Positions 1 to 34,119 of a stretch of 34,119 nt of DNA are shown one piece after another. Below the pieces are notes generated by a model. The model had not been told where the DNA came from, did not search any database, and saw only the letters and a program-made list of their open reading frames with translations. Source of the DNA: Chloroflexota bacterium (GTDB lineage Bacteria; Chloroflexota; Anaerolineae; Epilineales; SHYO01); assembly GCA_009692745.1 (NCBI GenBank), contig SHYO01000030.1, positions 1 to 34,119 on the forward strand, in the 5' to 3' direction. A program made the translations under genes and the position numbers. Every line of letters begins with the position of its first letter. Position 1 is the stretch's first letter.

Positions 1-1
1 G

Positions 2-238
2 GAGCAAAGCGACGAGCTGTGGTGGGACTGTTGGGCCGAACCTATCAGCCAATCCGCTGATATAAGTGATACCGGCGCTCAGACTGCTAAAACTTGGCAG
101 CTTTCTACTGTTTGTGTTCAGCATGGCGAGGCAAAACGGTACATTCCAACTCGTTTGGTGCTGGCACTACATATGACATCTCAGGGCTTGGTTCGATGGC
201 GAACGAGGCTAATTTGTGTCTTAGCGACTTCGCTATAG
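2..238 (+). CDS. Partial unknown reading frame entering from the left edge
   Basis: An open frame of 78 codons runs from the left edge to a TAG at 236-238. It is in the same frame as the P-type ATPase fragment that follows. The peptide is rich in Trp, Arg and Leu and matches no family I recognise; in particular it does not look like the M3-M5 or phosphorylation/nucleotide-binding parts of a P-type ATPase that should precede the downstream homology. It may be the C-terminus of an unrelated gene, part of a degraded mobile element, or chance: a 78-codon open stretch is uncommon but not rare. Confidence that it is a real gene is low. Confidence 0.25.
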   Translation, partial: EQSDELWWDCWAEPISQSADISDTGAQTAKTWQLSTVCVQHGEAKRYIPTRLVLALHMTSQGLVRWRTRLICVLATSL

Positions 239-283
239 CCAGTCGACAGGCTTAATCGAGACTGGCGAAAACACAACACTCGA

Positions 284-958
284 GTCTTTACCAGCAATGT
301 ACCGGAAGCCTGGCCCTTTATCCTCCAGATTATGTTCAATGTCCCCCTGGCGCTGGCGGTAATGCAGGTACTGGCTGTCGACCTGGGCACCGATATAGTC
401 CCCGCCCTGGCCCTGGGCACGGAGTCGCCCGATCCGGGCGTGATGGCCCTGCCGCCGCGTAAGCCCGGGGATCGGCTCATCGATCGGGGCCTGCTGCTGC
501 GGGCCTTAGTGTGGCTCGGCAGCCTACAAACGCTGCTATGCTTCACCGGCTTCTTTTTCTTGTTCTGGACATTTGGCTACCGGGATCTGTTACACCTGCC
601 GCGCCCGGACCTGCTGCCTTATGCGGAGCGGTTGCTGACCCGCGACGGTATGATCTATGTGCTGGCTACCTCGATTTTCCATGCCGGCGTCGTTACGACC
701 CAAATCGGCAACGCCCTGGCCTGCCGCACCGAGCGCATTTCAGTGTTTAAGATCGGCCTATTCAGCAACCGCTTCCTGCTCGCAGGTTTCCTGGTGGAGT
801 TGGCCCTGATTTGCATCCTGATCTATGGTCAGCCCTTTCAGACGATTTTTGAACTTGGACCGCTGCCGCTGCCATATTGGGCATTTATCATCTGGTATGC
901 GCCCATCATGTTCCTGGCCGAAGAGGGTAGAAAAGCGATTATGCGCCGGAGGAAGTGA
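284..958 (+). pseudogene. C-terminal fragment of a P-type cation-transporting ATPase
   Basis: The translation contains the hallmark of the Cation_ATPase_C domain (membrane helices M5-M10 of P2-type ATPases): FTSNVPEAWPF, then VMQVLAVDLGTD and VPALALG. Homology is visible upstream of the first ATG (332), from about 284, so that ATG is not a true start. Four or five further hydrophobic segments follow, for example LVWLGSLQTLLCFTGFFFLF and LAGFLVELALICILIYG, and the protein ends in a basic tail (RKAIMRRRK). The actuator, phosphorylation (DKTGT) and nucleotide-binding domains, about 600-700 residues, are absent, and an in-frame stop lies at 236-238. The fragment cannot work as a pump alone. It ends 6 bp before the first TrkA-like gene, so it may once have led a cation-homeostasis operon. 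A misassembly near 240-284 is an alternative to true truncation. Confidence 0.8.
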
Positions 959-964
959 GGAACC

Positions 965-1615
965 ATGAGAATCATCATCATCGGTTGTGGGCGGATGGGC
1001 AGCGGCCTGGCGGAGAACCTGGCTCTGCGCGGGCACGCTGTGACTGTGGTGGATAAGGATGCGGCGGCCCTGGAACACCTGGGAGCGGCGTTCAAAGGGC
1101 AGCAGGTGGTGGGCATCGGTATCGACCGGGATGTGCTCTTGCAGGCCGGCGTCGAGCGGGCCGATGGACTGGCAACCGTCACCAATAGCGATGAGACCAA
1201 CGTTATCGCCGCCCGCGTGGCGCGGCAGGTCTTCCATGTGCCGCGGGTGGTGGCCCGCCTTTTCGATCCGCGCAAGGCCGAAATCTACCGGCGGCTGGGA
1301 TTGCAGACCATCTCCACCACCACCTGGGGCATCAGCCGCATAGCGGATTTAATCTGTTACTCTCCGCTGGAGACGTTGCTGAGCCTGGGCAGCGGCGAGG
1401 TGGAGCTGCTAGAAACAGAAATCCCGGCCATGCTGGCCGGCCGGCAGGTAAATGAACTGACGTCCCTGACGGAGATTCACGTAGTCGCCATCAAACGCAA
1501 TAATCGCACCTTTCTGCCTACCCTGGGGACGGCCTTCCAGGTGGGGGATGTCGTGATCCTGGCGGTACTGGCGGATGCCACCGACCGGCTGAAAAGCCTG
1601 CTGGGGTGGGGATAA
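965..1615 (+). CDS. trkA: TrkA-type RCK protein (potassium channel/transporter regulatory subunit) 1
   Basis: A 216-residue cytoplasmic protein with the TrkA architecture: an N-terminal Rossmann fold (RCK_N) opening with MRIIIIGCGRMG, whose GxGxxG (residues 7-12) binds NAD(H) or ATP, an acidic residue closing strand 2 (VVDKD), and a C-terminal TrkA_C/RCK_C domain from about residue 135. In the family these proteins form rings that gate Trk/Ktr potassium uptake pores in response to nucleotides. The ATG follows a GAGG ribosome site by a few bases. The next TrkA-like gene starts 12 bp downstream, and the two are diverged paralogs. No TrkH/KtrB pore gene lies in the window, so the partner must be elsewhere. 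KtrA is an equally fair name. Confidence 0.86.
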   Translation: MRIIIIGCGRMGSGLAENLALRGHAVTVVDKDAAALEHLGAAFKGQQVVGIGIDRDVLLQAGVERADGLATVTNSDETNVIAARVARQVFHVPRVVARLFDPRKAEIYRRLGLQTISTTTWGISRIADLICYSPLETLLSLGSGEVELLETEIPAMLAGRQVNELTSLTEIHVVAIKRNNRTFLPTLGTAFQVGDVVILAVLADATDRLKSLLGWG

Positions 1616-1627
1616 GGAGAGCAACCC

Positions 1628-2329
1628 ATGGCAATGCGCGTGATCGTGGTAGGGGGCGGGAAGGTGGGGATGCGCCTGGCCCAACTGCTGTTGTCCGGCG
1701 GCCACCAGGTAACGGTGATTGAAGCCCGGGAAGAGAAGGCGCCCCGTATCCGGCGCGATCTGGCTGCCTGGCTGGCGCAGCCCTCCCCCACCCCTCCCTG
1801 GAGCGTGATCCCCGGCAGCGGCACCGATCCCACGGTGCTCGAAGCCGCCGGAATTCAGCAGGCTACTGTGGTGGCGGCTACCACGGGGGCGGATGAGACG
1901 AATCTGGTGGTGACCAGCCTGGCGCGCTTTGAATTTGGCGTGCCGCGCGTCATCGCGCGGGTCAACGATCCGCGGAATGCCTGGATGTTCACCCCGGACA
2001 TGGGCGTCGACGTGGCGCTCAACCAGGCCGACTTGATGGCCCACCTGATCGCCGAGGAGATATCGCTGGGGGATATGGTGACGCTGTTGAAGCTGCGCAA
2101 GGGGCTGTATTCCCTGGTGGAAGAGAAAGTGCATCCCACCTCCGCCGCGGTGGGCCGGCCGGTCGGGGCGCTGAATCTGCCCTCCGAATGTGTGTTGGCG
2201 GCCATCATCCGCAAAGGGGAGCTGATCATCCCGCGCAGCGACGTGGTGCTGCAACCGGCCGACGAAGTCCTGGCTGTGGCGCACCAATCCCAACTGGCCC
2301 AGTTCGCGGCCTTGCTGGCCGCGAAATAG
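1628..2329 (+). CDS. trkA: TrkA-type RCK protein 2
   Basis: A 233-residue protein with the same fold as its upstream neighbour: GGGKVG near residue 9 begins the Rossmann domain and VIEARE ends strand 2. RCK_C occupies roughly residues 150-230, including VGRPVGALNLP and a strand-rich tail with DEVLAVA. The start is supported by AAGGAG about 7 bases upstream. The pair is probably co-transcribed and may assemble as a hetero-ring or serve two transporters; a separate pair of single-RCK proteins contrasts with the fused double-RCK TrkA of enterobacteria. The gene ends 249 bp before the convergent regulator gene; I see no convincing terminator in that gap. Confidence 0.86.
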   Translation: MAMRVIVVGGGKVGMRLAQLLLSGGHQVTVIEAREEKAPRIRRDLAAWLAQPSPTPPWSVIPGSGTDPTVLEAAGIQQATVVAATTGADETNLVVTSLARFEFGVPRVIARVNDPRNAWMFTPDMGVDVALNQADLMAHLIAEEISLGDMVTLLKLRKGLYSLVEEKVHPTSAAVGRPVGALNLPSECVLAAIIRKGELIIPRSDVVLQPADEVLAVAHQSQLAQFAALLAAK

Positions 2330-2578
2330 GCGCATATCCGGACTTTTTGTTCCATCGCTGATACTGTTGGCAAAATCGGGTTCGAGGCTGGCAGGATTCC
2401 AGCACTCATGAAAACTGGGGCTACGGGGCGGGGGAAGGCATTACACCCAAGAGGCTATTCTCCGGCAAACGCGAAACGCCGGTATCGTGGTACAATAAGA
2501 GGTCCAATGCGTCAATTTTTATCCCATGGCCTTCTGCTTGCCAGGAACACCCCCACAAAGTTTATGAATGGTTGAGAG

Positions 2579-5470
2579 TTAGACACGCGAAACCTCCTCC
2601 AGCGCGTCCGCGATAGCCTGTTCCAGCGACATAGCCTGCCCGGCCGCCCAGGCGGCCTCGAAGGCGGCTTCGCCCAGTTGGGCACGGGCGGCGGCCAGGT
2701 CCTGCTCGTAATTCACGGGATGGGAGACGACACTGTTGGCATTTGGTAAGGCTACGGCGGCGGCGCATAAACGGACGGCGCTGGCGGCGCGACCCTGGGC
2801 TACTGCTATTCCGGCGATATTCCTGAGCAGATAGGCATGCGTAGCATTCACCTCCATCTCACGAGCCATAACCAGGCTCTCCGTAAATAGCGCAGCGGCC
2901 CGGCGGTGGTCGCCCTCTAGCCAGGCGGTCTCGCCCAATCTGGCCAGGAAGCCGTAAATATACGACTTTGTCCCCAAATCCTGGGCCAGTGCCAGCCCCT
3001 CCCTGAAGTGCGCGGCGGCGGCGCTGTAATCACCCTCCCTCAGTGGCACACATCCCAAATAATGGAGCGTGACCATGACACTAAATTTACTGCCTATTTT
3101 CCGGGCGAGCACCAGCCTATGGGTAAAGCGCTGGCGGGCAGCGGCGTAATCCCCTTGCTCTAAATCCAATATCCCCAGGTAACTGATAACGATGGATGCA
3201 GGATTTGTGTCGCCGATTTTTTGGAAGCCCGCCATACTCTCCTCAAGCCGGGCGCGGGCTGTCACGGGGTCCCCCCTGGTCATGGCTAAAACCCCCTCTA
3301 ACATGAAGGACTCGGCCAAGCCCCCGGCATCTCCGGCGGCACGGCAAAGCGCCTGGCCTTCGGTATACCGTTGGCCGGCGGCTGCGAGATGGTTTTGGTT
3401 GAATTCCAGCCGGCCCAGCCAGAACAGGGCGCGGGCCAGCCCGCGTTGGTCGCCCACTTCGCGCCAGATGGCGATACTCTCTTCACACCGGGAGCGTTGG
3501 GCAGCGCTATCTCCTTCGGCCAGTACCCCGGCAGCCTGGAGCGCTTTGGCGCGCGCGGCCGTGCGCCCCAGCGCTATGGTCTGCGCCAGAATCTCTTCCA
3601 GCCAGCGGCATATTTCGCTGATTTCGCCGCGCCAGTACGACCAGAACTGCGCCAGCGCCCCCGCCAGCCGTAAGCCCGCCTCGGTCGCCACGGACCATTG
3701 CAGCGCCGTTCGCAAATTATCTTGCTCGGTCTGCAGCCGTTTGGACCAGGCCATCTGCTGTGGGCCGTGTAGCTGGATCTCGCCCTCCTCGGCCAGCTTC
3801 AGGAAGTACGTCAGGTGGCGGTCGCGCACAGGGTCACCTTCGCCAGACTCCAGCAGCCTGTCGCGGGCATACTGGCGGATGGTCTCCAACAGGCGGTAGC
3901 GGGTCTCATCACCCTGATCTGCTACTCCCACCAGGGATTTATCTACCAGGCGCGTGAGCAAGTCCAGAATCTCGTTGGACAAGATTGAATCTTGTCCTAC
4001 ATTAATGTCGGCACACACCACCTCCGCCGCCTCCAGCGTCCAGCCACCTGCAAACACCGATAGGCGTCTAAACAGAATGCGCTCTTCCTCCGAGAGCAGG
4101 TTGTAGCTCCAATCGATCAGCGCCGCCAGGGTCTGCTGGCGCGGCAGGGCGGTGCGGCTGCCCCCCGTCAGCAGACGGAAGCGGTCGTCCAGCCGGTTGG
4201 CGATTTGCTCCACCGACATGGCGCGCACCCGGGCGGCCGCCAGCTCGATGGCCAGGGGGATGCCATCCAGCCGGTGGCAGATTTGGGCGACGGCCGGCGC
4301 ATTCTGGTTGGTCACGGTGAAGTCTGGCTTGACCGTGGTAGCCCGCTCGATGAACAGCCGCACCGCCTCATATTGGGAGAGGGCCGCGACGGCGGACAAG
4401 TGTTGCGGGTCAGGTAACGAAAGGGAGGGCACGTGAAAGGGCACTTCCCCGGCAATGCCCAGCGCCTCGCGGCTGGTGGCCAGCAGCTTCAAGTGGGGGC
4501 AAGCCCGCAGCAGCGTCTCGGCCACCTGGGCGCAGGCTGCCACCAGATGCTCGCAATTGTCCAGGATCAGCAATAAGGATTTGGCGCGCAGGTAGTCCGT
4601 TACCGTCGCCAGCAGCGGGCGGCCAGACTCTTCGCGCACACCCAGCACGGCAGCCACGGCCTGGGGCGCCAGCGCCGGGTCGGATATGGGCGCCAGTTCT
4701 ACCAGCCAGACGCCGTCGGGGAAGGTATCCAACAGATCGGCTGCCACTTGCAGGGAGAGGCGGGTCTTGCCGGTACCCCCCACCCCGGTGAGGGTCAGCA
4801 GATGGGTCTTGGTCAATAGCCGCTTGACCTCGGCCATCTCCTTCTCCCGGCCCACGAAGCTGGTGAGCTGCACCGGCAGGTTGTGGGGGAAGGCGTCCAA
4901 TGTGCGCAGCGCCGGGAAGTCGGATGGCAAGTCGGGCGCAACCAACTGGAAGATCTGCTCAGGGCGCACCAGATCGCGCAGGCGGCGCTCGCCCAGGTCC
5001 TGCAGGGTGACGTCAGCGGGCAGGTTGTCCCGCACCAATTCCTGGGTCGCGGCCGAGAGCAGCGTCTGGCCGCCGTGCCCGGCAGCCATCAGGCGCGCTA
5101 CCCGGCTGAGCGTCGCGCCGAAGTAGTCGCCGTCACGCACATCGGCCGCGCCGGTGTGCAGAGCCGCGCGCACTTTGATGGCCGCCGGGCGGGGCAACCC
5201 CGCCCCTGCGGTCCAATCCTCGGCGGTGAGGGCACGCTGGATGGCGAGGGCGGCGGCCAGGGCGGGCAGGGCCGTGGGGAAGGCGGCGCAGAACTCGTCG
5301 CCCACGGTCTTGAAGACATAGCCGTCGTGGCTCTCGATGGTACTGCGCACGATAGTGTCGTGGCGCGCCAGGGCGGTTTTCATGGCCTCGGGGTGCTGCT
5401 GCCACAGCCGCGTACTCCCTTCGATGTCGCTGAACAGGAAGGTGACCGTGCCGCTGGGTAAATCAGACAT
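2579..5470 (-). CDS. Class III cyclase-like / NB-ARC-type ATPase / TPR regulator, copy A
   Basis: A 963-residue multidomain protein. Residues 5-180 form a class III nucleotide cyclase homology domain, with metal-binding Asp15 (FSDIEGSTRLW) and Asp58 (KTVGDEF). The transition-state Asn of the NxxxR motif is Ser122 (SRVAR, Arg126 kept), so catalytic activity is doubtful. Residues 200-480 form an AfsR/LuxR-like STAND ATPase with P-loop GVGGTGKT (229-236), Walker B LLLILDN (299-305) and the motif GIPLAIELAAARV. The C-terminal half (about 570-950) is TPR-like helical repeats. No DNA-binding domain is obvious, so this is probably a signalling switch. The ATG is preceded by GAGGT. It is paralogous to the gene at 5826-8762 and carries a palindromic in-frame insert at 3977-3997. 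Family assignment is firm; the signal and output are unknown. Confidence 0.85.
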   Translation of the reverse strand: MSDLPSGTVTFLFSDIEGSTRLWQQHPEAMKTALARHDTIVRSTIESHDGYVFKTVGDEFCAAFPTALPALAAALAIQRALTAEDWTAGAGLPRPAAIKVRAALHTGAADVRDGDYFGATLSRVARLMAAGHGGQTLLSAATQELVRDNLPADVTLQDLGERRLRDLVRPEQIFQLVAPDLPSDFPALRTLDAFPHNLPVQLTSFVGREKEMAEVKRLLTKTHLLTLTGVGGTGKTRLSLQVAADLLDTFPDGVWLVELAPISDPALAPQAVAAVLGVREESGRPLLATVTDYLRAKSLLLILDNCEHLVAACAQVAETLLRACPHLKLLATSREALGIAGEVPFHVPSLSLPDPQHLSAVAALSQYEAVRLFIERATTVKPDFTVTNQNAPAVAQICHRLDGIPLAIELAAARVRAMSVEQIANRLDDRFRLLTGGSRTALPRQQTLAALIDWSYNLLSEEERILFRRLSVFAGGWTLEAAEVVCADINVGQDSILSNEILDLLTRLVDKSLVGVADQGDETRYRLLETIRQYARDRLLESGEGDPVRDRHLTYFLKLAEEGEIQLHGPQQMAWSKRLQTEQDNLRTALQWSVATEAGLRLAGALAQFWSYWRGEISEICRWLEEILAQTIALGRTAARAKALQAAGVLAEGDSAAQRSRCEESIAIWREVGDQRGLARALFWLGRLEFNQNHLAAAGQRYTEGQALCRAAGDAGGLAESFMLEGVLAMTRGDPVTARARLEESMAGFQKIGDTNPASIVISYLGILDLEQGDYAAARQRFTHRLVLARKIGSKFSVMVTLHYLGCVPLREGDYSAAAAHFREGLALAQDLGTKSYIYGFLARLGETAWLEGDHRRAAALFTESLVMAREMEVNATHAYLLRNIAGIAVAQGRAASAVRLCAAAVALPNANSVVSHPVNYEQDLAAARAQLGEAAFEAAWAAGQAMSLEQAIADALEEVSRV
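3977..3997. repeat. Perfect palindrome inserted in frame in regulator copy A
   Basis: The 10-bp arms GGACAAGATT and AATCTTGTCC flank a single G. On the coding (minus) strand the palindrome and its edge encode GQDSILS. The surrounding peptide (DINVGQDS) interrupts the winged-helix-like segment after the ATPase core where relatives pass more directly into EVLDLLTRLVDKSL. The same sequence, expanded, occurs at the equivalent site of copy B. Confidence 0.75.
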
Positions 5471-5548
5471 AAATGATACCTCACTACCTGGCCGGAATCG
5501 TGGAAATTGGGAAGATGATAGGGCAATATGTGGACTTGTAGAAGCAGG

Positions 5549-5576
5549 ATTATAGGCCGAATGCTATGGCGCGCAA
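5549..5576 (-). promoter_or_regulatory. Sigma70-type promoter for regulator copy A
   Basis: Read on the minus strand: TTGCGC (-35, 5571-5576), a 16-bp spacer, then TATAAT (-10, 5549-5554). Transcription would begin near 5541, about 70 bases upstream of the ATG. It lies outside the MITE-like element. Confidence 0.6.
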
Positions 5577-5620
5577 CTTAACGGCCCAATCATTGCCCAC
5601 CACCCAGGATTGATGAAAAT

Positions 5621-5828
5621 TAAGAAATTAAGTACGACACCTGAATTCCTGCCGCAGACAAAGTTGAATTTAATTGCGATACTACATCTTAAAAGATGTA
5701 GCTTACAAGCAGTAGCGCTCTAAACTACATCTTTATGCTGTGCCTTACACAGCGGATGTAGTGCTTGCAATAAAAGAAGCGTTGCTAGTGCGCAGAGCGC
5801 CTTCAACGGTGTCCGAACTAATTTCTTA
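5621..5828. mobile_element. MITE-like element with imperfect terminal inverted repeats
   Basis: The 355 bp between the two regulator genes holds an AT-richer, non-coding segment of about 208 bp. Its ends are inverted copies: the left end begins TAAGAAATTA and closes with ACACC, the right end reads GGTGT then TAATTTCTTA, matching over about 21 bp with a few differences, and weaker similarity extends 6-7 bp further out on both sides. If TA is the target duplication, the ends would suit an IS630/Tc1-type MITE. The right end supplies the stop codon of regulator copy B (5826-5828). No transposase is present. Internal nested palindromes are listed separately. Confidence 0.6.
5682..5762. repeat. Four alternating inverted copies of an ACTACATCTT motif
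   Basis: Arm 1 CTACATCTT (5682-5690), arm 2 AAGATGTAG (5693-5701), arm 3 ACTACATCTT (5724-5733) and arm 4 GATGTAGT (5755-5762). Arm 1 pairs perfectly with 2, arm 2 perfectly with 3, and arm 3 (8 bp) with 4; the 3-4 hairpin is extended by an inner GCTGTG/CACAGC stem (5737-5742 with 5748-5753). Pairings 1-2 plus 3-4 exclude pairing 2-3, so a transcript could switch between two folds. Confidence 0.7.
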
Positions 5829-8762
5829 AACTTCAGCAACCGGTGGGGCAGAGTCTTGAACCTCCTCAAGGGCAGAGTCGATAGCCTGCTCCAGCGTCAT
5901 CGCCTGCCCTGCCGCCCAGGCGGCCTCAAAGGCAGCGTCGCCCAGTTGGGCGCGGGCAGTGGCCAGGTCTTGCTCGTAGTTAATGGGGAAGGCCACGAGT
6001 TGGTCCACATAGGCAGTCTTGTTGGCCGCGGCCGCAGCGCACAACTGGACGGCTCTGGCCGCTGCCCCCTGGGCGATTGCCATCCCGGCGACACTCCTGA
6101 GCAGGTGAGTGATGGTAAAGTGTTTCTCCCTCCCCCGCGCCAACTCCAAGCTCTCGGCGTACAATGCCGCCGCCCGGCGCTGATTGCCCTCCAACCAGGC
6201 CAACTCTCCGCATCTACCAGTGAACCAGGAGATAAAACCTTTGTCGCCTAATTCCCGCGCCAGGGCCAGTCCTTCCATGAAGTGCGCGCTGGCCGTGCTG
6301 TATGCCCCTTGCCGCAGCGCCACGTGCCCCAATTCCAGGAGCATTTGCAAGATATGAAGACTGCTGTGCATTTCCCGGCCGATCTCCAGCCTTTGGCTAA
6401 AGTGCCGGTAGGCTGAGGGGTAATCCCCTTCCTCTCGATCCAGCCGCCCCAGGCGGGCATTCAGAGCGGCGGCCCAAGCTCGGTCCCCAATCTGCTGGAG
6501 ACCAGCTACACCCTGCTCGTAGATGGCGCGGGCTGCCGCGTAATCCCCCACTTCCATTGCCAGATCTCCCTCGCCTATCGCGCAGAAGGCTGTGCCCCAA
6601 TGGTCCCCCACCGCCCGAGAGAGCGCCTGGCTTTCGGCGAACAGCTTGCCGGCTGCTGCCAGATTATTTTGACGAAATTCCAGATACCCTAGCCAGAACT
6701 GGGCATGGGCCAGCATGCGTTGATCGCCTACCTCGCGCGCGATGGCAATGCTCTCTGCATATCGGGAGCGGCTGGCGGCGCTGTACCCCCCCTGGATTAG
6801 GATCCCGGCGCCCCATAAAGCCCTGGCCCGCGCGGCCGTGCGCCCCTGGGCCGGATTTTGCGCCAGGGCCTCTTCCAGCCAGCCCAGCCCCTCGCGCCAA
6901 TCGGTATGCACCCACCAGAAGTATGCCAGCGCCCCCACCAGACGCAGCCCCTGCTCAGAGGCCAGCGACCAGCGCAGGCCCGTTCGCAAATTATCGTGCT
7001 CGGTCTCCAGCCGTTTCATCCAGGCCATCTGCTGCGGCCCGCGCAGCCCCATATCACCCGCCTCGGCCAGTTGCAGGAAATAGGTGACGTGTTGGTTGCG
7101 CACCTGGTCCCCCTTGCCCGACTCCAGCAGCCTGTCCCGCGCATACTGCCGGATGGTCTCCAATAGGCGGTAGCGCCCGGCGCTATCCTGCGCTTCGATC
7201 ACCACCAGGGATTTGTCTACCAGGTGGTTGAGCAGGTCCAAAATCTCGTAGGACAAGACGACATCCCTTGGATGTCCGGAATCTTGTCCTACATTAATGT
7301 CGGCACACACCGCCTCGGCCGCCTCCAGTGTCCAGCCACCGGCGAAGACCGAGAGACGGCGCAGCAGCATCCGCTCCGGCCCGGTCAGCAAGTTGTAGCT
7401 CCAGTCGATCAACGCCGCCAGGGTCTGCTGCCGGGGCAAGGCGGTGCGGCTGCCCCCCGTCAACAGGCGGAAACGGTCATCCAGGCGCCGCGCAATCAGC
7501 TCCACCGGCATGGTGCGCACCCGCGCCGCCGCCAGCTCGATGGCCAGCGGGATGCCGTCCAGCCGGTGGCAGATTTGCGCCACCGCCGCCGCGTTCTGAT
7601 CATTCACGCTGAACTCTGCCCGCGCCGCCACCGCCCGGTCGATGAAGAGTTTAACCGCTTCGTACTGGGTCAGGGCTGCCAGCGGCGGCAGATGCGCCGG
7701 ATCGGGCGCCGCCAGCGAAGGCACATGCAGTGTCATCTCCCCCTGGATGCCCAATCCCTCGCGGCTGCTGGCCAGAATCTTGACCTGGGGACAGGCGCGC
7801 AGGATGGTCTCGGCCAGCCGGGCGCAGGCCGCGATCAGGTGCTCGCAGTTGTCCAGGATCAAGAGCAGGTGTTTGGCGCGCAGATAATCCAGCAAGGATT
7901 TTTCCAGCGGCTGTCCGGGGGCTTCCGGCACGCCCAACACACTGGCGATGGCCTGTGGGACCAGGTGCGGATCGGCCAGGGGGGCGAACTCCACCAGCCA
8001 GACGCCGTCCGGGTAGGCGTCCAGCAAGTCGGCGCCAGCCTGCAGCGAGAGGCGCGTCTTGCCCGTGCCGCCCACCCCTGTAAGCGTCAGCAGGTGTGTG
8101 CTGGGGAGCAGCCGCTTGATATCGGCCATCTCCTTCTCACGCCCTATGAAACTGGTCAACTGCACCGGCAGGTTGTGGGGGAAGGCGTCCAATGTGCGCA
8201 GCGACGGGAAGTCAGCCGGTAGGTCCGGGGCAACCAATTGGAAGATCTGCTCTGGGCGCACCAAATCCCGCAAGCGGCGCTCGCCCAGGTCCAGCAGGGT
8301 CACGCCCGCCGGCAGCGCGTCCTGCACCAGTACCTGGGTGGTATGAGAGAGCAAGGTCTGGCCGCCGTGCCCGGCCGCCATCAGGCGCGCTACCCTGCTG
8401 AGGGTCGCGCCAAAGTAGTCGCCGTCCCGCACATCGGCCGCGCCGGTGTGCAGAGCCGCGCGCACTTTGATGGCCGCCGGGCGGGGCAACCCCGCCCCTG
8501 CGGTCCAATCCTCGGCGGTGAGGGCACGCTGGATGGCGAGGGCGGCGGCCAGGGCGGCAGGGGCGGCATCGAAAGCGGCGCAGAACTCGTCGCCCACAGT
8601 TTTGAAGACATAGCCACTGTGGGCCTCGATGGTGGCGCGCAGCAGAGCATCGTGACGCGCCAGGGCGGCCTGCATGGCCTCAGGGTGCGCCTGCCACAGC
8701 CTGGTGCTGCCCTCGATGTCGGTAAAGAGGAAGGTAACTGTCCCCCTGGGTAAATTAGGCAT
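5826..8762 (-). CDS. Class III cyclase-like / NB-ARC-type ATPase / TPR regulator, copy B
   Basis: A 978-residue paralog of the 2579-5470 product with the same domain order: cyclase homology domain (Asp15 in FTDIEGSTRLW, Asp58 in KTVGDEF, again Ser122 for the catalytic Asn), STAND ATPase (P-loop GVGGTGKT, 229-236; Walker B LLLILDN) and C-terminal TPR-like repeats. The ATG follows GAGGAG. The two genes match most closely at the 5' end, including 130 bp of perfect identity (8428-8557 versus 5136-5265), and diverge strongly in the TPR region, as expected if the sensing repeats differ in ligand or partner. The final residues and stop codon come from the inverted end of the MITE-like element, so the original C-terminus may have been changed. 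It is separately transcribed from its own promoter. Confidence 0.85.
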   Translation of the reverse strand: MPNLPRGTVTFLFTDIEGSTRLWQAHPEAMQAALARHDALLRATIEAHSGYVFKTVGDEFCAAFDAAPAALAAALAIQRALTAEDWTAGAGLPRPAAIKVRAALHTGAADVRDGDYFGATLSRVARLMAAGHGGQTLLSHTTQVLVQDALPAGVTLLDLGERRLRDLVRPEQIFQLVAPDLPADFPSLRTLDAFPHNLPVQLTSFIGREKEMADIKRLLPSTHLLTLTGVGGTGKTRLSLQAGADLLDAYPDGVWLVEFAPLADPHLVPQAIASVLGVPEAPGQPLEKSLLDYLRAKHLLLILDNCEHLIAACARLAETILRACPQVKILASSREGLGIQGEMTLHVPSLAAPDPAHLPPLAALTQYEAVKLFIDRAVAARAEFSVNDQNAAAVAQICHRLDGIPLAIELAAARVRTMPVELIARRLDDRFRLLTGGSRTALPRQQTLAALIDWSYNLLTGPERMLLRRLSVFAGGWTLEAAEAVCADINVGQDSGHPRDVVLSYEILDLLNHLVDKSLVVIEAQDSAGRYRLLETIRQYARDRLLESGKGDQVRNQHVTYFLQLAEAGDMGLRGPQQMAWMKRLETEHDNLRTGLRWSLASEQGLRLVGALAYFWWVHTDWREGLGWLEEALAQNPAQGRTAARARALWGAGILIQGGYSAASRSRYAESIAIAREVGDQRMLAHAQFWLGYLEFRQNNLAAAGKLFAESQALSRAVGDHWGTAFCAIGEGDLAMEVGDYAAARAIYEQGVAGLQQIGDRAWAAALNARLGRLDREEGDYPSAYRHFSQRLEIGREMHSSLHILQMLLELGHVALRQGAYSTASAHFMEGLALARELGDKGFISWFTGRCGELAWLEGNQRRAAALYAESLELARGREKHFTITHLLRSVAGMAIAQGAAARAVQLCAAAAANKTAYVDQLVAFPINYEQDLATARAQLGDAAFEAAWAAGQAMTLEQAIDSALEEVQDSAPPVAEV
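7251..7289. repeat. Nested palindrome inserted in frame in regulator copy B
   Basis: The outer arms GGACAAGA (7251-7258) and TCTTGTCC (7282-7289) match those of the palindrome in copy A. Between them sits a second palindrome ACATCC (7261-7266) / GGATGT (7270-7275), which lengthens the protein in frame (minus-strand peptide GQDSGHPRDVVLS) relative to copy A. Confidence 0.7.
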
Positions 8763-8815
8763 GGGCGAGCTCCTCTAAAAAGGCTAGGAGGGGATTGAAG
8801 ATGAGAGTGATTCCC

Positions 8816-8844
8816 ATTGTACGCCTTACGCGGCTCCCTGGCAA
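8816..8844 (-). promoter_or_regulatory. Sigma70-type promoter for regulator copy B
   Basis: On the minus strand: TTGCCA (8839-8844), a 17-bp spacer, TACAAT (8816-8821). The predicted start is about 45 bases upstream of the ATG, with the GAGGAG ribosome site between. Confidence 0.6.
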
Positions 8845-8922
8845 CCTGGAGGAACTGTCTTAGCTAGCTTGATGAAAGAGGTATAGGCACAAAATCGCAC
8901 ATGCATCTATTTAAGATGGCGC

Positions 8923-9060
8923 TCACTCCACCAGGGCAGCGTATAGCAGGTTCTTGAAGAGGAAGCGGATGTGTTAGCGCGCCGTCGGGGCCTGCGCCAT
9001 GAAGACGCCGGCGAGCTTCTCCTGCGGGTCGATGATGAAGCTGGTGCCACTGCCTCCCCT
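8923..9060 (-). pseudogene. C-terminal remnant of a beta-lactamase-family serine hydrolase
   Basis: The minus-strand translation reads GGSGTSFIIDPQEKLAGVFM, a good match to the C-terminal strand motif of class C beta-lactamase/EstB-like hydrolases (GGxGTSFWIDPxE). It continues, after an in-frame TAA (8974-8976), as HIRFLFKNLLYAALVE, the usual end of that family. Only about 45 residues remain; the catalytic SxxK and YxN region is gone, cut at about 9060 where a short inverted-repeat segment begins. It is non-functional. Confidence 0.6.
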
Positions 9061-9073
9061 CCCCTGGCGGCAA

Positions 9074-9187
9074 CGGATAAACGGATAACTGCCACATAAC
9101 CACGCCGCATCTTGCGGCAGTGGATAAATAGAGCGTGGTCCCCTCCACCGATACGTGGATGAGGAGCGCACACCATCCGTTTATCCG
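9074..9187. repeat. Short inverted-repeat segment between two gene remnants
   Basis: The 13-bp arms CGGATAAACGGAT (9074-9086) and ATCCGTTTATCCG (9175-9187) are perfect inverted copies about 90 bp apart. Between them lies a further hairpin (CCACGCCGCA against TGCGGCAGTGG, one bulge, near 9101-9123). The whole is flanked by an 11-bp direct repeat, CTGCCTCCCCT, at 9050-9060 and 9198-9208, as a target-site duplication would look. Confidence 0.5.
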
Positions 9188-9209
9188 CTTTTATCGGCTG
9201 CCTCCCCTC

Positions 9210-10040
9210 TCAATGGGCAGGGATCAGGCCCAACTGCTGCTGCATAAGCAGGGTATCTCCATTTACCCAGGCTTCGGCCACCTGCCCGCTGGCAAAACGG
9301 AAGATATTCATACCGCTGAAATCAAATGCTTTGCCGGTCGCCGCTCCGTCAGCACGGGGTCCTGTGTTGGTGCCGCGCAAGGTCCAGCGGATCACCACCT
9401 TGTCCCCACTTGCGATCACATCCTCGATCGTGAAATGCATATCTGGATTGTTTCTTCAGAGCCTCTACAATGAACTCCCGGTACGCCTCCCTGTCTGCCA
9501 GGACAGCATTATGGCGGATCACATTGGGGGCCAGGATCTCGTCCAGGGCGGATAGGTTCCTATTATTCCACACCTCGTCATAGAAGCGACGCGCGGCAGC
9601 CTTGTTTTGTGCTTCCGATTCCTCCCGTATCTCAATGATGGTATCCCAGTTTTCAATGACCCGGCCTTCCAAGAAGCGATAAATTGATATTGCCTGGAAC
9701 TCCACTTTTTTGGCGTCCGCCGGGTCGCCTGGTTGTTGGCCGTGATAGGTGCCCTGAGTAGCCCAACGGGTGGTCACCTTGTCTCCATCCGCCAGCAGAT
9801 CTTCAATGGTACAATGGATGTCGGGATAGGTTTTCAAGACTCCAGGCCAATTCTTCTTATTCGCCTCATGACTGTAGAAAGCTCCGTTGGCATACCGGAT
9901 GAGCGCCGGGGAGAATACCTTGGTCGATCAAGGACAGGTCATGCTGATTCCAATTCTCTTCAAACCAGCGGCGTACAGTGGCTTTGTTCTGCTCTACCTG
10001 TATTCCAGGGTTAGGGAAATCTAATTGTAGTTTAACAAGA
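9210..10040 (-). pseudogene. Tandem SnoaL-like (ester cyclase-type) protein, two frameshifts
   Basis: Three reading-frame segments join into a protein with two SnoaL-like alpha+beta barrel domains of the NTF2-like superfamily. Domain 1 begins NKATVRRWFEENWNQHDLS, shifts frame near 9925, then continues with CTIEDLLADGDKVTTRWATQ and ISIYRFLEGRVIENWD. Domain 2 begins NKAAARRFYDEVWNNRNLS, shifts near 9448, and ends with TIEDVIASGDKVVIRW and QQQLGLIPAH. Both breaks are single-base shifts at places where the other frame carries straight on with family sequence. No good start codon precedes domain 1; a TGA lies just upstream. Such proteins are small cyclases or isomerases of varied substrate. Two shifts plus a missing start favour a true pseudogene over sequencing error. 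Confidence 0.65.
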
Positions 10041-10086
10041 GCAAAGCATCAGGGTACTCTCTAGCGCCAACCAAAGGAGATAAACG

Positions 10087-10951
10087 ATGCTATCCCAAGC
10101 CGAACTCTTTGCTCGTTCTTTCCAGTCCCAAGTAGCGCGCCATCCCGGCGCAGCCTTTGGCATATCATGCGGCGCGTGCTGGGGCCGCCATCGCCCCTGA
10201 ATACTATGGGGTTTGGCGCGCCCACAACATACGCTATGACAAGCAGATGCTGCCTGTGCGGGTGTTGGTCGTCTACAGTGTCAGCAAGGCCCGACTCGAC
10301 GCTACGAAACGGGAAGCCCAGTTGCAACAGTTGCTGCAACGGCTGGCAGACATCCATCTGCATCTGAATCAACGCAAATACAAACCCAGCGCTTATACGT
10401 GGGATTAGATCCATCTGGCGCCAGGCGAGTACTCTCGCACGGCATCCCCGCGCACGAGTTGGTGGATATTACGTTGCAGGGGGCAGATGGGGCTTTAGTG
10501 CTCAGCTATACCGTGAACCAGCAGAAAGTGGCCCAGGCACAACAGCGCAATGGCCCGCTACCCGCTGATCACCAACCGCTGCGATCTGAGCGCAGACGAA
10601 GCCTCGCAGCGCGTCAAACAGCAGGATATGGCAGAAAAGCGCCTTGCGGTGGTAAAGGGACCGTTGCAGATCCACCCGTTGTGGTTGCACAAAGATGAGC
10701 GCTTGGTGAGTTTAGTGCTGGTTGTGATGTTGGCGCTGTTGGTCTACTGCTTGCTGGAACACCTGGTGCGCCAGGCGCAACGCCATCTGACCGGGCGAGC
10801 CATCCTGGACAGCTTTGCCAATTACACGGTCGTCTTGCTACGCTTTGCCGACGGGAGTCAGATGTGGGCTTACCCCAATCTCTCTCCGCCCCAAGCTGAT
10901 CTGCTCTCTTGCCTCAACTTCCCACCGCCCCAGGCTACCCTGTTGCTATGA
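10087..10951 (+). pseudogene. IS1634-like transposase remnant, several frameshifts
   Basis: Pieces in alternating frames give the C-terminal half of an IS4/IS1634-type DDE transposase: PEYYGVWRA then LVVYSVSKARLDATKRE and a coiled segment (to 10405); PAHELVDITLQGADGAL (from about 10430); then ARYPLITNRCDLSADEAS, KQQDMAEKRLAVVKGPLQ, HPLWLHKDERLVSLVLVVML and VVLLRFADGSQMW. Shifts fall near 10155, 10405 and 10550. A strong AAAGGAG precedes an ATG at 10087, but that frame stops after 37 codons. The N-terminal DDE half is missing and I could not find terminal inverted repeats, so the element is dead and truncated. Confidence 0.7.
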
Positions 10952-10998
10952 TGTTGTTAAGTTTCTTTCAACCCTGGAATACAGGTTTAAGCCACCCA

Positions 10999-11068
10999 TG
11001 CAAAACCGTCCTGAGAGCGCCCCGAAATCAGTTCAGGGCGCTCCCAGGAAATCCAGTAAGATACGATT
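10999..11068 (+). repeat. Dispersed hairpin repeat, copy 1
   Basis: A long hairpin with arms CTGAGAGCGCCCCGAA (11011-11026) and TTCAGGGCGCTCCCAG (11032-11047), 16 bp with two mismatches and a 5-base loop. The flanks (GCAAAACCGTC before; AAGATACGATTG after) are also shared with copy 2, which lies in opposite orientation at 13479-13549. Homology beyond the stem shows a mobile or copied repeat rather than two independent terminators. Confidence 0.7.
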
Positions 11069-11076
11069 GCCCTGGT

Positions 11077-11105
11077 TTGCGCATCAGGGATGTCTGTAGT
11101 ATACT
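11077..11105 (+). promoter_or_regulatory. Candidate promoter for dnaN
   Basis: TTGCGC (11077-11082), a 17-bp spacer, TATACT (11100-11105). The start would be near 11112, giving a leader of about 140 bases. Confidence 0.5.
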
Positions 11106-11251
11106 CCCTGGCAACCCAAAATGTAGGGTGTTCAATACCATTGGGCCCGGAAGCGCAGCTAAGATTGCGGGAGAAGCACGGCCAAATTGCTCGGTGCGCC
11201 AGAAACCACTGCGTCACACACACCACTAAGTAAACTTCGGAGGGTCGCCAC

Positions 11252-12400
11252 GTGAAGATATCCTGTTTGCAAGAGAATCTTGCCAAGGGTTTAAGTATTG
11301 TAGGCCGGGCGGTAGCGCCACGCAGTACTCTGCCAGTACTTTCTAATATTCTCCTGGAAACAGACCGGGGCCGGTTGAAGCTATCTGCCACTAACCTGGA
11401 GATCGGCATCAATTGCTGGGTCGGCGCCAAAGTCCTGGAAGAGGGGGCGGTCACGGTACCGGCGCGCCTCCTAAGTGATTTTGTTGCCTCTCTGCCCTCT
11501 GATCAAATCGATATGGATTTAAATCCGCGCACGCAGACATTGAACTTGCGCTGTCTACGCTACGAAGCGAATATCAAAGGCATAGATGCCCAAGAGTTCC
11601 CGCCCATTCCCACCAGTGTGGACGGCGGCCAAATGTACCTGGAGCCCGACACGCTTCACGAAATGATAAACCAGGTGACTTTCGCTGCCGCTACGGACGA
11701 AAGCCGCCCGATTTTGACAGGTGTGCTGGTAAACTCCAATGGTAACCGTCTGACTTTTGTGGCCACGGACGGTTTTCGCATCTCTGTGCGTGGATCCGAT
11801 TTGGCCCAGGTCAACAGCCAGGGCCAACCCAATCGGGAAATGAATGTCATTATTCCGGCCCGGGCGCTGATCGAATTGGGGCGCATCAGCGGTGATCAGA
11901 CTGAGCCGATCTCGGTGACCATCACCGAAAGCCGCAACCAGGTTATCTTCCAACTCAGCAATATCACCCTGGTTTCCCAATTGATCGAGGGGACTTTCCC
12001 GCCTTATCAACAGATCATACCTAAAAACTCTGAGACGCGCACGGTGGTAAACACCCAGGAACTACTCAAAGGGGTTAAGATTGCCTCGCTGTTTGCCAGG
12101 GATGCAGCTCATATTGTGCGGTTGCAGATTAAACCCGGTTCCGACCTGACGCCAGGCAGTATGGTGATTAGGGCTACAGCCGCTGAGGTAGGGGATAACG
12201 TGAGCGAGCTGGATGCGATGGTAGAGGGTAAAGAGGTCGAAATCGCTTTTAATGCCAAATACCTGTTGGATGTATTAGGTGTGATCTCCGCTGAGCGGAC
12301 GGTATTACAGACGGTCAATCCACTGAAGCCGGGGCTGTTCAATCCGCTAGGTTCAGATGATTTTATTTATGTGATTATGCCGATGCAGGTGACGCGCTAA
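11252..12400 (+). CDS. dnaN: DNA polymerase III sliding clamp (beta subunit)
   Basis: The product is 382 residues, close to the usual 365-380. It forms the ring-shaped homodimer that tethers replicative polymerase to DNA. Recognisable family features are the N-terminal domain start (LQENLAKGLSIVGRAVAP then STLPVLSNILLE), SATNLEIGI, the second-domain signature TGVLVNSNGNRLTFVATDGF with RISV, the LIEGTFPPYQQIIP linker to domain 3 and the C-terminal YVIMPMQ. The start is GTG, supported by GGAGG about 9 bases upstream; the frame gives the standard MKISCLQENL. It stands alone, with no dnaA, recF or gyrB beside it, unlike the classic origin cluster. The small membrane protein and phosphatase that follow are on the opposite strand. 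Confidence 0.96.
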   Translation: MKISCLQENLAKGLSIVGRAVAPRSTLPVLSNILLETDRGRLKLSATNLEIGINCWVGAKVLEEGAVTVPARLLSDFVASLPSDQIDMDLNPRTQTLNLRCLRYEANIKGIDAQEFPPIPTSVDGGQMYLEPDTLHEMINQVTFAAATDESRPILTGVLVNSNGNRLTFVATDGFRISVRGSDLAQVNSQGQPNREMNVIIPARALIELGRISGDQTEPISVTITESRNQVIFQLSNITLVSQLIEGTFPPYQQIIPKNSETRTVVNTQELLKGVKIASLFARDAAHIVRLQIKPGSDLTPGSMVIRATAAEVGDNVSELDAMVEGKEVEIAFNAKYLLDVLGVISAERTVLQTVNPLKPGLFNPLGSDDFIYVIMPMQVTR

Positions 12401-12411
12401 GGTTACCTGGC

Positions 12412-12651
12412 TTAATCGTCCTCACGTTTCACCAGGCGTTCCATCAAAGATAGAATGCCCCAAATCAGTCCCAGGAGCGCTGCGCCACCCATCAGACAGA
12501 CCAAACCCTGCAGGGCTGTTGGTACATCCCAGATCAGGGCAATCAAAACGCTGCCCACCACGACCAGAAAGAATACTACCCAGAAAACCAGAGCGCGATC
12601 CATGCCGCGCCGGATGGCTCTGGTATCGGTGGGCGGCTTGGGTTTGTCCAT
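12412..12651 (-). CDS. Small two-helix membrane protein, unknown function
   Basis: A protein of 79 residues with a charged N-terminus (MDKPKPPTDTRAIRRGMD), two hydrophobic segments (VFWVVFFLVVVGSVLIALIW and LVCLMGGAALLGLIWGI) and a charged tail (MERLVKREDD). I chose the ATG at 12651 rather than the upstream TTG because that TTG is part of the GAGGGGAG ribosome site. The gene converges on dnaN with only 11 bp between stop codons and precedes nothing obvious on its own strand. The family is not recognised; a role as a small membrane-associated accessory protein is only a guess. Confidence 0.6.
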   Translation of the reverse strand: MDKPKPPTDTRAIRRGMDRALVFWVVFFLVVVGSVLIALIWDVPTALQGLVCLMGGAALLGLIWGILSLMERLVKREDD

Positions 12652-12747
12652 AAGATACGCTCCCCTCAATACAATATTCCCATAATACTCTACCCGCTAA
12701 ATCGTAGAAGGTTTCAAGCGGCCCCATATCCCCATCGGAGGCCATTA

Positions 12748-13407
12748 TTAAACTTTGTCAATCCACTTGGCGCCGGCCAACGCTCCCAGGTGGGCTGTAT
12801 CGTTGAGACGCAGTAGGCCAGGCTGCGGCGTAAAAGTCAGGACAGTAATGGCGCCGTTGGCCATCGTATAGGCCGTCCAATTGCGCCCGTTGCCTTCGAG
12901 GTAGATGGATAAGAGTGTGGCGAAAACTCCCCCGTGTCCGACGATAATTACCCGCTCATCTATGCCTGGATGGCGCTGTAAAATATCGGAGAGGGCGCCG
13001 ATAATCCGCCTGCCGAATTGCGACCCGCTCTCACCGCCCGGTGGGGTAAAATTCACCTCGCTAGCGAGGCGCTCCCAGAAGTGTTTCTCGTCACGGAGAA
13101 CGCGATAGGTTAACCCCTCCCACTCGCCTAAGGAAAACTCCTGCAGATCAGAGCGCAGGCAGAGGGGGATATCCCCCAGGGCTTGTTGTATGATTTCTGC
13201 AGTGATCCGCGCCCGTTGCAAGGGGGTGGTATAAATGGCAGTAAACGGGGGGACCCTGCCGGCTGCTTGCTCGCGGGCCAGGGCTGTGGCTACGGCGCCC
13301 GCCTGTGCTTGTCCGGTACCATTGAGTGGCGTATCCACTGAACCTTGCCACAGACCGGCTGCGTTGGCATCGGTTTCACCGTGACGCACCAGATAGATAG
13401 TGCTCAT
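12748..13407 (-). CDS. Histidine phosphatase family protein (phosphoglycerate mutase-like)
   Basis: A 219-residue cytoplasmic protein of the branch-2-type histidine phosphatase superfamily. The catalytic RHGE motif is at residues 8-11 (LVRHGETDAN), with the phospho-accepting His9; further pocket residues are Arg65 (TPLQRARITA), the acidic FSLGEWEGL segment (Glu95 proton-donor region) and the second His158 (IIVGHGG). The length fits CobC/GpmB-like phosphatases. Substrate cannot be told from sequence: alpha-ribazole phosphate, phosphoglycerate or other phosphoesters are possible, and no cobalamin genes are nearby. The ATG follows GGAGGG closely. Confidence 0.88.
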   Translation of the reverse strand: MSTIYLVRHGETDANAAGLWQGSVDTPLNGTGQAQAGAVATALAREQAAGRVPPFTAIYTTPLQRARITAEIIQQALGDIPLCLRSDLQEFSLGEWEGLTYRVLRDEKHFWERLASEVNFTPPGGESGSQFGRRIIGALSDILQRHPGIDERVIIVGHGGVFATLLSIYLEGNGRNWTAYTMANGAITVLTFTPQPGLLRLNDTAHLGALAGAKWIDKV

Positions 13408-13478
13408 AACCCTCCAAAATGGTTAACGTATGCCTCACGCTTAAGTATACAGTGAGCGCCGCTAAGGCGCCACTTCAG

Positions 13479-13549
13479 AGCAATCGCATCTTCACGGACT
13501 TCCTGGGAGCGCCCCGAACTCCGTTCGGGGCGCTCCCAAGACGGTTCTG
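13479..13549 (-). repeat. Dispersed hairpin repeat, copy 2 (inverted)
   Basis: A perfect 16-bp stem, TGGGAGCGCCCCGAAC (13504-13519) with its complement (13523-13538), and a 3-base loop. The flanks match copy 1 on the other strand. The element sits in the 348-bp gap between the divergent phosphatase and DUF4013 genes, and also lies near the phosphatase promoter region. Confidence 0.75.
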
Positions 13550-13679
13550 CGCGGGGTGCCAGGAAACATTATTCAGGCCAGATGCGTAATCACTGTAGAT
13601 ATTAAATTGGGATCGGCAGCCGGGCAGACGATGAGGACACAAATGATTTATGGGCTGCCGGCGCCCGGCATCGGGCTAA

Positions 13680-13708
13680 TTGCAGCATATAGCTGGTTGG
13701 ATTATAAT
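13680..13708 (+). promoter_or_regulatory. Sigma70-type promoter for the DUF4013 gene
   Basis: TTGCAG (13680-13685), a 17-bp spacer, TATAAT (13703-13708), with the predicted start about 40 bases before the ATG at 13756. Confidence 0.65.
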
Positions 13709-13755
13709 CCACGAGATTACGCCCTATCTATCTGCGAACCAGGAGGCAATACATC

Positions 13756-14436
13756 ATGGACATCGGTAACATTATCGGGCGAGCATTCCGGGATAAAGAT
13801 TGGATTGTAAAAATCCTGATCGGTGGTGTCTTCACGATTATTCCTTTCCTCAACTTTATCTCAGAAGGGTTTTATGTGGATTTGATGCGCAAGCGGTCAG
13901 AAGGAGATGATGTAGACTTGCCTAGTTTTGATAACATGGGAGATCAATTTGTGAGAGGCTTGATTTCCTGGTTGATCAGCCTGGTTTACCAACTGCCCGG
14001 CATTGTCTTATTTGGTTGTTTTGCGATTGTTTCGGCTATTGCCGGCGGCAACTCCCGTAACGGTGGCGGGAATGGTCCCGCAATGGTCCTGGCAATTATT
14101 TGCCTGATGTTACCCGGTCTGGTCTTGTCCCTTATCGGGGCGATCCTGGCTCCAGCAGGACGCTTGCAATATGCGGTTACCGGTTCCATGGCGGCTGGTT
14201 TCCAATTAAGCACCGTCTGGGCCTTTATCAGCCAGAATATTGGGGAGTATGTCATTGCCCTGTTGGGTCCGGTGGGACTGGGATTGGCATTAGCGGTAAT
14301 TTCGCCGTTCACCTGCTTTTTGATCGTGCCTTTCGGTACATTCTGGATCAACCTGGTGTTGGCAGATATGCTGGGCAACCTGTATCACCAGTCGCACAAC
14401 CTGGATAGCGGTATGTCTCCGGTAGTCACTGCTTAG
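13756..14436 (+). CDS. DUF4013 family integral membrane protein
   Basis: A protein of 226 residues. The N-terminus (IIGRAFRDKDWIVKILIGG then a hydrophobic stretch ending in PFLNFISEGF) and the motif GFYVDLMRKRSEGDD followed by LPSFDNMGDQFVRGL are typical of DUF4013. Four or five membrane helices follow, separated by a Gly/Asn-rich loop (GGNSRNGGGNGP) near residue 98. DUF4013 proteins are widespread in Chloroflexota and archaea but have no established function. A GGAGG ribosome site supports the ATG. The gene is monocistronic, with an imperfect hairpin just after the stop. Confidence 0.85.
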   Translation: MDIGNIIGRAFRDKDWIVKILIGGVFTIIPFLNFISEGFYVDLMRKRSEGDDVDLPSFDNMGDQFVRGLISWLISLVYQLPGIVLFGCFAIVSAIAGGNSRNGGGNGPAMVLAIICLMLPGLVLSLIGAILAPAGRLQYAVTGSMAAGFQLSTVWAFISQNIGEYVIALLGPVGLGLALAVISPFTCFLIVPFGTFWINLVLADMLGNLYHQSHNLDSGMSPVVTA

Positions 14437-14447
14437 TGACCAATCCT

Positions 14448-14515
14448 GTAGGTGCGGTCTCCTGGCCGCACGACTTTTCCAGGCGCAAAGACGTGCAGCC
14501 GGAGGCAGCGCCTAC
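14448..14515. repeat. Long imperfect inverted repeat after the DUF4013 gene
   Basis: The arms at 14448-14472 and 14492-14515 pair over most of their length (GTAGG with CCTAC at the base, GCACG with CGTGC at the top) around a loop of about 20 bases. It lacks a T-run, so it is either a weak terminator or another small palindromic repeat. Confidence 0.5.
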
Positions 14516-14563
14516 CATTAGTTTCTCTACCGAGATTCTGAACAGTTTCGCTTTTCGCGCAAC

Positions 14564-14592
14564 TTGCCAGAAAATGCGGGCTGTGGTAGAAT
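14564..14592 (+). promoter_or_regulatory. Promoter of tRNA-Gln
   Basis: TTGCCA (14564-14569), a 17-bp spacer, TAGAAT (14587-14592). The predicted start is about 8 bases before the mature tRNA 5' end. Confidence 0.7.
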
Positions 14593-14606
14593 TGGGTCAT
14601 TATTGA

Positions 14607-14677
14607 TGGGGGATCGTCTAGAGGTAGGACGTCGCGCTCTGGACGCGAAAGCCGGGGTTCGAATCCCTGTCCCCCAG
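14607..14677 (+). tRNA. trnQ: tRNA-Gln, anticodon CTG
   Basis: A complete cloverleaf can be drawn. The acceptor stem is TGGGGGA with TCCCCCA, followed by discriminator G; the U1-A72 pair and G73 are typical of tRNA-Gln. The D arm lies in GTCTAGAGGTAGGAC. The anticodon stem is TCGCG/CGCGA with loop CTCTGGA, placing CTG at 14639-14641. The T arm is CGGGG-TTCGAAT-CCCTG. The 3' CCA is not encoded. It reads codon CAG. Confidence 0.95.
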
Positions 14678-14683
14678 CTACTA

Positions 14684-14720
14684 AAAACCTCCGGGTAGCT
14701 CTCTGCTCGGAGGTTTTGTT
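14684..14720 (+). terminator. Rho-independent terminator after tRNA-Gln
   Basis: Ten-bp stem AAAACCTCCG (14684-14693) with CGGAGGTTTT (14708-14717), ending in GTTT. It separates the tRNA from the aldo/keto reductase, whose ribosome site follows at once. Confidence 0.8.
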
Positions 14721-14731
14721 TAGGAGTAGTC

Positions 14732-15700
14732 ATGGAATTTCAGAAGCTCGGCGCGACCTCCATTACCGTTTCTCCGCTGGGAATGGGCACCTGGCAATGG
14801 GGTGATACTATGATCTGGCAGTACGGTGGCAACTACGGCCCGCAGGATGTGAGGGCTGCTTTTGATATTAGCTTAGCTGCGGGCATTAATTTCTTTGATT
14901 CCGCCGAAATTTACGGGCGTGGCGATTCCGAGCGCATCCTGGGCCAATTTGTAGCGCAAATGGGGCCGCCCTTGGCCGCTCAGGCGCCGGCGCCGCTCGT
15001 TATCGCTACTAAATTCGCTCCCCTGCCAACGCGATTGACGGTTGGCTCGCTGCATAGAGCCTTGGATGCCAGTTTGAAACGCCTGGGAATGAGCCATGTA
15101 GACCTCTATCAAATTCATTTCCCCTATTCCTTGATCCCCATAAAATCCTTGATGAATGGCCTGGCCGATGCGGTGGCTGAGGGAAAAGTACGAGCAGTGG
15201 GTGTGAGCAATTACAGCGCCGAACAGATGCAGCGGGCCTACGATGTGCTGGCGCGGCGCGGTGTGCCCCTGGCTTCCAACCAGGTGGAATATAGCTTGTT
15301 GAAGCGCACGCCGCAGGTCAACGGGGTGCTGGATACTTGCCGCAAGCTGAACGTGACTCTGATTGCCTATAGCCCGATTGCGCAGGGTCTTTTAACGGGG
15401 AAATATACCCTTAACTCGCCTGTTCCCGGGGTAAGGCGCTTTATGGGCAAATTCCACCAGGGTAATTTGGCGAAGATTCAACCGCTGATTGGCTTGTTGC
15501 GCGAGATAGGGCAAGCGCATACAGGTAAGACCCCTGCGCAGGTGGCCTTAAACTGGCTGATGGCGCAACCTGGTGTGATTCCCATCCCCGGCGCCAAAAA
15601 TGGCCGCCAGGCAGCAGAGAATGCCGGAGCATTGGGCTGGAGTCTCAGTCTGGATGAATGCGCTACCCTGGATAAAGCAGCAGAAAGGTGGAAAAGGTAG
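14732..15700 (+). CDS. Aldo/keto reductase
   Basis: A 322-residue NADPH-dependent oxidoreductase of the AKR superfamily (TIM barrel). The catalytic tetrad is visible: Asp56 and Tyr61 (FFDSAEIYGRG), Lys94 (VIATKFAP) and His129 (DLYQIHFP). The cofactor-binding C-terminal part contains VIPIPGAKNGRQAAENAGA, where the phosphate-binding Lys/Arg sit. The opening MEFQKLGATSITVSPLGMGT is standard for YajO/Tas-like members. These enzymes reduce aldehydes or ketones; the physiological substrate is not predictable. A GGAG ribosome site supports the ATG. The stop lies 2 bp before the convergent MFS gene. Confidence 0.9.
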   Translation: MEFQKLGATSITVSPLGMGTWQWGDTMIWQYGGNYGPQDVRAAFDISLAAGINFFDSAEIYGRGDSERILGQFVAQMGPPLAAQAPAPLVIATKFAPLPTRLTVGSLHRALDASLKRLGMSHVDLYQIHFPYSLIPIKSLMNGLADAVAEGKVRAVGVSNYSAEQMQRAYDVLARRGVPLASNQVEYSLLKRTPQVNGVLDTCRKLNVTLIAYSPIAQGLLTGKYTLNSPVPGVRRFMGKFHQGNLAKIQPLIGLLREIGQAHTGKTPAQVALNWLMAQPGVIPIPGAKNGRQAAENAGALGWSLSLDECATLDKAAERWKR

Positions 15701-15702
15701 GC

Positions 15703-16887
15703 TCAGGTCGCCTTTTGTGCCCGCGGGCGGTGCGTCTCAGGCACCACTACCCCTAATAGAGCTGCTGCTAGAAATCCTACTCCAGCCAGCACAAAGGTGC
15801 TGGTCGCCAGTCCTACTAAATCTGCCAAAGATCCCACTACCAGGGGACCGGCGCCGGCTCCCGTGTCGCCGATCAGACTCCAAATCCCCAGAAACTCCCC
15901 CATATGGGCGCGGGGTGCCAGGTCCGCCCCCAGGGTGAGCATTGTGCCGGAACCCAGGCCATTGCCCAATCCCATAATCAGGCAGGCGATCAACAGGCCA
16001 GTCAGGTCTGATGTAAAGGGCATCAGGGCCATGCCCAAACTAAGGATGATAAAGCAGGGCACCGAGGCAAAGCGGCGCCCGAAGCGGTCCATCAGTAGAC
16101 CGGCTGGAATAAACATCACCATTTCCAGAATTGAAGAAATGCTAATGATATATCCGATGGCATCCACCGCCAGGCCAATATGCGCGCCGTACAGCGGCAC
16201 GGCCAACTGGCGTCCGGTGCGAATCATCTGGCCGCAGATTTGAGCTGATCCTGCCACCCCCAGGTTGGTATGATGTTCACGCAGCACCAGCCACATCTTC
16301 CGCAGCGGATGTTGCAGCAGGAGCGCGGGGTCTACTATTTCATTCGGTGTGAACAACGCCAGGACCACAGCGGTCAGAGCTGCCAGGATTCCCGCCAACA
16401 AGAAGGCCATGTGGGCCCCCCAGGTAACCGCCACCGTCCCCCCTAGCGCCGGTCCGATGACCAGGCCCAGCCGGCCAATGCCGCCGAAAATCGCCATAGT
16501 GCGCCCCCTATCCCCTGTTTGGGAGATACGGGTCATATAGGCATGGCGCGATACCCCCCAGACTGCCATGCCCATCCCCGACACGAAGGAGAGCAGGACC
16601 AAAAGCGCGAGGGTATTAGCCAGCGGTAAAGCCAACGTGGCAGCAGCCAGCAAACTGGTCCCCAGCAGCAGCGACCGGCGCTGCCCAACGTGCGCCAGTA
16701 ACATCCCGGCCGGGACGTCCCCTAACAATGTGCCGATGCTGGCAGCCGCTACAGCGAAACCTACTGCGGCAAAGGACGCGCCCAGGCTCTGGACGTAGAG
16801 GGGCAACGTAGGGGTGAGAATACCCTGCACTACAGCAATGAGGAAGCCGGGTATATAGGCGGTCAGTAGGATATCGCGGCGTAGCAC
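15703..16887 (-). CDS. Major facilitator superfamily (MFS) transporter, drug-efflux type
   Basis: A 394-residue protein with about 12 hydrophobic segments and the MFS loop 2-3 signature region (LGDVPAGMLLAHVGQRRSLL) plus its repeat in the second half (IPAGLLMDRFGRRFA). The frame stays open to 17109, but the first 75 residues of that longer reading overlap the next gene and lie upstream of a perfect promoter at 16927-16955. I therefore chose the GTG at 16887, which gives the usual MFS length and begins VLRRDILLTAYIPGFLI. It is probably an exporter of small molecules or sugars; the substrate is unknown. Confidence 0.85.
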   Translation of the reverse strand: MLRRDILLTAYIPGFLIAVVQGILTPTLPLYVQSLGASFAAVGFAVAAASIGTLLGDVPAGMLLAHVGQRRSLLLGTSLLAAATLALPLANTLALLVLLSFVSGMGMAVWGVSRHAYMTRISQTGDRGRTMAIFGGIGRLGLVIGPALGGTVAVTWGAHMAFLLAGILAALTAVVLALFTPNEIVDPALLLQHPLRKMWLVLREHHTNLGVAGSAQICGQMIRTGRQLAVPLYGAHIGLAVDAIGYIISISSILEMVMFIPAGLLMDRFGRRFASVPCFIILSLGMALMPFTSDLTGLLIACLIMGLGNGLGSGTMLTLGADLAPRAHMGEFLGIWSLIGDTGAGAGPLVVGSLADLVGLATSTFVLAGVGFLAAALLGVVVPETHRPRAQKAT

Positions 16888-16926
16888 CTGGGCGTCCCTG
16901 TGGGTATGATATGAGGCAAGCGGCAG

Positions 16927-16955
16927 ATTATACGCCGCCCCTAGGGAAGTGTCAA
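16927..16955 (-). promoter_or_regulatory. Consensus sigma70 promoter of the MFS gene
   Basis: On the minus strand: TTGACA (16950-16955), a 17-bp spacer, TATAAT (16927-16932), a full consensus match. Transcription should start near 16920, which excludes any translation start upstream and decides the MFS start. Confidence 0.85.
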
Positions 16956-16975
16956 ATAAAGACTCTGGCCTAAAT

Positions 16976-17254
16976 CTATGCCTCGCCGATCGAGAACATG
17001 TGCTCCAGGTCGAAGCGCGAAAAAGCTTTGAAGGCCAACAAGGTTTCAGTATAGGTGATTTCGCGGATATCCAGGATATGGCCGGTGACCAGGTTCGCGA
17101 TTTCTTCATTACGCGCTACGCGTAGGATGGCGACCAGATCATATCGACCGGCCACGGAAAATACCTCGGTAATGCCGGAGAGCTCCAATAATTTTTGCGC
17201 AACATTATTTATTTCTGCACGTTCTACCTTGATGAGGGCAATTGCCGTGACCAT
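16976..17254 (-). CDS. Stand-alone Lrp/AsnC ligand-binding (RAM) domain protein
   Basis: A 92-residue protein consisting only of the AsnC_trans_reg (RAM) ferredoxin-like fold, with no helix-turn-helix. Typical features are the opening strand TAIALIKVE, the helix region NNVAQKLLELSGI, then VFSVAGRYDLVAILRV and IREITYTETLLAFKAF. In Lrp-family regulators this domain binds amino acids and drives octamer assembly. Stand-alone versions are known, and some bind amino acids or modulate partner proteins. The ATG follows AGGAG. The gene is divergent from the MFS gene at 17411 and lies upstream of the MFS gene at 15703, so a link to amino-acid or drug export is possible. Confidence 0.87.
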   Translation of the reverse strand: MVTAIALIKVERAEINNVAQKLLELSGITEVFSVAGRYDLVAILRVARNEEIANLVTGHILDIREITYTETLLAFKAFSRFDLEHMFSIGEA

Positions 17255-17294
17255 TATGCACTCCTGCGCTATAATTGACTGTAGGTTAGACGAG

Positions 17295-17339
17295 ATTATA
17301 ATCCCCAGGCTGGTAAGGTCAATTCTGGTCTGGGATTAT
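17295..17339 (-). promoter_or_regulatory. Promoter with overlapping palindrome upstream of the RAM-domain gene
   Basis: On the minus strand: TTGACC (17317-17322), a 16-bp spacer, TATAAT (17295-17300). An inverted repeat, ATAATCCCCAG (17298-17308) against CTGGGATTAT (17330-17339), spans the promoter and could be an operator shared with the divergent MFS gene. Confidence 0.5.
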
Positions 17340-17410
17340 TTTAATAATATCGGGTTCGTGTGTCACAGCATCGAAGTGACTGGTCGAAGTCCCTTCAAGG
17401 GTATGTATCA

Positions 17411-18778
17411 ATGCAGCTTCCGGAAGTAGCCCGCAATCGAGATTTTATGCGGCTGTGGGTGGCGCAGGCCATTTCACAAACAGCACAGACGGTCGTCAAT
17501 TTTGCAGTATTGGTGCTTATCGAGGAAATATCGCAACGTAGCTTATTGGTCAGCCTAGCAATTCTGGCTTTTAGTTTGCCGGCCGTACTTGTAGGCGCCA
17601 TAGCGGGGGCAATTGTCGACCGTACCAATAAGACGCATATGATGTTGATTACCAACATCTTGAGAGCACTGGTGGTGGGTAGCTTTTTCCTCATCCGCCT
17701 CAATGGTCCTCTCGGAAACTCTCTGGTAGCAGTTTATGTGCTGACTATTATTTTTTCCATCGTGGGCCAGTTCTTTGGTCCGGCAGAAGCCGCTACCATT
17801 CCTTCCCTGGTCCCCAGAGAACAACTGCTCAGCGCCAATGCCTTTTTTAGCGCTACATTTAATGGCTCAGTAGCTGTAGGATTTGCGATCTTAGGGCCGC
17901 TTCTGGTGAGAGTATTGGGGTTGGATCAACTCTGGCTGGTGGTAGCCGGGGCATTTCTGGTCTGTGCTCTACTGGTCGCCGGCCTACCCAGCGGAACTAG
18001 CCGGCGTACGCGCGCCGGTACCACGATTCTGCCGGAAGGCCTTTTAGATGCAGTTCGTGAAGGCTGGGATTATTTGCGCAAGAATCCCAGGCTGCGCCGG
18101 GCGACTGCTATCTCCTCTATTGCCGTTTCGGTGCTCTTAATGATTGCCAGCCTGGGACCAGGTGTCGCCAGCCGCGTATTGGGCCTGAATACCCAGGATG
18201 TGAGTATCATTATGATACCCGCCGGTTTGGGTATGGGGTTGGGCGTAATCTTCGTGGGCCGGGCTGCAAAGCTGATAGGCAAAGATCGGCTCGTGACTAT
18301 CAGCCTCGCCAGCGCCGGGGTGTTGCTGATGCTGCTGGCGGGGGCGCGTGTTTTGGGAGAGCGCTTGATCCTACTCTTCGGCGGCTCGGTGAGCGGAGGG
18401 GAAGCTACTAACTTGGTGGTCTCTATCGCGGTAATATGTGCCTTGGGTCTGGGTGTCTCCAATACCTGGGTGACGATTTCTGCCAATACCGTATTGCAAG
18501 AAGAATCCGCTGAAGAAGTGCGGGGGCGGGTTTTTGCGATGCTCTTCTCGGTCACGAATCTGATTTCGGCTTTACCTGTGCTGTTTGCCGGAGCCCTGGC
18601 TGATTTGATCGGCCTGGTACCTATTTTGTTCCTGATTGGCTTGATCATGGCCAGCTTAAGTACCTTTTTCCTGCTCCAGATCAAACGCGAACCTGCATCG
18701 CGGAGTGGGGAGTTGGAGAAGCGCACGGTAAAACTACTCCCCGCACCCAAGAAGGAGCACTTTCCCCCGCCACCGTGA
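17411..18778 (+). CDS. MFS transporter, MFS_3 (enterobactin/macrolide exporter-like)
   Basis: A 455-residue protein. The N-terminus NRDFMRLWVAQAISQTAQTV and the loop VGAIAGAIVDRTNKTHMM are typical of the MFS_3 / EntS-like efflux group. FFGPAEAATIPSLVPREQLL and ANAFFSATFNGSVAVG are characteristic of helices 4-5. About 12 membrane segments are seen, with a hydrophilic loop near residues 205-235 and a charged, Pro-rich tail ending HFPPPP. I prefer the ATG at 17411 (AAGGG upstream); a GTG at 17360 would add 17 residues without a ribosome site. It is divergent from the RAM-domain gene, and two hairpins follow the stop. Confidence 0.85.
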   Translation: MQLPEVARNRDFMRLWVAQAISQTAQTVVNFAVLVLIEEISQRSLLVSLAILAFSLPAVLVGAIAGAIVDRTNKTHMMLITNILRALVVGSFFLIRLNGPLGNSLVAVYVLTIIFSIVGQFFGPAEAATIPSLVPREQLLSANAFFSATFNGSVAVGFAILGPLLVRVLGLDQLWLVVAGAFLVCALLVAGLPSGTSRRTRAGTTILPEGLLDAVREGWDYLRKNPRLRRATAISSIAVSVLLMIASLGPGVASRVLGLNTQDVSIIMIPAGLGMGLGVIFVGRAAKLIGKDRLVTISLASAGVLLMLLAGARVLGERLILLFGGSVSGGEATNLVVSIAVICALGLGVSNTWVTISANTVLQEESAEEVRGRVFAMLFSVTNLISALPVLFAGALADLIGLVPILFLIGLIMASLSTFFLLQIKREPASRSGELEKRTVKLLPAPKKEHFPPPP

Positions 18779-18821
18779 GGGGCAGCTAAGGGCAGTTCCT
18801 GAAACCGAGCATAATTCCCGG

Positions 18822-18857
18822 TCTCCATGGGCGCAGAGCGCGCTTGTGGAGATTTTT
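18822..18857 (+). terminator. Terminator after the MFS_3 transporter
   Basis: The stem TCTCCA (18822-18827) / TGGAGA (18847-18852) with an inner GCGC-rich stem is followed by TTTTTATT. Confidence 0.65.
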
Positions 18858-18868
18858 ATTGCCCCTGG

Positions 18869-18897
18869 AAATGGTCCTTACTTTGGGACCATTTCTG
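18869..18897. terminator. Second hairpin, possible terminator
   Basis: A perfect 9-bp stem AAATGGTCC (18869-18877) / GGACCATTT (18886-18894). The 3' arm ends in TTT and the T-run is interrupted (TTTCTG), so it may only back up the preceding terminator and insulate the hydrogenase operon. Confidence 0.5.
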
Positions 18898-18919
18898 TAT
18901 AAATGTAACCACTTTGACA

Positions 18920-18947
18920 TTGATTCTCTGAAAAAACATGATATACT
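18920..18947 (+). promoter_or_regulatory. Candidate promoter of the hydrogenase operon
   Basis: TTGATT (18920-18925), a 16-bp spacer, TATACT (18942-18947), within a 70-bp AT-rich stretch. A TTGACA (18914-18919) is nearby but too far from this -10 (22 bp). The leader would be about 90 bases. Confidence 0.45.
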
Positions 18948-19043
18948 TGTGATATATTTCACATAACATAGTCGTTATTGACGGTCCGGGGTTCGGCTAG
19001 TGGGAATCCTGTTACAGCGTGGCAATGCCGCCAGGAGGTGTCG

Positions 19044-19688
19044 ATGTCGTCAATTCTGCTCGTAGCCGGGATACTCGTTTGCGCAGTACAGGCGATCCGG
19101 GCGACACGGTTATTGGTTGCGGCGTTGTGGTTAGCGGGCACCAGTGGCTTACTGGCCATACTGCTTTACATGTTGGGTGCGCATGAAGTTGCCGTAGTCG
19201 AGCTGAGTGTGGGCGCAGGGTTGGTCACGGTACTTTTTGTCTTCGCGATTGGGATCGCAGGCGAAGAGGCTATGGATGCCCACGGACTCTTGCCTACTCC
19301 CCTGGCTACTGGTCTTGCCATCCTTCCTCTGCTGCTACTAGGCTGGTTGATCTTGCCGGTAAACTCCACCGGCTATCTTGCCGGTTTCACGGCAGGCACT
19401 GCAGATTTTAGCAATGTGTTATGGCAACAGCGCGGTTTGGATGTGCTGGTGCAGATCGTCCTGATTTTCGCTGGAGTGGTTGCTGTCCTAGGTCTACTGG
19501 CGGAGGTTCCGGCCGGAGCAAGGGAAGATAAAGTTTCCCCGGCGGAAGGAGTCAGGGTACCGAGCAATAAAGATCTCTTGTCCGGAACTACCATCTTATT
19601 CGCACCGGAGATACGCAACCAGCAAGCCGAAATTCCCGGAGATCACATTGCTGAACCTGAACAAGCCGTGGAGGAGGCGCACCGATGA
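19044..19688 (+). CDS. Hydrogenase membrane subunit, MbhD/MbhE-like fusion (NuoJ-related)
   Basis: A 214-residue membrane protein, first gene of the hydrogenase operon. Residues 1-75 match the DUF4040/MbhD family (helices in ILLVAGILVCAVQAIRAT and GAHEVAVVELSVGAGLVTVL). Residues 90-160 resemble MbhE / the MrpA C-terminal part, ending NVLWQQRGLDVLVQIVLIFA. In Mbh and Mrp complexes these are separate small subunits or MrpA domains, related to NuoJ and lining the ion path. A soluble, charged tail of about 50 residues follows and is unusual. The ATG has an excellent AGGAGG site; an upstream GTG at 18978 lacks one. The last 4 bases overlap the next gene (ATGA). Confidence 0.8.
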   Translation: MSSILLVAGILVCAVQAIRATRLLVAALWLAGTSGLLAILLYMLGAHEVAVVELSVGAGLVTVLFVFAIGIAGEEAMDAHGLLPTPLATGLAILPLLLLGWLILPVNSTGYLAGFTAGTADFSNVLWQQRGLDVLVQIVLIFAGVVAVLGLLAEVPAGAREDKVSPAEGVRVPSNKDLLSGTTILFAPEIRNQQAEIPGDHIAEPEQAVEEAHR

Positions 19689-19996
19689 ACCTTGCACCCT
19701 TGAATGTAGCTTTGGTCGGTGTTCTGGGATTACTCGGCATTGGAATGTACGGATTGCTGATGACCCGGAATCTGATCAAGACAGTGATCGTGCTACAAAT
19801 CCTGGTAAAAGCTGCCGTATTGGCGTTAGTAATGGCCGGGAGTGCGGCCGGCCAGATTCATCTGGGACAGAGTCTGGCCTTAACGGTGATTGTGGCCGAT
19901 ACCATTGTAGCCGTCGTAGGATTGGCCCTGGCAATCCAGGTGCGGCGGCGCTGCGGCACCCTGGATGTGCAGGCTTTAGCGACTTTACGGAGGTGA
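19685..19996 (+). CDS. NuoK/MrpC-like hydrogenase membrane subunit (MbhG-type)
   Basis: A 103-residue protein with three transmembrane helices, the NuoK/MrpC/MbhG size and topology: LVGVLGLLGIGMYGLLMTRN, LIKTVIVLQILVKAAVLALV and ALTVIVADTIVAVVGLALAI. The second helix is followed by the conserved region before QSLALTVIVAD, which parallels the NuoK helix carrying acidic proton-path residues. It ends in a basic tail. Translation is coupled to the upstream gene by the ATGA overlap, and the next gene begins 3 bp after its stop. Confidence 0.87.
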   Translation: MNLAPLNVALVGVLGLLGIGMYGLLMTRNLIKTVIVLQILVKAAVLALVMAGSAAGQIHLGQSLALTVIVADTIVAVVGLALAIQVRRRCGTLDVQALATLRR

Positions 19997-19999
19997 GAG

Positions 20000-21793
20000 A
20001 TGCCATCGATTGATTTGACCACGATCTTGACCCTCTTGACTGTGGGCTTCCTCTGGATAGGGGCGGTGGCCGTGTTATGGGCCGGGGACGGGCGCAGACA
20101 GATGCAGAACTTGCTGGCGGCCGGTTTCGCCGTAGCTGCGGGCCTGGCGGCACTAGGACTACTGCCCCTGGCCACCGGCCAGGCGGTAGTGCGGATCGCT
20201 ATGGGCAGCTTCTTTGGTGATTTTACCTTCGTGCCCGATGGCTTAGGGGTTTTCCTGGCTGCAGTAGCCACAGTGGTCGGTAGCCTGGCCGTGATCTTCT
20301 CTATTGATTATATGCATGAGGAAGCGCAACTGGGGCGCTACTACGCCCTGGTATTGTTTTTCATCGGGGCGATGGCCGGCCTGGTCCTGGCGGGGAACTT
20401 GCTGCTGCTCTTCCTATTCTGGGAGATGGTGGCGTTCTGTTCCTACGCTTTGATCTCCTTCCACAATGATGATCCCAAGGCAGTAGCCGGAGGGATCAAG
20501 GCATTGGTGATTACCCAATTAGGCGGCCTGGGACTGCTGGCAGGGGTTTTGACCGCTTATGCCACCCTGGGCAATTACCAGGTTGAATACTTTCTGGCCA
20601 ATGCCCATACTGTCCCGCCGGCAGCTCTGGCTGTGATCGCTTTCGGCTTCTTAATAGCAGCCGCGGCAAAATCTGCCCAAGTCCCGTTCCACACCTGGTT
20701 ACCCGATGCTATGGAAGCTCCCACGCCGGTAAGCGCTTTAATCCATGCGGCCACGATGGTGAATGCCGGAGTGTACCTGCTGGCCCGTTTCTATCCTGCT
20801 TTCGCCGATGTGCCCGGCTGGCGCACGGCGGTAATGACCGTCGGAGTCCTCTCGGCATTGTTGGCCGCCGGGTTAGCCTTGATGGCTACGGACCTTAAGC
20901 GGGTACTGGCTTATTCCACCATTAGCCAATTAGGCTACATGGTCTACGCTGTGGGCGTGGGGGCGATCTTTGCCAGCCAATTCCATCTGCTCAGCCACGC
21001 AGTCTTTAAGGCCTTGCTCTTCCTGGGGGCCGGTGCGGTGATCCACCTGGTAGGCACGCGGGATATGCAACAGATGGGGGGCCTGGGGCGCCAGATGCCT
21101 TTTGTACGCAATGTTTTTGTGATTGGGGCGCTGGCCTTGGCCGGCATACCTATCCTGAATGGCTTCTGGAGCAAGGAACTGATCCTAGAAGCCGGATTCG
21201 CCGGTGGGCCATTCGCTGCCTACGTGATTATGCTGGCGGTGGCCGGGTTGACGGCGCTGTATACCTTCCGAACTGTCTGGCTAGTCTTTTTCGGCCCGCC
21301 AGGGGCTGATAGCCCATCCAGGGAGCGGAACCCGGCGGCAGGAGATGCGCCGCCAGCCATGCGGGTAGCCTTGGGAACCCTGGTGTTGGGGACATTCGTA
21401 ACTTGGCTGTTGGCAGGACCTTTTGGCAACTTGTTGGAGATAGGGATCAAGGGACCAGCCTTCGGCCATGTCTCGTCCACACTGCGGGTAGTGGAAGAAG
21501 TGCTTGCTGCACCTACGACCCTGATAGCACTGATCGTGGTCTCTCTGGGGTTGGCCGTTTGGTACTGGCGGGCGAAACTGCCTGCAAACGCTACCGCGTC
21601 GGGGGCAGCAGGATTCCGCGCCTGGTTCGCCAGGGATGGCGGGTTCGAAGGGCTAAATCATGCCATCGCCGGCTTGATCCAGGGTTCATCCGAGGCGCTA
21701 CGCACCACCCAGACAGGGCAGCTCAACTGGAATATCGTCGGGATTGCCGGCGGCCTGGCCATCGTACTCGCAATTCTGGCACTGGGAGCATAA
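20000..21793 (+). CDS. NuoL/MrpA-type antiporter-like hydrogenase subunit
   Basis: A 597-residue polytopic protein of the proton_antipo_M family. Key ion-path residues are in place: Glu142 in helix 5 (LFLFWEMVAFCSYAL), Lys224 in helix 7 (AAAAKSAQVPFHTWL), the HTWLPDAMEAPTPVSALIHA loop (231-250), Lys300 (LKRVLAYSTISQLGYM), Lys337 and Lys392 (FWSKELI). The length and a C-terminal region past helix 12 put it with NuoL/HyfB-like subunits, but the NuoL lateral helix is not certain. Role: sodium or proton translocation coupled to hydrogen turnover. It is followed after one base by the second antiporter gene. Confidence 0.88.
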   Translation: MPSIDLTTILTLLTVGFLWIGAVAVLWAGDGRRQMQNLLAAGFAVAAGLAALGLLPLATGQAVVRIAMGSFFGDFTFVPDGLGVFLAAVATVVGSLAVIFSIDYMHEEAQLGRYYALVLFFIGAMAGLVLAGNLLLLFLFWEMVAFCSYALISFHNDDPKAVAGGIKALVITQLGGLGLLAGVLTAYATLGNYQVEYFLANAHTVPPAALAVIAFGFLIAAAAKSAQVPFHTWLPDAMEAPTPVSALIHAATMVNAGVYLLARFYPAFADVPGWRTAVMTVGVLSALLAAGLALMATDLKRVLAYSTISQLGYMVYAVGVGAIFASQFHLLSHAVFKALLFLGAGAVIHLVGTRDMQQMGGLGRQMPFVRNVFVIGALALAGIPILNGFWSKELILEAGFAGGPFAAYVIMLAVAGLTALYTFRTVWLVFFGPPGADSPSRERNPAAGDAPPAMRVALGTLVLGTFVTWLLAGPFGNLLEIGIKGPAFGHVSSTLRVVEEVLAAPTTLIALIVVSLGLAVWYWRAKLPANATASGAAGFRAWFARDGGFEGLNHAIAGLIQGSSEALRTTQTGQLNWNIVGIAGGLAIVLAILALGA

Positions 21794-21794
21794 C

Positions 21795-23429
21795 ATGAAC
21801 GAGTTAACGCCATTGGCGGCCTTTTGGCTTATCGCGATTCCTCTGATCTCCACACCTCTGATCTACCTGGCGGGCCGGCTGCAAGTGAGCCTGGCGGCCG
21901 GGACAGGCATGGGAGGAGGGAGGAAGCTGGTGACGGCCAACGGTCAAGTGGTGGTAGCAACGACCTCAGCTACGCCCCGCACCCCCGCGCCGGACGTTGC
22001 CCGCTGGTTAGGATTGATGGCCCTGGCAGCTACCTGGGCGCCTTTTATAGGTGCGACCAGGGATTTGATAGCCAATGGCCCGGCAAAGTTCGGGCTTGAA
22101 TCCATAGCCTTGAGATTTGATGGATTGAGCCTGCTGCTGGCGCTGCTGGCGCTGGGATTGGGCACGCTGGTGATGCTCTTCTCCGGTCAGGGAGTTTCCG
22201 GAGCGGCCGGCACCGAGAAGTATTATACCCTGTTGGTGGCAATGGTTGGCTTGATGATAGGCCTGGCTTGTGCTGGAGATATCTTCAACCTATGGATCTG
22301 GTTTGAAGGTATGGCAGTGGCCTCTTATCTGCTGGTAGGTTTCCATCATGAGGAACCTGCCGCACTGGAAGCCAGTGTGAAATACCTGGTGCAGAGTGCC
22401 GCTGGTTCGGTGTTGGTGCTGTTGAGTATTGCCTTGATTCTGGCTCAGACGGGAACGCTGAACCTGGAAGAGATTAGAAACACAGCACATACCACCCCCG
22501 GATTGTTGGCTGCCGGAGCCTTGTTGATGATGGGATTCGGGGTGAAAGGGGCCCTGGTACCGCTACATACCTGGTTACCGGATGCTCATGCCCAGGCTCC
22601 CAGTGGGATCAGCGCAATGCTTTCCGGCGTAGTCGTCATGGCCGGAATAATTGCCATTCTACGCAGCCTGGCAGCCTTGGCCGGGGTGACGCCCTCTTGG
22701 GGCAGCTTGCTGATCGGCTTCGGCGTATTGAACATTGCCTTTGGGAACCTGATGGCCTTGCGCCAAACCCAAGTCAAACGTTTGTTAGCCTACTCCACTT
22801 TGAGCCATATTGGCTATATTTTGCTGGGCGTAGGTATAGGTGTGGCATATGGCCAGCCGGCGGGAACCCAAGGTGGTCTTTTCCACATGTTGACCCACGG
22901 TGTCATGAAGGGATTGGCTTTCCTGGCTGCTGGGGCCTTCCTATACGGGCTGCAGCCGCTATTTGAATCAGACCGGGGCAAGCTTACCCAGCGTTCTGAC
23001 GCCGCCCACGCCAGTCCGCTGCTTATTTCAGACCTGGCAGGCGCAGCGCAGCGCTACCCGCTGGTGGCATTCACCTTGAGTCTGGCCCTGCTCGGCCTCG
23101 GTGGCTTGCCGCCGCTGGCGGGATTCATGTCCAAGTGGCAGATTTTTGTGGCTGGTTTCGCGACGCAGAATCCGGTGGTGGGCGGATTGGTGATATTCGC
23201 CGCACTGAATAGTGTGCTGTCACTGGCCTATTACATGCCATTAGTCAACATGCTCTACCGGCAGGCGCCGTCGAAGTTAGTAGAACATGGCCGCGCTATT
23301 CCGCTGACCATGCTTCTGCCGCTGGGGTTGCTGGCCGTTACCATTGTGGCGATTGGCATCTGGCCAGGGCTGGTTTACTGGCTGATCGAGCCAGCCGGGC
23401 GGGTATTGCTGGCGTCCTTTGGCGGGTGA
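21795..23429 (+). CDS. NuoM/MrpD-type antiporter-like hydrogenase subunit
   Basis: A 544-residue second proton_antipo_M subunit. Motifs: Glu171 (FNLWIWFEGMAVASYLLVGF), Lys251 (GFGVKGALVPLHTWLPDAHA), QVKRLLAYSTLSHIGY and GVMKGLAFLAAGAFL. A hydrophilic insert of about 30 residues (roughly 38-70, GRKLVTANGQ and TPRTPAPDVAR) separates helices 1 and 2 and is not usual. The ATG at 21795 (GGGAG upstream, 1 bp after the previous stop) is chosen over an upstream start inside the preceding gene. With the NuoL-like subunit it gives the complex two canonical antiporter channels. Confidence 0.88.
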   Translation: MNELTPLAAFWLIAIPLISTPLIYLAGRLQVSLAAGTGMGGGRKLVTANGQVVVATTSATPRTPAPDVARWLGLMALAATWAPFIGATRDLIANGPAKFGLESIALRFDGLSLLLALLALGLGTLVMLFSGQGVSGAAGTEKYYTLLVAMVGLMIGLACAGDIFNLWIWFEGMAVASYLLVGFHHEEPAALEASVKYLVQSAAGSVLVLLSIALILAQTGTLNLEEIRNTAHTTPGLLAAGALLMMGFGVKGALVPLHTWLPDAHAQAPSGISAMLSGVVVMAGIIAILRSLAALAGVTPSWGSLLIGFGVLNIAFGNLMALRQTQVKRLLAYSTLSHIGYILLGVGIGVAYGQPAGTQGGLFHMLTHGVMKGLAFLAAGAFLYGLQPLFESDRGKLTQRSDAAHASPLLISDLAGAAQRYPLVAFTLSLALLGLGGLPPLAGFMSKWQIFVAGFATQNPVVGGLVIFAALNSVLSLAYYMPLVNMLYRQAPSKLVEHGRAIPLTMLLPLGLLAVTIVAIGIWPGLVYWLIEPAGRVLLASFGG

Positions 23430-23448
23430 ATTGTCAGGAGGGTTTATC

Positions 23449-23760
23449 ATGGCGTGGCTATTATCTCCACCGGCAGCTTTTCTGATCTATCTGGTACTGG
23501 CAACAGTTTTGTCTGGTCTGGGGCGCATACTGGCCGGGCCAGGCCAACCCAGCGCTCTGAAATCCAGCACGTACGCCAGCGGTGAGGCGCCACCGGCCTA
23601 CATGGCTGCACCGGGTTATCGCCCATTCTTCGTTATCGCGCTGTTTTTTGCGGTGCTGCATCTGGGAGTACTAATGCTGGGGACCGGTAACCTGGCTCCC
23701 CTTTCGGGAGTGTATCTGGTAGGATTGATGGTGGTCCTGATAGCGTTGATTTTGGGGTGA
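23449..23760 (+). CDS. NuoA-like hydrogenase membrane subunit
   Basis: A 103-residue protein with three hydrophobic helices and the NuoA/ND3 layout: helix 1 (AAFLIYLVLATVLSGLG), a loop with SSTYASGEAPPAYM and YRPFFVIALFFAVLHLG, then the last helix. The loop corresponds to the complex I subunit A loop, which normally carries a Cys in its YECG-like motif; here it is YASG, lacking that Cys. The start is fixed by AGGAGGG before ATG 23449. NuoA is not part of the minimal formate hydrogenlyase or Mbh complexes, so its presence is noteworthy. It closes the membrane-module gene set. Confidence 0.75.
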   Translation: MAWLLSPPAAFLIYLVLATVLSGLGRILAGPGQPSALKSSTYASGEAPPAYMAAPGYRPFFVIALFFAVLHLGVLMLGTGNLAPLSGVYLVGLMVVLIALILG

Positions 23761-23831
23761 ATCGTACCAAATGGGAACAAATATCAACCTGACTCTGACT
23801 AGCTTTGGACTAGCATCAGACTATTCCGGGC

Positions 23832-23837
23832 TATAAT
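23832..23837 (+). promoter_or_regulatory. Candidate internal promoter before the hydrogenase catalytic genes
   Basis: A consensus -10 TATAAT lies in the 111-bp gap before the small-subunit gene, about 35 bases upstream of its ATG; no good -35 is seen at 16-18 bp. It could let the catalytic module be expressed apart from the membrane module. Confidence 0.4.
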
Positions 23838-23871
23838 AGGATTATGAGCAGGACATGGATTTGGAGATTAT

Positions 23872-24345
23872 ATGAGCATTAACCTGGAAAAGACTTTTCA
23901 AGATGCGCTGGAGCAGGTCAAAACCTGGGCTCGGACCAACTCTCCCTGGCTTATCCACTTCAACAGCGGCTCATGTAACGGCTGTGATATTGAAATTTTG
24001 GCGACTCTGACGCCGCGCTATGACCTGGAGCGGTTTGGGGTGAAACTACAGGGCAGCCCGCGCCATGCCGATATTCTCATCTGCACGGGGCCGGTAACGC
24101 GCCAGGCGCGGGAGCGGTTGTTGCGGGTCTATGAGCAGATGCCCGAACCCAAGTATGTGGTGGCCGTAGGTTCGTGCGCCATTTCTGGGGGTGTTTTTCA
24201 GGGGTGCTACAACGTGATCGGCCATATAGATCAAGTTATTCCGGTGGATGCCTACGTACCCGGCTGCCCGCCCCGGCCGGAGGCTATCATCGATGGAGTT
24301 ATTAAGTTGTTGAAAAGCCTGGAAGCGCAAGAGCAAACAGCTTAA
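23872..24345 (+). CDS. [NiFe] hydrogenase small subunit, NuoB-like (MbhJ/EchC type)
   Basis: A 157-residue short small subunit as in group 4 hydrogenases, carrying only the proximal [4Fe-4S] cluster. Ligand cysteines: Cys35 and Cys38 (NSGSCNGCDIE), Cys102 (VGSCAISGGVF) and Cys132 (PGCPPRPEAI). There is no Tat signal and no medial/distal cluster domain, which separates it from uptake hydrogenases. It sits at the interface between the NiFe subunit and the membrane arm and passes electrons from the ferredoxin subunit to the active site. Confidence 0.92.
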   Translation: MSINLEKTFQDALEQVKTWARTNSPWLIHFNSGSCNGCDIEILATLTPRYDLERFGVKLQGSPRHADILICTGPVTRQARERLLRVYEQMPEPKYVVAVGSCAISGGVFQGCYNVIGHIDQVIPVDAYVPGCPPRPEAIIDGVIKLLKSLEAQEQTA

Positions 24346-24358
24346 AGTGAGGATCTCT

Positions 24359-24829
24359 ATGGACCGGGAAACGACGATATCACAGAGCCTGGAAAGCGCC
24401 CGGATACTGCTGGCTCCCTGTACGCAGCAGTTGTTAACTCCGGAACCCGGCAGAATGGATATATCTTTGGCGACTGCTGACCTGCTCCCGGCGGTGGCAG
24501 CCTTACACTTAAACGGGTGGGGACGTTTGGTGGCAGTGACCGGATTGGACCTGGGCGTCAATGAAGGGGACTTAGAAGTGCTTTACCATTTCTGTGCCGG
24601 CGCGGCGATAGTTACTTTGCGGGTGCGCGTGCCAAAAGCGGATGCTGCAATTCCAACCATTTGCAGTCTGATCCCGGCTGCCAGTTTCTACGAGCGGGAA
24701 TTGGGTGAGATGTTCGGCATCACAGTAGTTGGTACGCCTAATCCCGACCGGCTCTTCCTGCCTGATGACTGGCCTGCTGGGGTTTACCCGTTGCGCAAAG
24801 ATTTCGTGGTACCGGAGATTCCTGGTTAG
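24359..24829 (+). CDS. NuoC-like (30-kDa) hydrogenase subunit
   Basis: A 156-residue protein of the Complex1_30kDa family. The signature is ASFYERELGEMFGITVVGTP followed by NPDRLFLPDDW and YPLRKDF. It packs against the large subunit as a structural part of the peripheral arm. I chose the ATG at 24359 (GAGG upstream) over a GTG four codons earlier. Unlike E. coli HycE, where NuoC and NuoD homologs are fused, the two are separate here, as in Mbh. The stop is 46 bp before the large-subunit start. Confidence 0.87.
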   Translation: MDRETTISQSLESARILLAPCTQQLLTPEPGRMDISLATADLLPAVAALHLNGWGRLVAVTGLDLGVNEGDLEVLYHFCAGAAIVTLRVRVPKADAAIPTICSLIPAASFYERELGEMFGITVVGTPNPDRLFLPDDWPAGVYPLRKDFVVPEIPG

Positions 24830-24875
24830 ACAGGTAGTGGAACTGACAGAGAACCGGCACGAAGGGAGTGTAGCA

Positions 24876-26072
24876 GTGCAAAAAAATGATCAAGCAGATA
24901 AATTCATTATTCCTATTGGGCCCCAGCATCCTGCGTTGAAGGAACCGGGGCATTTCGAATTCACGGTGGATGGTGAGATTGTTACCGGGGCGACCATCCG
25001 GCTGGGCTACGTGCATCGGGGCATAGAAAAGGCTACAGAGTCTCGCACATGGGTACAGAACCTTTACCTGTTGGAGCGGGTGTGCGGTATCTGCTCCCAT
25101 ATCCATGCCACGGCCTATTGTCTGGGGGTAGAACGGCTGGCGGGTCTGAGTGTGCCTCCCCGCGCCCAGGCGATTCGTGAGCTGGTAGTGGAGTTGGAGC
25201 GCATTCACAGTCACATGCTATGGTTGGGGGTGGCAGCCCATGAAGCCGGATTTGATACGTTATTTATGTATTCCTGGCGCGATAGGGAAACGGTTATGGA
25301 TATCCTGGAGGGGCTGACGGGAAACCGTGTGCATTATTCCGCCAATATTCTGGGCGGGGTGAAGATCGATGTGGATGCAGAACAGACCAAGACTATCCTG
25401 CAGGGCGTCGATTTTCTGGAAAAGCGCACGCACCATTACCTGGACGTAGTGACGACCGACAGCGCCTTTGTGCAGCGTACCGCGGGTATTGCGGTGATGA
25501 GCAAAGCCGTAGCGGAACATTTTGGGGCGGTAGGACCTACAGCGCGAGCCTCAGGCGTGACACAGGATATCCGGATTGATGCGCCCTATTTGGCCTACGA
25601 GGATTTTCCGGTGGAAATCGTGTTGGACACGGCTGGGGATCTGAAGGCCAGATTTGTAGTGCGGGTGCAGGAGTTGTTCCAAAGCTACCAGGTCATCCGG
25701 GCTATCCTGGATAAATTGCCAGCGGGGGAATTAGCCGTCACGATGCCCCGGCGTATTAAAGAGAACGAAACCATTAGCCGGGTAGAAGCGCCCAGGGGGG
25801 AACTATTCTATTATTTGAAGAGCAATGGCACCGATAAGCCGGAGCGGATAAAAATCCGTACACCCAGTATCTGTAACTTCGGTACCGTGCCCGCCCTGGC
25901 TGCCGGCCATCAACTGGCCGATATGCCCATGATTTTGGCAGGCATTGACCCCTGTTTCTCCTGCAATGACCGGATGGTAACTATCCACCGCCCGGCAGAT
26001 GATTCACAAACCTGGACGTGGGAGATGCTGAGGCAGTATGGAATTTCGTATTATCGTGAGAAGGAGAGATAG
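24876..26072 (+). CDS. [NiFe] hydrogenase large subunit, NuoD-like (group 4)
   Basis: A 398-residue catalytic subunit. All four nickel-iron ligands are present: Cys70 and Cys73 (RVCGICSHIHA) and Cys360 and Cys363 (DPCFSCNDRM). True complex I NuoD lacks these cysteines, so this protein should make or use hydrogen. After DPCFSCNDR a 32-residue tail follows, the same length and start (Arg-Met) as the propeptide that HycI removes from E. coli HycE. The start is taken as GTG 24876 (AGGGAG upstream), because longer readings overlap the NuoC-like gene and add no family sequence. Other conserved parts: IGPQHPALKEPGHF and GYVHRGIEK at the N-terminus. Confidence 0.93.
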   Translation: MQKNDQADKFIIPIGPQHPALKEPGHFEFTVDGEIVTGATIRLGYVHRGIEKATESRTWVQNLYLLERVCGICSHIHATAYCLGVERLAGLSVPPRAQAIRELVVELERIHSHMLWLGVAAHEAGFDTLFMYSWRDRETVMDILEGLTGNRVHYSANILGGVKIDVDAEQTKTILQGVDFLEKRTHHYLDVVTTDSAFVQRTAGIAVMSKAVAEHFGAVGPTARASGVTQDIRIDAPYLAYEDFPVEIVLDTAGDLKARFVVRVQELFQSYQVIRAILDKLPAGELAVTMPRRIKENETISRVEAPRGELFYYLKSNGTDKPERIKIRTPSICNFGTVPALAAGHQLADMPMILAGIDPCFSCNDRMVTIHRPADDSQTWTWEMLRQYGISYYREKER

Positions 26073-26076
26073 ACGG

Positions 26077-27012
26077 ATGAACGCCATTGGTATGCTGACA
26101 AATCTGCTCTTCTTTCCTGCCGGTCTTTTTGTGTTGGTGACCGGATTGGCGTATGAATGGGTCGACCGGAAATTGGTGGCGCGGTTCCAAAACCGCCTGG
26201 GGCCACGTTGGTTCCAACCTTTGGCCGACATGGTCAAACTCTTGTCTAAGGAAGAGGTGATACCTGAGGGCCTGGATGTGCGGCTGTTTGTGGCTCTGCC
26301 GGTAGTGGCCCTGGCCGGGGCTTTGACCGCCGCCCTCTACGTCCCCCTGGTAGGACTTAATCCGGCCCATAGTTTCCCCGGTGACCTGATCGTCACCCTG
26401 TATCTTCTCAGTTTGTTGACCATGTGTATCGGGTTGGCCGGGGCGAACACCCGAGACCGATTTTCCCTAATTGGTGCCACCCGTACCCTAACTCAGCTTT
26501 TCTCCTACGAAGCGCCTTTCCTGCTGGCTTTATTGGGTCCGGCGATCGTGGTAGGCAGTTGGCAGATCCGGGAAGTTACCGCCTATGCCAACCAGCACTG
26601 GCTGATTTTGACCCAACCGGTGGGATTTGTGATTGCCCTGATCGGCTTGATGGGAAAGCTAGAGCTGCCTCCCTTTGATGCCCCTGAAGCTGAGACTGAG
26701 ATAGTGGCTGGTGCGCTGACGGAGTATAGCGGGCGAGGGCTGGCACTTTTCCGGCTAGGCAAGGGCGTGGAATTGGTGATCGGCCTGACATTAGTAGCGG
26801 CCTTCTTTCTGGGGGGCGTGGCGAATCCTGTAGCTTTTTTCATAAAGACACTGGCACTGCTACTAATCATAGCCGGGCTACAATCCCTCTTTGCCCGCTT
26901 GCGTATAGATCAGGCTGTCGGGCTGTGGTGGCGGTATGGCGCATTGCTGGCGCTGGTCCAGTTGTTAGTCTTGATCATACTACGCTTTTGGGGTTGGAAT
27001 GGAGGGCTGTGA
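26077..27012 (+). CDS. NuoH-like hydrogenase membrane anchor subunit (MbhM/EchB type)
   Basis: A 311-residue protein with about eight membrane helices of the NADHdh (ND1/NuoH) family. Markers are ERK-like VDRKLVARFQNRLGP after helix 1, the loop PLADMVKLLSKEEVIPEG and the acidic LPPFDAPEAETEIVAGAL with TEYSG. It joins the catalytic arm to the antiporter subunits and forms the entrance of the ion path (the quinone-site region in complex I). The ATG at 26077 follows GGAGAG and lies 4 bp after the large-subunit stop. It overlaps the ferredoxin start by one base. Confidence 0.92.
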   Translation: MNAIGMLTNLLFFPAGLFVLVTGLAYEWVDRKLVARFQNRLGPRWFQPLADMVKLLSKEEVIPEGLDVRLFVALPVVALAGALTAALYVPLVGLNPAHSFPGDLIVTLYLLSLLTMCIGLAGANTRDRFSLIGATRTLTQLFSYEAPFLLALLGPAIVVGSWQIREVTAYANQHWLILTQPVGFVIALIGLMGKLELPPFDAPEAETEIVAGALTEYSGRGLALFRLGKGVELVIGLTLVAAFFLGGVANPVAFFIKTLALLLIIAGLQSLFARLRIDQAVGLWWRYGALLALVQLLVLIILRFWGWNGGL

Positions 27013-27437
27013 TGAAGATCGGGGTAATGATAAGCGATATTATGCGCTCCCTATTCCGCCGGCCGGTTACGGAAAAGTATCCCTTCGAGCGCCGCGCTGC
27101 ACCACAGCGTTTGCGCGGTCATTTGATCTGGAACCAGGAAAAGTGCTCTGGCTGCGGTATGTGCAGCAAGGATTGTCCGGCCCAGGCCATCGAGCTAATT
27201 ACCCTGGATAAAGCCAATAAGCGCTTCGTACTGCGCTATCACATCGACCGGTGTGCCTTTTGCGCCCAATGTGTACAGAGCTGCCGGTTTAAATGTCTGC
27301 AGATGTCAAACAATGATTGGGAGTTGGCCGCTCTAAAAAAGGAGCCGTTCACCATCAGCTATGGAAGAGAGGAAGATATTGCCGCCCTCGTGGGTAAACT
27401 CATTCCGGCAGACGCTGTCACGCCTGAGAAAGCCTGA
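27012..27437 (+). CDS. 2x[4Fe-4S] ferredoxin-like hydrogenase subunit (NuoI/MbhN type)
   Basis: A 141-residue polyferredoxin subunit with two tetracysteine motifs: Cys45, 48, 51, 55 (CSGCGMCSKDCP) and Cys81, 84, 87, 91 (CAFCAQCVQSC); an extra Cys95 follows. It has a NuoI-like preceding segment (EKYPFERRAAPQRLRG) and no transmembrane helix. It is the likely entry or exit point for electrons exchanged with soluble ferredoxin. The start ATG overlaps the upstream TGA and is preceded by GGAGGG. Its 3' end overlaps the maturation protease gene by 77 bases in another frame. Confidence 0.92.
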   Translation: MKIGVMISDIMRSLFRRPVTEKYPFERRAAPQRLRGHLIWNQEKCSGCGMCSKDCPAQAIELITLDKANKRFVLRYHIDRCAFCAQCVQSCRFKCLQMSNNDWELAALKKEPFTISYGREEDIAALVGKLIPADAVTPEKA

Positions 27438-27909
27438 TCGCCCCGCCAGGGTTGCAATTATAGGAATAGGGCAGGAGATGCGCGGGGATGACGCAGCCGG
27501 GGTCTGTGTGGCACGCCAACTGGCCGCTGCCTTGCGGGATATACTTCGCCCGCAGGGAAACATGGCAACCCTGGTGATCAATGCCGGTTCTGCCCCGGAA
27601 AATTTCACCGGCCCTTTACGTCACTTTGGACCCGATTTGGTGCTGCTCATCGATGCGGCTCAAATGGATGCGCTGCCGGGGAGCGTGCAATGGCTCCTAT
27701 GGCAGGAGACCAGCGGGCTAAGCGCATCCACACATACGCTCCCCCCGTACATCCTCGCTACCTATTTGGTTTCCGAAATCGGCTGTGAAGTTGCCCTTTT
27801 GGGGATCCAACCTGCAGACACTTCTTTGGGCATCCCCCTCTCTCCTCTGGTCCACTCCGCTGTAGATGCGGTGGTACGAGAGCTGCAACAGGTATGCCTC
27901 GGCGGTTAG
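27361..27909 (+). CDS. hycI: Hydrogenase maturation protease, HycI type (peptidase M52)
   Basis: A 182-residue nickel-dependent endopeptidase that cleaves the C-terminal propeptide of the large subunit once nickel is inserted. Family motifs: GIGQEMRGDDAAGV (Asp44), LLIDAAQMD (Asp98) and STHTLPP (His125), matching the HycI nickel/substrate ligands, plus NFTGPL and LLGIQP. The ATG at 27361 lies deep in the ferredoxin gene and has no clear ribosome site; a TTG at 27379 after GAGAGGA is a good alternative, and family homology only begins at about residue 14. It is the last gene of the operon; general Hyp maturation genes are not in the window. Confidence 0.9.
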   Translation: MEERKILPPSWVNSFRQTLSRLRKPDRPARVAIIGIGQEMRGDDAAGVCVARQLAAALRDILRPQGNMATLVINAGSAPENFTGPLRHFGPDLVLLIDAAQMDALPGSVQWLLWQETSGLSASTHTLPPYILATYLVSEIGCEVALLGIQPADTSLGIPLSPLVHSAVDAVVRELQQVCLGG

Positions 27910-28099
27910 AATATTCACATGTGGACGTCCGGCAACAGCTTATAATAAAAACCAGGTAGTGCTTCCGGAAAATGGGAACATAACACACATTCTGGACGTC
28001 ATGGTGAATAAGGTCATATAAAAAACGGGCGTAAAATTCAAAGAGAGAGCCACTCTGATAGCTCTGGCTAGTTGTGGGGTAGAATTGTGGAGGTGAGCA

Positions 28100-29785
28100 A
28101 TGTTAGGAAGAACGCGGTTTTATATGGGTCTCGTTGTAGCAAGTCTGCTGTTCATCTTTTTAGCGGGCGGCACTGTGCTGGCCCAAGCGCCGGTCACCGG
28201 GCAGCACATGGATGATAACTGGCAGGCCACCTATTGGAACAACATGACGTTTGCGGGATCTGCCGTACTGCAACGGGCTGAAGGCAGCCTCGACCATAGC
28301 TGGGGAGTGGGTGCGCCAGATCCCAGCGTTAGCGCCGACCGGTTTTCAGCTCGCTGGACACGCTATATCGACGTGTCGCCCGGCGCCTACCGCTTTACGG
28401 CGGTGAGCGATGACGGCATCCGCGTGTGGGTAGATGGGGAGTTGATTATCAATCTATGGAATGACCACCCGGCGACAACCTCGACGGCCCAAATGAACAT
28501 GGGAGTCGGGCATCACCTGGTACAGGTGGACTATTATGAAAATATCGGCGATGCAGTAGCCAGGCTCACCTGGGAACCGGCATCGACCAGCATCAACAAT
28601 TGGCGCGGTGAGTATTACAATAATACCGTTTTGAGCGGCGCGCCGGTATTAGTGCGGGACGATGCGAATGTTGATTACAATTGGGGCAATAGCGCACCGG
28701 CCCCCGGCGTGGTGAATGCCGATAATTTTTCCGTCCGCTGGACGCGCCAGATTGAAATGGCGGCCAACACGTACCGGTTTACGGCTACCAGCGACGATGG
28801 TATCCGCATGTGGGTGGATGGAGAGCAGATTCTAAATGCCTGGAATGACCATGCGGCGCAGACAATCAGCAACAACAAATCTCTCTCGGCAGGCACACAC
28901 CAGGTGATTGTCGAGTATTATGAGCACGCAGGTGATGCGGTTGCCAGATTGACCTGGGAGCCCGTAGCGGCGGCAACAGGTTGGCGCGGTGAATATTACA
29001 ACAATATGACCCTCAGCGGCAGTCCGGCGCTGGTTCGCTACGACGCCGATATCAATTTCAACTGGGGTGCAGGCTCGCCGGCGCCGGGCTTTGTGGGCGC
29101 CGATAGTTTCTCGGTACGTTGGAGCAGAACGGTTAACCTGCCGGCAGGTAATTACCGTTTTACCGTAACCACTGATGACGGAGCACGCCTGTGGGTCAAT
29201 GACCATGAGTTGATCGATGCCTGGAAGGACCAGGCGGCCACGACCTATACGGGCGATATCTATCTGCCAGGGGGCGATGTCCCGATAAAATTGGAGTATT
29301 ATGAGAACGGTCAGTTCGCCATTGCCATGCTTTCCTGGTCCATCAGTGGTGGGCCGCCCCAGGGTAGTATCATCGTGGATGATACCAGCCCGGGCTTTGT
29401 CAAGGGAGGTTCGCCTACCGCCTGGCACGGTGAGAATGAAGGCTATGGCAACCATCTTACCTGGACGCAGAATAATGACCTGGCGCGGCCTGATTACAAC
29501 TGGGCCCGCTGGTATCCCAATTTGCGGTCTGGACGTTATGAGGTATTTGTTTACATACCTAATCGCTTCTCAACGACATCCCAGGCTTATTACTGGGTAG
29601 CGCACCGGAACGGGTATACCCTGCGGGTGGTCGATCAGTCAAAGAATAGTGGACAGTGGGTCTCCCTGGGGACATATAACTTCCAGGGGACGCGGACAGA
29701 TTATGTCTCTCTATCTGATGTAACCAACGAACCTTACCTGTCGCACCTGGTAGCCTTTGACGCAATTAAATGGGAAGCGCGCTAG
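28100..29785 (+). CDS. Secreted protein with three PA14-like modules and a golvesin-like C-terminal domain
   Basis: A 561-residue protein. The signal peptide has a positive start (MLGRTRF), a hydrophobic core (LVVASLLFIFLAGG) and a likely cut after VLA (about residue 28). Three PA14-like beta-sandwich repeats follow at about 41-160, 168-287 and 295-415. Each opens with a WRGEYYNN-like strand and contains FSVRWTR and YRFTATSDDGIRMWVDGE with the Asp-Asp-Gly calcium/ligand motif; repeat 1 starts WQATYWNN. The last 140 residues (IIVDDTSPGFVKGG to HLVAFDAIKWEAR) resemble the golvesin/Xly carbohydrate-binding domain. There is no catalytic domain, so it is probably a cell-surface glycan-binding or adhesion protein. 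A GGAGGTG site supports the ATG. Confidence 0.82.
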   Translation: MLGRTRFYMGLVVASLLFIFLAGGTVLAQAPVTGQHMDDNWQATYWNNMTFAGSAVLQRAEGSLDHSWGVGAPDPSVSADRFSARWTRYIDVSPGAYRFTAVSDDGIRVWVDGELIINLWNDHPATTSTAQMNMGVGHHLVQVDYYENIGDAVARLTWEPASTSINNWRGEYYNNTVLSGAPVLVRDDANVDYNWGNSAPAPGVVNADNFSVRWTRQIEMAANTYRFTATSDDGIRMWVDGEQILNAWNDHAAQTISNNKSLSAGTHQVIVEYYEHAGDAVARLTWEPVAAATGWRGEYYNNMTLSGSPALVRYDADINFNWGAGSPAPGFVGADSFSVRWSRTVNLPAGNYRFTVTTDDGARLWVNDHELIDAWKDQAATTYTGDIYLPGGDVPIKLEYYENGQFAIAMLSWSISGGPPQGSIIVDDTSPGFVKGGSPTAWHGENEGYGNHLTWTQNNDLARPDYNWARWYPNLRSGRYEVFVYIPNRFSTTSQAYYWVAHRNGYTLRVVDQSKNSGQWVSLGTYNFQGTRTDYVSLSDVTNEPYLSHLVAFDAIKWEAR

Positions 29786-29875
29786 GGAGAGGGTAGTTAA
29801 AAACCAGGGTACGGTACGTGGCTGGGGTGGATACGAAGTTTAACAATTAAGTAGGTGTATAGATTGCCCTAGAAG

Positions 29876-29926
29876 CCAGGTTTCTGAGAAAGAGATGCAT
29901 TTGCTCTTGGTGAAACCTGGTTTTTC
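29876..29926. terminator. Strong hairpin terminator
   Basis: A perfect 9-bp stem CCAGGTTTC (29876-29884) / GAAACCTGG (29912-29920), with an inner AAGAG/CTCTT stem, is followed by TTTTT. It closes the PA14 gene unit. Confidence 0.7.
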
Positions 29927-30010
29927 TATTGTTCCAGATTGCCAGGTAGGATGTATAATGATGATTCTGTAGGAAAAGTCTGGTGTGGATGATACGGTTG
30001 GGATGAGGAT

Positions 30011-30673
30011 ATGATAGGAATGCTTGGCAAGATCATTGACGGGCAATATCGCAGGCCGAGTGGCTTGCTGGGTCGCTATATCGGGAATCGTATGGCGGTA
30101 GATCATTACCCGGAGAATTTGTGGACGGTGTCCATTTTGCAGTCCAAGGCGACCGATTGGATCCTGGAATGTGGCTTCGGCGCAGGAGTGGCAATTCAGG
30201 AGCTGGCCCGGGTTGTGACCCAGGGGCGGATAGTGGGTATTGATTTCTCTGAGACGATGGTAGATGCGGCTCGCAAGCGCAATGCCGTTGCGGTTAAGCG
30301 CGGGATAGTCCAGTTGCACTACGGCGATGTGTCGACCATGCCATTTGGGGACGACACTTTTGATAAAGTTTTTAGCATTCACTCCATCTATTTCTGGCCC
30401 AAGCCGGGGGAAGCGCTGCGCCAGATCTGGCGTGTCCTAAAACTGGGGGGTATGGTGCTGCTAACGATCCTCCCTAAAGACAAATGGAATCCAGCCAACC
30501 CGGATGCGCTTGTAGGAACGGCAGAATGTAAGCCCTATTCAGGGAATGAGCTGGTGCATATGTTGACGGAGGCCGGTTTCAGCAAAACGCAGGTTGTATC
30601 AGATGAGCATAGCGAGGTCCCTTCGAAGTACTGTGTCATCGGCTTAAAAGTGAATGACAGGGTGACAGGTTGA
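30011..30673 (+). CDS. Class I SAM-dependent methyltransferase
   Basis: A 220-residue Rossmann-type methyltransferase of the UbiE/COQ5-like Methyltransf_11 group. Motif I is ILECGFGAGVAIQELA, the acidic end of strand 2 is GIDFSETMV, motif II lies around LHYGDVSTMPFGDDTFDKVF, and motif III RVLKLGGMVLLTI follows. The substrate is not evident; the small size and FWPKPGEALRQIWRVLK resemble uncharacterised small-molecule methylases. The ATG at 30011 has GAGG very close upstream; ATG 30020 is an alternative. The 3' end overlaps the glgA start by 4 bases, suggesting translational coupling. Confidence 0.87.
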   Translation: MIGMLGKIIDGQYRRPSGLLGRYIGNRMAVDHYPENLWTVSILQSKATDWILECGFGAGVAIQELARVVTQGRIVGIDFSETMVDAARKRNAVAVKRGIVQLHYGDVSTMPFGDDTFDKVFSIHSIYFWPKPGEALRQIWRVLKLGGMVLLTILPKDKWNPANPDALVGTAECKPYSGNELVHMLTEAGFSKTQVVSDEHSEVPSKYCVIGLKVNDRVTG

Positions 30674-32157
30674 TATATTCCAGGCTTAAAATTGCGATGA
30701 TTGCCTCTGAATGTGCGCCTTATGCCAAAACAGGGGGGCTGGCGGATGTGGTAGGAGCCTTGCCAAAAGCGTTACGCGCCTTGGGTCACGAGGTGATCGT
30801 GATTATGCCCAAGTATGCCTCCATCAATACGCAGAAGTATATGATACACCCTTTCCTGAGCCCTATGGGCGTATGGATGGGGAATGCCCAGGAATGGTGC
30901 GCAGTACACGCCGCGACCAACGATGGCGTGCCGGTATATTTTATTGAATCCAACAAGTATTTCGACCGGTACGGGCTGTACAATGACGCAAGTTTCAATG
31001 ATTACCAGGATAACCCACGGCGCTTCGGGTTTTTAACCCGCGCGGGGTTACAACTGTGCCACGATATAGGCTTCGCGCCAGATGTTGTACATAGTCACGA
31101 TTGGCAGGCGGCGTTGGCCCCGGCCTATCTCAAAATCTGGCATTGGAATGATCCGGTGCTGGGTGGGGCGGCCAGCTTGCTGACCATCCATAATATCGGC
31201 TACCAGGGCGTCTACAGTGCAGCATCTTATGACTATCTAGGCCTGCAGCCGGGGAATTTTACCGCAGATAAATTCGAGGATCACGGCCGGATTAACTTCC
31301 TCAAGGGGGGCATCGCTTATGCGGATAGAGTGAATACGGTCAGCCCCACCTACGCGCAGGAGACCCGCACGCCGGCATATGCTTACGGGTTGGCCCCTTA
31401 TTTAAATGACAAGGGGGAGAACTATATCGGGATTCTCAACGGTGTAGACTATACTGAATGGAACCCGGCGGTGGATACGTTGATTCCGGCGCGGTATACG
31501 CCCTCTGATATGTCCGGTAAGGCCCTGTGTAAAGAGGCGTTGCAGCGCCGCTTCGGTTTGGAGGTAAACCCGGACATTCCTATCTTGGGGATAGTGACCC
31601 GCCTGGCGGAGCAGAAAGGTATGCATTTGCTGGCCGCAGCGATCGGAGACATTGTCAGCCAGATGCAGCTACAGGTTGTGATTTTGGGTTCCGGAGATAA
31701 GCACTTGGAAACTGCTTTTGGCGCGCTGCCTGCCCGATATACGGGTCGCATCGGCAGCTTTATCGGGTATAATAACGAGTTGGCGCATTGGATCGAGGCC
31801 GGCTCAGACTTCTTTATCATGCCTTCGCTGTACGAACCCTGTGGCCTGAACCAGATATATTCCCTGAAATACGGCACGTTGCCGATTGTCAGGGCTACCG
31901 GGGGATTGGAGGATACCGTGCAACAGTACGACGAAGCCAGCGGCGAGGGCACCGGTTTCAAGTTTTGGGAGCCGAGCAGCCGGGCTATCTATTATGCTGT
32001 CGGCTGGGCGGTCAGCACCTATTTCGACCGCAGGCAGCACATCGAAAAGATGATCCATAAAGCTATGGTGCAGAATTATTCCTGGGATCAGAGCGCCCTA
32101 CTATACGTCCAGGCTTATCAAAAGGCATTATCCCACAAAAAAGGAGAAAATCGATGA
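30670..32157 (+). CDS. glgA: Glycogen/starch synthase (GT5)
   Basis: A 495-residue ADP-glucose:1,4-alpha-glucan glucosyltransferase in glycogen synthesis, a GT-B fold of family GT5. The N-terminal glucosyl-nucleotide site is ASECAPYAKTGGLADVVG; other family motifs are VVHSHDWQAAL, LTIHNIGYQG, NTVSPTYAQE, GILNGVDYTEWNP, VTRLAEQKG and the C-terminal MPSLYEPCGLNQIYSLKYGT with the catalytic-site Glu. The start is a TTG overlapping the methyltransferase stop; the next ATG would cut into the conserved first strand. The last codons (KALSHKKGENR) lie within the 5' end of the tandem repeat unit described below. The stop overlaps the next ATG (ATGA). Confidence 0.93.
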   Translation: MIYSRLKIAMIASECAPYAKTGGLADVVGALPKALRALGHEVIVIMPKYASINTQKYMIHPFLSPMGVWMGNAQEWCAVHAATNDGVPVYFIESNKYFDRYGLYNDASFNDYQDNPRRFGFLTRAGLQLCHDIGFAPDVVHSHDWQAALAPAYLKIWHWNDPVLGGAASLLTIHNIGYQGVYSAASYDYLGLQPGNFTADKFEDHGRINFLKGGIAYADRVNTVSPTYAQETRTPAYAYGLAPYLNDKGENYIGILNGVDYTEWNPAVDTLIPARYTPSDMSGKALCKEALQRRFGLEVNPDIPILGIVTRLAEQKGMHLLAAAIGDIVSQMQLQVVILGSGDKHLETAFGALPARYTGRIGSFIGYNNELAHWIEAGSDFFIMPSLYEPCGLNQIYSLKYGTLPIVRATGGLEDTVQQYDEASGEGTGFKFWEPSSRAIYYAVGWAVSTYFDRRQHIEKMIHKAMVQNYSWDQSALLYVQAYQKALSHKKGENR

Positions 32158-33005
32158 TCAATTTCCCACGCTCTACCTTTACCTGGAAGCACAACCATTG
32201 GCGGCCCGATCCGTATTACAAATATCCCGGCTTTGTAGGTAAGCCTGGTGAAGTTTATCAGGTGCGATTTAACCTGGTAGGGAGCTGCGTCATCCAGGAT
32301 GAGAAACGGGGCACTACAGCCGAGCTGTTCGTCAGTGCGCCTTGCCGTACTGAATATACCATCGCCTACTGGAATCTATTTCAGGTGCCCAGTAACGAGT
32401 TCCGTTTTGCCTTCAGCCGAGAAAATCGGCTGACCATCGGAAAGCGGCCCAGCTATGAACAGGAAACAGCGCCACGCGCCAAGTTGACCGATACATTTTC
32501 GGATTACAAAATCGATATCCGCACCTTTTCGGATGTGACCGAGCTGAAGACTGGGCAGGAGATTGTAGCGGCCACCCTGGCCAACGATATGCTGAATGCC
32601 CGCTCCACCTACCGCGATGCAGAGCGCGGCCTGACTGTATCGGTCGAGTATCCAATAAATCTGATCAACCTGAACGAGCCGACCGGGGAGTTCCAGGTCT
32701 GTACCGGACCTCTGATTGTGCCTGACCTGGCGACTTGGGATGGGCATGATGTGACGCGGGTTTTGCTGGCCCATGTAGCGATTACGGCGTTTGATCGCGT
32801 GGAATTTATCCTGCGGCGGGAAGTGGAAGCAGCAGAATCGGAGCGGGAATGGTTGGATAAGCCGGTGGATCGTGACCGGTATGAGTTGTTAGACCCCAAT
32901 AACCGCCCACCCAATTACCCCCCGGCGCGCCCCAAGCCGACGGTTTATAACGAGGTGTGGGCCTTCCCGGCGACAAATGTGGTGATGCGGGCGCCAAACA
33001 AATAG
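32154..33005 (+). CDS. Unknown protein family, tandem copy 1
   Basis: A 283-residue soluble-looking protein with no signal peptide or membrane segment; I do not recognise the family. It opens MINFPRSTFT with several aromatic/His residues (WKHNHWRPDPYYKYP), has Cys44 (GSCVIQDEKRG), Cys64 (SAPCRTEYTIAYWN) and Cys183 (FQVCTGPLIVPDLATWDGHD), and a proline-rich end (NNRPPNYPPARPKP then YNEVWAFPATNV). The predicted strand-rich body suggests a beta-fold. It overlaps the glgA stop by 4 bases and has a GGAG ribosome site inside glgA, so it is probably translated with it. The position suggests a link to glycogen or a surface coat, but that is a guess. Confidence 0.8.
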   Translation: MINFPRSTFTWKHNHWRPDPYYKYPGFVGKPGEVYQVRFNLVGSCVIQDEKRGTTAELFVSAPCRTEYTIAYWNLFQVPSNEFRFAFSRENRLTIGKRPSYEQETAPRAKLTDTFSDYKIDIRTFSDVTELKTGQEIVAATLANDMLNARSTYRDAERGLTVSVEYPINLINLNEPTGEFQVCTGPLIVPDLATWDGHDVTRVLLAHVAITAFDRVEFILRREVEAAESEREWLDKPVDRDRYELLDPNNRPPNYPPARPKPTVYNEVWAFPATNVVMRAPNK

Positions 33006-33034
33006 GCATTATCCAATAAAAAAGGAGGAAATCG

Positions 33035-33889
33035 ATGATCAATTTCCCACGCTCTACCTTCACCAGGATAATCCGCCCTTGGAAACGCGATCCGTACTAC
33101 AAATATCCAGGGGGATTTGTGGGTAAGCCCGGCGAAATCTACCCGGGACGAAGGAACCTCGTATCGAGCTGTGTCGTCCAGGATGAGAAACGGGGCACAT
33201 CGATGGAGATGTTTGTCAGTGCACCCTGCCGTACGGAATATACCATCGCTTATTGGAATCTGTTTCAAGTGCCCAGCAGCGAGTTTCGCTATGCTTTCAG
33301 CCGGGAGAATCGGCTGAGCATCGCCAGGCGGCCTAGTAATGAGCAGGAAGCGGTATCGCGCGCCAAGTTGACGGATACATTTTCGAGTTATAAGATCGAT
33401 ATCCGTACCTTCTCGGATGTGACCGAACTGAAAACCGGGTATGAAATTGTAGAGGCCACCCTGGCAAATGATGTGCTGAATGCCCGCTCCACCTACCGCG
33501 ATGTAGAGCGCGGCCTGACCGTATCGGTCGAGTATCCAATAAATCTGATCAACCTGAACGAGCCGACCGGGGAGTTCCAGGTCTGTACCGGACCTCTGAT
33601 TGTACCTGACCTGGCAACCTGGGATGGTCATGATGTGGACCGGGTTTTCCTGGCCCACGTGGCAATTGCGGATTTTGAGCGCGTGGAATTTATCCTGCGG
33701 CGAGAAGTGGAAGCCGCAGAATCGGAGCGGGAATGGTTGGACAAGCCAGTAGGTCGTGACCGATATGAACTGGCGGATCCTAATAACCGCCCGCCCAATT
33801 ACCCCCCGGCGCGCCCCAGGCCGACGGTTTATAATGAGGTGTGGGCGTTCCCGGCGACAAATGTGGTGATGCGGGCGCCAAATAAATAG
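33035..33889 (+). CDS. Unknown protein family, tandem copy 2
   Basis: A 284-residue paralog of copy 1, with the same start (MINFPRSTFT), cysteines and C-terminus. Identity is highest in the C-terminal half: the 33500-33600 stretch is almost unchanged at the DNA level, while the first 50 residues vary most (TRIIRPWKRDPYYKYPG). Differences are mostly single substitutions with no frameshift, so the copy appears to be under selection. A good GGAGG site precedes the ATG; 29 bp separate it from copy 1. Confidence 0.8.
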   Translation: MINFPRSTFTRIIRPWKRDPYYKYPGGFVGKPGEIYPGRRNLVSSCVVQDEKRGTSMEMFVSAPCRTEYTIAYWNLFQVPSSEFRYAFSRENRLSIARRPSNEQEAVSRAKLTDTFSSYKIDIRTFSDVTELKTGYEIVEATLANDVLNARSTYRDVERGLTVSVEYPINLINLNEPTGEFQVCTGPLIVPDLATWDGHDVDRVFLAHVAIADFERVEFILRREVEAAESEREWLDKPVGRDRYELADPNNRPPNYPPARPRPTVYNEVWAFPATNVVMRAPNK

Positions 33890-33918
33890 GCATTATCCAA
33901 TAAAAAAGGAGAAAATCG

Positions 33919-34119
33919 ATGATCAATTTCCCACGTTCTACCTTCACCTGGAAGCACCACCCCTGGCAGCCGGACCCGTATTACAAATATTCCGGCGGTT
34001 TTGTGGGTAAGCATGGTGAAGTCTATCAGGTGCGATTTAACCTGGTAGGGAGCTGCGTCATCCAGGATGAGAAACGGGGTACTACATCCGAGCTGTTTGT
34101 CAGTGCGCCCTGCCGTTCT
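33919..34119 (+). CDS. Unknown protein family, tandem copy 3 (cut by window end)
   Basis: The first 67 codons of a third copy. The N-terminus (MINFPRSTFTWKHHPWQPDP) is closer to copy 1 than to copy 2, including EVYQVRFNLVGSCVIQDEKR. The ribosome site and leader are those of copy 1 and 2 units. The gene runs off the right edge. Confidence 0.75.
   Translation, partial: MINFPRSTFTWKHHPWQPDPYYKYSGGFVGKHGEVYQVRFNLVGSCVIQDEKRGTTSELFVSAPCRS

Follow-up and report, generated by a model that had tools for sequence, protein, structure and literature searches.

We describe a short element in a 34,119-nucleotide contig of a Chloroflexota bacterium (this whole stretch is the window) that is quite probably non-autonomous, palindromic and MITE-like, and that inserts at the centres of palindromes, its own internal hairpins included, without duplicating or losing a base. 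Its mobility and landing rule are read from the comparison of copies with one another and with empty target sites, and on that reading we take the feature to be the folded remnant of a mobile element that lands by an unusual rule, and not an RNA switch.

The borders of the element were set by alignment of its copies (Table 1) and lie slightly beyond the 5621 to 5828 given in the preliminary description. The imperfect inverted ends noted there are present, but they extend over ~29 bp rather than ~21 bp, beginning with ATGAAR at the start and closing with YTTCAT at the finish; a repeat scan recovers them as inverted arms of 32 nt (5610-5641 and 5808-5839) that are 78% complementary. The same scan bears out the four alternating copies of an 8- to 10-bp motif, at 5681-5690, 5693-5701, 5724-5733, and 5755-5762, and the element has two internal hairpins of 20 bp. 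An inner GCTGTG/CACAGC stem, also described previously, does exist (5737-5742 and 5748-5753), but it is no family feature, being the insert ATGCTGTGCCTTACACAGCG private to the window copy; stretches resembling this insert, ATGCTGTG..CACAG, occur in other hairpins (C6 and C121). The element contains no transposase gene. Folding of positions 5612 to 5840 is strong as RNA (z = -7.5 on the plus strand and -5.5 on the minus strand) and as DNA (z = -6.6), with none of 200 shuffles equally stable, and these strong alternative foldings stem from the nested palindromic origin of the element.

Table 1. Positions of the element and associated features in the window
Feature	Position	Strand	Remarks
MITE-like element, ATGAAAATTAAG...CTTAAACTTCAG	5613..5836	.	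224 bp; aligned with C214, C143, C130, C123
Left terminal inverted repeat, ATGAAAATTAAGAAATTAAGTACGACACC	5613..5641	+	(Near-)invariant across five copies; inverted-arm scan
Right terminal inverted repeat, reverse complement CTGAAGTTTAAGAAATTAGTTCGGACACC	5808..5836	-	Arm scan and copy alignment
Terminal-repeat sequence of the window element, ATGAAGTTTAAGAAATTAGTTCGG			
Internal hairpin 1, CTACATCTT-AA-AAGATGTAG	5682..5701	.	One of 34 dispersed hairpins of CTACAYYTT-NN-AARRTGTAG type
Internal hairpin 2, ACTACATCTTT...GATGTAGT, centre interrupted	5724..5762	.	Unbroken in C214, C143, C130, C123
Private insert, ATGCTGTGCCTTACACAGCG, centre of hairpin 2	5735..5754	.	Net 17 bp; missing in four aligned copies
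Left half of target palindrome, CCCACCACCCAGGATTG	5596..5612	+	Resembles left flanks of C94, C112, C61 (by eye)
Right half of target palindrome, CAACCGGTGGGGCAGAG	5837..5853	+	Imperfect complement of left flank; same at C169
TAA stop codon of upstream cyclase/AAA/TPR gene (5826-8762, -)	5826..5828	-	Inside element

The genome of the window is a 4.37-Mb draft of 223 contigs, 83% complete and broken at repeats. A first search of it with the element returned 20 matching stretches, and further queries brought the count to ~15 loci, at which the copies are complete, partial, or nested. Of these copies, five (the window, C214, C143, C130, and C123) come close to full length, with a mean column identity of 83%. 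The pattern TTGATGAARNTTNA has 11 matches in this genome versus none for its reversed control. The copies have ATGAARNTT-like ends in common, and inward of these ends we distinguished at least three terminal types by eye; ~430 kb of the genome covered by inverted-repeat scan and BLAST contained no copy besides that of the window. The element is thus multi-copy and dispersed, and not the single copy without conserved pairing that the preliminary description had named as evidence against its reading.

Evidence for the landing rule comes from what lies on either side of the copies. At C214, C143, and C127, a CTACAT hairpin is split into halves by the element. When the flanks of C214, the inner C143 copy (C143in), C127, and C123 are joined, they match, across the junction, uninterrupted palindromes found elsewhere, with agreement at 33 of 33 bases for C143in and at 25 of 26 for C123, whose intact counterpart, GGACAATTTGCAAAATTGTCC, lies at C94. 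Zero bases were therefore duplicated and zero lost, and each of the four insertions parts precisely the two central bases of a palindrome that was already there. The TA target duplications anticipated previously are absent both from the flanks and from the empty-site comparison, so that we call the element MITE-like by anatomy. Target duplications are common in MITEs but not universal, and elements of the IS1182, IS110, and IS200/605 types can be without them.

Self-complementary flanks also occur at C160 (AGCGAATG on the left, CATTCGCT on the right), and the flanks of the window copy are less perfectly so (CCCAGGATTG and CAACCGGTGG). The target palindrome in the window is imperfect, with 6 of 10 positions paired (p ~0.02) and 3 of 8 once the three junction bases are set aside, and the draft genome yielded no unbroken copy of it. 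Across 14 two-ended sites of two genomes, which are not fully independent of one another, flank pairing exceeds that at random genomic sites (Fisher p ~1e-17); for these same interdependent sites the value is ~3e-10 without the three CTACAT targets and 7e-5 with the three bases next to the junction removed as well. At four two-ended sites (C130, C142, C94, and G299_L203), the flanks are hardly more palindromic than chance would give, if at all, perhaps from decay or truncation. Other palindromes are dispersed in the same genome: one family, GGACAATTTG..CAAAATTGTCCAACAT, occurs at C17 (L008), C94, C143, and C123, and its member at C17 encloses, at its centre again, a small GGAATCC/GGATTCC hairpin; another, GCTGAGTATACTCAGC / TACTCAGGGCTGAGTA, occurs at C1:8553-8696 (L143), C4:5339-5443 (L146), and C2:9748 (L144).

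The internal hairpins belong to a family, CTACAYYTT-NN-AARRTGTAG, that is found at 34 places in the window's genome versus none for the reversed control pattern. Pairing is conserved in this family: 28 of the 34 stems are perfect, and they co-vary, with several base pair types interchanged. These hairpins sit both within and outside the element and also serve as its landing sites (C214, C143, and C127); because the internal hairpins are themselves targets, copies nest within copies, and such Russian-doll nests are found both in this genome and in a second, G299, considered below. At G000:C141:8112-8601 (L012), tandem units of ~120 bp, each with two CTACAT/CTACAC hairpins in inverted order, run up to the contig end.

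The loop dinucleotides of the hairpins, GA and TC, are swapped between copies, which is what hairpin flipping during replication would give. Such inverted loops, which indicate hairpin inversion or template switching, could together with the almost perfect upkeep of the stems mean that the flank palindromes postdate insertion, fold-back template switching at a long hairpin having copied one flank onto the other. We consider this improbable: four of the target palindromes also exist in intact form elsewhere, agreeing in sequence with the joined flanks on both sides of the junction, and these empty sites, as far as sequence comparison can tell, largely contradict such an origin. Insertion into palindromes that already existed is the reading we retain.

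Among 60 sampled relatives, a significant match was obtained only in the window's genome, and among 400 genomes of the phylum only one, the distant G299, matched, in the terminal repeat. The G299 element has the same right terminal sequence (87.5% over 32 nt) and occupies the middle of a 19-bp palindrome, its target (L163/L140); in 408 kb sampled from that genome we counted about ten further full or partial relatives. Three of the G299 copies (L203, L212, and L226) start midway in GGGCCGAT hairpins, the hairpin type found inside G299's own element copies. The internal sequence differs wholly between the two genomes, with the ends and the landing habit common to both, which suggests that the ends form the mobile portion and that the hairpins serve as cargo and target. 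Multiple copies, conserved ends, empty sites, and terminal homology with a distant genome jointly support the suggestion, offered earlier as one of two options, that the feature is a folded transposon relic.

Several wider searches yielded matches that we set aside. Those in G444 and G391 have no element around them and were judged chance, as were two matches of the exact end pattern in GTDB genome contigs, which have no inverted partner nearby. The exact end pattern was absent from viral contigs, in which a looser, G299-type end pattern has 10 matches, and a plasmid collection gave no match.

No transposase enclosed by matching ends was found in the stretches of the draft genome searched or in the 408-kb G299 sample, and we therefore infer mobilisation in trans. 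Two candidate mobilisers need to be weighed. The element could be a deletion derivative of an IS1634-family element, since at C112 the left end of a copy is followed by an IS1634 transposase fragment. That insertion sequence, however, starts at CTGACCTTTCGCTGAAAT, an end also seen without MITE sequence at C56, C73, and C168, and it lies inside the MITE at both C112 and C121; the two share no ends, a derivation of this kind is extremely unlikely, and the transposase beside C112 was ruled out as the mobiliser because the insertion sequence has ends of its own. The IS1634-family element, with ends CTGnCCwTTCGCTGAAAT, is found at ~195-880 of C112 (L010/L032) and 1-150 of C121 (L007), and fragments of it terminate contigs C56, C73, C168, C110, and C166. 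A second IS1634-like element, with the different end TCTTCTTTCGCGTAAAAAGAAAGTGAGAATGATGGAATTAG, occurs at the contig ends C94, C203, C211, and C219 (L040-L042, L036).

The second candidate is a Y1 (RAYT) transposase, which would make the element a REP/BIME-like repeat (REPIN), with the ATG..CAT arms as older carrier palindromes. The window's genome has three Y1 transposase genes, the hairpins of the element are paired in inverse orientation and have CTAC/GTAG at the base of their stems, the arms in G299 enclose GTAGGGGCCGAT units that also occur without arms, and REP dimers within long palindromes have been published (PMC3733652). The hairpins, however, have no one-sided GTAG or CGTC tag outside the stem, GTAG/CTAC being within the stem on both sides. 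In the stretches read, none of the three Y1 genes is flanked by a CTACAT hairpin; the one at C123 has another REP, GTAGGTGCGGTT.., at its flanks, and the REPINs of this RAYT are, by eye, without clear palindromic flanks. The part conserved in two genomes, moreover, is the terminal repeat and not the hairpin. We regard a REPIN origin as unlikely and keep to a MITE-like element presumably moved by another transposase in trans. The Y1 (RAYT-like) gene at C123:19795-20112 (L110) has GTAGGTGCGGTT-AACCGCAC repeats of the classical GTAG type on both sides; such paired repeats are dispersed in the genome, and one pair lies at the core of the nested C127 element.

The element lies between two minus-strand genes, at 2579-5470 and 5826-8762, that encode cyclase-AAA-TPR proteins. 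These neighbours are paralogues, as stated in the preliminary description (71% identical over 972 aligned positions), and the element does supply the stop codon of one of them (Table 1). Joining the flanks of the window copy gives a C-terminus of ...PPVAILGGGQ and stop, versus the present ...PPVAEV and stop; insertion into the imperfect palindrome that lay at the 3' terminus of this cyclase/ATPase/TPR gene would thus have swapped AILGGGQ for AEV. Elsewhere in the window, two adjacent and very similar ORFs of ~284 codons (32154-33005 and 33035-33889) are apparently a recent tandem duplication.

This setting also bears on the other option raised previously, an attenuator-like RNA switch in which mutually exclusive hairpins of the spacer transcript would control expression between the paralogous cyclase genes. 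The strong RNA folding and the four alternating motif copies are consistent with it, and so is the placing of both genes on one strand, which makes transcription of the spacer possible. Other copies, however, adjoin genes of unrelated function: we scanned the genes beside nine of them, and the families, where recognised, are phosphofructokinase, acetamidase, X-Pro peptidase, TIR domain, FGE-sulfatase, FAD oxidoreductase (DAO), and a sigma-70-like/BFN-domain protein. The window spacer contains no terminator-like site and no match to an Rfam family; the loop dinucleotides flip among copies, and the inner stem is an insert confined to the window copy. An attenuator is very unlikely on this evidence. 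A regulatory role is unnecessary to explain the structure of the element, although the element may have a local effect on the downstream mRNA or its stability.

The landing behaviour of the element has parallels among known systems. IS1272 and TnSha1 of the IS1182 family target hairpins with little sequence preference, cut blunt, leave no target duplication, and are found in both orientations (PMC4923244), and our element likewise seems to target hairpins by shape, blunt and without duplication. Unlike IS1272, which encodes a transposase and removes part of the target hairpin on insertion (PMC4923244), it is non-coding, has lost no hairpin bases at C214, C143in, C127, or C123, and carries its own targets. 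The likeness to IS1272 and the IS1182 family is a resemblance in behaviour and not family membership. The Russian-doll anatomy, with paired inverted hairpins in longer palindromes, recalls the REP dimers within palindromes of A. variabilis (GTAG-15), H. neapolitanus (CGTC-1), and T. roseum (GTAG-23) (PMC3733652). Those REPs, unlike the hairpins here, are tagged with GTAG or CGTC at one end, and no unlinked palindromes were found in two of the three genomes (PMC3733652), whereas uninterrupted targets exist here. Entry into dispersed palindromic repeats is also known for the insertion sequences that target REP/PU palindromes, IS1397, ISKpn1, IS621, ISPpu9/10, ISPsy8, and ISRm22 (PMC1525189); these are autonomous, belong to the families IS3, IS110, IS4, IS256, and IS5, and are specific to a REP sequence, and ISPsy8 at least makes a direct repeat (PMC1525189), unlike this element. 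With bacterial MITEs (ERIC, Nezha, Chunjie, QMITE) the element shares a length in the range of 70 to 300 bp, terminal inverted repeats, a non-coding interior with no transposase gene, dispersed copies, and strong folding (PMC10969869, PMC3733652), and it differs from bacterial MITEs in general by its lack of target duplication, its palindrome-centre insertion, and its self-nesting.

Much as in IS1272, a putative transposase supplied in trans would bind the ATGAAR ends, recognise hairpin or cruciform DNA by shape, cut blunt at the tip of the extruded structure, and insert the element there. We tentatively suggest, as a possibility that falls short of even odds, a phylum-wide transposition system that picks its targets by the shape of a hairpin or cruciform, places the element precisely at the tip with neither gain nor loss of bases, brings along target hairpins of its own, and so grows nested palindromes. 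Insertion of most mobile elements leaves a short target duplication, and structure-guided, loss-free insertion at a hairpin tip is known from few. The origin of composite palindromic repeats, such as REP-in-palindrome nests and BIME-like mosaics, would be explained by a self-nesting family with its target on board, and such a family provides a natural assay of cruciform extrusion in vivo.
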